From contig JAQYAH010000005.1 of NCBI GenBank assembly GCA_029227635.1, forward strand, positions 103,533-167,532: DNA of 64,000 bases, given 5' to 3'. Position numbers and translations under genes: made by a program. Within the stretch, counting starts at the first letter, position 1; every line of letters starts with the position of its first letter. The notes beneath the pieces were generated by a model, which saw nothing but the letters and a program-made list of their open reading frames with translations, was not told where the DNA came from and searched no databases. Source of the DNA: Clostridiales bacterium (lineage in GTDB: Bacteria > Bacillota > Clostridia > Lachnospirales > Lachnospiraceae). Shown here one piece after another: positions 1 through 64,000 of the stretch.

Positions 1-2
1 AA

Positions 3-641
3 GGGCATCAGGCCTACATTGTGTGCCCTCTGATTGAGGAGAGTGAAAACCTGGATGGTGAGGATGTCATAAGTTATGCCGAGAGACTCAGAGGGATATT
101 TCCTAAAGATATTAATATAGGAATTATCCATGGAGAAATGAGTCAGGAAGAAAAAGATCATACTATGGAACAGTTCAAAAAAAACTGTATCCATATTCTG
201 GTCTCTACCACAGTTATTGAAGTCGGAATCAATGTACCAAATGCGACAGTGATGATGATAGAAAATGCAGAGCGTTTTGGCCTTTCTACGTTGCACCAGT
301 TGAGAGGCCGAGTGGGAAGAGGAAAAGCCCAGTCTTATTGCATTTTCGTCAGTGGTTCCAAGAATGAAAATACCAGGAAACGTTTGAAAGTGCTCTGCGA
401 CTCAAATGACGGATTTAAGATTGCTGAAGAAGATCTGAAGCTTAGGGGGCCTGGGGAGCTTTTTGGCACGAGACAGAGTGGAATCCTGAGTTTTAGCATT
501 GGAGATATTTACACCGACGCAGAAATCCTCAAAAAAGCCAGCGAAGCAGCAGACTACGCCATTGAGAATGGGATTTTGTTCAATAATAAGTACAAAGGTT
601 CTGACTTATTGACTAACGAAGGTACCCTCCCTATAATATAA
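3..641 (+). CDS. recG: ATP-dependent DNA helicase RecG, C-terminal part (5' truncated by window start)
   Basis: Frame stays open to the window edge (GHQAYIVCPLIEESE); helicase C motifs HGEMSQEEKD, STTVIEVGINVPNATVMMIENAERFGLSTLHQLRGRVGRG. Confidence 0.96.
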   Translation, partial: GHQAYIVCPLIEESENLDGEDVISYAERLRGIFPKDINIGIIHGEMSQEEKDHTMEQFKKNCIHILVSTTVIEVGINVPNATVMMIENAERFGLSTLHQLRGRVGRGKAQSYCIFVSGSKNENTRKRLKVLCDSNDGFKIAEEDLKLRGPGELFGTRQSGILSFSIGDIYTDAEILKKASEAADYAIENGILFNNKYKGSDLLTNEGTLPII

Positions 642-664
642 CCGATAAAGTTGGAGGCAGATCA

Positions 665-1219
665 ATGAGAGTTATTTCCGGTAGTGCAAGAGGCCTTAAG
701 CTAAAGGCGCCTAAAGGGATGCACACCCGGCCCACCACTGACAAAATAAAAGAGACAATCTTCAATATTCTTGCTCCTGAGATCTATGATTGCCGATTTC
801 TGGACATATTCAGCGGAAGCGGTGCTATTGCCATAGAAGCTTTGAGCCGCGGGGCAGAGGAAGCGGTGCTGATTGAAAATGATCGGGAAGCTCTTGGGGT
901 TATAAGAGATAATTTAAAGTCAGCCAGAGTCAGTCATTTGGCGGAGGTTTTGGGAGATGATTTCAATTCAGCCCTGAACCGATTGGGCAGACAAAACCGA
1001 AGATTTGATCTTGTGTTTATGGATCCGCCCTACAATTGTGATCTGGAAAAGAGAGTGATTTTTCACCCGTCTTTTTCTCGGATCGTTGCGGATGAAGGTC
1101 TTGTGGTAGTGGAAGCTGCTCTTGAGACGGATTTTTCCTGGACGAAAGGCTCGGCTTTTGAGATCACAAGAACCAAGATATATAAGACTAACAAACATGT
1201 TTTTTTGAGGAAGAAGTAA
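665..1219 (+). CDS. rsmD: 16S rRNA (guanine(966)-N(2))-methyltransferase RsmD
   Basis: MRVISGSARGLKLKAP start, LDIFSGSGAIAIEALSRGA, FMDPPY motif; precedes coaD as usual. Confidence 0.95.
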   Translation: MRVISGSARGLKLKAPKGMHTRPTTDKIKETIFNILAPEIYDCRFLDIFSGSGAIAIEALSRGAEEAVLIENDREALGVIRDNLKSARVSHLAEVLGDDFNSALNRLGRQNRRFDLVFMDPPYNCDLEKRVIFHPSFSRIVADEGLVVVEAALETDFSWTKGSAFEITRTKIYKTNKHVFLRKK

Positions 1220-1704
1220 TGGAGAAGATCGCTGTATACCCCGGAAGTTTTGACCCTATAACCTTAGGACATCTGGACATAATCAAGAGATCACGCAAAG
1301 TCGTGGATAAACTGGTCATTGGTGTGATGAATAATAATTCAAAATCTCCATTGTTTTCTGTTGATGAACGTGTTAATATGATTAAAGTAGTCGTAAAAGA
1401 CATTGAAGGTGTTGAGGTCAAATCTTTTAGCGGACTGACAGTAGATTTCGCACGTCAGGAAGGTGCACAGTTTATTGTCAGAGGACTCAGATCTATCACT
1501 GATTTCGAGTATGAACTGGAGATGGCTCATGTCAACCACAAGCTATATCCGGATTTAGACACCTTGTTCTTTACGACAAGCCTTCAGTATACATATCTTA
1601 GTTCTACTACTGTTAAGGAACTCGCCAGGTACGGTTCCAATGAAGTATCTCAGATGGTTCCTTGTAATGTAAACAAGATGCTGGAAGAAAAATTCCGAAG
1701 ATAA
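1219..1704 (+). CDS. coaD: Pantetheine-phosphate adenylyltransferase
   Basis: YPGSFDPITLGHLDII nucleotidyltransferase motif, FIVRGLRSITDFEYE, YLSSTTVKE. Confidence 0.97.
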   Translation: MEKIAVYPGSFDPITLGHLDIIKRSRKVVDKLVIGVMNNNSKSPLFSVDERVNMIKVVVKDIEGVEVKSFSGLTVDFARQEGAQFIVRGLRSITDFEYELEMAHVNHKLYPDLDTLFFTTSLQYTYLSSTTVKELARYGSNEVSQMVPCNVNKMLEEKFRR

Positions 1705-1717
1705 GGAGTATGTTACT

Positions 1718-2320
1718 ATGAGCAGCAGAATTGAACAGTTAATTGAAGAAATTGAAGAGTTTGTCGATAAGTGTAAGTATCAGCCACTTTCTAGCACTAA
1801 GATTATTGTAAATAAAGAAGAATTGGATGAATACCTGAGAGAGCTTCGCCTCAAGACACCTGAGGAGATCAAGCGCTACCAGAAGATCATTGCAAATAAG
1901 GATGCGATCCTTGCAGATGCTCAGGCTAAGGCAGACGCCATGATCGAGGAGGCTACTATCCATACAAACGAGATGGTAAGCGAACACGAAGTTATGCAGC
2001 AGGCATATGCTCAGGCAGATGAGATCGTTAAGGCGGCAACTGCTCAGGCACAGGAGATTCTTGACAATGCAGCAGCTGAGGCGAATATGATGCGTTCAGG
2101 TGCGGTGGCTTACAGTGATGAGCTTCTGGCTAATGTGGAGACCATTGTTGCGGATACCCTTGAGGATTACACAACCAAGTATGATAATCTTGTCAATTCA
2201 CTCCGTGATGCATATGACGTAGTTAAGAGTAACAGAAGAGAGCTTAATGCAGATAATGCTGATATCACAGCACCTGCAGTAGAATCTGATGATCTTGACG
2301 TTGTAGGAATTGACGATTAG
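1718..2320 (+). CDS. Conserved coiled-coil protein (ATP synthase b-subunit/DivIVA-like repeat composition), function unknown
   Basis: Long Ala/Glu-rich coiled coil, acidic C-terminal tail; SD aaggag upstream; located after coaD. Confidence 0.7.
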   Translation: MSSRIEQLIEEIEEFVDKCKYQPLSSTKIIVNKEELDEYLRELRLKTPEEIKRYQKIIANKDAILADAQAKADAMIEEATIHTNEMVSEHEVMQQAYAQADEIVKAATAQAQEILDNAAAEANMMRSGAVAYSDELLANVETIVADTLEDYTTKYDNLVNSLRDAYDVVKSNRRELNADNADITAPAVESDDLDVVGIDD

Positions 2321-2340
2321 TAATAACTATTATGAAAGCA

Positions 2341-2384
2341 AGACTTCCGGATCTGTTACGACATGATTCGGAAGTCTTTTTTGT
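2341..2384 (+). terminator. Rho-independent terminator
   Basis: agacttccg...cggaagtct stem followed by tttttt. Confidence 0.75.
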
Positions 2385-2396
2385 GAGAGCAAGAAT

Positions 2397-3785
2397 ATGA
2401 ATTTTCCCGAAAAGTTTGAAAAAGAAATGATCCGCATTCTTGGAGAAGTCGGTTTTGAAGAGTACAAAAGCTGCTTTGCAAAAGATGCTATCAGGGCTCT
2501 TAGGGTAAATACCCTGAAGATAGCGCCGGAGGAGTTTAAGAAGCTTACCGGTTGGAAGCTGGAAGAGATTCCCTGGACCAGAAATGGATTCTACTGCCAT
2601 GAGAATATGGTTCCCTCTCGTCATCCATATTACCATGCCGGAATGTACTATATTCAGGAGCCCAGCGCTATGACTCCGGCTCAATTTCTGCCAATTGAGG
2701 AGGGGGACAAGGTTCTTGATATGTGTGCGGCACCGGGGGGCAAATCCACAGAGCTTGCCGCAAGACTTGATGGTACCGGTATCCTTTTTTCCAACGATAT
2801 CAGTTTCTCGAGATGCAAAGCCCTGCTAAAGAATATCGAGCTTTTTGGAATCAAAAATGCCATCATTATGAGCGAAAAGCCAAATGATCTAGAAGACAGA
2901 TTCCGGGGTTATTTTGATAAGATCCTAATTGACGCTCCCTGCTCCGGAGAGGGTATGTTCCGTAAGGACAGCAAAATGATCGATGCCTGGCTTGAACACG
3001 GACCGGATTATTTTGCACCGATTCAGCGCTCAATTCTTGAAAGTGGTATAAAGATGCTGAGACCCGGAGGAATGCTCCTGTATTCCACCTGTACTTTTTC
3101 GGTAAAAGAGGATGAGGAGACTGTAGACTATATTCTCAAAAAGTACCCGGAGATGTCCGTTGTGGACACCATTGATCCCGGCTATTTTGAAAAGGGACGC
3201 CCGGACCTTTTGGAGAACCCTGCTGAGGGGATTTCAAAGACGAGAAGGCTTTTTCCTCATAAAATCAGAGGAGAAGGGCACTACCTTGCACTTTTGCAAA
3301 AGGCTGAAGATGCGGTTTCTTCCTCTAACAAAGTAGAGCTTGCCATATCAAAGGATAAGATTCCGGGAGAATGTATAGATTTCCTGAAGTCCATGGGGAT
3401 AGACTATAAATCTGTAAAAGACCGAGTTAAGCTTTTTGACGATAAGGCAGTGCTTTTGCCTGAAGGTTGTCCGAAACTTGACCACCTGAGAGTTATCCGC
3501 TCCGGTGTTTATCTCGGAGACTGCAAGAAGGGACGTTTTGTACCCAGTCAAGCTGCAGCCATGACAATAAAAAAGGGAGAGTTTAACAATGAGCTTCATC
3601 TTAATCTTGAAGATGAAAGGCTCTGCCGATATCTAAAAGGAGAAACTCTTACTCTCCGAGATAAGGATGGAGTAAAAGATGGCACGGTATTGGTTTTTGT
3701 GGGAGATCAGCCCCTTGGTTTTGGAAAAGCCGGAAAAGGCACTCTGAAGAATAAGTATCTTGTTGGTTGGAGAATGAATGGTTAG
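2397..3785 (+). CDS. NOL1/NOP2/Sun (RsmB/RsmF)-type rRNA cytosine-C5 methyltransferase
   Basis: VLDMCAAPGGKSTELAARL, IDAPCSGEGMFRKD, LLYSTCTFSVKEDE; RsmF-like C-terminal domain. Confidence 0.92.
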   Translation: MNFPEKFEKEMIRILGEVGFEEYKSCFAKDAIRALRVNTLKIAPEEFKKLTGWKLEEIPWTRNGFYCHENMVPSRHPYYHAGMYYIQEPSAMTPAQFLPIEEGDKVLDMCAAPGGKSTELAARLDGTGILFSNDISFSRCKALLKNIELFGIKNAIIMSEKPNDLEDRFRGYFDKILIDAPCSGEGMFRKDSKMIDAWLEHGPDYFAPIQRSILESGIKMLRPGGMLLYSTCTFSVKEDEETVDYILKKYPEMSVVDTIDPGYFEKGRPDLLENPAEGISKTRRLFPHKIRGEGHYLALLQKAEDAVSSSNKVELAISKDKIPGECIDFLKSMGIDYKSVKDRVKLFDDKAVLLPEGCPKLDHLRVIRSGVYLGDCKKGRFVPSQAAAMTIKKGEFNNELHLNLEDERLCRYLKGETLTLRDKDGVKDGTVLVFVGDQPLGFGKAGKGTLKNKYLVGWRMNG

Positions 3786-3795
3786 GAGGAATCTA

Positions 3796-4449
3796 ATGCA
3801 CGAGATTTTTGAGGGTATCGAAGCAGTGGTTTTCGATTTTGACGGAACACTTATCGATTCCCTGGGAATGTGGCATGAAATCGATGTGGAATATACAAAT
3901 ATGCTGGGAGTTGATCTTCCGGAGAATTTTCAGAAGCAGATAGAGGGTATGCACTATCCGGACGTGGCCAGATATTTTAAGAAGCTTTTTAATATTGATA
4001 AAACTATAGAAGAAATAATGGCAGACTGGAATGAAATGGCTATTGATAGATATTCCAATTCTCTTAAGCTAAAAGAGGGATCGGTGGAACTGATGCAAAT
4101 GCTCAAAAACAAAGGAATCCGTCTTGCCATTGCAACAAGTAATGCCCGGGAGCTTATTGATGCTTCTCTAAAGGGTCATGGGATAGATGGTTTTTTTTCT
4201 GTTCTCTGTACCAGCGAAGATGTGAAAAAAGGTAAGCCGGATCCGGAAGTGTACACCATTGCCGTCAGAAAGCTTAACATTGCTCCTGACAAGTGTCTTG
4301 CTTTCGAAGATCTTCCTATGGGGCTTATTTCCGCGAGAGATGCGGGGCTTAAAACCTGTGCGGTGTACGATGAGTACTCGGAATATGTGGATTCTGAGAA
4401 GAGGAAGATAGCGGACTACTATGTAAGCAGTTTTAAAGAACTACTGTGA
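3796..4449 (+). CDS. HAD-superfamily hydrolase (beta-phosphoglucomutase-like phosphatase)
   Basis: VVFDFDGTLIDSLGMW, LAIATSN, KGKPDPEVY, AFEDLPMGLISARDAG; aggagg SD supports the internal ATG. Confidence 0.9.
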   Translation: MHEIFEGIEAVVFDFDGTLIDSLGMWHEIDVEYTNMLGVDLPENFQKQIEGMHYPDVARYFKKLFNIDKTIEEIMADWNEMAIDRYSNSLKLKEGSVELMQMLKNKGIRLAIATSNARELIDASLKGHGIDGFFSVLCTSEDVKKGKPDPEVYTIAVRKLNIAPDKCLAFEDLPMGLISARDAGLKTCAVYDEYSEYVDSEKRKIADYYVSSFKELL

Positions 4450-4524
4450 TTGTTTGATCAAATTGTTGGTAACAGTAAAAGTTTTGTGTTATATTTTATA
4501 TGTTGAAATGGGGTATCTTTTTTA

Positions 4525-5094
4525 ATGAAGAAAATTCCTTCCGGTAACACCGGATATCTTGATTACAAGAAGAAAGTATTGCTCATTCAGGTACTGATCT
4601 CTTTTGGAATTGTGGCGGCGATCTTTATCTGCGGATTGATCATTTTTCACACCAGGAAGAACGCCGTTACTATCGTTGCGATTGTAGGAGTTTTACCTGC
4701 TGCCCGATGTCTTGTTAATTACATTGTCGCAGTACCTCATAAGTCCCTTGCAATAAATGATGCGAAGGATATCAGAGAATGTGCCGGTGTGCTTCCTGTA
4801 CTATATGATTATGTTTTTACCGCTAAGGAGGGAAGTTATCCGGTAGCGGCTTTTGCGTTGTCTGAAAACACGATGTGTGGCTTATATTCCGGAAAACCCG
4901 AGGACATTTCGAAGGCCGAGAAGCATATTAAATCTATGCTGAAATCGGAAGGTCTTCACAAGTTTTCGGTGAAGCTTTTCTCCGATAAAACACAGTATCT
5001 TGAGCGGGTGAAGGAGATGTCGGGAAATCTCACGCCTCCCGGAGAGACAGGTCTATCCCGTCTTAGAAGCCTTTTTGAGAGCATTACACTGTAA
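4525..5094 (+). CDS. Membrane protein of unknown function
   Basis: Two hydrophobic segments near the N-terminus (LLIQVLISFGIVAAIFICGLIIF; AVTIVAIVGVLPAARCLVNYIVA) then a soluble domain; fits between HAD and rluC-like genes. Confidence 0.65.
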   Translation: MKKIPSGNTGYLDYKKKVLLIQVLISFGIVAAIFICGLIIFHTRKNAVTIVAIVGVLPAARCLVNYIVAVPHKSLAINDAKDIRECAGVLPVLYDYVFTAKEGSYPVAAFALSENTMCGLYSGKPEDISKAEKHIKSMLKSEGLHKFSVKLFSDKTQYLERVKEMSGNLTPPGETGLSRLRSLFESITL

Positions 5095-5097
5095 GTT

Positions 5098-6060
5098 ATG
5101 AAAGAGTTTAATATAACCGATAGAGAGAGCGGCCAGCGGTTTGACAAGTATTTGAAAAAGATCCTGAGGGAAGCTCCCGACAGTTTCATTTACAAGATGC
5201 TGAGAAAGAAGAATATCACCCTTAATAATTCCAAAGCTACCGGCAAGGAACACATTGAGAAGGGGGATATCGTAAAAATCTTCTTCACAGACGAGACTTT
5301 TGAAAAGTTCTCCGGTAATACTAAAGCATCAACGTTGGTAAAAGATGATCTGAACGTGATCTACGAAGATAAGGATATTATCATAATCAATAAGCCTCAG
5401 GGGATGCTCTCTCAGAAAGCAAAACCCGGAGATATCTCTGCCAACGAGTTGATAGTTTCCCATCTTCTTAAGCGAGGAGAGCTAAAGGAAGTGGATCTCA
5501 GATCTTTTACTCCAGCGGTAGTTCACAGGCTGGACCGGAATACCACCGGTGCCCTTGCCGGAGGTAAAAGTAATCGTGGGCTGGCATTCCTTAGCGAACT
5601 CTTCAGAGAACGAAGTATTCACAAGTTCTATCATTGTATTGTTAAGGGAAGAGTTCAGCAGAAACGGGAGATACATGGATACCTGTTCAAAGATGAGAAG
5701 ACCAACAAAGTCAGTATCTCTACGAATGAAATACCCGGTTCAGAGTTCATTCAGACTAAATATGAACCTTTGAAGGTTGGATCTGAGCTGACTCTTCTTC
5801 AGGTGGAATTAATCACCGGCAAGCCTCATCAGATCAGAGCGCATCTTGCCGCTGAAGGACACCCGATCATTGGGGATAATAAGTACGGAGATAATGAAAT
5901 AAATCACAGGTATTCCGGCATTTTAAAGACCCATAGTCTGATGCTCCATTCCAGAGAACTGGTTTTTCCTGAGAATGATGGTTATTTCTCATATTTGTCA
6001 GGAGAGAGCTTTGTGGCCCCTAAGCCGGATAGTTTTGTGAGGCTCGAGCAACTTATCTGA
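5098..6060 (+). CDS. RluA/RluC-family pseudouridine synthase
   Basis: S4-like N-terminus, VVHRLDRNTTGALAGGKS catalytic motif, GKPHQIRAHLAAEGHPIIGDNKYGD. Confidence 0.93.
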   Translation: MKEFNITDRESGQRFDKYLKKILREAPDSFIYKMLRKKNITLNNSKATGKEHIEKGDIVKIFFTDETFEKFSGNTKASTLVKDDLNVIYEDKDIIIINKPQGMLSQKAKPGDISANELIVSHLLKRGELKEVDLRSFTPAVVHRLDRNTTGALAGGKSNRGLAFLSELFRERSIHKFYHCIVKGRVQQKREIHGYLFKDEKTNKVSISTNEIPGSEFIQTKYEPLKVGSELTLLQVELITGKPHQIRAHLAAEGHPIIGDNKYGDNEINHRYSGILKTHSLMLHSRELVFPENDGYFSYLSGESFVAPKPDSFVRLEQLI

Positions 6061-6080
6061 TTATTCAAAAGGAAGAGTAA

Positions 6081-6917
6081 ATGAATTTTTTAGATTTTAT
6101 CAAAGCAATAGTATTCGGAATTGTTGAGGGAATCACAGAATGGCTTCCCGTTAGCAGTACCGGACATATGATTCTTCTTGAGAAGATAATGCCTCTTAAT
6201 GTTTCCGAGACTTTTATGGAAATGTTTCTGGTGGTTGTTCAGCTGGGAGCAGTTCTGGCGGTGGTTGTCATTTATTGGAATCGGCTATGGCCTCTGAAGC
6301 GTTCAGTAAAGACAGGAGGAATAAAGCTTTCCCGAAGCAAGGTACTTCTCTGGTGTAAAATAGTTGTTGCATGTTTTCCTGCGGCAATAGTAGGACTTAC
6401 ACTGGACGATTTTTTTGAAAAACATTTCTACAACTACATCAGCGTTGCCATAGCTCTCATTGTGGTTGGAATTCTTTTTATTATTGTGGAAAACAGAAAC
6501 CAGGGGCATGTTCCTGAAGTAACAAAGATATCAGATATCAGCTGGAGGACAGCACTTATAATCGGAGGATTTCAGGTTATAGCAGCGATATTCCCCGGTG
6601 TTTCAAGGTCCGGGGCAACGATTCTCGGAGCAATACTGATTGGTGTTTCTAGAAGTTGTGCTGCAGAATTCACCTTCTATCTGGCCATCCCGGTAATGTT
6701 CGGTGCAAGCCTTCTGAAGGTTATTAAGCTCGGACTTGCGTTTTCCTTCGGAGAGATTCTAACGTTGATAATCAGCATGGTTGTGGCTTTTGCTGTGTCC
6801 ATGGCTGCCATAAAATTTCTGGTTGGATATGTTAAGAAGCACAACTTTACTATTTTTGGCTTCTACCGTATCATTCTCGGAGTTATTGTTCTTCTGGCAT
6901 CATTTTTGTTAAAGTAG
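6081..6917 (+). CDS. uppP: Undecaprenyl-diphosphatase
   Basis: GIVEGITEWLPVSSTGHMIL and FPGVSRSGATILGA motifs; multi-TM. Confidence 0.97.
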   Translation: MNFLDFIKAIVFGIVEGITEWLPVSSTGHMILLEKIMPLNVSETFMEMFLVVVQLGAVLAVVVIYWNRLWPLKRSVKTGGIKLSRSKVLLWCKIVVACFPAAIVGLTLDDFFEKHFYNYISVAIALIVVGILFIIVENRNQGHVPEVTKISDISWRTALIIGGFQVIAAIFPGVSRSGATILGAILIGVSRSCAAEFTFYLAIPVMFGASLLKVIKLGLAFSFGEILTLIISMVVAFAVSMAAIKFLVGYVKKHNFTIFGFYRIILGVIVLLASFLLK

Positions 6918-6928
6918 GAGAATCTTCT

Positions 6929-7462
6929 TTGAGTACTTGGAATTCTAGAGGCCTCAGAGGCTCTTCTCTGGAGGAATTTGTAAATATTACCAATGATGCA
7001 TATCACAAGGAGAATTTGGCACTGATACAGAAGGTACCCACTCCAATTACTCCCGTGAAGATAGACAAAGAGAGTCGGCATATTACACTGGCTTATTTTG
7101 AACAGAAAAGTACCGTGGATTACATTGGAGCAGTGCAGGGTATACCTGTGTGTTTCGATGCAAAAGAGTGCCATGCGGATACTTTTCCCCTTGCGAATAT
7201 TCATGAGCATCAGGTCAGTTTCATGAGTGATTTTGAGAAGCAGGGAGGCATCTCCTTCATTCTCATTTATTTTTCAAAAGACGATCTTTACTACTATCTC
7301 CGTTTTGAGGAGATGATCCGGTTCTGGAACAGGGGAAATTTGGGGGGCAGAAAAAGCTTCACAAAGTCAGAACTTGAGGATAGATTTTTTTTCAAAGCCA
7401 AGGGTTTCAGGATCCCCTACCTGGAAATGCTGCTGCAAGATCTGAATGAGAGGGATGAATAA
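6929..7462 (+). CDS. recU: Holliday junction resolvase RecU
   Basis: NSRGLRGSSLEEFVN, IQKVPTPITPVKID, STVDYIGAVQGIPVCFDAKE, FPLANIHEHQV resemble the RecU core. Confidence 0.88.
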   Translation: MSTWNSRGLRGSSLEEFVNITNDAYHKENLALIQKVPTPITPVKIDKESRHITLAYFEQKSTVDYIGAVQGIPVCFDAKECHADTFPLANIHEHQVSFMSDFEKQGGISFILIYFSKDDLYYYLRFEEMIRFWNRGNLGGRKSFTKSELEDRFFFKAKGFRIPYLEMLLQDLNERDE

Positions 7463-8734
7463 ATGACAAGAAGATTATTACACACACCGGAGGGTGTAAG
7501 AGATGTTTTTGGAAATGAATTTGATTCCAAATGTGCAATTCAAAACGGTGTGGACAAGGTTCTGAAGAAATACGGATACAGAGGGATTCAGACTCCTATC
7601 CTTGAGTATTTTGAAGTTTTTAATAAAGAGAAGAGTACTGCTTCATCAAAGAATCTTTATAAATTCTTTGACAGAGATGGAAACACCCTTGTATTGAGAC
7701 CGGATATCACGCCTTCTATTGCCAGAGCCTGTGCCACTGTTATGGAGAATGAAGCTCTTCCTCTAAGGCTGCGTTATATGGGAAGTACTTTCTACAATCA
7801 TTCCAGCTACAGAGGTGAACTGAAAGAAACCACAGTTGTTGGAGCTGAGCTTCTGGGTGATGACTCTGTGGAAGCAGATGCAGAGATGATCGCTATGGCG
7901 GTAGAGTGCCTTGATCATATCGGCATGAGTGAATTCCAGATCAGCATTGGTATGAATGAGTTTTTCCAGAGTGTTGTGGAGGAGACAAGTCTTGATGAGG
8001 ATTCTGTGGAAGAACTCAGAACTCTTATCATTAATAAGAATACCTTTGGTGTAAAACGACTTGTGGAAGAGAAGAATGTTACACCCCTGTTTAAGACTGT
8101 ATTCCTACGTATTCCCACCCTTTTTGGCGGAAGCGAAGTGCTTAAGACTGCTTATCACCTTTCCGTAAACCAGAGAGGTATCGACGCTATTGAAAGGCTC
8201 ATGAAGCTCAATGAACTTCTGAAGCTCTATCACGTTGAGGATAAGGTAACCTTCGATCTCAGTATGCTTGGAAGCTATGAGTACTATACCGGCGTTACTT
8301 TCAGAGCGTATACTCTTGGTTCCGGTGACGCGGTGGTCAAAGGCGGCCGTTACGATAATCTTATCGGAAAGTTTGGAAGAGAGACTCAGGCGGTAGGATT
8401 TGTCTGTGACATCGATGAGCTTCTCGGGGCTCTTGCCCACCAGAAGAAGGCTCCTCAGAGAGTGGAGAAGATCTCTGCTGTGCTCTACAATGTTGACGAT
8501 ACCTATTCCGCGATTCAGCTGGCAAATCAGCTCAGAAGTCAGGGACAGAACGTAGCACTTTTTGCCTATCACGATGAAGATGAGTTTTTCCGGTTAGAGG
8601 ACAAGGCGGTAGCAGAAAAAGTGGACTATCTTCTGGTGCTTCGGGAAGAGGGCAAAGTGGATTTCACAGAAATAGCAACCAATGGATCAAGGACCTACAG
8701 TCTTTCATCGTTTTTTGCAAAGGGGGATAAATAA
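7463..8734 (+). CDS. hisZ: ATP phosphoribosyltransferase regulatory subunit
   Basis: HisRS-like fold ([37 protein letters not shown]) next to short-form hisG. Confidence 0.93.
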
Positions 8735-9384
8735 TGGAGTATCTTACAATTGCATTAGGAAAAGGACGACTGGCCAAGAAAACTCTGGAGATCCTTGAAA
8801 AGATCGGAATTACCTGTGAGGAGATACACGATAAGAGCTCCCGAAAGCTTATTTTTACCGATGAAGAGAATAAGATCCGCTTCTTCTTATCTAAAGTACC
8901 TGATGTTCCCACATATGTTGAGTACGGTGCAGCGGATATTGGCGTTGTAGGAAAGGACACTATTCTGGAGGAAGGCAGAAAAGCCTACGAGGTTCTCGAC
9001 CTGGGATTTGGTGCCTGCAGAATGTGCGTGTGCGGACCTCCCGAAGCGGCAGAATGTCTTAAGCACAAGGATCGCATCAGGGTGGCCACTAAGTATCCCA
9101 ACATTGCAAAAGATTATTTTTACAATGAGCGCCATCAGACGGTAGAAATCATAAAACTTAACGGTTCAATCGAGCTTGCTCCTATACTCGGACTTACCGA
9201 TGTCATAGTGGACATTGTGGAAACTGGAACGACTTTAAAGGAAAACGGACTCGTAGTACTGGAAGAAGTATGTCCTTTGTCAGCAAGATTAATTGTCAAC
9301 CCTGTGAGTATGAGACTTGAGAATGAGAGAATCACCAATCTTATCAGTGCGATTCAGAATCTGTTAGATGAAAAAGAGGATTAG
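8734..9384 (+). CDS. hisG: ATP phosphoribosyltransferase, short form
   Basis: [45 protein letters not shown]. Confidence 0.97.
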
Positions 9385-9399
9385 AGAGGCAATCGGAAT

Positions 9400-10689
9400 A
9401 TGAAAATAGAATTTCTCGATGAGAATACCAAGAAAAATGTACTGGAAGATCTTTTAAAGAGAAGCCCTTCCCAGTACCCGGAATTTGAGTCCAGAGTGTC
9501 AGCAATTCTTGACAATATTAAGGCGAATGGTGACAAGGCACTATTTGACTACACAGAGCAGTTTGATAAAGTACGGTTTGACAGCGAAACTGTGAGAGTA
9601 ACCCGGGAGGAGATTGAAGAGGCATATTCCCTGGTTTCAGAAAGACTTATTGAGGTTATCAGAGCTTCCAAAGCGAAGATCACAAAGTTTCACGAGAAGC
9701 AAAAGAGAAACAGCTGGTTTACAATCGAAGACGACGGAATTCTTCTTGGACAGAAGATCACTCCCCTGGAAAGAGTGGGAGTATATGTTCCCGGGGGAAA
9801 AGCAGCTTATCCTTCATCAGTGCTCATGAACATACTACCCGCTAAAGTTGCCGGGGTTGATCATATTGTCATGGTTACTCCTCCGGGAAAAGACGGCAAA
9901 GTTAACCCTAACACCCTGGTTGCGGCAAATGAAGCCGGAGCTGATGTTATCTACAAGGTGGGTGGAGCACAGGCAGTGGCAGCCCTTGCCTATGGTACCG
10001 AGACCATTCCCAAAGTGGACAAGATAGTCGGTCCGGGCAATATCTATGTAGCTCTTGCAAAAAAAGCAGTATACGGAAATGTGAGCATTGACTCAGTAGC
10101 CGGCCCCAGTGAGATCCTTGTGCTTGCCGATGAGACTGCCAACCCTCATTTTGTCGCAGCAGATTTACTCTCTCAGGCTGAACATGATGAGTTAGCTTCT
10201 GCAATTCTGGTTACCACAAGCAAAGAACTGGCAGAGAAGGTCAATGAGGAGATTAAATGTTATCTTGAGAAGCTCCCCAGAAGAGAGATTATGGAGAAGT
10301 CTCTTGAAAACTATGGCCACATTCTGGTTGCTGAGAACATGGACGATGCTTTTGACATTGTGAATGATATTGCTTCAGAGCATTTGGAGATCCACACAAA
10401 GGATCCCAATGCTGACATGAGAAGAGTCAGAAATGCTGGTGCTATCTTCCTTGGTTCCTACGCTTCCGAACCTTTAGGAGATTATTTTGCGGGCCCGAAT
10501 CACATTCTGCCCACAAACGGAACTGCAAAATTCTTTTCTCCTTTAGGAGTTGACGATTTCATAAAGAAATCGAGCATTATATCCTACAGTGAGGAAGCTC
10601 TCAGAAGAGAAAAAGACAAGATTATTGACTTTGCAGAGGCTGAAGGTCTTACAGCCCATGCAAATTCTATTAAGGTTAGATTTGAGTAA
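9400..10689 (+). CDS. hisD: Histidinol dehydrogenase
   Basis: [57 protein letters not shown]. Confidence 0.98.
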
Positions 10690-10703
10690 GAGGTTTAGTG
10701 ATA

Positions 10704-11990
10704 ATGATTTCAAAGAAACTCATTCCCGCTATTTTTATGCATAAAGCAGAACCCTGTAGATCTTATTCCGACAGAACAAACCTTGGAATTTTTATACAGG
10801 ATCTTGCCCTTGACATGGCAAACAGAGGGGCTGATGCCATAATTGTATTTGATCTTTCAGATTCAGACTTCGATCACTACCAGACCATGAAACGTCTTCA
10901 GAAGACAACGGATCTCGTACAGATTCCCATTTATATCGCGGGAAATGTGGAGAAGATCGAAGATGTGAGAAAGTGTTTTTCTGCCGGCGCAGAAAAAGTA
11001 ATCATCAACATGTCTGAGCCGGATTCAGGTGAACTTCTCAGAGAAGCTTCAAGGATGTTTGGTAGAGACCGTATTGCTGCCTCCGTAACCAGCTTTGATG
11101 CTTACTTCAAGCATCAAAAGATGCTCAGCGAGTCCGGAGCAGAAGTGATCTTTATGAATCCCAGAGATATAGTATCCGCTCAGATGATGAGTGACGATAT
11201 TTCATGTATTCTGGTAATCGCGGATATGAGTAAGGAGGAAGGAATTGAGACCCTGCAGAAAGAGGGTATTAATGCAATCGCCTCCGGATTTCTGAATGAA
11301 CCGGGCTTCAACTTCGTGGCATTCCGCAGAGAGTGCCTTGATCTTGGAATCCACATGAATGTTCTTGAGAGCAGCATTCCATTTTCCGAGTTTAAAACTG
11401 ATGCAAATGGTCTGGTTCCGGTAATAGTTCAGGATTACAAAACCGGAGAAAATCTTATGCTCGCCTACATGAATGAGGAGTCGTATGGGATGACTCTTGA
11501 AATCGGCAAGATGGTCTATTACAGCCGAAGCCGCCAAAAGCTCTGGCTCAAAGGAGAGACCTCAGGTCATTTTCAGTATGTCAAGTCTATGACAATTGAC
11601 TGTGATAAAGACACCATCTTGGCCAAGGTGGCTCAGGTGGGGCCCGCCTGCCATACCGGAAATCCCACCTGCTTTTTCACTCCTCTTTTTGGAAAAGATT
11701 ACGATGAAAAAAATCCTATTCGTGTGCTCAACAGCATTATGGATATCATCAACAACAGAAAGGGAGATTCCTCAACGGATATCTATTCCAACTACCTTAT
11801 GAACAGAGGCCTTGACCAAATACTAAAAAAGGTAGGAGAAGAGACAGCAGAAATGATAGTTGCGGCAAAGAACACTGATCTTCAGGATCTCACCTATGAG
11901 ATCTCCGACCTTGTTTATCATATAATGGTTCTGATGGCGGTAAAAGGCATCAAGTGGGATGATATTGTCAAAGAACTTTCCCGAAGATAG
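10704..11990 (+). CDS. hisIE: HisIE (phosphoribosyl-AMP cyclohydrolase / phosphoribosyl-ATP pyrophosphatase) with an N-terminal degenerate HisA/HisF-like domain
   Basis: His[45 protein letters not shown]; His[23 protein letters not shown]-term ~220 aa resembles HisF ([40 protein letters not shown]). ATG 10704 preferred over GTG 10698 on SD spacing. Confidence 0.92.
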
Positions 11991-12001
11991 AGAGGCTTCT
12001 T

Positions 12002-13207
12002 TTGAGCGAAAAACTTTTGATCACTCAATTTAATAATAAAGACTTGTGTGTTTTTTGCGAGGGAATGGAAGTTAAGGAGATTCGATGCGCCGGAGAGTCC
12101 TCTGAAGCTGTTCTTGGTGACGTTTATATAGGACGAGTGGAAAAAATTCGCGAAGATATCCATGCTGCTTTCGTGGAGATTGGGCCGGGAAAGAGTTGTT
12201 TCTTTCATCTTGAGGAGGCCAAAAATAGCATCTTTACCGCTAGATATGGCAATAAGCCCTTAAACTATGGAGATGAGCTTATCGTTCAGGTCAGCAGGGA
12301 AGGTTTTGGTGAGAAACTGCCAAGTGTCACCGGCAACATAAGTCTCACCGGGGAATACTCAGTTTTAACCAGCGGCAAAAAAACATTTGGAGTTTCCCAC
12401 AGAATACCTCAGGCAAAAAGGGATTCTCTATATCAACTTCTAAGTGATCGATGCACCGATGATTTCGGCTTTGTAATAAGAACCAACGCCGTCTCCGCGT
12501 CTGATTCTCAGATTATCTCGGAAATGGAAGAGTTAACACAGGAGTTGGAGGCCCTAAAAGCCAAGGCTGTGACAAGAAAGTGCTTTTCCCTTTTGAAAAA
12601 AGCAGTTCCCGACTATGAAAAAGCTGTCATAGATCTGAATAAAGAGGGAGAGACTGAAATCATTACAGACATCCCAGAGATTTATGATAAGCTCCAAGTT
12701 CTTTTGCAAAAAAAATATCCTGAGTTTACCGTAAAACTCCGGTTTTACGACGATAAGATGCTTTCACTGGCTGCGCTTTATGACTTAAAGAATGTCATCC
12801 ACAAAGCGCTTAGAGAAAAAGTCTGGCTTAAATCCGGAGGTTTTCTCATTATTCAGCCAACAGAAGCTATGACTGTAATAGACGTAAACTCCGGAAAGGC
12901 ATTAGCAAGAGGAAAAGCGGCTAAGAGAGACTTACAGTATAAGATCAACCTTGAGGCGGCAGAAGAGATTCCAAGGCAGTTAAGGCTCAGAAATCTTTCA
13001 GGTATCATCATCACAGATTTTATTAACATGGACGATGACCAAAGAATGCAGAGTATTGCATCTCACCTGGATGCCTGCCTAAAAAAAGATCCGGTCACCT
13101 CAAAGGTGGTTGACATTACCGGTCTTCAGCTAATAGAGATGACCAGAAAAAAGGTAAGAAAACCTTTATCGGATTATTTTAGATATAAACCAGATATGGA
13201 GGACTAG
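12002..13207 (+). CDS. rng: Ribonuclease G/E family protein
   Basis: [23 protein letters not shown] (S1), [35 protein letters not shown] start. Confidence 0.93.
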
Positions 13208-13211
13208 TTTT

Positions 13212-14435
13212 ATGAAAATTTACGAGGAACTTCAGGCTAGAGGCCTGATAGCTCAGGTTACAGACGAGAAGGAGATCAGAGAACTGATCAACAACGGAAA
13301 AGCTAAGTTCTATATTGGCTTTGACCCTACTGCGGATAGTCTCCATGTTGGTCACTTCATGGCGCTTTGCCTTATGAAAAGACTTCAGATGGCAGGAAAT
13401 ACCCCTGTCGTACTCCTTGGCGGAGGAACCGGTATGATCGGTGACCCTTCCGGAAAGACTGACATGCGCAAAATGCTCACACCCGAGACTATTTTGCACA
13501 ACTGTGACTGCTTCCTTAAGCAGATCGGAAGGTTTATTGACCTCACTGACGGTAAAGCAATCGTTGTTAATAACAAAGACTGGCTTCTCAATCTGAATTA
13601 TGTTGACCTGCTCAGAGAAGTAGGACCCCATTTCTCCGTAAACCGTATGCTCACAGCAGAGTGTTACAAACAGAGAATGGAGAGAGGACTTACTTTCCTT
13701 GAATTCAACTATATGATCATGCAGAGCTACGACTTCTATCACCTTTATAAAGAACATGGTGTAAACATGCAGTTCGGAGGAGATGATCAGTGGAGCAATA
13801 TGCTTGGAGGTACCGAGCTGATCAGAAGAAAACTTGGAAAAGACGCCTATGCAATGACTATAACCCTGCTTCTCAACAGTGAAGGCAAAAAGATGGGCAA
13901 AACTGTAAACGGTGCAGTCTGGCTAGATCCTGAGAAGACATCTCCTTTTGATTTCTACCAGTACTGGAGAAACGTAGCGGACAGCGATGTTCTGAAATGT
14001 ATCCGAATGCTCACATTCCTTCCTGTGGAGGAAATCGATAAGATGAATAAGTGGGAGGGTGCACAGCTCAATACTGCAAAAGAGATCCTTGCTTACGAAC
14101 TTACCAAGCTTGTTCACGGTGAGGAAGAAGCAGAGAAAGCAAAGGCTTCAGCTAAAGCTCTTTTTGCAGGTGGAAATGCAGCAGAGATGCCCACTGCCGA
14201 ACTCTCAGAAGAAGATTTCACGGACGGTGTGATTGACCTCAACACTGCAATCTTCAAGAGTGGTCTTGTTTCCACAAAGTCCGAGGGAAGAAGGGCAATT
14301 GAGCAGGGAGGTGTCTCCATAGACGGAGAGAAGAACACCGATATACGTTACCCTATTCCTCTTGAAAAGTTCAAGGGAGAGGGCGTCGTTCTCAAGCGAG
14401 GAAAGAAGAATTTCCGCAGGGTAGTAGTAAAATAA
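13212..14435 (+). CDS. tyrS: Tyrosyl-tRNA synthetase
   Basis: [35 protein letters not shown] (KMSKS-like) and C-terminal S4 domain. Confidence 0.98.
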
Positions 14436-14469
14436 TCACTGTATCTTGTAGAAAAAAGAAATAATTATC

Positions 14470-14498
14470 TTGATTTAGTGTTTTCATTATGCTATTAT
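14470..14498 (+). promoter_or_regulatory. Putative promoter for rplU operon
   Basis: TTGATT - 17 nt - TATTAT. Confidence 0.55.
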
Positions 14499-14504
14499 TC
14501 AAGA

Positions 14505-14585
14505 GTATGGCCGCACAAGAAGGTAGAAGTATTATCATTGCGATAATCACCGTAATTGGCGAGATTTGGAATAAGGAGGTGCCTT
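14505..14585 (+). promoter_or_regulatory. Possible L21 leader-type 5'UTR of rplU
   Basis: ~80-nt leader with stem attatc/gataat (14531-14547) and an aagg/cctt hairpin enclosing the SD; family assignment not verified. Confidence 0.4.
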
Positions 14586-14894
14586 ATGTACGCAATTATT
14601 GCAACAGGTGGTAAACAGTACCGTGTTTCCGAAGGTGATGTTATCCGTGTTGAAAAACTCAATGCTGAAGCTGGTTCATCTTATAAGTTTGACCAGATTC
14701 TCATGGTTGGCGGAGAAGAGACCAAGATCGGTACTCCCGTTGTTGAGGGCGCAAGCGTTGAAGCAACAGTTATGGGCGATGGCAAAGCTAAGAAAGTTAT
14801 CGTTTATAAGTATAAGCCCAAAACCGGTTATCACAAGAAGAACGGACACAGACAGCAGTACACAGAAGTTAAGATCGACAAGATCGTACTGTAG
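14586..14894 (+). CDS. rplU: 50S ribosomal protein L21
   Basis: [18 protein letters not shown]...[23 protein letters not shown] aaggaggt before ATG 14586. Confidence 0.98.
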
Positions 14895-14903
14895 TTTATT
14901 TTT

Positions 14904-15233
14904 ATGATTTCTATCACATTTTATAAAGACAATACTGACTACTACGGAATCAGGCTTATGAACCATGCGGGTTATGCTGAGGAAGGCGAAGATATCGTCT
15001 GTGCAGCAGTTTCCGCACTGGCTATAAACACTTTCAATTCAATTGAGACTTTCACGGAAGTCCCTTTTCTTGAAGAAGTGAGTACCGACAATGTGACTAT
15101 CAGTTTCAGATTAACAGGTACACCGGATTTCGCTACTAACCTCTTAATGAAATCCCTTGAGCTGGGATTACAAGATCTTAAGAACAATTACAGTCAGTAC
15201 TTGTCCATTGATTATGATTTGGAGGAGGTGTAA
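14904..15233 (+). CDS. prp: Ribosomal-processing cysteine protease Prp (YsxB)
   Basis: NHAGYAEEGEDIVCAAVSALAINT: His/Cys motif; lies between rplU and rpmA. Confidence 0.95.
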   Translation: MISITFYKDNTDYYGIRLMNHAGYAEEGEDIVCAAVSALAINTFNSIETFTEVPFLEEVSTDNVTISFRLTGTPDFATNLLMKSLELGLQDLKNNYSQYLSIDYDLEEV

Positions 15234-15236
15234 TCC

Positions 15237-15521
15237 ATGATGCAGATGAACATTCAGTTTTTTGCCCATAAAAAAGGTATGGGATCCACAAAGAACGGCA
15301 GAGATTCTGAATCCAAACGATTAGGCGCTAAGAGAGCTGACGGACAGTTTGTTCTTGCAGGAAATATCTTATATAGACAGCGTGGAACAAAGATTCATCC
15401 CGGAACCAATGTTGGTATCGGCAGAGATGATACTTTATTCTCAAAGGTTGACGGTGTTGTACGTTTCGAGAGACTCGGCAAGGACCGCAAGCAGGTTTCT
15501 GTATATCCTGTAGCTGAATAA
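15237..15521 (+). CDS. rpmA: 50S ribosomal protein L27 with cleavable N-terminal extension
   Basis: [43 protein letters not shown] Prp-type cleavage site. Confidence 0.98.
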
Positions 15522-15537
15522 TATTATGTAATCGTTG

Positions 15538-15578
15538 ACAGGCTTCAAATCTTATGGTTTGAAGCCTGTATTTTTGGA
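15538..15578 (+). terminator. Rho-independent terminator
   Basis: caggcttcaaa...tttgaagcctg followed by tattttt. Confidence 0.75.
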
Positions 15579-15587
15579 GGAAATCAA

Positions 15588-16877
15588 ATGTTTGCCGATC
15601 GTGCAAAAATTATAATTAGATCAGGAAAAGGCGGAGACGGACATGTCAGTTTCCGCAGAGAGCTTTATGTTCCCAACGGTGGTCCAGATGGCGGTGACGG
15701 CGGACGCGGTGGAGATGTTATCTTTGAAGTAGACAAAGGACTCAACACCCTCAGTGAATTCCGCCACAAAAGAAAATACAGTGCAACTGACGGAGAAGAG
15801 GGCGGTAAGAAACGCTGCCATGGTAAAAACGGTAAAGATCTTGTTATCAGAGTTCCCGAAGGAACAGTAATAAAAGATGCCGCATCCGACAGAGTAATTG
15901 CAGATATGTCCGGCGACTGCCAGAGAAAGGTAATTCTCAAAGGCGGTAAAGGCGGTCTCGGCAATATGCATTTTGCGACAGCTACCATGCAGATTCCCAA
16001 ATATGCAAAGCCTGGCAAGCCTGCCCAGGAAATCGAGGTTAAACTGGAGCTGAAGGTCATTGCTGATGTAGGCCTGCTCGGATACCCGAACGTAGGTAAA
16101 TCAACACTGCTCTCCAGAGTATCCAACGCTAATCCCAAGATTGCTAACTACCACTTTACTACCATTAATCCTAATCTGGGAGTAGTCGATCTTGGAGAAG
16201 GCAGAGGTTTTGTCATGGCAGATATTCCGGGCCTCATTGAAGGAGCCGCTGAGGGACTCGGTCTTGGACACCATTTTCTCAGACATATTGAGAGAACCCG
16301 TATGATGATCCATGTCCTTGATGCTTCCGGGTCCGAAGGCAGAGATCCTGTGGAAGATTTCTACACCATAAACGAAGAGCTTTCCAAGTATAACACAGAA
16401 CTTGCTCAGAGAAGACAGGTGATTGCTGCCAATAAGATAGATCTTTTCCCGGTAGAAGAGAGAGAAGAACATCTGAAACGAATCAGAGAGGAATTTGAAC
16501 CAAAAGGAATTCGTGTTTTCCCCATTTCCGGAGCAACCGGGGAAGGAATCAGAGAGCTTCTTTCATATGTTTACAGTGAACTTCAGACTATTGAAGTAAA
16601 ACAGATAGTGTTCGAACAGGAATTCTTCCCTGAAGAGGAACTTGTAGTCGAAGAGCTTCCTTTTGAAGCATATAAGGAACAGGAAGGTGTTTATGTTATT
16701 CAGGGACCACGTATCGACAAGATGCTTGGTTATACTAACCTGGAGTCCGAGAAAGGCTTCATGTTCTTCCAGAAGTTTATGGAAGATACCGGTGCATTTG
16801 AGACCTTAAAGAAGGTAGGTCTCAAGGAAGGCGACACTGTAAAGATCAATGGCTACGAATTTGAGTATTTTGAATAG
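15588..16877 (+). CDS. obgE: GTPase Obg (CgtA) with OCT domain
   Basis: Gly-rich Obg fold, GYPNVGKSTLLSRVSNANPKIANYHFTT, DIPGLIEGAAEGLGLGH, NKIDL. Confidence 0.98.
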   Translation: MFADRAKIIIRSGKGGDGHVSFRRELYVPNGGPDGGDGGRGGDVIFEVDKGLNTLSEFRHKRKYSATDGEEGGKKRCHGKNGKDLVIRVPEGTVIKDAASDRVIADMSGDCQRKVILKGGKGGLGNMHFATATMQIPKYAKPGKPAQEIEVKLELKVIADVGLLGYPNVGKSTLLSRVSNANPKIANYHFTTINPNLGVVDLGEGRGFVMADIPGLIEGAAEGLGLGHHFLRHIERTRMMIHVLDASGSEGRDPVEDFYTINEELSKYNTELAQRRQVIAANKIDLFPVEEREEHLKRIREEFEPKGIRVFPISGATGEGIRELLSYVYSELQTIEVKQIVFEQEFFPEEELVVEELPFEAYKEQEGVYVIQGPRIDKMLGYTNLESEKGFMFFQKFMEDTGAFETLKKVGLKEGDTVKINGYEFEYFE

Positions 16878-16887
16878 AGGATGAATT

Positions 16888-17175
16888 ATGACTAGCAAAG
16901 AGAGAGCAACTCTTATGAGCATGGCTCAGAAAATGGATCCAATTTTTCAGATTGGTAAAAACAGCATATCTCCGGAGCTTGTTGAAGCGTTGAGCGACGC
17001 TCTCGAGGCCAGAGAGCTAATTAAAATCGCAGTACTTAAGAACTGTGGTGACGATCCTAAAGAGCTGGCTCAGATCGTCTCAGAACGCACCAGATCCCAG
17101 GTCGTTCAGGTGATTGGAAAGAGGATCGTGCTTTACCGGGAAAGCAAAAATGAAAAAAAACATATTCTCAAATAA
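16888..17175 (+). CDS. yhbY: YhbY/CRM-domain RNA-binding protein
   Basis: LMSMAQKMDPIFQIGKNSISPELVEALSDALEARELIKIAVLKN, QVIGKRIVLYR. Confidence 0.93.
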   Translation: MTSKERATLMSMAQKMDPIFQIGKNSISPELVEALSDALEARELIKIAVLKNCGDDPKELAQIVSERTRSQVVQVIGKRIVLYRESKNEKKHILK

Positions 17176-17782
17176 TTCCCAAATCAGTATCGGGGTACTG
17201 GGAGGTACTTTTGATCCGGTTCACAACGGACACCTTGCACTGGCCAATGCGGCAAAAGAGAGCGGCCTGATTAGCGAACTCTGGTTTTTGCCTAATCCAC
17301 TGCCTCCCCATAAGTCTCTGCAATCAAATTCCGCGTCGGTGGAAGATCGTTTAGCTATGCTGAAACTGATTACTGAAGAATCTTTCTATAAAGTCTCTGA
17401 CTATGAGATCACACATGAAGGTGGTCACTACACTTATGAGACACTGTCAGGTCTTGAGCATTTATATCCGGAATACCGATTCTGCTTTATTATTGGCGCA
17501 GATTCTCTTTTTCAGATAGAAACCTGGAAAAAACCGGAAGCCATCCTCCCCGGAAGAAAACTTCTTGCGGCGGTCAGGGGGGACCACGATTACGCCGATA
17601 TTATTAGACAGATAGAGTTTCTAAATCGGAAATACAACTCAGAAATATGTGGGATAAGGATGAACAGCATTGATGTATCTTCAACAGAGATCAGAGAAAG
17701 AGCCGCGAAAGGTGAATCTCTTAAAGGACTTGTTCCCTCATTGGTGGAAGACTATATTAGGAAAAGAGGATTATACCGTTGA
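17150..17782 (+). CDS. nadD: Nicotinate-nucleotide adenylyltransferase
   Basis: IGVLGGTFDPVHNGHLALA, SSTEIRERAAKGESLKGLVP; internal ATG 17150 preferred. Confidence 0.96.
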   Translation: MKKNIFSNNSQISIGVLGGTFDPVHNGHLALANAAKESGLISELWFLPNPLPPHKSLQSNSASVEDRLAMLKLITEESFYKVSDYEITHEGGHYTYETLSGLEHLYPEYRFCFIIGADSLFQIETWKKPEAILPGRKLLAAVRGDHDYADIIRQIEFLNRKYNSEICGIRMNSIDVSSTEIRERAAKGESLKGLVPSLVEDYIRKRGLYR

Positions 17783-18363
17783 GTAAGGAAAAAAGCATTC
17801 CTCATCCGGAAAAGTACAGGATTCTTGTAAAAGAGAGTCTCTCTGAAAAACGCTACCAGCATTCGGTCAAAGTAGCCGACACTGCAGCTTGCCTGGCCAT
17901 GCGCTATGGAGAAAGTATAGATGCAGCTCTGATCGCCGGTTATTTACATGACTGCGCAAAAGAGATAGCCTTAGCAGATGCTCTTAAAATCTGCGAAGAA
18001 TACAAAATGGAGGTATCTGAATCTGAAAAAAGAAATTATCAGATACTTCATCAAAAGGTTGGAAGAATAGTAGCAGAACGTGATTACAATATTACTGACG
18101 GTAGAATTCTGGACGCTATAATGTATCATACTACCGGGCGTCCTGATATGAGCCTCCTGGAAAAAATCATCTTCACTGCAGATTTTATTGAACCTCTTAG
18201 AAACAAAGCAAAAAGGCTGGACAGTATCAGAAATATAGCATTTAATGATATTGACAAAGCTGTCAGACTTATATGTCTTGACACTATAGAGTATCTGACC
18301 AGAACCGGAATCGATTTTGACAAGCTTACTCTTGATACATGCAAATTCTATACACGAGAATAG
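17779..18363 (+). CDS. yqeK: HD-domain hydrolase YqeK (bis(5'-nucleosyl)-tetraphosphatase, symmetrical)
   Basis: HSVKVADTAA, AGYLHDCAKE HD motif, MYHTTGRPDMSLLEKIIFTADFIEP. Confidence 0.94.
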   Translation: MSKEKSIPHPEKYRILVKESLSEKRYQHSVKVADTAACLAMRYGESIDAALIAGYLHDCAKEIALADALKICEEYKMEVSESEKRNYQILHQKVGRIVAERDYNITDGRILDAIMYHTTGRPDMSLLEKIIFTADFIEPLRNKAKRLDSIRNIAFNDIDKAVRLICLDTIEYLTRTGIDFDKLTLDTCKFYTRE

Positions 18364-18375
18364 GTGGATCGGTCT

Positions 18376-18744
18376 ATGAATTTAAACAGTAGAGAAAAAT
18401 CAAAAGAAATGGCTAAGATCGCATACAAGGCTCTTGATGACAAAAAAGCCATTGATATTCGTATAATTGATATTTCCGAAGTTTCTCCCATTGCTGACTA
18501 CTTCATTATCGCTAACGGAAATAATCCAAACCAGGTAGCTTCTCTTACCGATAATGTTGATGAGTTCCTTGGAAAGGCAGGGTATGAGTGCAGCCATAAG
18601 GAAGGGGCGGGCGCCAACAGCTCATGGATTCTTCTGGATTACAATGACATAATTGTTCATGTATTTGATAAGGAGAATCGTGGATTCTATAATCTTGAGA
18701 AAATATGGAATGACGGTAAGGAAATCAATATTGAAGAGCTTTAA
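18376..18744 (+). CDS. rsfS: Ribosome silencing factor RsfS
   Basis: DDKKAIDIRIIDISEVSPIADYFIIANG, GANSSWILLDYNDIIVHVFDKENRGFYNLEKIW. Confidence 0.96.
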   Translation: MNLNSREKSKEMAKIAYKALDDKKAIDIRIIDISEVSPIADYFIIANGNNPNQVASLTDNVDEFLGKAGYECSHKEGAGANSSWILLDYNDIIVHVFDKENRGFYNLEKIWNDGKEINIEEL

Positions 18745-18754
18745 TATGATATGC

Positions 18755-18786
18755 ATAAGGGATATCTCGCGAGGGATATCCCTTAT
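18755..18786. terminator. Bidirectional stem-loop between convergent rsfS and lexA
   Basis: ataagggatatc...gatatcccttat 12-bp inverted repeat. Confidence 0.65.
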
Positions 18787-18807
18787 TAGTTTCTCAAAAT
18801 ATCAAAC

Positions 18808-19419
18808 TCACATGTGTCTGAAGACAGCTACCACTTTGCCAAGGATTTCTACATGATCCACCAGAATGGGATCCATATCGTCATTCTCAGGCTGGAGTCT
18901 GAAAATACCTTCTTCTTTATAGAACGTCTTACACGTAGCACTGTCATCTACAAGTGCTACCACAACATCTCCATTATTGGCGGTGTTCTTTCGTTCAACT
19001 ATAACATAATCACCATCCATTATTCCTATATTGATCATGCTCTCACCGCGAATGCTCAGAATAAAGCAATCCTCATGAGGGAGAAAGTCCTTAGGAATAG
19101 GATAGCTGTCAGTAATATTCTCTTCGGCATATATAGGCTGTCCGGCTGCCACCTGACCAACATAGGGAATGTTGAACATTTCCTTGCGGCTCAATCCACT
19201 GTCGCCGTCAGTTATCTCAATTGCCCTGGGTTTAGTGGGGTCTCTACGAATGTAGCCATTCTTCTCCAAAGTCTCAAGATGTGCATGTACTGAAGATGTA
19301 GATTTAAGGTGAACCGCCTCACATATCTCACGGACTGCAGGCGGATAACCCTTACGCATTATCTCAGCTTTAATATAATTAAGGATCTCTTCCTGTTTCT
19401 TGCTAATCTTACCGGGCAT
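18808..19419 (-). CDS. lexA: LexA repressor
   Basis: HTH N-terminus, VAAGQP cleavage site, SIRGESMINIGIMDGDYVIV Ser, DDSATCKTF Lys; start MPGKISKKQ with GGAGG SD. Confidence 0.97.
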   Translation of the reverse strand: MPGKISKKQEEILNYIKAEIMRKGYPPAVREICEAVHLKSTSSVHAHLETLEKNGYIRRDPTKPRAIEITDGDSGLSRKEMFNIPYVGQVAAGQPIYAEENITDSYPIPKDFLPHEDCFILSIRGESMINIGIMDGDYVIVERKNTANNGDVVVALVDDSATCKTFYKEEGIFRLQPENDDMDPILVDHVEILGKVVAVFRHM

Positions 19420-19475
19420 ATTAAGCACCTCCCGTAATTGATAACATGATACTATCACAGGCTTATGAAAAAAGC

Positions 19476-19562
19476 AAACAAATGTTTCGAAAATATGTTC
19501 GATTTTAGATTGACAAACATTTGTTCGGTATATATAATGGTATTACAGACGAACAAGTGTTC
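19476..19562. promoter_or_regulatory. Cluster of LexA-box-like sites
   Basis: GAACaagtGTTC at 19551-19562 (perfect); GAAAatatGTTC at 19489-19500 and AAACatttGTTC at 19515-19526 (one mismatch each); AAACaaatGTTT at 19476-19487 (two mismatches). Confidence 0.8.
19510..19538 (+). promoter_or_regulatory. Consensus sigma-A promoter driving the yneA-like gene
   Basis: TTGACA (19510-19515) - 17 nt - TATAAT (19533-19538). Confidence 0.8.
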
Positions 19563-19590
19563 CTGAGTTATCGTAGACGGAGAGAAGATT

Positions 19591-19983
19591 ATGAGAGCGG
19601 TCAATAAACACTCAACATATACCAGAAGACCTTCAGGAAGAAGTCATCGACGCAGGAGAGTATCCATATCTAAGATATTTGCGGCTTTGATTATCTTCGC
19701 AGTTATTGTATCAGCAGGAATAACCCTGAAAGCTTTTGTAAGCTCAGCAAGTGAAGGTGACAATCCAGATCGAGTAATCTGCTATAAACAGATTGACGTT
19801 GAATATGGCGACTCTGTATGGAGTATAGCTTCAGAGAATCTGCCTGACGACTATACGGATGTTCAGAGCTATGTTAATGAGATATTAAGCATTAACAATT
19901 TTCCCAGTGATATTAAGCTAGCTGAAGGCTCACAGATCATTATTCCTTATTATCATACAGTTACAGCTTCAACCCTTAAGTAG
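19591..19983 (+). CDS. LysM-domain membrane protein, YneA-like SOS cell-division suppressor
   Basis: Basic N-terminus, one TM, then LysM (IDVEYGDSVWSIASENLP...AEGSQIIIPY); divergent from lexA. Confidence 0.82.
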   Translation: MRAVNKHSTYTRRPSGRSHRRRRVSISKIFAALIIFAVIVSAGITLKAFVSSASEGDNPDRVICYKQIDVEYGDSVWSIASENLPDDYTDVQSYVNEILSINNFPSDIKLAEGSQIIIPYYHTVTASTLK

Positions 19984-20028
19984 ATCCATTAGTTTTTACA
20001 TATTAGAAGAGAGTCTTTTATATTTAAC

Positions 20029-20084
20029 AGCCCGCTGTAGGCATTACATAGCACCTAGTATTATGTAATCAGTCGAAGCGGGCT
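20029..20084. other. Nested inverted repeat / two-tier stem-loop in intergenic region
   Basis: Outer agcccgct/agcgggct (20029-20036/20077-20084), inner attacata/tatgtaat (20043-20050/20062-20069); no T-tract directly after. Confidence 0.6.
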
Positions 20085-20216
20085 CTATAAGAAATACATA
20101 TCTATACGACAAATCTCAATTTTTCCAAAAGATATGGACGGATTTAAGCCATTATGCTATAATTAACCGGTAATTATCAGGTTGTATTGTCTATTTGTTT
20201 TTCAGAGGTGATACTT

Positions 20217-21275
20217 ATGGCTAGGGATCTAACCTATGCAGAACAGACATCAGTAAATAACACCTTGCGGCTTCGAGATCTGCTTAAAGGACTTCCACCT
20301 TTTGCAAAAGATTATTTCAGAGCAATTGAACCAACTACATCCAATAGAACCCGTTTATCTTATGCATACGATATAAGGTTGTTTTTTAAGTTCTTGATTG
20401 AAAACAATCCAGCATATCGAAACTACAGTCTCACTGACTTTAAGGTTGAAGATCTGAATAAGCTGGATGCACTCGATATTGAAGAATATCAGGAATACCT
20501 CAAGGTTTACACTGACACTTCTGACAAGATGGTTACCAACGGCGAGAAGGGACTTTCTCGTAAAATGTCTGCTCTTCGCTCCTTCTACAAGTACTATCAC
20601 AAGCACGGTATTATTGAGAATAATCCTACCCTCCTTGTGGATATGCCAAAATTGCATGAGAAAGCAATAATAAGACTGGATAATGATGAAATCGCTATGC
20701 TATTAGATCACATAGAACAGCGTGGTAATTCTCTTACCGGTCAGGCCAAAATCTACCATGAGAAGAATAAATGCCGGGATCTGGCGATAGTAACAACGCT
20801 GCTTGGCACCGGTATTCGTGTTTCAGAGCTTGTTGGTCTTGATATCAATAATGTGAACTTTAAGAATAACGGACTTACCGTTACCCGCAAAGGCGGTAAT
20901 CAGATGGAAGTCTATTTTGGAGATGAGGTTGAGAAAGCACTTAAAGACTATCTTGAAGAGAGAATGGCCGTAACAGCACTTCCGGGCCATGAGAAGGCCC
21001 TGTTTCTTTCCACTCAGAAACGCAGGATCGGCGTACAGGCCGTAGAGAATCTTGTTAAGAAATATGCATTGGAAGTGACCCCGAATAAGCATATTACCCC
21101 ACATAAACTAAGAAGTACTTATGGTACTGCACTCTACAAGGAGACCGGTGATATCTATCTGGTTGCGGATGTTCTTGGACATAAAGATGTAAATACTACT
21201 AAGAAGCACTATGCAGCTATTGATGAAGACAGACGCCGTCTTGCGGCGAAGGCAGTAAAATTAAGGGAGGTGTAG
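20217..21275 (+). CDS. Tyrosine recombinase (XerC/XerD-like)
   Basis: SAM-like N-terminal domain; LLGTGIRVSELVGLD (Arg), HITPHKLRSTYGTAL (HxxR), LGHKDVNTTKKHYA (H...Y); gaggtg SD before ATG 20217. Confidence 0.92.
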   Translation: MARDLTYAEQTSVNNTLRLRDLLKGLPPFAKDYFRAIEPTTSNRTRLSYAYDIRLFFKFLIENNPAYRNYSLTDFKVEDLNKLDALDIEEYQEYLKVYTDTSDKMVTNGEKGLSRKMSALRSFYKYYHKHGIIENNPTLLVDMPKLHEKAIIRLDNDEIAMLLDHIEQRGNSLTGQAKIYHEKNKCRDLAIVTTLLGTGIRVSELVGLDINNVNFKNNGLTVTRKGGNQMEVYFGDEVEKALKDYLEERMAVTALPGHEKALFLSTQKRRIGVQAVENLVKKYALEVTPNKHITPHKLRSTYGTALYKETGDIYLVADVLGHKDVNTTKKHYAAIDEDRRRLAAKAVKLREV

Positions 21276-21294
21276 GTGTGCACCTACGCCTCCC
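21265..21294. terminator. Strong inverted repeat between convergent recombinase and dtd
   Basis: gggaggtgtaggtg tg cacctacgcctccc. Confidence 0.65.
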
Positions 21295-21323
21295 ATTATA
21301 AATGTCCTGGTCGTCAACTTCTG

Positions 21324-21776
21324 TTAGAATCCTAACTCCTCAGAATCCAGAATCACTGTAAAAGGACCATCATTAAGAAGGCGAATCTTCATATCTGCTC
21401 CGAAGGACCCTCTCTCAACAGTCTTTACCTGCTCTTTTGCTTTTCCAATGATATATTCGTATAGACTTTCTGCATGGTCAGGCTTTCCGGCTCTGATAAA
21501 GCTGGGGCGATTGCCTTTTTTGCAGTCAGCATACAAAGTAAACTGTGAAACGAGAAGCAAAGATCCATTAACATCCGCAAGGGCTTTGTTTGTTTTGCCG
21601 TTCTCGTCCTCAAAGATTCGAAGACCTATAAGTTTTTTTAGCATTTTATCGGCAATAGTCTCGTCATCCTTGTCGCTGACTCCTATAAGTACCAGAAAAC
21701 CCTTTTGAATCTCTCCGATAGTATTATTATCAACAGTGACTGAGGCTTCTGACACTCTCTGAATTACAAATCTCAT
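21324..21776 (-). CDS. dtd: D-aminoacyl-tRNA deacylase
   Basis: MRFVIQRVSEASVTVDN, LLVSQFTLYADCKKGNRPSF, GAFGADMK-like GSFGADMKIRLLNDGPFTVILDS. Confidence 0.97.
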   Translation of the reverse strand: MRFVIQRVSEASVTVDNNTIGEIQKGFLVLIGVSDKDDETIADKMLKKLIGLRIFEDENGKTNKALADVNGSLLLVSQFTLYADCKKGNRPSFIRAGKPDHAESLYEYIIGKAKEQVKTVERGSFGADMKIRLLNDGPFTVILDSEELGF

Positions 21777-21790
21777 AAGTAATTGTCTCC

Positions 21791-22720
21791 TTAGTAGTTA
21801 TTGGTTTTAATTATTCTCAGGATATTCTGAAAGTAATCAGGCAAATCTGTGGTGAATCTCACTTTCTCTCCCTTTGAGGGATGGATGAGTTCCAGCTCTT
21901 TAGCGTGAAGAGTCTGAGTTAATGTCCCGGGAAAACGGGAATCCCTGTGACCATAAACCAGATCGCCAAGAATCGGGTGATTTATGTAGGCCATATGGAC
22001 TCTTATTTGATGTGTTCGTCCGGTCTCAAGGTTACACTGAATATATGTGTAATTTTTAAATGTCTCAATAACATGATAATGAGTAATGGCTTCTTTACCG
22101 GATCCGTCTCGTATGACAGCCATCTTCTTTCTGTCTGACTTGTTTCGTCCAATTGGAGCATCCACTGTTCCGTCTTCATATAAGCAGCCTTTAACGATAG
22201 CGTGATATGTCCTTTTTACTGTATGATCCTTTAGCTGTTCGGCAAGAGCATTGTGAGAAATATCATTTTTGCAGACTGCCAGGAGTCCTGTTGTATCCAT
22301 GTCAATCCGATGTACAATACCCGGACGTTTTACTCCGTTAATTCCGGAAAGGTTATCTTTACAGTGATATAGCAGTGCATTTACAAGTGTACCGGTGTAG
22401 TGACCGTTTGCGGGATGTACCACCATGTTTTTTGGCTTATTTACGATAATCAGATCATCATCTTCATAAACCACATCAATTGGAATGTCCTCAGGCTCAA
22501 TCTCAGGCTCTACAGGGGAAGGAATGCTCACAGTCACATATTCATCTCCCTTGAGCTTGTAATTCGATTTACGGGCCTGTCCGTTGATCGTAACAAACCC
22601 TTCTTCAATCAGCTTTTGTAATCCTGAACGGGACAGATCTTCAAAATAACAATTTAAGAATTTGTCCAGTCGAATTCCCTGGGATTCTTCATTTACTGTT
22701 ATGATCCTGGTTTCGGACAT
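21791..22720 (-). CDS. RluA/RluD-family pseudouridine synthase
   Basis: S4 domain, PGIVHRIDMDTTGLLAVCKND, GRTHQIRVHMAYINHPILGD. Confidence 0.94.
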   Translation of the reverse strand: MSETRIITVNEESQGIRLDKFLNCYFEDLSRSGLQKLIEEGFVTINGQARKSNYKLKGDEYVTVSIPSPVEPEIEPEDIPIDVVYEDDDLIIVNKPKNMVVHPANGHYTGTLVNALLYHCKDNLSGINGVKRPGIVHRIDMDTTGLLAVCKNDISHNALAEQLKDHTVKRTYHAIVKGCLYEDGTVDAPIGRNKSDRKKMAVIRDGSGKEAITHYHVIETFKNYTYIQCNLETGRTHQIRVHMAYINHPILGDLVYGHRDSRFPGTLTQTLHAKELELIHPSKGEKVRFTTDLPDYFQNILRIIKTNNY

Positions 22721-22723
22721 ATA

Positions 22724-23236
22724 TTACCCTTTCTTGTTTCTTCTTATGAGGAAGGAAAAATCATCATCTTTGTAATAAAAAAGTATCAAAATGACAAAAA
22801 GGAAAGCTCCACAGGTAATATAGATATCTGCCACATTGAACACCGGAAAATCAATCAGTGAGAAATAAAAGAAATCTACAACAAATCCGTTCACAACTCT
22901 ATCGATCATATTGCCCAGTGCACCGGAGATAAACAAAACTATTACGAGCTTCATCCAGTTATATTTGGATTCAGTAGGCATATTAAAGTAAATATATGCA
23001 AAAACTATCGAGAGCAGGCAGGCAAATACTACAAAAAAGAACCTTGCTCCGGAGAACATACCCCAGGCAGCGCCCTGATTCTCCAAATATCTTAATTCAA
23101 ACACTCCGTTTATAAGTACTTTTGCATGATCTTTAAGTGAAATAACCGCTTGGTTCTTTGTCCATTGATCAAGGATTATCAGTAGTATCGCGGAAACCAA
23201 GCCAATAAAGGCAGATTTGATTTTGCTTCGATTCAT
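22724..23236 (-). CDS. lspA: Lipoprotein signal peptidase II
   Basis: DQWTKNQAV, LGNMIDRVVNGFVVDFF, FPVFNVADIYITCG catalytic Asp motifs. Confidence 0.96.
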   Translation of the reverse strand: MNRSKIKSAFIGLVSAILLIILDQWTKNQAVISLKDHAKVLINGVFELRYLENQGAAWGMFSGARFFFVVFACLLSIVFAYIYFNMPTESKYNWMKLVIVLFISGALGNMIDRVVNGFVVDFFYFSLIDFPVFNVADIYITCGAFLFVILILFYYKDDDFSFLIRRNKKG

Positions 23237-23254
23237 GTTCTCATACTCCAGTGA

Positions 23255-24313
23255 TTATTTGCATACAACATCTATTGCATTACGTATATCTGACTCAGTT
23301 ACAGAACTGTCAATATACGCATCACCAATAGAATTCAGGAGAATAAATCTGAAATGACCATGTTGGTTCTTTTTATCTTGACAAGAAGCCTTGTATACTC
23401 CTTCCCTGTCAAGCCCTTCCACAGAAGTGGGAAGTCCGAAACTTCGTATAAAATCAACAGTCTCATGATAATCAACTTCAGAAATCCGGCCTTTTAAAGC
23501 AGACAGCCAGCAGGCTGCATTCATGCCTATTGCAACACAGGCACCGTGACTCAGCTTGAAATCTGCTTCCTTCTCTATAGCATGACCAAGGGTGTGTCCA
23601 AAATTCAGTAAAGCACGGATACCATTCTCTCTCCAGTCATTCTCAACTATGTACTGCTTGATCTTACCGCTTCGCTCGATCATCTCTGCCAAAACATTCG
23701 GATCCTTTTTGAGAATAGCCTCCCTGTTATTCTTAAGCCAGTAATAGTAGTCTTCAGAGTGAAGCAGGCTATGCTTTAATATCTCTCCTAAGCCACATTT
23801 GAATTCTCTGTCGGGCAAGGTGTTGATAACCTGAAGGTTAATGTAAACCAAGCCGGGTTCATAAAAAGCTCCCACAAGATTCTTGAGTCCGTTAAAATCT
23901 ACTCCGGTTTTGCCTCCTATACTGCTGTCAACCTGAGCAAGCAGGGATGTAGGAATCTGAACAAACTCAATTCCTCTCATATAAATAGAGGCAGCGAAGC
24001 CAGCAATGTCTCCGGTCACTCCTCCACCCAGGGCAACTACAAGGTCTTTGCGGTCAAAATGGTTTTCTGTGAGAGTCTGAAGAATCTCAGTTATGGTTCC
24101 CAGGTGTTTATTAGCTTCACCAGCAGGAAAAACATGGGATACACAGCCTCTGCAGTTGCCTTCAAAAACCTGTTGTATCTCATTGAGATAAAGCCTGCTA
24201 ACATTTGAATCTGTTACGATACAGACTTTCCTCTGGGATATCTCGGTCTTCAGGGACCTTATCTCCTCAAGCAAATTATCGAAGTTGTTTTCTATTACAA
24301 TTTTGTAATTCAT
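23255..24313 (-). CDS. aroB: 3-dehydroquinate synthase
   Basis: VALGGGVTGDIAGFAASIYMRGIEFVQIPTSLLAQVDSSIGGKTGVD, NFGHTLGHAIE; start placed at MNYKIVIEN. Confidence 0.97.
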   Translation of the reverse strand: MNYKIVIENNFDNLLEEIRSLKTEISQRKVCIVTDSNVSRLYLNEIQQVFEGNCRGCVSHVFPAGEANKHLGTITEILQTLTENHFDRKDLVVALGGGVTGDIAGFAASIYMRGIEFVQIPTSLLAQVDSSIGGKTGVDFNGLKNLVGAFYEPGLVYINLQVINTLPDREFKCGLGEILKHSLLHSEDYYYWLKNNREAILKKDPNVLAEMIERSGKIKQYIVENDWRENGIRALLNFGHTLGHAIEKEADFKLSHGACVAIGMNAACWLSALKGRISEVDYHETVDFIRSFGLPTSVEGLDREGVYKASCQDKKNQHGHFRFILLNSIGDAYIDSSVTESDIRNAIDVVCK

Positions 24314-24387
24314 ATTAATCTCCCGGACAATATTTGATACGGTCAAGCTCTGCTTAAACTCTGAACCTTGGATCGTCGCCTATACTA

Positions 24388-24420
24388 AAAAGAGCATCAG
24401 AAGTCTGATGCTCAAAAAAA
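24388..24420 (-). terminator. Rho-independent terminator downstream of sepF
   Basis: gagcatcaga/tctgatgctc stem flanked by A-runs (T-run on - strand). Confidence 0.7.
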
Positions 24421-24434
24421 ACTATAGGTTTCGA

Positions 24435-24977
24435 TTAGAAACTTGATCTAACCGATGAAACATCAAGAGAACTCTTGTCTGTATCCAAAAGATCTGTAAG
24501 ATCTCCGGAAACCTCAAAAGTCGAGGGAGTAAGTACAAAGACAAACTGTGTCACCTTGCGAAGATTTCCTCTTAATGCAAAACATGAGCCTGATGTGAAG
24601 TCAATTATTCTCTGTGCAACATCGATATCAAGGCCCTCAAGGTTGAGCATTACCGCTCTGTTTGATATAAGTGTTTCTGACACCTCTCTGCTGTCATCCA
24701 CAGAAGTAGGCTTAATAAAGCGAATTTCCGGACGTCTTGCTGAAGAGCGCTCGTTCTGTTTAATAGGAGTAACTTTAGAGGAGAATTTAGATGATTTCTT
24801 AGGCGGTTCATCCTCAAAAGCATCATCTTCATCATACTTGGGAGACTTATCCTTCTTGAAGAAGCTCTTCTTAGGCTTCTCTTCATAGTACTCTTCGTCG
24901 TCTATGAAATCCTCATCATAATCGTCTTCGTCATCCTCAAGACTCATAAAATTGAGAAATTTATCCAAAATACCCAT
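24435..24977 (-). CDS. sepF: Cell division protein SepF
   Basis: LISNRAVMLNLEGLDIDVAQRIIDFTSGSCFALRGNLRKVTQFVFVLTPSTFEVSG. Confidence 0.95.
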   Translation of the reverse strand: MGILDKFLNFMSLEDDEDDYDEDFIDDEEYYEEKPKKSFFKKDKSPKYDEDDAFEDEPPKKSSKFSSKVTPIKQNERSSARRPEIRFIKPTSVDDSREVSETLISNRAVMLNLEGLDIDVAQRIIDFTSGSCFALRGNLRKVTQFVFVLTPSTFEVSGDLTDLLDTDKSSLDVSSVRSSF

Positions 24978-25001
24978 ATGTAATCCCTTCTTATCACCAG
25001 T

Positions 25002-25727
25002 TTATTTGCGGCTATAATCTCTCATTCCAAAAATACTGGAACCCACTCTTACCATGGTAGCACCCTCTTCGATTGCAACTTCGAAGTCGCCGCTCATACC
25101 CATCGACAGGGCACTCATATTGACATTATCGATGTTTTCATTTCTGATGTCAACCAATAATTCTCTTAATTTTTTAAAAACTGGCCTGTTCTCCTCAGGG
25201 TCAGAAACATTAGGTGCAATTGTCATAAGTCCACTGATGTGAAGGTGAGGAAGTTTAGCAGCCTCTCTTACTAACTCTTTAGTTTCAGAGAGTTTTACTC
25301 CAAATTTGCTCTCCTCTTCAGCTACGTTAACCTCAATGAGAACCGGAATAACTCTGTCGATTTTAGCAGCTTCCTTCTCAATTGCCTCCGCAAGTCTTAA
25401 TGAATCCACAGAATGGATCATCTCGACATCTTTAACTATCATCTTAACCTTGTTTCGCTGAAGATGACCAATAAGATGCCAGGAAATATCAGCAGGGAGT
25501 TCAGGTATCTTGGAAGTAATCTCCTGAACTTTGTTCTCACCGAAACAGCGAAGTCCGAGTTCGTATGCGTTTTGTAGAGTTTCAACCGGATGAGTCTTAG
25601 TTACAGCAATCAGACGGACATCTTCCCGGTTTCTTCCGCTTCTGAGACAAGCGTTGGATATTCGCTCTTCTATCTCATTTATTCTGCTCTTTAATTCATT
25701 AACTGTTAATTCTGCCAAGATAATCAC
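25002..25727 (-). CDS. yggS: YggS-family PLP homeostasis protein
   Basis: LIAVTKTHPVETLQNAYELGLRCFGENKVQE, WHLIGHLQRNK, LSMGMSGDFEVAIEEGATMVRVGSSIFG. Confidence 0.97.
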   Translation of the reverse strand: MIILAELTVNELKSRINEIEERISNACLRSGRNREDVRLIAVTKTHPVETLQNAYELGLRCFGENKVQEITSKIPELPADISWHLIGHLQRNKVKMIVKDVEMIHSVDSLRLAEAIEKEAAKIDRVIPVLIEVNVAEEESKFGVKLSETKELVREAAKLPHLHISGLMTIAPNVSDPEENRPVFKKLRELLVDIRNENIDNVNMSALSMGMSGDFEVAIEEGATMVRVGSSIFGMRDYSRK

Positions 25728-25729
25728 CT

Positions 25730-27127
25730 CTAATTTATTTTATCGTTTTCGTTGATTGATCTGCCGTTTAAGGCAATATAATCGTAGTTTGCAATGCCGT
25801 AGGCCATGCCCTCATCTACTATACAATATTCTGAGTTTTCTGCAAGTACATGTATCTGTTTGAATACTGCATAGCCTTTGTTGATATTATAAACTCCTTT
25901 CAAAGACCCCGTCTCACTTATCTTGAACTTATCAGTGGACTCCGGCTTTACAAGTACTGCATCTGCCGGGACTTCAAGAGGATCCAGATATACTACTCCA
26001 TTGTTCGAATCGTACTGATAGACTTCCACTGACTGATATGTAGATCCGCCTGTCTTATTGGGATCCAGAATGATAATTCCGTTGCTGGAACTTTCAGGTG
26101 GATTCAGCAGATACTCATAAGGTACCAGGTAGAATTCTTTCTCTACCACTGCTGTTTGTGGAATCTTTAGACCGGTCTCATTCTGAAGTATCAGGGAAAC
26201 ATTTAGAAATCGGTCATTGATATATCGAACCATACCTTCTGAAAATGAAATTACAGCAACCTGTTTCTTGTCTATTTCCCGGAGCTCAAGGCTTCCCCAA
26301 AGCTTTATATCGTCTTTATGAAATTGAACCTGGATTTCTGTAATCTCATTGCTTTTCAGATAATCAAATGTATCATCGTCCAGAATAAAAGCCAACTCCC
26401 AGTTTTCACTGGTTATGACTTTGAATACTTCATCTCCTGCTTCTTTGTCAGTATTCTTTCGCAGATCCCGATTGTCATATTTCTCTCTCTCAATATCGCC
26501 TATGGTGAGATTGTCGGGGGTGACTTTCTCATAACCATCTGTGTGATAAGCAACTATTCCATCCACCGGTGCTGCTTCAATGTTAAAGTATTCTTGATTC
26601 TCTGTAACTATTGTGTTCAGAGAATCCCCACCATCAGTATTTTGAAGGTCCATGATCATACTGTTGAGCTGTTGTTTAAACCCATATACTGAGTCAAAGG
26701 CGTCGGCGCTGAACCCTTCCTGGAAAGATGAGATGGAGTCGATAAGACCAAGGTAGTCTTCAGTAGTGAGCATATCTATCTCTTCTGTCCCGGAGCTATC
26801 GAGAACATCTGAGTGAGAACCATCCAGGTCAGTTACACATATAATACTACCTTTACGTACCTTGGAATCATCAGGTTGAAAATATGAAACCTTACCACTC
26901 TCTCCTGCAGTCACTACAGTCTCTTCTCTTAATGCCAGTGCTGAAAAAGAATAAGACTTGGACAAAGTTCCGGTTCTGACTTCATAAGCAGTGACTGGAT
27001 CCTTAAGCACATACAAAATAATTGAAGCGATCAGGTATATCAGTATCGCTCCAAAAATGATCAATATGTAATTTGTATTCCACGAATTGTGAGGACGGGA
27101 AAACCGCTGCTTCTTACTTCCTGACAT
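25730..27127 (-). CDS. HlyD-like / membrane-anchored protein of unknown function
   Basis: N-terminal TM, biotinyl-lipoyl-like segment (ALREETVVTAGESGKVSYFQPDDSKVRKGSIICV); adjacent to yggS/sepF. Confidence 0.65.
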   Translation of the reverse strand: MSGSKKQRFSRPHNSWNTNYILIIFGAILIYLIASIILYVLKDPVTAYEVRTGTLSKSYSFSALALREETVVTAGESGKVSYFQPDDSKVRKGSIICVTDLDGSHSDVLDSSGTEEIDMLTTEDYLGLIDSISSFQEGFSADAFDSVYGFKQQLNSMIMDLQNTDGGDSLNTIVTENQEYFNIEAAPVDGIVAYHTDGYEKVTPDNLTIGDIEREKYDNRDLRKNTDKEAGDEVFKVITSENWELAFILDDDTFDYLKSNEITEIQVQFHKDDIKLWGSLELREIDKKQVAVISFSEGMVRYINDRFLNVSLILQNETGLKIPQTAVVEKEFYLVPYEYLLNPPESSSNGIIILDPNKTGGSTYQSVEVYQYDSNNGVVYLDPLEVPADAVLVKPESTDKFKISETGSLKGVYNINKGYAVFKQIHVLAENSEYCIVDEGMAYGIANYDYIALNGRSINENDKIN

Positions 27128-27205
27128 ACAAATAAGTTCTCCGGAAAAAATCAGGGTATCACCAATAATTCAGCGATACCCCTACAAGTGTGTCGTTATA
27201 TGTTA

Positions 27206-27625
27206 TTAAAGAGATGCTGCAATGCTGTCTTTCAACTCAGCAGGAATTGCGTTCTCGTCAAGACCAACGCTAATAACAAATCTTACATTGAACTCTCTTC
27301 CTACTTCATCCAAACGTTTCATTGTTGCAGTGATATCCTTTCCTTCGAGACAAGCAAGCTTAAGGAAGGAATCAATAAGGATTATTTCAAGGTCTCTGTC
27401 CTGGGATAACAAACCGAGAACAAAACCAATAAACTCTTCATTAGATTTTACATTATACTGTTTTACATCAATAAGACGAATGCGGTTGTTGAGCTCGTAC
27501 ATGTGACTCTTGCCCTTATCGAGAAATGCGATATTTCCGTCAACCTTTCCAATCTCATTAGATGCAACATCTAAAAGATACTTAGTCTTACCTGTACCAT
27601 TAGATCCAACAATCATTTCAAGCAT
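27206..27625 (-). CDS. Small P-loop NTPase of unknown function
   Basis: Walker A GSNGTGKT at N-terminus; Walker B-like LEIILID; only 139 aa. Confidence 0.72.
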   Translation of the reverse strand: MLEMIVGSNGTGKTKYLLDVASNEIGKVDGNIAFLDKGKSHMYELNNRIRLIDVKQYNVKSNEEFIGFVLGLLSQDRDLEIILIDSFLKLACLEGKDITATMKRLDEVGREFNVRFVISVGLDENAIPAELKDSIAASL

Positions 27626-27716
27626 AGCAGTTTCCTCCTTGAGTAATTATTTTTGAAAATTTACTCTATAGCAATATTATATTGGAAAATCAGATAAAAG
27701 ACAATAGATTATTTGT

Positions 27717-28748
27717 CTAGGATTCGGGGATTGCTTCCATAAGCTCCGTCATCTCTCTGTAAAGGGATGTCTTATTGTCAGCATTCAAAACCACGGAAAT
27801 ATAGGGGTTTCCACTATTGTCTCTGGACAAAAGTACGAGGCAGGCCCCCGCCTCATCTGTGGTTCCGGTCTTACCGCCCATGACTGTTACATTGGAAGGC
27901 AGGTCTACTATACCCTTAAAATAATAGTTTGTTGCTTCCCACTCTTTTAATACCTGTGATCCGTTCTCTCTCGTAATGGTCCCTGTGTATGAAGGAGTGT
28001 CAATAATCGTATTGAACGTATCATACTTGATACACTCATTAAAGATCAGGTAAAGATCATATGCAGTAGTATAATGCTCTTCATCATGGAGTCCATGCGA
28101 GTTTACAAAGTGAGTTCCTGTGCATAAGAGTTCTTCTGCGGTATCATTCATAAGAGCGGCAAAAGACTCCTCAGAGCCTGCAATATGCTCCGCAAGAGCA
28201 AGTGCAGCATCATTTCCCGAGGCAAGCATTAAAGCGTAAAGCATATCAAGAACGGTGACCTGATCTCCAACTTTAAGTCCTGCAACTGACGAATCTTTGT
28301 CAAGATTCTCAAGATTCGGGCTCACGGTTACGATCTCATCCATATCACACATTTTGAGAGCAAGAAGGCAGGTCATAAGCTTTGTAGTGCTGGCGGGATA
28401 CTGTTTAGTAAAAATTCCGTTGGCTTCCAGCACTTTTTCATTTGTAACATCAAAAAGACCTGTCGCACCGGAAACACCATTCTGTTCATATCCGCTTATT
28501 GATACGTCTGTAGATGTAACACAGAGATGATTGGAAACCGAGTAAGGATCAGGATAAAGATATTCTGCTTCGTAACTTGACATAGCCAGATAGCTTCTCT
28601 GTTCGGGAGTCAACTCCTCCTCTTTGGAGCCTAAAAGCGAACAACCACTGAGATTCAGACACAGAAGTGCTGTAATAAATACCGCTGCTATTCTATTAAA
28701 AAGATTTCTACTTATATATTTCACGCCAATCAAGATCTCCCCGGTCAA
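27717..28748 (-). CDS. dacA: D-alanyl-D-alanine carboxypeptidase (PBP5-like) with lipobox; GTG start at 28724 also plausible
   Basis: SxxK (PASTTKLM), SGN (ASGNDAALALAEH), KTG (GGKTGTTDEAG); CLNLSGC lipobox. Confidence 0.9.
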   Translation of the reverse strand: MTGEILIGVKYISRNLFNRIAAVFITALLCLNLSGCSLLGSKEEELTPEQRSYLAMSSYEAEYLYPDPYSVSNHLCVTSTDVSISGYEQNGVSGATGLFDVTNEKVLEANGIFTKQYPASTTKLMTCLLALKMCDMDEIVTVSPNLENLDKDSSVAGLKVGDQVTVLDMLYALMLASGNDAALALAEHIAGSEESFAALMNDTAEELLCTGTHFVNSHGLHDEEHYTTAYDLYLIFNECIKYDTFNTIIDTPSYTGTITRENGSQVLKEWEATNYYFKGIVDLPSNVTVMGGKTGTTDEAGACLVLLSRDNSGNPYISVVLNADNKTSLYREMTELMEAIPES

Positions 28749-29103
28749 GTGCTTTGATCAACAGCTCCGCGGTAGCAATACTGGAAGCAAAAGGAACATT
28801 GTAGGTATCACATAGAAGGTTCATCTTGAGAAAGCCCTGATCCGTGGTTGGATCTATATCCGGGTCTCTGAAAAAAATAACCAAATCTACTTCGTTTTGT
28901 TCGATTCTGGAACACAGCTGGGAGACTCCACCAAGTATCCCGGGGACCACCTTATGGAGAGAGAGGTTTGTCACCTTCTCAATGGAATATGCGGTGGTAT
29001 CAGTTGAAAATATTGTGTGTTTCTTAAGGATGTTTCTGTAAGCAATACAGAAATTCTGCATAAGAACTTTCTTTGTATCGTTTGCAACCAAAACTAGGTT
29101 CAT
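28708..29103 (-). CDS. Methylglyoxal synthase homologue, catalytic residues apparently replaced
   Basis: MGS-like fold sequence MNLVLVANDTKK...IFSTDTTAYSIEKVT...GILGGVSQ...DLVIFFRDP...CDTYNVPFASSIATAELLI. Confidence 0.85.
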   Translation of the reverse strand: MNLVLVANDTKKVLMQNFCIAYRNILKKHTIFSTDTTAYSIEKVTNLSLHKVVPGILGGVSQLCSRIEQNEVDLVIFFRDPDIDPTTDQGFLKMNLLCDTYNVPFASSIATAELLIKALDRGDLDWREIYK

Positions 29104-30233
29104 ACTATTTTCACCTGTCTTTCGTATTTCTGAGGTTTAAGTCCGACGTTGAACACAAGGCCTATTCCAATATATAGACTCACAAGAGATGTAAGACCGT
29201 AGCTTACAAAAGGAAGTGTGAGTCCTGTATTGGGAAATATTCCTGTGGTAACACTCACATTAATGAAGGTCTGAAAACCTATTAGAGCCCCCATTCCGTA
29301 GCATATGAGCCGGCCTGAGTAATCCGGGGCCCGTCTGCCAATGGCAAAACACTCTGTCGTTAACAATAATAACAGAATAATAACAGTGCAACAACCAACA
29401 AAACCTAGCTCTTCTCCCACTACCGCAAAGATAAAGTCTGTCTGTGGCTCGGGTACGAAGTTTCCGTTCTTAAGAGAAGCGACCTCATCGTTGTTTAGTC
29501 CTTTGCCGTGAAGCTGCCCTGAACCTATAGCAATAATAGAATTCTGCTGCTGCATTCCTTCATCCGTCTTGTATTCCTCAGGATTCAGCCAGGCAACGAT
29601 TCTTGTGTGCTGATACTTGGGCAAAAAAGTCTCACCGGGAACTGTGTTTGCAGCATATACAACCACAGCCACCACAAGGGGGACTGCTACAGCAAGTATC
29701 GTTCCCACAATTCTGTAGGAAAGTCCCGCCATAAAGATCATAGTGCAAAAGATCAAAGCTACCACGATCGTTGTGGAAAGGTCTGGTTGAGTGAGAATCA
29801 GAAGCATAGGAATACCAATGAGTACCACAGATCTGATTATCAGCTTTGGATTATTGATCTCATCAATGTGCAGCTCAAAAAACTTTGCAAAGAATATTAT
29901 CAACAGGATCTTACACAGCTCTGAGGGCTGAAATCTGAAAAATCCAAGGTCTATCCACCGCTGTGCTCCGCCTCCTATGGATCCCATGATTTTCACAAGC
30001 AGCAAAAGGATAATTGCCGCTAGGTATATTAATCTGTAGAATCCGGTTATGAAGTTGTAATCTATTACAGAGACAATAAACATTACCACCAGTCCCAGAA
30101 AAAGGCCCAGCGTCTGAGTCTTTTGCAGAGACTTCTCTGCGCTTCCAATAATTACGATTCCAAATATGGAAATAGACACCGTAAGAAAGAGCAGATAGTA
30201 ATGAAAGCTCTTAAAACTGTATTTAAGATTCAT
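29100..30233 (-). CDS. rodA: Rod shape-determining SEDS protein RodA
   Basis: FtsW/RodA/SpoVE family: GAQRWIDLGFFRFQPSELCKI, QPDLSTTIV, VVGEELGFVGC, LPFVSYGLTS. Confidence 0.95.
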   Translation of the reverse strand: MNLKYSFKSFHYYLLFLTVSISIFGIVIIGSAEKSLQKTQTLGLFLGLVVMFIVSVIDYNFITGFYRLIYLAAIILLLLVKIMGSIGGGAQRWIDLGFFRFQPSELCKILLIIFFAKFFELHIDEINNPKLIIRSVVLIGIPMLLILTQPDLSTTIVVALIFCTMIFMAGLSYRIVGTILAVAVPLVVAVVVYAANTVPGETFLPKYQHTRIVAWLNPEEYKTDEGMQQQNSIIAIGSGQLHGKGLNNDEVASLKNGNFVPEPQTDFIFAVVGEELGFVGCCTVIILLLLLTTECFAIGRRAPDYSGRLICYGMGALIGFQTFINVSVTTGIFPNTGLTLPFVSYGLTSLVSLYIGIGLVFNVGLKPQKYERQVKIV

Positions 30234-30238
30234 TTAGT

Positions 30239-33136
30239 TTAGTCACCACCTGTACCGGATGAAACATCGGAAGCATGGCCATCGATAATATCATCCCGAT
30301 CTCTGAGTTCAAAGTAATAACAAACAATATCCGCACCAATCTCCGCAGGATAAAGGGAAGTATATCCGTTGGCGATTCGTATAGAGAAAGCAATCTGCGG
30401 ATCCTCAAAAGGTGCATAACCTACAAAAAGACAATGATCCGGATGCACTTCACTTTGCTGTGCTGTTCCGGTCTTACCTCCCATCTCAAAACCCAGATCG
30501 TTTATTATCTGAAGAGGTGAGGAGATTTTGACCATCTGTCTCATACCTTCCTGAATAAGCTCCCAGTTCTCCTTGTCCGTTTCAATCTCATTGACAACTG
30601 TAGGCGAATACTTGTTGATAAGTGTTCCGTTGTGATCCGTGAGCTTATAAAGCAGAGACAGCTTGAATACTGTTCCTCCGTTGGCAACCGTAGCTGTGTA
30701 TCTCGCCAGCTGTGCCGTTGTATAGTTGTTTCTGGCCTGTCCGATGGCCGAACGAACCGAGTCTGAATCTGAAACCTGAGGTGCTGCCTCCACAAGCTCA
30801 ATGCCGGACTTCTGATCCAGCCCGAACTGTTCCGCATAATAGGTGAGCTTTTCCACACCTCTGTCACTGGAATACTCTTCTTTATCATTGAGACCCAGCA
30901 TATATCCGATATCAAAGTAGAAGTAATTACAGGAGTTTGCAAGAGCTCCTACTACATCCAATCCTCCGTGTGCGCCGGGGGAGATCCAGCATTTAGGATT
31001 AGGATTAACCTTGGGATAGGTTCCATAGCAGTCAATGATGGTACTTCCGTCTATTACTCCGGAATCAAGTCCTGCAAGGGAAGTCATCATCTTGTAGGTG
31101 GATCCGGGTGCAGTCTTCTCCTGGGTAGCGTTGTTGTAAAGAGGATGAGAGCGGTCATTCACAAGCTTGTAATAATAATTCGTATCCATAGTGTTGGCAA
31201 GCTTGTTGGCATCGTATCCGGGATAGGATACACAGGCCAAAACCTGTCCGTTATTCGGATCTGTTACAACGCAGGAAGCTGTGCAAGGTTCAAGTCCAAG
31301 CTGGGCCGGAGTGATCTCCAGACTATTGATCTTTGACTTCATGAAAGAATAGGGATCCATTGATCCATCTCTTAAAGCGGCAATCGCAGTCTGATCATTA
31401 GCAAGAACACCCTGTTCATAGAGAAGAAGACACACCTTGGAAGCGCTTATTGTTCCGTCCAGTACCATATATTTGTAAAGAATTCGATCAAATGCAGCTT
31501 CATCTTCCAACTCATCATTGAGATACTCATTAATTGCGTCTATGATCTCATTGGAATCAGAGTACTTGCTATTAAGATCGGTGTATTCTTCCAGCAAGGA
31601 GGTATTTACCCAACCACAGGAAATTGCATATGAAAGATAATCGTGAAGACTTATGTCTCCCTCATCTTCCCACTTTTTGTAGGTAGGGTCTGAGAAGTCC
31701 ATCTCGTTCTCATCGAGAATCCCGTTTAGAGTAAGGATATTATCCACCACAAAGCGACAATAGTCCTCCTGAGCTTCTCCCTGATCAGCCACCTTACCGC
31801 TGCTCTTTTTAATCTGTCCGTTGATATATGAGATTACTTCACTTTTTCGCTTTTCATAAATACCAAACACCTCTGCCTGTATCGTACCGGCAGGAGCTTC
31901 CTCAAATTTATTGATATCAAGAACCAGGTTTTCAAACATGGCCGTATAGACATCGCCTATTGGAATGAGGATATTATTGGTATTAGTAGTCTCAGACGCG
32001 TCAAAAGTCATTGCATCTGTAAGCTTCTTCGATATGATTCCCGCGAGCTTCTGCTCCAGGATCTTATAAACCGCAATCTGCAGATCACTGTCAATGGTAA
32101 GATAGAGGTCATTTCCGGCTACCGGATCTATTACCTCACTGGTATCAAGGACAGTTCCCATGTTATCTACATAAAACGTGGTCTTTCCCTTAGTGCCCTG
32201 AAGCACCTGATCCATACTCTGCTCAATTCCGGCCTTACCTACAATATCGTTTCGGGAGTAACTGCTGTCCTGCTCCGATAAGGTTTCATATTCCTCTGTG
32301 GAAATAACACCGGTATATCCGATTACGGAAGAAAAATATTCAGAATTATTGTAGCGTCTCAGCGTTTCCTGAGATACACTGATACCCACCAGCGTATCAG
32401 CATTCTCTTTGACTTCCGCAACGGTCTCATCAGAAACATCCTTAGCCACAGTGGTAACAAGATACTTGGAGTAAGCGATGGTACTCATGGCATATCGCAC
32501 ATTGACAAGCTTTAATGCCGTCTCCTTTCCAAGCTCTTCCATATCGATGTCATATCTCTGATCACTGCAAAGATACTCTATAAGCTTCTCCGGAGTCGAT
32601 TTAGCCTGGGCTTCTGTCAGATCATTATAGCTTCTTGCACCATAGACATCTGCGATAAGACGATGTCTTGAGGTCTCTGATTCTGAAGTGAAGGCAAAGT
32701 TGTTGTTGGTATCCAGGATAATACCAAGATAGGTAACTGTGCTGTCTCCATTCTTTTCAAGGATGTTAAGAAGATCGAGGATGTTTTTGTTCATCTTCTC
32801 GTTCTTCTTTTCATTAGAATATATGTCGAAATCTCCGGTATCTTCTATAGTCACAGAAAATGCCAGTTCATTGTAAGCAAGAAGATTTCCGTTCCTGTCG
32901 TAAATGTTTCCTCGAGTTGCCTTAATCTCCTGAGTCTTCTGTATCTGGAGCTTAAAGTCATCTAGATACTTCTCACCGTTCACTATCTGAAGATAAAAAA
33001 CTCTGGAGATCAGACCGGTAAACATGAGGAATATGACCAGCATGATGATCAGAAACCTTGATTTGAATAGTTTTGAAAATTTATATCTTAAATCATAAAG
33101 CAAAAGTATTCGTTCCTCTCTTACTATCATCGGCAA
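30239..33136 (-). CDS. mrdA: Penicillin-binding protein 2 (class B PBP) with large internal insertion
   Basis: RGNIYDRNGNLLA, APGSTYKMM (Ser), ALANSCNYF (SxN), GGKTGTAQQ (KTG). Confidence 0.94.
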   Translation of the reverse strand: MPMIVREERILLLYDLRYKFSKLFKSRFLIIMLVIFLMFTGLISRVFYLQIVNGEKYLDDFKLQIQKTQEIKATRGNIYDRNGNLLAYNELAFSVTIEDTGDFDIYSNEKKNEKMNKNILDLLNILEKNGDSTVTYLGIILDTNNNFAFTSESETSRHRLIADVYGARSYNDLTEAQAKSTPEKLIEYLCSDQRYDIDMEELGKETALKLVNVRYAMSTIAYSKYLVTTVAKDVSDETVAEVKENADTLVGISVSQETLRRYNNSEYFSSVIGYTGVISTEEYETLSEQDSSYSRNDIVGKAGIEQSMDQVLQGTKGKTTFYVDNMGTVLDTSEVIDPVAGNDLYLTIDSDLQIAVYKILEQKLAGIISKKLTDAMTFDASETTNTNNILIPIGDVYTAMFENLVLDINKFEEAPAGTIQAEVFGIYEKRKSEVISYINGQIKKSSGKVADQGEAQEDYCRFVVDNILTLNGILDENEMDFSDPTYKKWEDEGDISLHDYLSYAISCGWVNTSLLEEYTDLNSKYSDSNEIIDAINEYLNDELEDEAAFDRILYKYMVLDGTISASKVCLLLYEQGVLANDQTAIAALRDGSMDPYSFMKSKINSLEITPAQLGLEPCTASCVVTDPNNGQVLACVSYPGYDANKLANTMDTNYYYKLVNDRSHPLYNNATQEKTAPGSTYKMMTSLAGLDSGVIDGSTIIDCYGTYPKVNPNPKCWISPGAHGGLDVVGALANSCNYFYFDIGYMLGLNDKEEYSSDRGVEKLTYYAEQFGLDQKSGIELVEAAPQVSDSDSVRSAIGQARNNYTTAQLARYTATVANGGTVFKLSLLYKLTDHNGTLINKYSPTVVNEIETDKENWELIQEGMRQMVKISSPLQIINDLGFEMGGKTGTAQQSEVHPDHCLFVGYAPFEDPQIAFSIRIANGYTSLYPAEIGADIVCYYFELRDRDDIIDGHASDVSSGTGGD

Positions 33137-33629
33137 ACTGTTCGATGATCTTAATAAGAATAAAATACAGGGGTATCAGCATGAGTAAAGTGTATACTGT
33201 CTCCGGAATTATTATGTTAAGCAAATAATATCCGAAGTTAAATCGTCCCCTCAAAAGATAAAAAATAAAGTAAACCACCAATCCGTAGGCTATATCACTG
33301 GCACCAACAAAAAGAAAAGGAAGTCTCCAGCTGTCATCATTAAACTTTGATCTCAGTCGTCCGTTAAGGTATCCGATATACAGATATATGAGCATATGAA
33401 TACCTATGTAAGTTCCGAAAAACAGATCCGAGAAAAACCCACAGAACATTCCGGTGATACTGCCATATTTGGGACCCATCTGATATCCCACCACCGCGGT
33501 GATGATAAGCAGGAGATTGGGTGACACCAGAGCTAAGGAAATAGCTTTTAATAATGTGCATTGTAAGAAAAATGCAACAAACGACATGAGGAAAAGCATG
33601 CCGCATCTTTTTGCAATACTTCGCATCAA
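33093..33629 (-). CDS. mreD: Rod shape-determining protein MreD
   Basis: Multi-TM ~178 aa, LVSPNLLLIITAVVGYQMGPKYGSITGMFCGFFSDLFFG; between mreC and PBP2. Confidence 0.9.
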   Translation of the reverse strand: MMRSIAKRCGMLFLMSFVAFFLQCTLLKAISLALVSPNLLLIITAVVGYQMGPKYGSITGMFCGFFSDLFFGTYIGIHMLIYLYIGYLNGRLRSKFNDDSWRLPFLFVGASDIAYGLVVYFIFYLLRGRFNFGYYLLNIIIPETVYTLLMLIPLYFILIKIIEQFADDSKRGTNTFAL

Positions 33630-33644
33630 AAATACTCCTTCACT

Positions 33645-34589
33645 CTACTGCTGAGGTTCGGAATCATTGGATTCATCCATCTGTGCTTTGGTCTGCTTGA
33701 TGATCAGCACCTCTCTTAAGTGCTTGAAATCCGCAGCAGGAGTAATAAATCCGGATCGCGTAAGATTGTTTGAATCCACGTGAATTTCACTGATATACCC
33801 AATAATGAGGCCGGGGAGGTACTTACTGCTGACATGGGAGGTTATCAGTGTATCTCCGATTCTTACGTCACTGTCGTTATTCTCCATGTCAGTAAATGTC
33901 ATTGTTCCGTTGCTTATCTGTTCAATATCACCGTCAACAAAACAAAGATCTGAGGTTGATTCTGTCATAGCACTTACACTGCTGGTATCATCGATAATGG
34001 ATTTGACAGTAGCCCAGTCCGGTCCCGTAGCCACAACAATACCCACAAGACCTTTGCCGGCGATGACATTCATGTCCACCTCTATGCCGTCATTGCTGCC
34101 CTTGTCTATGACAAAAGTACTGAACCAGTTGCTGTTATCGGTACTTATAACATGAGCAGCAGTCTTCTCATACTGAGCAAAAGACGCGTCCAGCTCATAC
34201 AATTCCTGAAGGCGGTCCAGCTCATACTGTCCCTGTTTAAGCTGATCATTTTCAAGCTGCAGCTCATCCACTTGCTTCTTAAGACTCGAATTCTCTTCTT
34301 TGACTGCCTGGAGCGTCTTATAATTCTGAGTCTGGTTTACAAGGAATATCCCGATACGGTTTATTCCCATCTCCATTGGAACAACTGTATAGTTTGCAAT
34401 AAATCTTAACGGCTTAATGGTGGAAGTATCAAAAAATGAGATTCCAAACATCATCAGGCAAAAAGCCGTGCAAATAATAAGAAACCGTCCCGGAGTTATG
34501 GTGTTATTCTTCTTCTTTGAAGAATAGCTGCTCTGGGATTTGATTTTTATATTGAGGAAATCCGGTAGTTTTCTGCGCATTAGATCCAC
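33645..34589 (-). CDS. mreC: Rod shape-determining protein MreC
   Basis: TM + coiled coil + VIAGKGLVGIVVATGPDWATVKSIIDDTSSVSA. Confidence 0.94.
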   Translation of the reverse strand: MDLMRRKLPDFLNIKIKSQSSYSSKKKNNTITPGRFLIICTAFCLMMFGISFFDTSTIKPLRFIANYTVVPMEMGINRIGIFLVNQTQNYKTLQAVKEENSSLKKQVDELQLENDQLKQGQYELDRLQELYELDASFAQYEKTAAHVISTDNSNWFSTFVIDKGSNDGIEVDMNVIAGKGLVGIVVATGPDWATVKSIIDDTSSVSAMTESTSDLCFVDGDIEQISNGTMTFTDMENNDSDVRIGDTLITSHVSSKYLPGLIIGYISEIHVDSNNLTRSGFITPAADFKHLREVLIIKQTKAQMDESNDSEPQQ

Positions 34590-35602
34590 CTGTGTTTTTC
34601 TTCTTGCATTGAATAAGTAAGTCTGTGGAACTCAGGCTGATTCATGATTCTGGAGAGACCCTTGACCTTTGAAAGTCTGGGATCCTTGGCTACATGTACA
34701 GGAATATTGAGTTCCTTTTCTATGAGCAGGTCCAGGTTATTTAGATCTGCGGTTCCTCCGGTAAGATAGAGGCCGTCGTCATAAACTGTATCTGCCATCT
34801 CCTGAGGAAGTTTCTTGAGTACTGATAGAGCCATATCAATAATCTCATCAATAATCGGTCTCATAGCGGTATACACCTCATGAGCTGAGACTCTTATTTC
34901 TCCGGGAAGACCTGTTACCAGGTTTCGTCCGGTCACCATCATATTGTTGTTCTCTATTCCGTAGACACTTCCAAGACCGTTCTTCAGCTGTTCACAGGCA
35001 AAAATACCAAGCTTGAAGTTATATTCCTTACGAATGTAGTTACCGATCGCCTCGTCCAGATCCTTGCCGCCCTTCTTGATCATCCGGGAAATAACAATTC
35101 CCCCTGATGATATGACAGAGTAGACGGTAGAACCGCTTCCGATATTGATTATATACTGAGCTTTCTCGCTATAGGGGTCGAGACCCATTCCGATTCCATC
35201 GGCGATACAAGAAGGTACCGCCATAACCTCTCGGGCCCTGGCTTCCGAGCGCACTAACAGATTGTAGAGAGCTCTCTTCTCTACTTCCGTCAGATCCGTA
35301 GGCACTGCCATGAGATAGTAAGCACTGCGCCGGAGTGTCTGTTTGCCGGAACTCAAAAGTTCGTGAAGCAAAGCCTGCATGGCATTATAATCAGAAATGA
35401 CCCCCTTATTCATAGGGAAAAGTACTTTGATATTTGAAGGAGTCCTCTCATACATAGAGTAAGCCTCGTCTCCAACGGCATAAATCTCTGTTTTGTTTCT
35501 GATGGCGATAGCGTTCTTTAAGACGCTGAACTCATCAAGTTCAGGATCGTATACCTTGATATCGTAAGATCCAAGATCTATTCCAAAATGACTCTTGCCC
35601 AT
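34580..35602 (-). CDS. mreB: MreB-family actin homologue, divergent
   Basis: FGIDLGSYDIKVY, MNKGVISDYNAM, SSGGIVISRMIKKGGKDLDEAIGNYIRKEYN, GRNLVTGLPGEIRVS; upstream of mreC. Confidence 0.92.
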   Translation of the reverse strand: MGKSHFGIDLGSYDIKVYDPELDEFSVLKNAIAIRNKTEIYAVGDEAYSMYERTPSNIKVLFPMNKGVISDYNAMQALLHELLSSGKQTLRRSAYYLMAVPTDLTEVEKRALYNLLVRSEARAREVMAVPSCIADGIGMGLDPYSEKAQYIINIGSGSTVYSVISSGGIVISRMIKKGGKDLDEAIGNYIRKEYNFKLGIFACEQLKNGLGSVYGIENNNMMVTGRNLVTGLPGEIRVSAHEVYTAMRPIIDEIIDMALSVLKKLPQEMADTVYDDGLYLTGGTADLNNLDLLIEKELNIPVHVAKDPRLSKVKGLSRIMNQPEFHRLTYSMQEEKHRWI

Positions 35603-36322
35603 TTAAGCCATACCTTTCTTAATCATTCTGTACTGTGAAATGCTGACATATGTTCCGTCACCGATGACCAGATGATCCACCAGGCGGATTCCTATCAACT
35701 CTCCTGCTTTCTCCAGCTGATCCGTAATATAGACATCCTGACTGCTGGGGGTCGGATCTCCGCTTGGATGATTGTGAATCATAATAATATTAGTTGCATC
35801 AAGCCTTAAAGCTTCCCTGAATATTTCTCTTGGGGAAGCAGGGGTTGCATTTACAGTCCCCTGACTTATGGTGATTTCCCTGATTTTTCGAAGCTTAATA
35901 TCCAGAAGGATCAGTTTCATCTCCTCCCGGTCCTTATGCCTCATCTCTTCCATATAAAAATCGGCAACTGATGAAGGAGAGCTGAAATCAAGCCTGTCAT
36001 TGGCCCTGGCCTTGTGAATCCTCTTGGAGAATTCTGCTACACTTAGAAGCTGACAAGCCTTGACTTTACCGATGCCCCTAAGGCTAATCAGTTCATCATA
36101 GCTTGCATGAAATATTCCGAGAATTCCGGGATAGACTTCATCTTTCATGTGGCAAAGCTTCCTTGCTATCTCCAGAATATTCTCATCCCTGACTCCGGTT
36201 CTAAGGATGATCGCCAAAAGTTCCGAGTCGGTGAGCTGTTCAGGTCCATAGCTGATCAGCTTCTCTAAAGGCCTGTCTTCCGCAGGAATACTGCGTATCA
36301 TGTTCTTTTTGTTATTATCCAT
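35603..36322 (-). CDS. radC: RadC-family JAB/MPN domain protein
   Basis: SIPAEDRPLEKLISYGPEQLTDSELLAIILRTG; JAMM MIHNHPSGDPTPSSQD. Confidence 0.95.
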   Translation of the reverse strand: MDNNKKNMIRSIPAEDRPLEKLISYGPEQLTDSELLAIILRTGVRDENILEIARKLCHMKDEVYPGILGIFHASYDELISLRGIGKVKACQLLSVAEFSKRIHKARANDRLDFSSPSSVADFYMEEMRHKDREEMKLILLDIKLRKIREITISQGTVNATPASPREIFREALRLDATNIIMIHNHPSGDPTPSSQDVYITDQLEKAGELIGIRLVDHLVIGDGTYVSISQYRMIKKGMA

Positions 36323-36436
36323 GCATGTTCCTAACGCTCTTTTATCCCGTACACACACAGATTCAGACTATATTCTAGCACAATTAAAATGGGGTTAATA
36401 GCTAGAGACCCCTTAATTTTTTGTAAAAAAGCTTTG

Positions 36437-37612
36437 CTAGAGATTTGAGGAAAAACCACTAAGCGCTCCTGAAGCCCAGGCCCACTGCAGGTTATAGCCC
36501 CCGCAAACTCCGTCCACATTCACCATCTCTCCGGCAAGATACACTCCTTTTATCCTGCGGGATTCCATAGTCCCGGGATCGATCTCTGAAACCGGAACTC
36601 CACCTCTTGCCACCTGGGCGTCAGAAAAACTGCCCCCGCCTTCGACATGAAGCTTAAAGTTCTTTAAGAGATGTGACAATTCTTTTGTATCGATTGAGGA
36701 AAGAGTATCTTTCAGATAAAGCAAAAGCTTTTCCGGCAGCAGTCCCACATATCCAAAGGGTTTTGCCTTTTCAAGCTGTATTTGCAGTTCCTCCTCTGAT
36801 AATTCAGGGAAAAAGTCAATCGCAGCTATTGCTGTGAATCCATGCCTTATCATTTGTAAACAATCTCCGGAAAGACACATCACCGCAATTCCGGAAATAC
36901 CTTTTTTTGTGAACTGTAACTCCCCCTGTTGAATTTTAGAAGTGAGCTGTTTTTTCCCTTTTGAATAGAAGAATCTCACTGCTCCTTCTGCTCTCAGTCC
37001 GGAAAGGGTCTCCTTTCCTTTGTTGGAAGTAAAAAGCTGAACCAGTGCCGGAGTGGGTTCTTCAATTGTACAACCAATCTCTTTTGCAAGGTTATATCCC
37101 CTAAATTCCTGAGGAGCTTTGAGACCTGCAGGAGATCCGCAGGTAAGGATCAGCTTGTCACACTCGTAGCAAAAACCGCTTTCGGTAAGTACCTTAAACC
37201 CAGCCCTGGTCTTACAGATACCGGTGATCTCCGTGTTCAGGCGCAGCTTAACTCCAAGTCTTTGGAGTTCTCTCAACAGCACTTCTCTCACGGATTTCGC
37301 CTCGTTGGTCCGGGGGTAGATCCAGCCGCTTTTTTCCCGGGTCAAAAGCCCAAGGGAATTAAAAAACTCCAATGTCTTATCCGAATCAAAAAAGGAAAGA
37401 ACCTGATTTACAAAATCAATGTCATCGCTATAGTAGTGGGAAAGATCCATGTCCCTGTTAGTGAGATTACATCTTCCGCTTCCGGTTGTCAGGAGTTTTT
37501 TGCCTGCCTGTTTTTCTTTCTCGATGAGAAGCACTTCTCCTCCTCCACGGGCTGCAAATACTGCGGCCATCATTCCGGAGGCACCGGCGCCAATGACTAT
37601 ACTTTTCCTCAT
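36437..37612 (-). CDS. HI0933-like / BaiN-type FAD-dependent oxidoreductase
   Basis: IGAGASGMMAAVFAA, LTTGSGRCNLTNRDMD, VDGVCGGYNLQWAWASGALSG. Confidence 0.93.
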   Translation of the reverse strand: MRKSIVIGAGASGMMAAVFAARGGGEVLLIEKEKQAGKKLLTTGSGRCNLTNRDMDLSHYYSDDIDFVNQVLSFFDSDKTLEFFNSLGLLTREKSGWIYPRTNEAKSVREVLLRELQRLGVKLRLNTEITGICKTRAGFKVLTESGFCYECDKLILTCGSPAGLKAPQEFRGYNLAKEIGCTIEEPTPALVQLFTSNKGKETLSGLRAEGAVRFFYSKGKKQLTSKIQQGELQFTKKGISGIAVMCLSGDCLQMIRHGFTAIAAIDFFPELSEEELQIQLEKAKPFGYVGLLPEKLLLYLKDTLSSIDTKELSHLLKNFKLHVEGGGSFSDAQVARGGVPVSEIDPGTMESRRIKGVYLAGEMVNVDGVCGGYNLQWAWASGALSGFSSNL

Positions 37613-37629
37613 AGGAATCCTTTCTTATG

Positions 37630-38907
37630 CTAGAGGTTAACTATCTTGTCGTTTACCAGCTGCTGCAGGGCATTCATTATTCCGTATTTGCCGTGATAAT
37701 AGGTTAGTCCTCCCTGGAAATAAACTGCGTAAGGTTCTCTCAAAGGACCGTCAGCACTAAGCTCAATTGAGGAGCCCTGAATAAAAGCTCCAGCAGCCAT
37801 TATCACCTGTGAATCGTAACCAGGCATGTCCCAGGGCATGGGTGTTACATAGGAATCTACCGGTGCAGCTCCCTGAATTCCCCGGCAGAACGCAATGAGT
37901 GCCTCCGGTGATTTTAGAACTACCGATTGAATAATATCGTGGCGATCCTCTTTGCTGTCGGGTACGCAGTCAAATCCCAGTCTCTCGAAGACATTTGCTG
38001 CAAAAATGGCACTTTTCTCTGCAGATGCCACCACTGTAGGTGCCAGAAACAATCCCTGGAAGAAAGATTTCATAACATCCAGTGAAGCTCCCACTTCTCT
38101 TCCAAGACCCGGGGCCGTGAGCCGGAAGGCACACTGCTCTATACACTCTTCTTTACCAACGATATAGCCTCCCATAGGTGCAAGTCCACCTCCCGGGTTT
38201 TTTATGAGAGATCCTACAGTCAGATCTGCCCCAACATCACTGGGCTCCATAAGTTCCACAAACTCTCCGTAGCAGTTATCCACCATGATGATCATGTCCT
38301 CCCTAACGGAGCGAATCACGTCAATCACTTCTTTAATGGTGTCAACTCCAAAGGAAGGTCTCGTTGCATAACCTTTGGATCGCTGGATAGCGCACATTCT
38401 GGTGTTGGGTTTTATGGCTTTTTTTATGCCCTCAAGATCAAAAGATCCGTCCGGTCTGAGAAGCACCTCATCATATGTAATATTGTACTCTGCAAGGGAG
38501 CCTTTTGAGGGGCGAATGCCGATTACCTCCTCCAGGGTATCGTAGGGTCTTCCGGAAACCGAGAGCAGTTCATCTCCCGGCCGAAGGTTTGCGGCAAGAG
38601 CCAGCGACAGTGCGTGGGTACCACAGGTGATCTGAGGACGAACCAGTGCTGCTTCTGTATGAAAAACATTGGCATATACTTTCTCCAAAGTATCTCTGCC
38701 GTAATCGTCGTAACCATAGCCGCTGGCGTAATCAAAGCACTGAGTGTTTACTTTTGCATCATGAAAAGCTTTTAACACCTTGAGCTGGTTATACTCCGCC
38801 ACCTGGTCAATCTTTTCAAATCTCTCTTTAAGTTCCTTTTCTATATCAGTACAGTAGGAAATCACTTCCGGTAAAAGCCCTAGCTCCCGGTACTTTGTAG
38901 TCAGCAT
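37630..38907 (-). CDS. Methionine gamma-lyase family / aluminium-resistance-like PLP protein (YnbB)
   Basis: ASGYGYDDYGRDTLEKVYANVF, QRSKGYATRPS, DNCYGEFVE, SLIKNPGGGLAPMGGYI. Confidence 0.93.
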   Translation of the reverse strand: MLTTKYRELGLLPEVISYCTDIEKELKERFEKIDQVAEYNQLKVLKAFHDAKVNTQCFDYASGYGYDDYGRDTLEKVYANVFHTEAALVRPQITCGTHALSLALAANLRPGDELLSVSGRPYDTLEEVIGIRPSKGSLAEYNITYDEVLLRPDGSFDLEGIKKAIKPNTRMCAIQRSKGYATRPSFGVDTIKEVIDVIRSVREDMIIMVDNCYGEFVELMEPSDVGADLTVGSLIKNPGGGLAPMGGYIVGKEECIEQCAFRLTAPGLGREVGASLDVMKSFFQGLFLAPTVVASAEKSAIFAANVFERLGFDCVPDSKEDRHDIIQSVVLKSPEALIAFCRGIQGAAPVDSYVTPMPWDMPGYDSQVIMAAGAFIQGSSIELSADGPLREPYAVYFQGGLTYYHGKYGIMNALQQLVNDKIVNL

Positions 38908-39845
38908 ATTCCTTTCTCCTTAGCTCTTTTTATCATGTATTCAATCATGGCTTCATTAGAATAGCCAAAATCCTCTTTGTTGATCCACTCGGTCTCCTTC
39001 TCTCTTCGAAACCAGGTGAGCTGTCTTTTTGCAAAATGACGTGTGTTCTGCTTGATTTTATCTTTGAGGAGATTTTCGTCAAAATCAGTATCGATGACTG
39101 TCAGGGATTCTTTATATCCGATGCCCTGCATGGAGGTCATTTCTGCTGTGCAGCCGTATTTTTTAAGAGATTTGATTTCCCCCAAAAGACCATTTTCAAA
39201 CATAATATCCACTCTTTTGTCAACTCTCTCGTAAAGCTTTGACCTTTCCTCATTTATTACAAAATACAGGAAATTGTAGGGAGAATCTTTTTTGTGGGCA
39301 TTCTCATTGTGGTCGGAGATTCTTTTTCCGGTCTGATGATAGTATTCCAGCGCCCTTATCATCCTTTTTAAATTATTAGGGTGAATACTCTCCGCCGATT
39401 TGGGATCCACCGTAGCGAGCTGTTCATGAAGTTTTTCTTTTCCCAGCTCTTTGGCAATTAAAAGCAGCGATTCCCTGTAAGCCTCGTCTTCACAGGCCTC
39501 GCTGAAATCTACATCATACAAAAAGGCCTGAATATAAAAGCCGGTACCCCCGCAAAGAACCGGGATCCGCCCCTTGTCATATATGTCATTGACTGCAGCC
39601 GTGGCCATATCCTTAAATTCAGCTACGTTGAAGTTCTCTTTTGGATCAAGCACGTCTATCAGATAGTGAGGGATTCCTTCCATCTCTTCCGGAGCGATCT
39701 TTGCCGAACCGATATCTAGCATCTTATATACTTGCATACTGTCACAGGAGACGATGCTTCCGTTTATTCTTTTGCAAAAGTCAATGGATAGACCGGTTTT
39801 TCCCACAGCGGTGGGACCGGTGATGATAACTAGTGGTTTCTTCAT
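38901..39845 (-). CDS. miaA: tRNA dimethylallyltransferase
   Basis: ITGPTAVGKTGLSIDF, SCDSMQVYKMLDIGSAK, GGTGFYIQAFLYD. Confidence 0.97.
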   Translation of the reverse strand: MKKPLVIITGPTAVGKTGLSIDFCKRINGSIVSCDSMQVYKMLDIGSAKIAPEEMEGIPHYLIDVLDPKENFNVAEFKDMATAAVNDIYDKGRIPVLCGGTGFYIQAFLYDVDFSEACEDEAYRESLLLIAKELGKEKLHEQLATVDPKSAESIHPNNLKRMIRALEYYHQTGKRISDHNENAHKKDSPYNFLYFVINEERSKLYERVDKRVDIMFENGLLGEIKSLKKYGCTAEMTSMQGIGYKESLTVIDTDFDENLLKDKIKQNTRHFAKRQLTWFRREKETEWINKEDFGYSNEAMIEYMIKRAKEKGIC

Positions 39846-39847
39846 TA

Positions 39848-41737
39848 TTACACGATTCGTTTGAATTTCTTTTCAATCTCTGATTTTGAGAGGACTATCA
39901 TAGTAGGGCGTCCGTGGGGACAGTTGTAGGGGTTTTCCAGTGTCAAAAGTTCATCCGTAAGGGCCTCCATCTCCTTGACAGAGATGTGCTGACGTCCTTT
40001 TACCGCCGCTTTACAGGCCATAGTAGCGATCCTGTGATCCATGGACATAGAATAAGTACTCATCCCGGCGGCCTCCTCCAGAGAATCCAGCATTTCTGCA
40101 AAAAGATCCTTATCAGAAAGTTCTGATAACATACTGGGAACTCCGCGAATGACGTAGTCACTGCCCTCGAAGGGTTCAAGCTCAAATCCCATTTTTTCGA
40201 ATTCATGAATGTTGCTTTTCACAAGCTGCTGCTCTCTAAGTGAGAGCTTTAACACCATGGGAGGCATGATCATCTGGGAAGGAATGTTTTCCTTTTGAAT
40301 CTTCTTTATAAGTCTCTCGTACAGCACTTTTTCGTGGGCAGCATGCTGATCCACCATGAGCATTTTATCTTCCGACTCTATCAACCAGTAGGTGTTAAAA
40401 AGCTGTCCGATGATGCGAAAATCCTTTCGCTTTTCTTCTGTAAGGATCTTATCCTCAAAAAAGCTCAACTGAGCCGGCTTGTCCTTCGCAGGCTCAGGAA
40501 TTTCCGGAATTTCATCCATTTTAACAGCTTCTGCCCTAGGAGTATCTCTATAAGATACTGCCTGTTCCTCGGCATGAAAAGCGTTGACTCTTTTTCTCAT
40601 CTCCTCAAAGAAAAAGTCTTTTGCAGCTTCAGAGTCTTTGGGGACGTCTTCTTTTTTATACCTGATCTCGCTTTTTCTTTCCGGTACTGCTTCGGGAACC
40701 GGAGAAGTAACCGGTGCTTTTGGCGCAAGGCTAACGTCAGGTAACATCTCTCTTACCGATAATGCCTCGGAAATTCCGTCCAGTACCTGCTTATAAACCA
40801 AACTCTTGTTTCTAAAGCGGATTTCGAGTTTTGCAGGATGAACGTTTACATCCATGTCCTCCGGGTTCATCTCAAGATGGAGCACTGTAAAAGGATATTT
40901 ATGCTGCATGAGATAAGGCCTGTAGGCATCCTCGATTGCCTTGGAAACAAGAGGATCCCGGAAACATCGGTTGTTCATAAAATAGTGTTCGCACTTCCGG
41001 TTGCCCCGGCTAAGTCCCGGGTCTCCGATAAGTCCGGTGATTCGAATCCCATCCCGGTGATGATCCACCTCAATAAGATTTTTCGCTGATTCCTTTCCAT
41101 AAACAGAAATAATAGTGTCCCTAAGAGAATCGTTACCGGGGGTCTGAAGCTTTATCACTCCCTGATTGTAAAAAGTAAAGGCAACTTCCGGGTGAGAAAG
41201 CGCAAGTTTAAGTACTGTATCCTGGACGTGACCGGCTTCGGTTATGGAGGTTCTGAGGAATTTCTTTCTTGCCGGAGTGTTAAAAAACAGTCTTCTGACA
41301 TAGATAGTAGTGCCGTCAGGAGCTCCTGTAGGTTCAAGAGTACTTTCCCGCCCTCCCTCTATTCTATAGTGGGTTCCGTAATCTTCCTCTTTTGCCTTTG
41401 TTATCATTTCCACATCCGCCACAGCAGATATACTGGATAAAGCTTCTCCGCGAAAGCCCAGAGTCATGACAGAAAAAAGATCCTCCGCGTCACTGATCTT
41501 GCTTGTAGAGTGCCGCAAAAAGGCTTTTCTCACCTCTGAAGCAGCAATTCCACTGCCATTATCGGTAATTCGAATATTGGTGGTTCCACCCTCTTCAATT
41601 TCTATCAGGATCCTGTCGGCACCGGCGTCGATAGAATTCTCGCAAAGCTCCTTGACAATGGAGGCGGGACGCTCTACCACTTCACCGGCGGCGATTTTAT
41701 CAATTGTGTTCTGATCCAGAATATTTATTGTAGTCAT
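39848..41737 (-). CDS. mutL: DNA mismatch repair protein MutL
   Basis: IAAGEVVERPASIVKELCENSIDAGA, DNGSGI, TLGFRGEALSSIS; C-terminal DQHAAHEKVLYE. Confidence 0.98.
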   Translation of the reverse strand: MTTINILDQNTIDKIAAGEVVERPASIVKELCENSIDAGADRILIEIEEGGTTNIRITDNGSGIAASEVRKAFLRHSTSKISDAEDLFSVMTLGFRGEALSSISAVADVEMITKAKEEDYGTHYRIEGGRESTLEPTGAPDGTTIYVRRLFFNTPARKKFLRTSITEAGHVQDTVLKLALSHPEVAFTFYNQGVIKLQTPGNDSLRDTIISVYGKESAKNLIEVDHHRDGIRITGLIGDPGLSRGNRKCEHYFMNNRCFRDPLVSKAIEDAYRPYLMQHKYPFTVLHLEMNPEDMDVNVHPAKLEIRFRNKSLVYKQVLDGISEALSVREMLPDVSLAPKAPVTSPVPEAVPERKSEIRYKKEDVPKDSEAAKDFFFEEMRKRVNAFHAEEQAVSYRDTPRAEAVKMDEIPEIPEPAKDKPAQLSFFEDKILTEEKRKDFRIIGQLFNTYWLIESEDKMLMVDQHAAHEKVLYERLIKKIQKENIPSQMIMPPMVLKLSLREQQLVKSNIHEFEKMGFELEPFEGSDYVIRGVPSMLSELSDKDLFAEMLDSLEEAAGMSTYSMSMDHRIATMACKAAVKGRQHISVKEMEALTDELLTLENPYNCPHGRPTMIVLSKSEIEKKFKRIV

Positions 41738-41740
41738 TTT

Positions 41741-44401
41741 TTACTCCTGGGACTGCCAGCGGTTGTTAAGCTTCTTCTGAAGGGCGTCGATCTTTGTGAG
41801 AGCCTCAATAGGTGTCAGCCTTGTAACATCAATGCGCAGCAACTCCTCAATGATATCCTCGTCTCTGACCGTCGCAAAAAGAGACAGCTGGTTCAGATCC
41901 TCTGTATCTCCCTTTTTCTTTTTGTCTTTCTCCTTAGCTTTGCTGTCCTTTAACAGGAAGTTGACCCCTGCTGCTATATCCGTGTCGCTTAAGGTCTCAG
42001 AAACCTCTTTTGCTCTCTCTATGATTTCAGAAGGCACACCGGCAAGCCGTGCAACCTGGATTCCGTAGCTTCTGTCCGCGCCCCCGGGTATGATCTTTCT
42101 AAGGAAGAAAATATCTTCTCCCTGTTCTTTTACTGCAATGCAATAATTGTTGACTCCCGGAATCTTTCCCTCCAGCTCAGTGAGTTCATGGTAATGAGTA
42201 GCAAAAAGAGTTCTGGCGCCCAGCTGCTTGTGGTTGCTGATATACTCTATCACTGCCCAGGCAATAGAAAGCCCGTCAAATGTACTTGTTCCTCTTCCGA
42301 TCTCATCCAAAATAAGAAGACTTTTTGAAGTTGCATTTCTCAAAATGCTGGCCATCTCCGTCATTTCCACCATAAAGGTACTTTGACCAGAAGCCAGGTC
42401 GTCTGAAGCACCGACCCTGGTGAATATCCTGTCCACAATGCCGATCTCCGCTTCTTTTGCCGGCACAAAGCATCCAATCTGAGCCATAAGAACAATTAGG
42501 GCACTCTGCCTCATATAGGTAGATTTACCTGCCATATTGGGGCCGGTAATGATGGAGATCAGATGATTCTTAGTGTCAAGGAAAGTGTCATTGGGAACGA
42601 AAAGTTCATTTCGTCTCATCGCCTCAATGACCGGATGTCTTCCCTCTTTGATCTTTATGATTCCGGACTGGTTTACTACAGGACAAATGTAGTTGTTTTT
42701 GGAGGAAACTTCCGCAAAAGAAGCCAGGGTGTCAATTTGGGCAATTGCCTTCGCAGTTTGCTTTACCCTTTTTATCTCCCCGGCAATCCTGTCTCTGACA
42801 TTACTGAAGAGCTCATACTCCAGGGCATGGAGCTTATCTTCTGCTCCCAGAATAGTACTTTCAAGCTCTTTTAACTCAGGAATATAATAGCGCTCCGCGT
42901 TGGCAAGAGTCTGCTTTCGGATATAGGTCTCGGGAACCAGATCCTTGTAAGAATTTGTCACCTCCAGGTAGTACCCGAAGACCTTATTGAATTTAACCTT
43001 AAGATTTTTTATACCGGTATTCTCCCGCTCCCTGGCCTCAAGCTGGGCAAGCCAGAGTTTACCGTCATCTTTGGCACTTCGAAGGTGATCCACTTCCTCA
43101 TTGTAGCCGGCTCTTATTATGCCTCCCTCTTTCATGGCAATCGGTGGATCATCACATATCGCCTCGTTTATCAGAGTGCAGAGATCCGACAGATCATCGA
43201 TCTCGCGGTTTATATCTTTGAGGAGCTCCGCCTTACTGCTTCTCAATGTGGTTTTGATATGAGGAAGCATAGACAAGGAGGATGCAAAAGCAATGAGATC
43301 CCTGGGATTTCCTGTTCCTATACTAATACGGCTTATCAGTCTCTCAAGGTCATATACTCCGCTTAAGTATTCTCTCATTTCTTCTCTGCGAAGTATGTCT
43401 TCCTTAAGTTCTCCCACCGCTTCCTGTCTTTTTACAATATCTCTGATTCGAATCAGAGGTTGTTCGATGCAGCTGCGGAGGTGCCTTGCTCCCATAGCAG
43501 TTCTGGTCCTATCCAAAACGCCAAGAAGTGAACCGGACTTTTGTTTATCTCTCATGGTTTCAGTGAGCTCTAGGTTTCTTCTGGTAAAGTTATCCAAAAC
43601 CATGTAATTACCGGTAGTGTAGGCTCTCAAGTCGAAGATCTGATTCAGATCATTCTTCTGGGTCTCGATCAGGTACTGAAGTACACAACCGGAAGCCATA
43701 GCGGCAAGAGGCATCATTCCAAGACCAAGTCCCTCTATAGTGCTTGCGTTAAAGTGTTCCAGAAGGATTCTTTTGCAGTAATCCTCATCCAGATATTCGC
43801 TTTTCAGAGGAAAAAGCGCGGCATTAAACTCCTTTTTCCAAAAGGACATGTCGGCTCCCGAAAGTTCAAAAGCTTCATTGTAAAGAATCTCTTTCGGAGC
43901 ATATTTATAGATCTCGTCGCTTAAGATCTGCTGATTCTCCGTCTCTGTGGCAAAAAATTCGCCGGTGGTGATATCGCAGGCACTAAGGCCAAAACGATCC
44001 TCCATCTTTACGATGCAAACAAGGAAGCTGTTTTTTCCGGAGTCCAATGCCTTTGAGTCCATGTTGGTGCCGGGGGTAACGATTCGCACTACCTCCCTTT
44101 TTACAATGCCTTTGGCAAGGGCAGGGTCTTCCATCTGTTCACAGATTGCAACTTTATGTCCGTTCTCCACCAATTTGCTGAGATAACTCTCCACCGCGTG
44201 GTAGGGAACCCCGCACATGGGAGCCCGCTCCTCAAGTCCGCAATCCTTTCCGGTGAGGGTCAGATCCAGCTCTTTTGAGCAGATTACTGCATCCTCAAAA
44301 AACATCTCATAGAAATCCCCAAGACGATAGAGAAGTATACAATCTTTATATTCCTCTTTAGTTTTGCAATACTGCACCATCATGGGTGTCATAGTACTCA
44401 T
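41741..44401 (-). CDS. mutS: DNA mismatch repair protein MutS
   Basis: YRLGDFYEMFFEDA, GPNMAGKSTYMRQSALIVLMAQIG, LILDEIGRGTSTFDGLSIAWA. Confidence 0.98.
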   Translation of the reverse strand: MSTMTPMMVQYCKTKEEYKDCILLYRLGDFYEMFFEDAVICSKELDLTLTGKDCGLEERAPMCGVPYHAVESYLSKLVENGHKVAICEQMEDPALAKGIVKREVVRIVTPGTNMDSKALDSGKNSFLVCIVKMEDRFGLSACDITTGEFFATETENQQILSDEIYKYAPKEILYNEAFELSGADMSFWKKEFNAALFPLKSEYLDEDYCKRILLEHFNASTIEGLGLGMMPLAAMASGCVLQYLIETQKNDLNQIFDLRAYTTGNYMVLDNFTRRNLELTETMRDKQKSGSLLGVLDRTRTAMGARHLRSCIEQPLIRIRDIVKRQEAVGELKEDILRREEMREYLSGVYDLERLISRISIGTGNPRDLIAFASSLSMLPHIKTTLRSSKAELLKDINREIDDLSDLCTLINEAICDDPPIAMKEGGIIRAGYNEEVDHLRSAKDDGKLWLAQLEARERENTGIKNLKVKFNKVFGYYLEVTNSYKDLVPETYIRKQTLANAERYYIPELKELESTILGAEDKLHALEYELFSNVRDRIAGEIKRVKQTAKAIAQIDTLASFAEVSSKNNYICPVVNQSGIIKIKEGRHPVIEAMRRNELFVPNDTFLDTKNHLISIITGPNMAGKSTYMRQSALIVLMAQIGCFVPAKEAEIGIVDRIFTRVGASDDLASGQSTFMVEMTEMASILRNATSKSLLILDEIGRGTSTFDGLSIAWAVIEYISNHKQLGARTLFATHYHELTELEGKIPGVNNYCIAVKEQGEDIFFLRKIIPGGADRSYGIQVARLAGVPSEIIERAKEVSETLSDTDIAAGVNFLLKDSKAKEKDKKKKGDTEDLNQLSLFATVRDEDIIEELLRIDVTRLTPIEALTKIDALQKKLNNRWQSQE

Positions 44402-45828
44402 TGATCAACCATTTCTCCTAAATAGTAAAATCCTTTTGCTTCATTAAGTCTCACTTTAACGATAGTCCCTATCATACTCTCACAACCGGGGAAATGAACA
44501 ACGCTGTTGTTGTCAAGACGACCGGTTACAAGGGAAGGGTCCTGTTCGTTAAGAGATTCCACCAAAACCTCAGCTTCACGGCCTTCGTATTTGCTGCACT
44601 GCTCTCTTGCATATTTCTGAACCTCAGCCAGGAGTCTGTCAAAGCGATCCTTTGACACTTCCGGCGGAATCTGGTTCTCCATCCGGGCAGCTTTAGTCCC
44701 AGTGCGTTTGGAATAAATAAAAGTAAACGCGCTGTCATATTTTACCTGTCTTACTACATCGACTGTCTCCAGAAAATCATCCTCAGTCTCCCCGGGGAAA
44801 CCAACAATGATATCAGTAGTAAGAGCCACATCCGGAATCTCCTTCCTGATCTTGGCAGCCAGCTGAAGGTATTTCTCTTTGGTGTAACGTCGATTCATGT
44901 CCTCTAAGATCTTTGAACTTCCGGATTGAAGAGGCAGGTGGACATGGTGACACACCTTTTTTGAATCTCTTATAACTTCTATGAGCTCATCGGTAAAATC
45001 TTTGGGATGAGGGGTCATGAAACGGATTCTTTTTAGGCCTTCGATCTCGTCAACCCTTCTGAGAAGCTCCGCAAAAGAAATTGGATTCTTTAATGTCTTT
45101 CCGTAGGAATTTACATTCTGGCCAAGAAGCATAATCTCCACAACCCCGTCTGCCACCATTCCTTTGATCTCATTGATGATATCCTCCGGCTCTCTGTCTT
45201 TTTCCCTTCCTCTCACATAGGGAACTATGCAGTAGGAACAGAAATTGTTGCATCCGTAGGTGATATTGATTCCCGACTTGAAATCAAACTTTCTTTTATT
45301 AGGAAGATTCTCTACAATAAGTCCGTTTCGTTCCTCAGTATCGATAACGATTCTCTTGGAAGTGAAAGCCGTACAAAATAGTTCCGGGAAGCAGAAAAGG
45401 TTATGGGTTCCAAATACCAGGTCAACAAATGAGAAGGACTTTCTGATCTTCTCCACTACTTCTTTTTCCTGCATCATACAGCCGCAAAGGGCAATGAACA
45501 TATCGGGGTTCTTCTTCTTGAGATTATGAAGGTATCCCAGTCTTCCGTATACTCTTGTATTGGCATTCTCTCTTATTGTGCATGTGTTATAAAGGACCAG
45601 ATCCGCTTCCTCCGATTCCGTCTCCTGAAATCCCATTTCAATAAGCATTCCTCTTAGTTTTTCAGAATCTCTGGCATTCATCTGACAGCCAAAAGTATTC
45701 ACGCAGGCGGTGAGTTTTCTCCCTTTTTCTTTGGCTTTTTCTTCCACCAGTTCTCTGCCGTATTTCAAATAAAACTGCTGCTTCTCATCTTCACTCAGAG
45801 ACAATACAGACTCATCAATAATACTCAT
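44398..45828 (-). CDS. miaB: tRNA-2-methylthio-N6-dimethylallyladenosine synthase
   Basis: NTFGCQMNARDSEKLRG, radical SAM CNNFCSYCIVPYVRGRE, TRAM domain. Confidence 0.97.
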   Translation of the reverse strand: MSIIDESVLSLSEDEKQQFYLKYGRELVEEKAKEKGRKLTACVNTFGCQMNARDSEKLRGMLIEMGFQETESEEADLVLYNTCTIRENANTRVYGRLGYLHNLKKKNPDMFIALCGCMMQEKEVVEKIRKSFSFVDLVFGTHNLFCFPELFCTAFTSKRIVIDTEERNGLIVENLPNKRKFDFKSGINITYGCNNFCSYCIVPYVRGREKDREPEDIINEIKGMVADGVVEIMLLGQNVNSYGKTLKNPISFAELLRRVDEIEGLKRIRFMTPHPKDFTDELIEVIRDSKKVCHHVHLPLQSGSSKILEDMNRRYTKEKYLQLAAKIRKEIPDVALTTDIIVGFPGETEDDFLETVDVVRQVKYDSAFTFIYSKRTGTKAARMENQIPPEVSKDRFDRLLAEVQKYAREQCSKYEGREAEVLVESLNEQDPSLVTGRLDNNSVVHFPGCESMIGTIVKVRLNEAKGFYYLGEMVDQ

Positions 45829-45958
45829 AAATCAACCTCTTAATAATATTGCGGGATTAACTAATTTATTATAGATAATTTCCGATTTAAAATCAAATCT
45901 TCAAAAAAGAACACATAATTTGTACTTTATCTCATACAAAAATTAGATAAATTTTTAC

Positions 45959-45987
45959 TTGCATTTTTTTTCAAGTTTTGTAATAAT
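45959..45987 (+). promoter_or_regulatory. Putative promoter for asnA
   Basis: TTGCAT - 16/17 nt - TAATAAT upstream of aaggagg SD. Confidence 0.5.
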
Positions 45988-46029
45988 TGGAGCATATTTT
46001 TTTAAACAGCTATTAAGGAGGTTATTGTT

Positions 46030-47034
46030 ATGAGTCTTATTCTTCCCGAGGGATATGATCCCCATCTGAGTATAAGAGAAACACAGAGCGCGATCAAATA
46101 CATTCGCGACACATTCCAGAAAGAATTCGGTAAAGAAATGAATCTTGAGCGTATTTCTGCACCGTTATTCGTAGACAAGAATTCAGGTCTCAACGATAAC
46201 CTTAACGGATATGAGCGCCCCGTCGGCTTTGATATCAAAGCTGTTCCCGGAGAATTTGAGGTAGTTCACTCTCTTGCAAAGTGGAAGAGAATGGCTCTTG
46301 GCCGTTACAAGTTCCAGCCGGGTGAAGGTCTATACACCAACATGAACGCTATCAGACGTGACGAGGATCTTGACAACCTTCACTCCTGCTACGTTGATCA
46401 GTGGGACTGGGAGATGGTTATCAACAAGGAAGAACGCACTGTAGAGAAGTTGCAGGAAGTGGTTCGCACCATCTTCAAGGTTATCAAACACATGGAACAC
46501 GAAGTGTGGTATAAATATCCCCAGGCTGTAGCGAAGCTTCCTGAGGAAATCAAGTTCATTACATCCCAGGAACTGCTTGACAGATATCCTGATCTCTCAG
46601 TTAAGGAGAGGGAGAATGCCATCTGTAAGGAATGGGGCTGTGTATTTATTATGCAGATCGGTGATAAGCTTTCCAACGGCGAACCTCACGACGGACGTGC
46701 TCCTGACTATGATGACTGGGCATTAAACGGTGATATTCTTTTCTGGTTCGAGCCCCTCCAGTGTGCTCTTGAGATCTCCAGCATGGGTATCCGTGTTGAT
46801 GAAGTTGCCCTTAAGGAACAGCTTGTTAAAGCAGGATGTGAGGACAGATCCGAGCTTCCTTTCCACAAGGCCCTTCTCAACGGAGAACTCCCCTACACCA
46901 TCGGTGGTGGTATCGGTCAGTCAAGACTTTGCATGCTCCTGCTCAACAGAGCTCATGTAGGTGAAGTACAGGCAAGTGTATGGCCTAAGGATATGAGGGA
47001 AATCTGTAGAGAGCACAATATTTTTCTTTTCTAA
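46030..47034 (+). CDS. asnA: Aspartate--ammonia ligase
   Basis: [57 protein letters not shown]. Confidence 0.97.
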
Positions 47035-47071
47035 TTTGCCAATTCTTTGCAATTTACCGATTGCAGCAAAT

Positions 47072-47107
47072 AACCGGTGCAGAACTAGTCTGCACCGGTT
47101 ATTTTAT
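47072..47107 (+). terminator. Rho-independent terminator after asnA
   Basis: aaccggtgcaga actag tctgcaccggtt attttat. Confidence 0.75.
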
Positions 47108-47164
47108 AACCTTATCTGAATATCTTAAGTTTTACGGTCACTTACAAGAGTATTCTATAAAATC

Positions 47165-48832
47165 CTATCTTATAAGATGAAGTTTTCTGAATACTCTCAC
47201 AAGAGTCCTTCCCTTTGGCATTTCAAGCAGATCATCCTCGGTCAAAGTACCTGTAAAAATGAGTGCCAGCACATACACTCCCACTGCCGCTGCCAGCGAG
47301 ATAATAGTGGCAATGGCATTCCCGGTGATAAAACGCATTAAGAAGTACACACCTCTTGCTGCAGCTCCCATTATTGCTGCAGATATCAAAGGCAAAAGGA
47401 AGGTCTTTTTATATTCCTGCCGATATCCGATCGTCTTGTTAATATCATGCTGATTAAAGATGCACATTGTAACTGAGAACAGTGTATTTGCAATCACTAC
47501 TGCATATATACCCAGACCGAACAATAGCATAAGCACCAGCAAAACGATATGTATCACAAGGGATAAGGCGGCATTCTTCAGAGGGTCTCTCATTCGGTTG
47601 ATTCCCTGGAGCACCGCATTTGTGATGGTAGACAAGCTGTAAAATACCACGCACACCGATCCGATAAGAAGGATCATTGCCGTCTCCTTGCGGGCATCTC
47701 CCCACAAAAGCTGAAGGATGGGGGATCCAAGTACAGCAAATCCAACGAAGCTTGGAATTGCGATCAGCATTGAGAACCTAATAACGCTGCCTATCTTACC
47801 GTATATCACACTTTTTTTCTCCCTCATAGTCACAGATTTTGTGAGGGACGGCATTGAAGATGAGGCAAGAGCATTTGAAATAGCCAAAGGCACGTTTATT
47901 AGCAGCAGGTATTTTCCGCTGTAAATGCCGATCAGCTGGTTGTAAGTCTTGTAGGGAACATTTTTCCAGGCCATAATATGATTGAAAATCGACTGGTCCA
48001 AAATTCCACAGATATTGTACAGTCCTGAGCTGAGTACTACCGGCAGTATGGTGATCAGGAGCATTTTGAAGATGTAGGAATAACTCTCTTCTTCACCTGT
48101 CCTATCACTCCTCAGCTGCTTTGTCAGGGTCTTTTTGTACATTACATATACAAAAAGCAGGAACAGAAGTCCAAAAAGGGCTCCCATAGCTGTGCCCATT
48201 GTTCCGCCGGAGGCGCCATAGGCAGAATCTAACATGTCAGCATGCTCGACTCCGGTAATTGCGGCTTCCTTTGCGGCAGCTGCACCAGTCTTGAAAAGCA
48301 CAAGAGCCGCGGTAATGCTTACGATCGCGTTTACGATCTGTTCAATAACCTGGGATACTGCAGTGGGCACCATGGTGCCATGACCCTGAAAATATCCTCT
48401 GAACACACCCATCACTGCCACAATGAAGAGACAGGGTGCAAGAACCTTCAGGGCAAAACTGCTCATTGGAGATTTCATTATATTGGCTGCAATTGGCTTC
48501 GCAAACACAAAGACTGTAAGGCCAACGATAGCTCCCACTGTCACCGCAAATATCAGGGCAGCCTTAAATACCTTGTATGCGTTTTTTCGCTCATTGGCTG
48601 CAAGTCTTGCGGAGACTAGCTTTGAAACTGCAAGGGGCAGGCTGTAGGAGGACAAAAGAAGTGCAATATTATACACCTCAAATGCACAGCTATAAAGGCC
48701 CATACCTTCGTCTCCGATAATGCGGTTAAGGGGAATTCTGTAGATCATTCCAATGACTCTGACCACCAATGAGGCTACAGCCAGAATCGTACCCTGAACC
48801 ATGAAGTTTTCTTTGTTTTTGTTGGATGACAC
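47165..48832 (-). CDS. MurJ/SpoVB-type polysaccharide (lipid II) flippase
   Basis: ~14 TM MATE/MOP protein, GMIYRIPLNRIIGDEGMGLYSCAFEVY, SYSLPLAVSKLVSARLA. Confidence 0.92.
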   Translation of the reverse strand: MSSNKNKENFMVQGTILAVASLVVRVIGMIYRIPLNRIIGDEGMGLYSCAFEVYNIALLLSSYSLPLAVSKLVSARLAANERKNAYKVFKAALIFAVTVGAIVGLTVFVFAKPIAANIMKSPMSSFALKVLAPCLFIVAVMGVFRGYFQGHGTMVPTAVSQVIEQIVNAIVSITAALVLFKTGAAAAKEAAITGVEHADMLDSAYGASGGTMGTAMGALFGLLFLLFVYVMYKKTLTKQLRSDRTGEEESYSYIFKMLLITILPVVLSSGLYNICGILDQSIFNHIMAWKNVPYKTYNQLIGIYSGKYLLLINVPLAISNALASSSMPSLTKSVTMREKKSVIYGKIGSVIRFSMLIAIPSFVGFAVLGSPILQLLWGDARKETAMILLIGSVCVVFYSLSTITNAVLQGINRMRDPLKNAALSLVIHIVLLVLMLLFGLGIYAVVIANTLFSVTMCIFNQHDINKTIGYRQEYKKTFLLPLISAAIMGAAARGVYFLMRFITGNAIATIISLAAAVGVYVLALIFTGTLTEDDLLEMPKGRTLVRVFRKLHLIR

Positions 48833-48836
48833 GGTA

Positions 48837-49370
48837 TCAGACCTCTCTGGTAATGTTAATATTTTTAAGGATCCGGTTCTGGTGACCCTCCATTACTTCT
48901 GCTTCCTCTTTGGTCATATGATCGAAGCCAAACAGGTGAAGCAGGCTGTGGGCAATGAGAAAAGCATACTCTCTCTTCTCACTGTGGCCGTAGTCCCGGG
49001 ATTGAGACTTTACTTTATCTATGGAGATAACAATGTCGCCGAGAACCAATTCTCCGCTCTCCGGATCGAAGCAAAGTATTTCTTCGTCATCAATCACGCC
49101 GGGTTTTGCAAATTCATTAGCGGGAAAAGAAAGCACATCTGTGGCAGCATCTATTCCTCTTTGCTCCTTGTTGATCTCTCTTATGGACTCATTGTCTGTG
49201 ATCATGACATAAGCCACTGATTCAAAAGGACAGGAAAGATAATCCAGGGTCTCCTGAAGTACCGATTCTCCAATACTTTGGGGATCTCCGTAAGGAAAAA
49301 AGACATTCTTTGCCTCGTTCTCGTTATACTTTTCAAGAATACAGTCATCAAAATCAAAAATAATACTCAT
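48837..49370 (-). CDS. ybeY: Endoribonuclease YbeY
   Basis: REINKEQRGIDAATDVLSFP, HSLLHLFGFDHMTKEE metal site. Confidence 0.96.
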   Translation of the reverse strand: MSIIFDFDDCILEKYNENEAKNVFFPYGDPQSIGESVLQETLDYLSCPFESVAYVMITDNESIREINKEQRGIDAATDVLSFPANEFAKPGVIDDEEILCFDPESGELVLGDIVISIDKVKSQSRDYGHSEKREYAFLIAHSLLHLFGFDHMTKEEAEVMEGHQNRILKNINITREV

Positions 49371-50377
49371 TAGTTCTTTCTTCTTTTCTTATAGGCGGAT
49401 GCTTTTGTGCTTTTGATCTGCTGCTTCTTCTCATATTCCTCGTAGGCTCTTACGATCTTCTGTACCAGAGGATGTCTGACTACATCAAGGCTTGTGAGTC
49501 TGCAGACGCCAATATCCTCAATATTGTTAAGTACTTTGAGGGCCACATCCAGACCGGAAGTTGCTCTGGGAGGAAGGTCTTTTTGAGAGTTGTCTCCGGT
49601 GACAACTACTTTTGAGGAAAAGCCGATTCTTGTGAGAAACATTTTCATCTGGGCAGGGGTAGTGTTCTGTGCCTCATCCAGTATTATAAAGGCATTATCT
49701 AAAGTCCTTCCTCTCATGTAGGCCAGTGGTGCCACTTCAATAAGTCCCCTTTCCATATTTTTCATAAAGGTGTCAGCTCCCATTATGTTGTAAAGGGCAT
49801 CGTAGAGAGGTCTAAGGTAGGGATCCACCTTGCTCTGAAGATCTCCGGGCAAAAAACCCAGCTTCTCTCCGGCCTCTATTGCCGGACGGGTGAGGATGAT
49901 TCTTTCCACTTCCTTATTTTTGAAGGCTGTTATAGCCATTGCCATAGCCAGATAGGTTTTTCCTGTTCCTGCAGGTCCAATCCCAAAGGTGATCATTTTA
50001 TCTCGGATAAGGTCCACATATTCTTTCTGCCCTAAAGTCTTCGGCTTAATAGGCCTGCCGTTAATAGCATGACAGATGAGGTCTTTGTCGATATCACAAA
50101 GGCTGCTCTCATTCTCCGTAAAGCTCAGGGAAATAGCATAATCTACATTCTGCTCAGTTATGCGATTGTTCCTCTCACTTAGCTCTAAAAGCTGGTTAAA
50201 GACCGTCATGGCTTTATCTATCCCTGAAGGATTTCCAAGGATCTTACATTTACCGTCTCTGGCAATAACAGATACATGAAAAGCATTCTCCACCTTTCTT
50301 AAGTAGGAATCGAATTCTCCGAAAATGTTCTGTTCATGCTCAAAAGGTATTTCAAAAATCAGTTCTGAACTATTCAT
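49370..50377 (-). CDS. phoH: PhoH-family ATPase
   Basis: IGPAGTGKTYLAMAMAI, RPAIEAGEKLGFLPGDLQSKVDPYLRPLYDAL, FIILDEAQNTTPAQMKMFLTRIG. Confidence 0.97.
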   Translation of the reverse strand: MNSSELIFEIPFEHEQNIFGEFDSYLRKVENAFHVSVIARDGKCKILGNPSGIDKAMTVFNQLLELSERNNRITEQNVDYAISLSFTENESSLCDIDKDLICHAINGRPIKPKTLGQKEYVDLIRDKMITFGIGPAGTGKTYLAMAMAITAFKNKEVERIILTRPAIEAGEKLGFLPGDLQSKVDPYLRPLYDALYNIMGADTFMKNMERGLIEVAPLAYMRGRTLDNAFIILDEAQNTTPAQMKMFLTRIGFSSKVVVTGDNSQKDLPPRATSGLDVALKVLNNIEDIGVCRLTSLDVVRHPLVQKIVRAYEEYEKKQQIKSTKASAYKKRRKN

Positions 50378-50402
50378 CTGTTCTCTTTTTCCTTATATCA
50401 GC

Positions 50403-50429
50403 AATAATGCTGCCAAAGGCAGCATTATT
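50403..50429 (-). terminator. Stem-loop between phoH and the downstream end of the zinc-ribbon/TPR gene
   Basis: aataatgctgcc aaa ggcagcattatt perfect inverted repeat. Confidence 0.55.
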
Positions 50430-50433
50430 TGCA

Positions 50434-51687
50434 TTACTCCAATGTGATCAGGTTGTATTGTCTTCGGATAACGGAACTCTCCCTGCCGCTTTCCGTCACC
50501 GCTATGCAGGAGAAGGTGCTTTTACCCTCCGGCATATCAATGGGCCCGGTGTATTCTTTAGAAGATGTAGTCGGTGTGCTGCCGTCCAGAGTGTAGTATA
50601 CTTTAGTTCCGGAAGGCACTGAAACTGTGATCTGAATATCATCGGTATAGTTGCCTGCAGCAGGTGACACACTGGGTCCGTCAACCATAGGCATGTTGAG
50701 AGTGTATTCTACTTTGACGGATTTTCCTGCAATACCCTTGTCATTTACACAGACTGCTCGTACTACAGCCGGACCGTCTTCCTCGATGGAGATTGGTCCT
50801 TCATATACCGGGCTCTCTTTGGTAGGTACCGAATTATCCAGAGTATAGTGAATTGTGCCGTTATCTGATGTTATCTCCACGGTTACAATATCCTCATAGT
50901 TGCCGCCCTCCGGGGATATTTCCGGGGTTGCGGGGACATACTCTGAGCATTCTCTGAGTACCTTCTCAGATTCACACTCTTCAAACAGGTCTGTTATCTT
51001 ATCAAGCTGTCCCTGTTCCTCGTAGAACTCACAAAGAGCCAGGTAACATTTGTATGAATCCTCATCTACAGAGATACCCTTAAAATAGGCTTCCTCCGCT
51101 TTTACCAGGTCATCCAACTTCAGATAGGAGTTACCGATACCGATATAAGGTTCAGCGGATGTTTTCTTTTTCTCCGCAGCCTTCTCGAAATAATCAATTG
51201 CTTTTTTGTACTTCTCTTCGCCGAAAGCCTTTTCACCCTTCTTCATATATGAACTATAGGACTTTCCGAACACAGAGATTGCCAGCACAACCAGTATTAC
51301 AAGAATTACTCCACAGATCCCCAGTGTCGTGATAAGCTGTCTCTGTTTCTTTTTGCGAAGCTGCTCTTCTTTACGTCTTCTTGCCTTTGCAGCTCTCTCT
51401 CTTTCCCGCTCTCTCTCCAGCTCTGCAGAACGATAATCATTCTCAGCATCGTAGGTCTCCTTAACGGGTTTATGTTCATCCCAGCGATGAACGTCAGAAG
51501 ATGTGTATACCTTCCGTCCGAAATCATTAATGTGCTGATTGTCCAGCATATCATTCACTTCATCCGCAAGGAGGTTTTCCAGGGAATCATAATCTGTTAT
51601 TACATTTAATGGATTTCTGCAGTTGGGGCAGTAAAGCGCTCCGTCGGGAGCATTACATCCGCATTTCATACAACGCATCAGTACCAT
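50434..51687 (-). CDS. Zinc-ribbon / TM / TPR protein with two C-terminal chitobiase (CHB_HEX_C-type) repeats
   Basis: CMKCGCNAPDGALYCPNCRNPL zinc ribbon; TM TLGICGVILVILVVLAISVF; TPR AFGEEKYKKAIDYFEKAAEK; repeats GTIHYTLDNSVPT and TKVYYTLDGSTPT. Confidence 0.82.
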   Translation of the reverse strand: MVLMRCMKCGCNAPDGALYCPNCRNPLNVITDYDSLENLLADEVNDMLDNQHINDFGRKVYTSSDVHRWDEHKPVKETYDAENDYRSAELERERERERAAKARRRKEEQLRKKKQRQLITTLGICGVILVILVVLAISVFGKSYSSYMKKGEKAFGEEKYKKAIDYFEKAAEKKKTSAEPYIGIGNSYLKLDDLVKAEEAYFKGISVDEDSYKCYLALCEFYEEQGQLDKITDLFEECESEKVLRECSEYVPATPEISPEGGNYEDIVTVEITSDNGTIHYTLDNSVPTKESPVYEGPISIEEDGPAVVRAVCVNDKGIAGKSVKVEYTLNMPMVDGPSVSPAAGNYTDDIQITVSVPSGTKVYYTLDGSTPTTSSKEYTGPIDMPEGKSTFSCIAVTESGRESSVIRRQYNLITLE

Positions 51688-51695
51688 CTCCTTTG

Positions 51696-54209
51696 TCAGT
51701 TATCGGCAAAATAATTCTCCAGTTCATCCATACTCATGAGAATCTTTCTAGGCTTAGTTCCCTCTTCTTCTCCCACGATTCCTGCTTCAGCCAGTGAATC
51801 CATGATTCTTGCAGCCCGGTTAAAACCGATTTTTAGGGCACGCTGAAGCATTCCTATGGATGCCTTGTCTTTTTCAACTATTAATCTGGCAGCCTGCTCG
51901 AAGTATTCATCCCGGCTATCTCCGGATTCCAAAGCTCCACTGTTCCCAAGGGATATACCTTGTCCGTTGGCATTGGCGTCGATCTGATTCTGAACCGACT
52001 CGTCATACTCCACTGCTTCTGCACTGCTTTTAATATACTCTACGACTCTCTCAACTTCAGTTTCCGAGACATAAGCACCCTGAATACGCACAGGCTTCGG
52101 GAATGAGCTGGTGGAAAAAAGCATATCTCCTTTTCCCAACAGCTTTTCTGCTCCCACCGTACCTATTATCGTTCTTGAGTCCGTTCCCGAAGCAACCGAC
52201 AGAGCGATTCTCGAGGGCATGTTTGCTTTAATAAGTCCGGTGATTACATCAACAGAGGGACGCTGAGTCGCAAGGATCAGGTGAATACCTGCAGCTCTCG
52301 CCAGCTGAGCCAGTCGGCATACCGCATCCTCAACTTCACCGGAAGCTACCATCATGAGATCCGCAAACTCATCCACAACGATGACTATCTGAGGCATCTT
52401 CTTGTATTCTTCACCGGATTCGCCTTCCTCTATCAGCTTCTCAACTTTGGCATTGTAGCTTTTTAAGTCTCTCACAAAGAGAGCCTGAAAAAGCTTATAC
52501 CTCCTCATCATCTCTCCACAAGCCCAGGAAAGTGCTCCTGCGGCCTTCTTGGGGTCTGTCACAACCGGCACAAGAAGATGAGGAATACCGTTGTAGAATC
52601 CGAGCTCTATCATCTTCGGGTCGATCATAATAAACTTGACCTCATCCGGCTTGGCCTTGTAGAGAATGCTCATAATCAGTGTGTTGATACATACCGACTT
52701 TCCGGAGCCGGTTGCTCCGCCAATAAGCAGGTGAGGCATGTTATAAATATCTGCAACAATAGTCTTGCCTCCAATATCCATACCAACGGCAAAAGAAATC
52801 TTGGACTTACTTTTCTTAAACTCAGGCTTCTCTAACAGATCCCTAAGTCTTATGGAGGCGTTTGTACTGTTTGGAACCTCGATACCTATGGCCGCTTTGC
52901 CGGGAATTGGAGCTTCTATCCTTATGTCAGGCACAGCCAGGTTCAGTTTGATATCATCAGAAAGATCAAGAATCTTTCTGACTTTAACCCCCACTTCGGG
53001 AATAAGCTCATATCTGGTCACTGTAGGTCCAACACTTATATCGGAGAGTTTTGCTTTTACTCCAAAACTAAGAAGGGTGGAGATCAGCTTTGCTCCCCGG
53101 CTTTTTACATCATCTTCCGACATAGAGGCGGCACCGTTATCACCTTTTTCAAGAAGATCTAGGGGAGGAATCCTGTAATCCTGAACCGACTCCCGGACAC
53201 TGTCATTTTGGGTGATCTCCCGGGCAATCTCACTTTCTGCTTCCTTCCGTTCTTTCTTGTTGACCGCCTTGGTCTTAGGAGCGGGAATCTCCGGGACATC
53301 GGGAGTTTCCGGATGCATCTCTTTGATATCGGCTGAATTCTTTCCATCTCGATTTGCAAAAGAAATGTTTACACCACTGAGGTTTTCTTCAGCGGTGGGT
53401 GTGGTGATTTTCTCCTGCAATACTTCAGTTTTGGGAAGGATCTCATTATTACCCCTTCTGGACTTTCTGCCTCTGGTTTTAAGGCTCTCTCTTCGACTTC
53501 TTAAGTCCTCGTTCTTCTCAGCAGCTTTCTCCTTTGGAAGAGCGGTATCTTTCATACCTCCAGTATAACTGCCTCTGAATTCTTCTTTTTTGATGGCTTT
53601 ATCTCTCTTGTTGTCTCCTCTTGAAGGATAGTTTCTAACAAGCCCCAGCCTCCGGAGAATGGTTTTCTCCGTAATGAGAATAAAACATATCACCATCATT
53701 ATAAACATGACAATAAAGGCACCGATTTTTCCGAAGGAAGGATACATGATCTTCATCATCATTCCTCCAAACAGACCGCCGCCTTTATGTGATGTTCCTG
53801 AATAAGCATAGTAGCTCATGATCCTGGCATTTTTATTGAATGGTATTGAAAACAGTTGGATAACTCCGCTAAGAAGGATCAGAAAAACTCCAAAAGCGAT
53901 ACCCTTAATTGTTGCCCTGGCATTATTTCCGTTGGCCACCAGGAATGTGGTTATGAGAAAAAGAATGAAAGGCATAACATAAGCCAGAGTTCCGAAGAGA
54001 CCAAAAAAGAGCTTTGACAACATAGCTCCCGCGGCGCCTCCAAAACCGAAATTACTGATAAGCAGCAATATACAGATCGCAAGCACTATCCATATGGAAA
54101 TTTCACCTCCGACATAGCCAAGCTGAGAAGAGATGTTCTTCTTAGCTGAGCCCTTGCCGGAGGATCTTGTATTTTTCTTCTTAGATGATTTCTTTGAAGA
54201 AGACATCAA
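51696..54209 (-). CDS. ftsK: DNA translocase FtsK/SpoIIIE
   Basis: 4-TM N-terminus, HLLIGGATGSGKSVCINTLIMS, IVIVVDEFADLMM, LATQRPSVDVITGLIKANMPSRIAL, gamma domain C-terminus. Confidence 0.97.
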   Translation of the reverse strand: MMSSSKKSSKKKNTRSSGKGSAKKNISSQLGYVGGEISIWIVLAICILLLISNFGFGGAAGAMLSKLFFGLFGTLAYVMPFILFLITTFLVANGNNARATIKGIAFGVFLILLSGVIQLFSIPFNKNARIMSYYAYSGTSHKGGGLFGGMMMKIMYPSFGKIGAFIVMFIMMVICFILITEKTILRRLGLVRNYPSRGDNKRDKAIKKEEFRGSYTGGMKDTALPKEKAAEKNEDLRSRRESLKTRGRKSRRGNNEILPKTEVLQEKITTPTAEENLSGVNISFANRDGKNSADIKEMHPETPDVPEIPAPKTKAVNKKERKEAESEIAREITQNDSVRESVQDYRIPPLDLLEKGDNGAASMSEDDVKSRGAKLISTLLSFGVKAKLSDISVGPTVTRYELIPEVGVKVRKILDLSDDIKLNLAVPDIRIEAPIPGKAAIGIEVPNSTNASIRLRDLLEKPEFKKSKSKISFAVGMDIGGKTIVADIYNMPHLLIGGATGSGKSVCINTLIMSILYKAKPDEVKFIMIDPKMIELGFYNGIPHLLVPVVTDPKKAAGALSWACGEMMRRYKLFQALFVRDLKSYNAKVEKLIEEGESGEEYKKMPQIVIVVDEFADLMMVASGEVEDAVCRLAQLARAAGIHLILATQRPSVDVITGLIKANMPSRIALSVASGTDSRTIIGTVGAEKLLGKGDMLFSTSSFPKPVRIQGAYVSETEVERVVEYIKSSAEAVEYDESVQNQIDANANGQGISLGNSGALESGDSRDEYFEQAARLIVEKDKASIGMLQRALKIGFNRAARIMDSLAEAGIVGEEEGTKPRKILMSMDELENYFADN

Positions 54210-54225
54210 AAAATGTCCTTTCTTA

Positions 54226-55503
54226 TTAATCGTTCATAGCCTGCTCAAGGTCGGCAATGATATCTTCCACGTCCTCGATGCCGACACTGAGTCTGATAAG
54301 ATCAGGTGCAACACCTGCTTCAACAAGCTCTTGCTCTGAGAGCTGTCTGTGGGTGTGGCTTGCAGGATGAAGAACCATAGTTCTTGCGTCTGCCACATGT
54401 GTGCAAATGCCTGCCATCTTGAGTTTGTCCATTGCTCTGACACAGGCGTCTCTTCCACCCTTAATACCGAAAGCAATTACGCCACAGGTACCGTTGGGCA
54501 TATATTTCTGAGCAAGCTCATAGTATTTATCGCCGGGAAGACCGGGATATCTTACCCATGCAACCTTATCACTGGTACTGAGATACTCAGCAACCTTCTG
54601 AGCATTCTCACAGTGACGCTCCATACGAAGCGCAAGGGTATCAAGGCCTACATTCAGAAGGAATGCGTTCATGGGTGAAGGGATGGAGCCAAGATCACGC
54701 ATAAGCTGTGCTGTCATCTTGGTGATGTATGCTCCCTTGCCGAATTTCTTTGTGTACACGATACCGTGATATGTCTCATCCGGGGTTGTGAGCATAGGAT
54801 ACTTGTCCCCATATTTCTCCCAGTCGAAATTACCGCTGTCCACAACAACGCCGCCTACCTGAAGAGCATGTCCGTCCATGTATTTAGTGGTGGAATGAGT
54901 AACAATGTCTGCTCCCCACTCAAAAGGACGGCAGTTAACAGGAGTAGCAAAAGTATTATCCACAATGAGAGGCACACCGTGATCATGAGCGATCTTAGCC
55001 AGCTTCTCAATATCAAGAACAGAAACCGCAGGGTTAGTGAGAGTCTCCGCAAACAGAGCTCTTGTGTTATCCTGAAAAGCCTTCTCAATCTCTGAGGCGG
55101 GATCATCAGGGTTTACAAAAGTACAGCCAATGCCCATCTTCTCAATAGTGTGTCCGAAAAGATTATAGGTACCACCGTAAATGTTAGTTGCAGATACTAT
55201 ATGACCGCCAGCTTCACAGATATTGAATATTGCGTAGAAGTTTGCGGCCTGGCCTGAGGAGGTGAGCATTGCAGCATATCCTCCTTCAAGATCACAGATC
55301 TTAGCTGCCACACTGTCATTAGTAGGATTTGCAAGTCTTGTGTAGAAGTAACCGCTCTCCTCCAGGTCAAAAAGCCTTCCCATAAAGTCAGAGCTTGTAT
55401 AGTTAAAAGTAGTGCTCTGATAAATAGGGAGAACATGAGGTTCGCCGTTCTTGGGGCGATAGCCCGACTGAACACACTTTGTATTTATTCTGTAATCACT
55501 CAT
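54226..55503 (-). CDS. metY: O-acetylhomoserine aminocarboxypropyltransferase/cysteine synthase family
   Basis: LPIYQSTTFNY, HSTTKYMDGHALQVGG PLP Lys, SVGIEDVEDIIADLEQAM. Confidence 0.93.
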   Translation of the reverse strand: MSDYRINTKCVQSGYRPKNGEPHVLPIYQSTTFNYTSSDFMGRLFDLEESGYFYTRLANPTNDSVAAKICDLEGGYAAMLTSSGQAANFYAIFNICEAGGHIVSATNIYGGTYNLFGHTIEKMGIGCTFVNPDDPASEIEKAFQDNTRALFAETLTNPAVSVLDIEKLAKIAHDHGVPLIVDNTFATPVNCRPFEWGADIVTHSTTKYMDGHALQVGGVVVDSGNFDWEKYGDKYPMLTTPDETYHGIVYTKKFGKGAYITKMTAQLMRDLGSIPSPMNAFLLNVGLDTLALRMERHCENAQKVAEYLSTSDKVAWVRYPGLPGDKYYELAQKYMPNGTCGVIAFGIKGGRDACVRAMDKLKMAGICTHVADARTMVLHPASHTHRQLSEQELVEAGVAPDLIRLSVGIEDVEDIIADLEQAMND

Positions 55504-55518
55504 TGTCTGATTCCTCCA

Positions 55519-56283
55519 TTATGAGAAAAAGTATTTGTCCGTAAGCTCATTGACCATGGACTCGTAGGTTGATCTGCACTCTTCCAGTTCACCTGACTCT
55601 ATCTGACTGATACAACGAGAAATATAGCTGTCATAAATACTGCGATATACATTGACTGAGTCTTTCTCAGCATTAATCCTGTTAACGATCGTGGGAGCGA
55701 TATCATAGTAATCCTCCACGAGTTCGTGACCTCCTGCCATATTCTCCAGGTAATTATCTCTGTAATCCCTTAAGAGAGTGAGCTCGTAACAGTTATCACC
55801 TTTGCCGAGATTCTCGCATACCGCTGTGGTTATGTAACAGAATTTCTTCCGGAATCCCCCGTTGATATCCTCAAAAGTAGATTTCTTTAGATTGGTTTTG
55901 GGGAATACCCTGGTCCACTCATCAAGAATTGCATCTGCAAGAGGTTCTGACATATCAGATTTGTAATGCATAATGATAGGAATCACAAAGCTTACCATTG
56001 CGAGATTCTTATTCATCATGATCATCTCTACTTTGCGGTTATTGCCTGCTTCTTCACAGAGCCTTTGAACTGTTGCTGCAGGTTCTTTGGCAATCTCCCG
56101 AATAAATGTCTGCTTATCCTGTGCATTTTCATACTCCTGTTCAAGCATCATGAGAGAAGGCTCCGCCTCTTTATATCTCTCCTCGAACATTCCTGCATAG
56201 GTCTTGGAGACCAGAAACTTTCTGCTGTCATCAAGTCCATCTATCAATGAGGCAAGAAACTCTCTTGCATTTTCAACTGTCAT
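55519..56283 (-). CDS. CFI-box-like conserved protein of unknown function
   Basis: Motif KKFCYITTAVCENLGKGDNCYELTLLRDYRDNYL resembles the CFIATA...LRxFRD box. Confidence 0.7.
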   Translation of the reverse strand: MTVENAREFLASLIDGLDDSRKFLVSKTYAGMFEERYKEAEPSLMMLEQEYENAQDKQTFIREIAKEPAATVQRLCEEAGNNRKVEMIMMNKNLAMVSFVIPIIMHYKSDMSEPLADAILDEWTRVFPKTNLKKSTFEDINGGFRKKFCYITTAVCENLGKGDNCYELTLLRDYRDNYLENMAGGHELVEDYYDIAPTIVNRINAEKDSVNVYRSIYDSYISRCISQIESGELEECRSTYESMVNELTDKYFFS

Positions 56284-56306
56284 AGGAATTCCTCCTTAGT
56301 AAATGA

Positions 56307-57038
56307 TTATTCTTCCCAGTTGTGATAAACATCCTGAACGTCATCATCGTCATCAAGGAAGTCAAGAATTCTCTGGATGTTGGTAATGTCCTTTTCATCT
56401 GTAAGAGATACATAAGTCTGAGGGATCATAGTAACCTCAGCCTGTACCATAGGTATACCCTCTTTCTCCAATGCTTCTCTTACCACTGAAAAATCATCGG
56501 GATCTGTGATGATCTCATAGGAATCATCCTCCTCAGAGAAATCCTCCGCACCGGCATCAAGAGCAAGCATCATGAGATCATCCGCAGTGGTCTCATATTC
56601 TTCCTTATCAATAATGATCTGACCCTTCTTGTCAAACATAAAAGAAACACAGCCCTGAGTACCAATGCTTCCCTGTCCCTTAGTGAAGCAATTGCGTACA
56701 TTGGAAGCAGTGCGGTTCTTGTTATCTGTGAGCGCCTCCACAATTATAGCGGTTCCGCCGGGACCGTAACCCTCATAGGTTACTCTGTCGTAATTATCAT
56801 TATTGCCGGCACCGGCTGCTTTCTTGATTGCCTTATCAATTGTATCGTTAGGCATGTTATTTGACTTAGCCTTGGCAATGCAGTCACGAAGTCTGCTGTT
56901 GTTGTTGGGGTCAGGACCGCCGCCTTCCTTAACCGCAACTGCGATCTCTCTGCCGATCTTGGTAAAGATCTTGCCCTTGGCAGCATCGTTCTTCTCTTTC
57001 TTGTGTTTAATATTGGCAAACTTTGAATGTCCTGACAT
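56307..57038 (-). CDS. yebC: YebC/PmpR-family protein
   Basis: [56 protein letters not shown]. Confidence 0.97.
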
Positions 57039-57116
57039 ATTGTCCCTCCGTATATATAATCTAATATTTAAGCCTAAAAGTGCATTATCTATTTTAGTTT
57101 ATACACTCATAATATT

Positions 57117-58310
57117 TTAGTCAAGTTTATCGTCGTGGCAGAAATAGTCTTTGGTTCCCACAACTTCTCCGTTCTTCGTGAAGATTCTGGGCACTCTTTT
57201 TCCCAGGTCACAGCAAAGCTCATAGTTGAATCTTCCACAGATCTCTGATAATTCTTCCACAGCGATCTTCTCGTCTCCATCCTTGCCGATAAGGGTGACT
57301 TCATCCCCCATCTGAACATTCTCAATGTCCGTTACGTCCACCATGAACATATCCATGCAGACCCTGCCAAGAATTGGAGCTCTCTGACCGTGAATCAGAA
57401 CATCCGCTTTGTTTGATAAAAGTCTGGGGTATCCATCCCCATAACCCACAGGAATGGTGGCAATCTTTGTCTTTCTCATGGTAACGTAGGTTCCGCCATA
57501 GCTGACGGGAGTGCCTGGTTCCACTTCTTTTACAAAGATCACATGGCTCTTTAAGGATAGCACCGGCCTTAAAGGCACTTTGGCTTTTCTTACTTCCTCA
57601 GAAGGGTACATACCGTAGATAGAGATACCTGCTCTCACCAGATCAAAGTTACCCTCTCTGATGTCGATAATTCCCGCGCTGGCGTCAAAATGACGTATAT
57701 TGAAGTTGATTCCATCCTCATCGAGATGCTTCAGGATCTGATGATAAATATCAAGCTGTACGTGGGCAAAAGTCTTATCTCTCTCATCAGCTCTTGAAAA
57801 ATGGGAGAATACTCCTTCTACATTAAGCCCCGGCATGGCAATGATATCTTTAATTGTCTGATACGATTCCTCATTATCTCTGAAACCAAGTCGGCTCATG
57901 CCAGTATCCAGCTTAATGTGAATGTTTACTACCTTATTCTGTTTCTGAGCTTCCAAAGAGATCATCTCCGGCAGAGTTTTCTCAAAAACTGTTAGTGTAA
58001 GATTCTCTCTGACTGCTGTCTCGATCTGACTCGGGAAAGTATAACCAAGGATAAGAATAGGCTTTGTTACACCTGATCTGCGAAGCAGGACTGCCTCATC
58101 CACTGTGGCAACGCCAAATCCCCACATGTAAGGAAGAGGCTGAAGCACACTCGCAATCGCCTCCGCACCATGACCATAGGCATCGGTCTTAATGACTCCA
58201 AGAATCTGGGTATTTTTACGAATATTTCTGTTCATGTGTTCGATATTGTAAACCACCGCATCCAGATCGATATATGCGGCAACTCTGTCATATCTTTCAA
58301 GTGATTCCAC
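57117..58310 (-). CDS. alr: Alanine racemase
   Basis: AYIDLDAVVYNI, GVIKTDAYGHGAEAIA PLP Lys, PVSYGGTYVT catalytic Tyr, GRVCMDMFMVDVTD. Confidence 0.97.
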   Translation of the reverse strand: MESLERYDRVAAYIDLDAVVYNIEHMNRNIRKNTQILGVIKTDAYGHGAEAIASVLQPLPYMWGFGVATVDEAVLLRRSGVTKPILILGYTFPSQIETAVRENLTLTVFEKTLPEMISLEAQKQNKVVNIHIKLDTGMSRLGFRDNEESYQTIKDIIAMPGLNVEGVFSHFSRADERDKTFAHVQLDIYHQILKHLDEDGINFNIRHFDASAGIIDIREGNFDLVRAGISIYGMYPSEEVRKAKVPLRPVLSLKSHVIFVKEVEPGTPVSYGGTYVTMRKTKIATIPVGYGDGYPRLLSNKADVLIHGQRAPILGRVCMDMFMVDVTDIENVQMGDEVTLIGKDGDEKIAVEELSEICGRFNYELCCDLGKRVPRIFTKNGEVVGTKDYFCHDDKLD

Positions 58311-58322
58311 TGTTGATTCTCC

Positions 58323-59828
58323 TTAAGAATATTTCTTTATTATCATAGGAATGTGATCAGCTGTCTCATGAGCCAACACGCCGTAATCTCCTATCACAGC
58401 TCCAAGCTCCAGCCCGGAAAGACTATGAAGAAGAACTCCTCCAACCGCCGCTTCAAATAATTCGGCTTTGCAGCATAATAATCCGCCTATCACTCCGGTA
58501 AGAACATCCCCGGAACCGGCCTTTGCAAGTGCGGCACTGCTGTACCTGTTGACTGCGAGTTTTCTGCCTTCATAAACACACACTGTTGCTGCAGACTTGA
58601 GCACCAAAAGGCATCCGTATTGTTCTGAAAAATCTTTTGAAAAAGCTACCGGATTTCTCAAAATCTCCGACACCTCAAGTCCTATAAGTCTGCTGAATTC
58701 CTTTATATGAGGTGTAAGTATCATATTTGAGGAAAGGCTCCCCATAAGTTCTTTATGTAAAGCCATCAGATTCAGACAGTCCGCATCGAGGATCACCGGC
58801 TTATCTTTGACCATCAGTACTCTCCTCAGTATAGAAAGCGCAAGGTCCGACTGGGAAAGCCCAGGTCCTGCTATCACAGCATCACACCTATCCAGGAGAG
58901 AGTCAAGGTCATCAATATCTTTCTCATAAGTAGCAAGCACCGCCTCCGGGATAAGAGTTTGGATTATCGTTCTGTTGCATTCCGGCGTGTACACCGTCAC
59001 AAGACCGGTACCGGTTCGCAAAGCTCCAAGGGCGGACAAATACGCTGCCCCTGCCATGTTTCTGCTTCCTGCGATCACAAGCAATTTTCCGAAGGTCCCT
59101 TTGTTGGAATTATTTGATCTGACAGGCACGAGTTCTTTCACATCTTCCGCTTTAGGTGAAAGATAATATTCCCCAACTGCCTCCGGTTCTCCATTGATTC
59201 CTATGTCCGAGAGTATTAATTCACCGGTATAGTCTTTGCCGGGATATATTAAGTGCCCCAACTTCACATAGGCAAAAGTAACTGTCAGATCCGCCTTAAA
59301 TGCTGCTCCCAGGATCTGTCCTGTATCAGCAGAGATGCCTGAGGGAATATCCACTGCAACTTTAAGAGCTCTGATACTATTCACTCTGTCGATCAGGGTT
59401 TTGTGCTCTCCTTCAAGTTCTCTGGAAAGTCCAACCCCAAATAGTGCGTCCACCACTACATTGTAATCTTCGTCTTTAAACTCAGATAACAATGTTGCAC
59501 CGGATTCCATAGCTTCCGTGAGCTCCCGGGTAGTCTCCGGAGTCATTCTATCTTGCTTTCCGAGGATGAAAATATCTGTTTTATATCCGGCTTTTGCCAG
59601 ATATTTCGCAGAACCAAAACCATCCCCTCCATTGTTTCCGGTCCCGCATATGATAAGCACTCTCGTATCTGATTCCAAAGAATCTATCCTGGATAATATC
59701 TGGGAATATACGCAAAAAGACGCTTTGTCCATCAACTCGTAGGATGGGGTTCCCTGTTCAATTGTATACTTATCCGCCGCTTTCATCTGGGCGGAGGTCA
59801 CTGCGTAGTTCATTCGTCTCTTACACAA
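58323..59828 (-). CDS. nnrD: Bifunctional NAD(P)HX epimerase/dehydratase
   Basis: CGTGNNGGDGFGSAKYLAKAG (YjeF_N), LILTPHIKEFSRL, ALAKAGSGDVLTGVIGGLL (carbohydrate kinase-like). Confidence 0.95.
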   Translation of the reverse strand: MCKRRMNYAVTSAQMKAADKYTIEQGTPSYELMDKASFCVYSQILSRIDSLESDTRVLIICGTGNNGGDGFGSAKYLAKAGYKTDIFILGKQDRMTPETTRELTEAMESGATLLSEFKDEDYNVVVDALFGVGLSRELEGEHKTLIDRVNSIRALKVAVDIPSGISADTGQILGAAFKADLTVTFAYVKLGHLIYPGKDYTGELILSDIGINGEPEAVGEYYLSPKAEDVKELVPVRSNNSNKGTFGKLLVIAGSRNMAGAAYLSALGALRTGTGLVTVYTPECNRTIIQTLIPEAVLATYEKDIDDLDSLLDRCDAVIAGPGLSQSDLALSILRRVLMVKDKPVILDADCLNLMALHKELMGSLSSNMILTPHIKEFSRLIGLEVSEILRNPVAFSKDFSEQYGCLLVLKSAATVCVYEGRKLAVNRYSSAALAKAGSGDVLTGVIGGLLCCKAELFEAAVGGVLLHSLSGLELGAVIGDYGVLAHETADHIPMIIKKYS

Positions 59829-59860
59829 AAAAGCGTATCGGAAATCAATCAGATACGCTT
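59829..59860 (-). terminator. Rho-independent terminator downstream of rex
   Basis: On - strand: aagcgtatc...gatacgctt followed by ttttttg. Confidence 0.75.
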
Positions 59861-59870
59861 TAGGTCAAAG

Positions 59871-60503
59871 CTAGTTATGTGTATTTTTTAATTCGTAGCT
59901 AAGCCGCATGATGCTGTCTGAAAGGTGTACATTCTGCACCTTGACATCTGCGGGAACCTTAAGGTCATAATGAGCAAAATTCCAGATACCCTTGACCCCG
60001 TTCTCAATAACGATCTCAGCGGTCTTCTGAGCTGCCGCTCTTGGAACCGTGAGCACCGCAATATCTATCTTGTTGTTTCTTAAATACTCAGGCAATTCTT
60101 CCATGGGATGAACATCAAGCCCCACTGCTTTGGTATTGCAAAGGTCAGGATTGCAGTCAAAGAAACAGCGGAAATGAAAACCTCTCGACTCAAAGCCCTG
60201 GTAGTTCGCAATAGCCTTACCAATGTTGCCGGCACCGATTATTATAAGGTTGTGCTTGACATTAAGTCCAAGGATTTTACCGATCTCGTCGTGAAGGTAT
60301 TTTACATTATAGCCGTAGCCCTGCTGACCGAATCCACCAAAATTGTTGAAGTCCTGACGTATCTGGGAAGCGGTAACTCTCATTCGCTCACTGAGTTCAT
60401 ATGAAGAAACTCTCTCGATTCCCTGAGTGATCATGTCTCCAAGATAACGGTAATATCTGGGAAGTCGGTTTATGACTGCAGCAGAAATATATTTATCTTC
60501 CAT
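59871..60503 (-). CDS. rex: Redox-sensing transcriptional repressor Rex
   Basis: INRLPRYYRYLGDM, TASQIRQDFNNFGGFGQQGYGYNVKYL, IIGAGNIGKAIANY. Confidence 0.97.
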   Translation of the reverse strand: MEDKYISAAVINRLPRYYRYLGDMITQGIERVSSYELSERMRVTASQIRQDFNNFGGFGQQGYGYNVKYLHDEIGKILGLNVKHNLIIIGAGNIGKAIANYQGFESRGFHFRCFFDCNPDLCNTKAVGLDVHPMEELPEYLRNNKIDIAVLTVPRAAAQKTAEIVIENGVKGIWNFAHYDLKVPADVKVQNVHLSDSIMRLSYELKNTHN

Positions 60504-60661
60504 CCTATAGCCTCCAATACAAAATCTAAACTATTTTATTATATCGATTGCAAAAAAACTTGTCAAATAATCATCACAAGGAGGTCTTCATAGTCTTTAG
60601 CTTTTATTTTCTCACAAATCTAGGTATAATTGACACGTATCTGTAAGAACAGGAGAATAAT

Positions 60662-62599
60662 ATGATTTTATCATGTCAGAATATAAACAAAAGCTTTGGA
60701 GATAAAACTGTTCTGGAAAATGTAAACTTTCAGTTAGAATCTTCCGAAAAGGTTGCCCTTGTGGGCGCCAATGGAGCAGGTAAAACCACCCTGTTTCGAC
60801 TAATAACCGGCGAGGAGCACCCTGATAACGGCAATATTATCATTGCCTCCGATGTTAAACTCGGTTACCTGGCACAGCACCAGGAGAATGTTTTTTCAAA
60901 GAGCATATATGATGAGCTTCTGTACTCAAGACAGGATCTGTTGGATGTGGAAAGTGAACTGAGAAACACCGAAAAACTCATGCAGAGCACCCATGACTCC
61001 AATGAATTGGAGGATCTATATGCAAAATATGAGCGGCTCAACCACTTTTTCGAGTACAACAACGGATATGCCCTGGAAAGTGAAGTGACAGGCATCCTGA
61101 AAGGTCTTGGTTTTGAAGAATCTGAATTCACTAAAAGCGCCTCCAAGCTTTCCGGAGGTCAGAAAACCCGACTGGCGCTCGGCAAGCTATTGCTTTCCAA
61201 GCCGGAAATCCTCATGCTCGATGAGCCCACAAACCATCTGGATATGAACGCAATCATCTGGCTCGAGGGTTACCTTAAGAATTACAGCGGAACTGTACTG
61301 ATAACCTCTCATGACCGGTACTTCCTAAACTCAATTGTTAATAAAGTCATTGAAATTGAGTTTGGCAAAAGCACAGTGTACAGGGGCAACTATACCTCCT
61401 ACAGCGAGAAAAAAGCTCAGCTGAGAAAGGCTCAGCTGAAAGCTTACCTAAAGCAGCAGGATGAGATAAAACATCAGGAACAGGTAATCGAAAAGCTTCG
61501 ATCCTTTAACAGAGAGAAATCTATAAAACGGGCTGAAAGCCGGGAGAAAGTTCTTAATCGCATGGAACGAATAGATAAGCCTCAGGAGCTTAATGATTCA
61601 ATGCGGCTTATTCTGGAGCCTGAACTTGAAAGCGGTAAGGACGTCCTGAGTGTCACCTCCTTAAGTAAAAGCTTTCCCGGAAAAGAACTATTCAAAGATG
61701 TCTCATTTGAGATAAAAAAAGGTGAACGGGTAGCTCTCATCGGCAACAACGGTACAGGTAAGTCCACCATGCTGAAGATTCTGAACCATGAGATCCTGCA
61801 GGATTCCGGCGAATTCACTCCCGGAGCCCAGGTTGAGATCGGATACTACGATCAAGAGGTTTCCTTCTCAGATTTGGACAAAACTCTTTTTGAAGAGATT
61901 TCCGACTCCTATCCGGAACTTACAAAAACCCGTATTAGAAATCTCCTTGCCGCCTTTCTTTTTACAGGAGATGAAGTATTCCAGACTATAGGCTCCCTTA
62001 GCGGCGGAGAACGAGGCCGCCTTTCCCTGGCAAAACTCATGCTTTCAAAGGCCAACTTTCTTGTTCTGGATGAGCCCACAAACCATCTGGATATGACCTC
62101 CAAGGAGATTCTGGAAAACGTTCTTAACGATTATACCGGCACTCTTCTTTTCGTATCTCACGACCGATACTTCATCAACCAGGTTGCTACCTCCGTGATG
62201 GAACTTTCCCACACAGGAATAGTGAAGTATGCCGGCAATTATGATGATTTTAAGGCAGAAAAAGAGAAACTTGCTTTAACCTCAATAAACGAACCGGAGT
62301 CCGGCTCAGAACCTAACACCACTGATTCCGAAAGCAAAAAAGACTGGCTCACTCAGAAGAACTTAAATGCTGAGCGGCGAAAAAAGGAATCCGCTATTAA
62401 GAAGCTGGAATCCGAAATTGAGAAACTTGAGACTCGTTCTGAAGAAATCGACGACCTTCTCTCTCAGGTGGAAATTGCCACAAACTCGGCAAAATGTCTT
62501 GAACTATCAAATGAAAAAGGAGAGGTCCTTTCCCAACTGGAGTCCAATTATGAAAAATGGGAAGAACTCCAGATGGAGTTGGAAGAACTGAACAGTTGA
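60662..62599 (+). CDS. ABC-F family ATPase (Uup/YdiF-like)
   Basis: Two ABC domains: GANGAGKTT/KLSGGQKTRLALGKLLLSKPEILMLDEPTNHLD and GNNGTGKST/SLSGGERGRLSLAKLMLSKANFLVLDEPTNHLD; C-terminal coiled coil; no TM. Confidence 0.95.
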   Translation: MILSCQNINKSFGDKTVLENVNFQLESSEKVALVGANGAGKTTLFRLITGEEHPDNGNIIIASDVKLGYLAQHQENVFSKSIYDELLYSRQDLLDVESELRNTEKLMQSTHDSNELEDLYAKYERLNHFFEYNNGYALESEVTGILKGLGFEESEFTKSASKLSGGQKTRLALGKLLLSKPEILMLDEPTNHLDMNAIIWLEGYLKNYSGTVLITSHDRYFLNSIVNKVIEIEFGKSTVYRGNYTSYSEKKAQLRKAQLKAYLKQQDEIKHQEQVIEKLRSFNREKSIKRAESREKVLNRMERIDKPQELNDSMRLILEPELESGKDVLSVTSLSKSFPGKELFKDVSFEIKKGERVALIGNNGTGKSTMLKILNHEILQDSGEFTPGAQVEIGYYDQEVSFSDLDKTLFEEISDSYPELTKTRIRNLLAAFLFTGDEVFQTIGSLSGGERGRLSLAKLMLSKANFLVLDEPTNHLDMTSKEILENVLNDYTGTLLFVSHDRYFINQVATSVMELSHTGIVKYAGNYDDFKAEKEKLALTSINEPESGSEPNTTDSESKKDWLTQKNLNAERRKKESAIKKLESEIEKLETRSEEIDDLLSQVEIATNSAKCLELSNEKGEVLSQLESNYEKWEELQMELEELNS

Positions 62600-62603
62600 A
62601 CAA

Positions 62604-62635
62604 AGAACGGCGTGTGAGGCATCACACGCCGTTCT
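62604..62635. terminator. Bidirectional terminator between convergent ABC-F and icd
   Basis: agaacggcgtgtga ggca tcacacgccgttct. Confidence 0.7.
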
Positions 62636-62642
62636 CATCTGA

Positions 62643-63851
62643 TTACAGTCTGTTTTTAAGGTTCTCGGCAACTGCCTTAATGAAATCCCTTGAATTGAGA
62701 ACTTCCGGGTCCTCCATGGTTGTTATAAGGGCCAGATCCTTTGTCATCTTGCCGGACTCAATTGTCTCGAGAGTAGCCGCCTCAAGAGCGTCTGCATAAG
62801 CAGAAAGCTCAGGAAGAGAATCCAGCTCTGCTCTCTTTCTGAAAGCACCGGACCAGGCAAATATGGTTGCCACGGAGTTTGTGGAAGTCTCTTCACCTTT
62901 CAAATGCTTATAATAATGACGCTGTACAGTTCCGTGGGCAGCTTCATACTCGAAGTTGCCGTCCGGGGAAACCAGCACTGAAGTCATCATGGCAAGTGAG
63001 CCGAAAGCTGAGGAGATCATATCACTCATAACATCTCCGTCATAGTTTTTGCAGGCCCAGATGAATCCGCCTTTTGACTTCATCACTCTGGCAACTGCAT
63101 CGTCAATGAGGGTATAGAAATATGTGATACCCGCCTTCTTGAAAGCTTCCTCATACTCGTTTTTGAAGATCTCTTCAAAAATGTCCTTGAAGGTGTGGTC
63201 ATATTTCTTTGAGATGGTGTCTTTTGTTGAGAACCAAATGTCTTTTTTCTGATCCAGTGCATAGGCAAAACAGGATCTCGCAAAACTCTCAATTGAGCCG
63301 CAGAGGTTGTGCATTCCCTGGGCTACACCGGGGCCTTCAAACTTGTGAACCAGCTCTCTTGTCTCTGTTCCGTCCTTTGCAGTGTACACCAGCTCAACTT
63401 TTCCGGGAGCAGGGATCTTCATCTCTGTGTTTTTGTATACATCTCCGTAGGCATGACGAGCAATAGTAATAGGATTCTCCCAGTTTCTCACACAAGGCTC
63501 GATTCCCTTTACGATAATCGGTGTTCTGAAAACCGTACCGTCAAGGATGGCACGAATAGTTCCGTTGGGGCTTTTCCACATCTCCTTCAGATCATACTCT
63601 GTCATTCTGGCTGCATTAGGAGTGATTGTTGCGCACTTTACCGCTACATGATGCTTCTTAGTAGCCTCCGCTGCATCTTTTGTGATCTGATCATCCGAAG
63701 CATTTCTGCTCTCAAGTCCAAGATCATAGTATTCTGTCTTTAAGTCTACAAAAGGTTCGATAAGTTCATCTTTAATGATCTGCCAGAGAACCCTGGTCAT
63801 CTCGTCTCCATCCATCTCAACGATGGGGTTTGCCATAGCAATTTTGCTCAT
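62643..63851 (-). CDS. icd: NADP-dependent isocitrate dehydrogenase (eukaryotic-like class)
   Basis: [73 protein letters not shown]. Confidence 0.96.
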
Positions 63852-63872
63852 TGGACTATACCTCGCTTGTTT

Positions 63873-64000
63873 TTATAATACCGGACGGACCACTTTAGGT
63901 CTGTGACCGGAATCTTCCAGTGCTTTAATAATTCTGTCTTTGTGGTCTGAGCCGAAAGCCTCCAGGGTGATCCTGAGTTCTACAGCCGCATTTCTATTTG
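63873..64000 (-). CDS. C-terminal end of an ACT-domain protein, probably threonine ammonia-lyase (truncated by window end)
   Basis: Reverse-strand translation ...NAAVELRITLEAFGSDHKDRIIKALEDSGHRPKVVRPVL*. Confidence 0.5.
   Translation of the reverse strand, partial: NRNAAVELRITLEAFGSDHKDRIIKALEDSGHRPKVVRPVL

Follow-up and report, generated by a model that had tools for sequence, protein, structure and literature searches.

The protein described here is homologous, with no gap over nearly its whole chain, to methylglyoxal synthase (MgsA, EC 4.2.3.3; TIGR00160 and NF003559; PDB 1b93, 6f2c and 2x8w), an enzyme whose E. coli mutants at Asp71 reportedly suffer an approximately thousandfold loss of activity. 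The C-terminus of the carbamoyl phosphate synthetase CarB is an MGS-like regulatory domain that carries out no MGS chemistry and binds phosphorylated effectors; it has the same fold and offers a known case of an MGS domain that senses ligands without catalysing a reaction, although it sits in a large enzyme, whereas the protein of this locus is free, 131 aa long and far closer in sequence to MgsA. In the catalytic enzyme, Asp71 is the base that takes the proton, His19 stabilises O3 and His98 is accessory, while the phosphate is held by the TGTTG loop, Lys23 and Ser65 (PMC7843640). The closest well-studied relative in our alignment is the short-type MgsA of B. subtilis, to which the carbon-flux protein Crh binds as an inhibitor (PMC12291648), showing that an MgsA can work through a protein partner; unlike the protein considered here, it has the full set of catalytic residues, and it is enzymatically active. 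In the open literature, with subscription journals mostly outside the scope of the search, we found no paper on the loss of catalytic residues in mgsA or on its linkage to rodA.

The window, by which we mean the whole stretch of 64,000 nucleotides that was analysed, comes from a Clostridiales genome of 1.75 Mb in 86 contigs that is 87% complete. It contains a rod cluster whose gene order, as read from Pfam matches, is radC-mreB-mreC-mreD-PBP2-rodA-mgsA-like gene-dacA, all on the minus strand:

35603..36358, minus strand, radC, the upstream edge of the rod cluster (PF04002)
34580..35602, minus strand, mreB (PF06723)
33645..34589, minus strand, mreC (PF04085)
33093..33629, minus strand, mreD (PF04093)
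30239..33136, minus strand, PBP2, an mrdA-like transpeptidase (PF00905 and PF03717)
29100..30233, minus strand, rodA of the SEDS family (PF01098, 300 bits)
28708..29103, minus strand, mgsA-like gene (open reading frame and translation; NF003559, 90.7 bits; PDB 6f2c, E 8e-26)
27717..28748, minus strand, dacA-like D-Ala-D-Ala carboxypeptidase (Peptidase_S11) downstream of the mgsA-like gene (PF00768, 168 bits)

The junction sequence shows the mgsA-like start overlapping the rodA stop by 4 nt (ATGA), and the TTG start of the dacA-like reading frame is a mechanical call, the true start probably lying further in. The ends of the mgsA-like reading frame agree exactly with the original prediction, which as an observation holds except for the strand, which is minus. 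Two more genes of the minus strand lie beyond dacA. Positions 27206-27625 encode a 139-aa protein that matches no Pfam family and begins with a P-loop-like GxxGxGKT, and homologues of it occur directly after rodA at five sampled loci of genomes without the mgsA-like gene and dacA. Downstream of it, positions 25730-27127 encode a HlyD_2-like membrane protein, found in the same order in several relatives and possibly a further part of the cluster. No Rfam elements were found in the window.

The mgsA-like gene has an ATG start and its product, of 131 aa, is a divergent methylglyoxal synthase homologue that aligns end to end and unambiguously with solved MgsA structures: the match to PDB 6f2c, an MgsA, runs from residue 1 to residue 129 without a gap (E 8e-26), and E. 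coli MgsA (1b93) is matched over residues 3-118. It is a free-standing reading frame with no fusion to a carbamoyl phosphate synthetase or AICAR transformylase domain, and is thus neither CarB nor PurH. The motifs that had been read by eye, VANDTKK, STDTTA, GGVSQ and RDPDIDPTTDQGF, are present in the translation, and alignment with E. coli MgsA bears out the four substitutions proposed from them (His19 to Asn8, Asp71 to Val60, His98 to Thr87 and Asp101 to Gly90) as well as the retention of Lys23 as Lys12. The active-site motifs of the E. coli and B. subtilis sequences in our alignments agree with the PDB alignments. The codons concerned are located as follows:

29080..29082, minus strand, Asn8, at the position of E. 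coli His19
29068..29070, minus strand, Lys12, equivalent to E. coli Lys23, a phosphate ligand, kept here and in all 136 members of the family set described below
28990..29004, minus strand, T34-D-T-T-A38, equivalent to the E. coli T45-G49 phosphate loop, with three Thr kept and both Gly replaced
28939..28941, minus strand, Gly55, equivalent to E. coli Gly66, kept
28924..28926, minus strand, Val60, at the position of E. coli Asp71, the catalytic base, lost
28843..28845, minus strand, Thr87, at the position of E. coli His98
28834..28836, minus strand, Gly90, at the position of E. coli Asp101

Further changes that had been missed are Gly46 to Asp35, Gly49 to Ala38, Ser65 to Pro54 and Pro67 to Ile56. 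Unchanged are Asp20 (D9), Lys23 (K12), Thr45 (T34), Thr47 (T36), Thr48 (T37), Gly66 (G55), Gly69, Gly70, Gln73 and Asp91 (D80), so that Lys23, Thr45, Thr47, Thr48, Gly66 and Asp91 are common to MgsA and the window protein, for which the same fold is expected. The Arg150-bearing C-terminal stretch of E. coli MgsA is absent, as it is from the B. subtilis enzyme. An AlphaFold2 model from the single sequence reached a pLDDT of 41, too low to support the pocket. The score against NCBIfam NF003559 (90.7 bits) is above the cut-off of 84, that against the TIGR00160 equivalog (86.4 bits) is below the cut-off of 146.9, and that against Pfam MGS (PF02142; 25.4 bits) is barely above the gathering cut-off of 24.1. 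Genome annotation would call this protein a methylglyoxal synthase, which, judging from its residues, it probably no longer is.

A search of the 87%-complete source genome for a second MgsA-like or MGS-domain gene found none, and a canonical MgsA could lie in the missing 13%. Triosephosphate isomerase is present. No glyoxalase I was found above the cut-off in this genome, the cut-off being a strict one that only 2 of 14 control genomes passed. Neither CarB, for which TIGR01369 scored far below its cut-off, nor any MGS domain of CarB or PurH was found in the same incomplete assembly, and this small-genome species is possibly auxotrophic for pyrimidines and purines.

The window gene was compared with a set of 136 homologues, each taken from a different one of 397 genomes of its family and each encoded immediately after rodA in the same orientation. 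The label Lachnospiraceae-like for this family is our reading of gene content and protein similarity. Since the 136 loci are the best matches to the window protein plus the lowest scorers of the family model, the sample is non-random and its percentages are indicative only. The homologues are 127-139 aa long, exactly 131 aa in 101 of the 136, and a dacA homologue lies downstream in 115. The window gene fits this rodA-linked clade in its length of about 131 aa, its place downstream of rodA on the same strand, its loss of Asp71 and the dacA gene downstream, and the tree puts it inside the clade on a long branch. Asp71 is missing from 130 of the 136 proteins and its loss is thus by no means unique to this strain, whereas the losses of His19, His98 and Asp101, which are retained in 126, 102 and 108 members respectively, are mostly lineage-specific. 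Position 71 is Asp in 6 members, Glu in 72 and non-acidic in 58, where Ala, Val, Lys, Met, Ile, Thr, Gln, Ser, Gly, Asn, Leu and His all occur. Lys23, Thr45, Gly66, Gly69 and Gly70 are present without exception, Thr48 and Gln73 each in 134 of the 136, and 17 of the 131 alignment columns are fully invariant; column 71 ranks 130th of the 131 in conservation, the second most variable, beside the invariant Gly69-Gly70 and close to the near-invariant Gln73. Ser65 is replaced by Ala in 103 members and Pro67 by His in 100. The six close pairs with an estimable dS gave dN/dS values of 0.015-0.070, which are rough because dS was 1.1-2.3. By these measures the rodA-linked protein is under strong selection, though not at the position of the catalytic base.

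A gene positive for NF003559 is found in 375 of the 397 family genomes, and the long canonical form in only 133, so that about two thirds of the genomes are without it; NF003559 would name typical rodA-linked members, the window copy included, methylglyoxal synthase. The idea that genomes devoid of the mgsA-like gene lack the rod machinery had to be rejected, because no mgsA-like gene is detectable in at least six family genomes that do possess rodA and mreC. The protein is therefore not essential to the elongasome, and is useful but dispensable. In several of these genomes rodA is followed directly by the small P-loop gene and an HlyD-like gene, the mgsA-like gene and dacA both being missing. 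We also observed, at thirteen sampled loci in other genomes of the family, a second short and divergent MgsA-like gene that is not linked to rodA and mostly lies upstream of rsmD and coaD. Its product mostly keeps Asp71 (GGDKQ), has Asn at the positions of Asp20 and Asp91, and usually lacks His98, and would be a separate disarmed or altered copy.

The direction of change is supported by the copies outside the family. Rod-linked clostridial genes of the same ancestry keep the canonical residues, with His, Asp, His and Asp at positions 19, 71, 98 and 101 in all 15 rodA-linked MgsA genes sampled there, and the tree, which has few columns and many open forks, nests the family clade among short clostridial MgsA, away from the long canonical form; together these observations indicate that the catalytic base was lost in place from an ordinary MgsA. 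A tree built without the catalytic columns implies at least nine changes of state at position 71, three of them forced by well-supported branches. Asp71 is also missing from 20 sampled loci of 12 other clostridial families, 18 of them beside minD. These non-canonical proteins resemble the rodA-linked ones in their neighbourhood (minD, PBP2) and in the loss at position 71, but differ in their substitutions and, often, in a GG loop that is one residue shorter, and their losses are probably independent. At nine minD-side loci of three other clostridial families this shorter loop reads LGEQQ or LGSQQ in place of LGGDQQ, a distinct way to lose Asp71.

The original prediction took the window copy for a pseudoenzyme or a binder of another ligand. 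The loss of catalytic residues on which it drew is confirmed and extends, at Asp71, to 130 of the 136 members, and pseudoenzyme status is strongly suggested by it. In our opinion the protein probably has no useful MGS activity and has been kept for another role, and it is best read as a ligand-binding protein linked to the rod-cluster genes that has become a pseudoenzyme or, at most, retains a crippled activity. We consider it unlikely that the family protein still works as a weak methylglyoxal synthase, with Glu71, water or another residue as the base, and with a low rate being useful given that methylglyoxal is toxic. Glu, the commonest state at position 71 (72 of 136), could serve as a weak base, His19, His98 and Asp101 are kept in 126, 102 and 108 members, and the NCBI models would still name the members MgsA; however, 58 members have no acid at position 71, a column whose near-maximal variability is unlike that of a working catalytic position, and the window copy has none of the four residues. 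The expectation that genomes with no other MgsA would keep the residues of their rodA-linked copy was also rejected, as at least one of His19, His98 and Asp101 is lost in 39 of the 93 members without a second canonical MgsA, against 10 of the 43 with one. Loss is, if anything, commoner where the copy stands by itself, and this speaks against an enzyme that is weak yet still required.

The window copy is an extreme, fast-evolving member of the family. All four residues are lost in three other sampled members as well, and its nearest neighbours in the tree, two proteins placed there with weak support, also have Val71 and partial losses. The window copy shares a median identity of 0.565 with the other members, against a typical 0.771 (residual rank 2 of 97), whereas the RodA of the window, at 0.525 against 0.510, is unremarkable. 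The mgsA-like gene has thus accelerated by itself; the genus is represented by this genome alone. Two columns invariant in the family, Gly49 and Asn119, are changed. This divergence, and the outright loss of the gene in other lineages, would suit a copy in decay, the function of the family protein being lost in a small-genome lineage, but we doubt this account. The reading frame is intact, of the family's standard length and still overlaps rodA by 4 nt; 34 of the 38 columns conserved at 97% or more are kept, against 8 of 37 variable columns, the pattern of a selected, folded protein and not of a dead gene; and the states shared with the closest relatives suggest that much of the change predates the window species. 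Part of the divergence may nevertheless reflect relaxed selection. A new chemistry on a phosphorylated substrate seems to us quite improbable: the cradle persists beside a remodelled reaction side, with changes that include Ser65 to Ala (103 of 136) and Pro67 to His (100 of 136) in the loop that covers the substrate carbons, and conserved family-specific residues such as Gln27, Glu53, Asn57 and Glu79 (E. coli positions) are absent from the outgroup, but positions 65, 67, 71, 98 and 101 vary within the family, and one new reaction should fix its catalytic set.

The mgsA-like gene derives by vertical descent from the ordinary catalytic enzyme that many Clostridia encode downstream of rodA or of minD. 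Close to the root of the Lachnospiraceae-like family, or right at it, Asp71 gave way to other residues, probably to Glu at first and later to nearly any, whereas strong selection held the fold and the cradle for the phosphate of DHAP (Lys23, Thr45, Thr47, Thr48 and Gly66); from then on methylglyoxal was probably no longer made at a useful rate. The window copy is the furthest along, having lost His19, His98 and Asp101 besides Asp71. The sequences themselves support the homology, the state of each residue, the selection, the direction of change and the order of the genes; the absence of activity, the nature of the ligand and the tie to cell-wall growth are inferred from them. Because the phosphate part is mostly kept and the base given up, we favour the binding of phosphate or a phosphorylated metabolite without turnover. 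Against this ligand stand the replacement of Ser65, mostly by Ala in the family and by Pro in the window, and the cradle of the window copy, which is not intact: Lys23, Thr45, Thr47, Thr48 and Gly66 are present, but Gly46 has become Asp, Gly49 Ala and Ser65 Pro, so that both loop glycines are changed. The protein most likely acts by binding, as a sensor or as a partner, and would be co-produced with RodA and the carboxypeptidase. The role of sensor taken by itself is a tentative proposal, one that we hold to be somewhat doubtful. Gene order is conserved, dacA following in 115 of the 136 loci, and suggests by position an envelope-related output; it is this order that would argue for the metabolic input to cell-wall synthesis proposed in the original prediction. 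A more ambitious proposal, which we advance as speculation and think rather unlikely as a whole, is that the near-universal Lachnospiraceae protein senses a phosphorylated metabolite without catalysis and signals the glycolytic state to the Rod complex (RodA-PBP2-MreBCD), and that MgsA was turned into a regulator in this way on several occasions at this locus in Clostridia.

mgsA annotation is the basis on which methylglyoxal output is attributed to gut and rumen Lachnospiraceae. A methylglyoxal shunt has been proposed in enolase-less Butyrivibrio and Pseudobutyrivibrio partly on the strength of annotated mgsA, in two copies (PMC2914790) or in one (PMC7523725). Nearly all of the sampled rodA-linked copies are without the catalytic base yet above the NCBI cut-off for methylglyoxal synthase. 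Should they be pseudoenzymes, methylglyoxal synthesis would be absent from many of the gut genomes to which it is now ascribed, and the rod-shape cluster would contain a conserved protein still awaiting a function.
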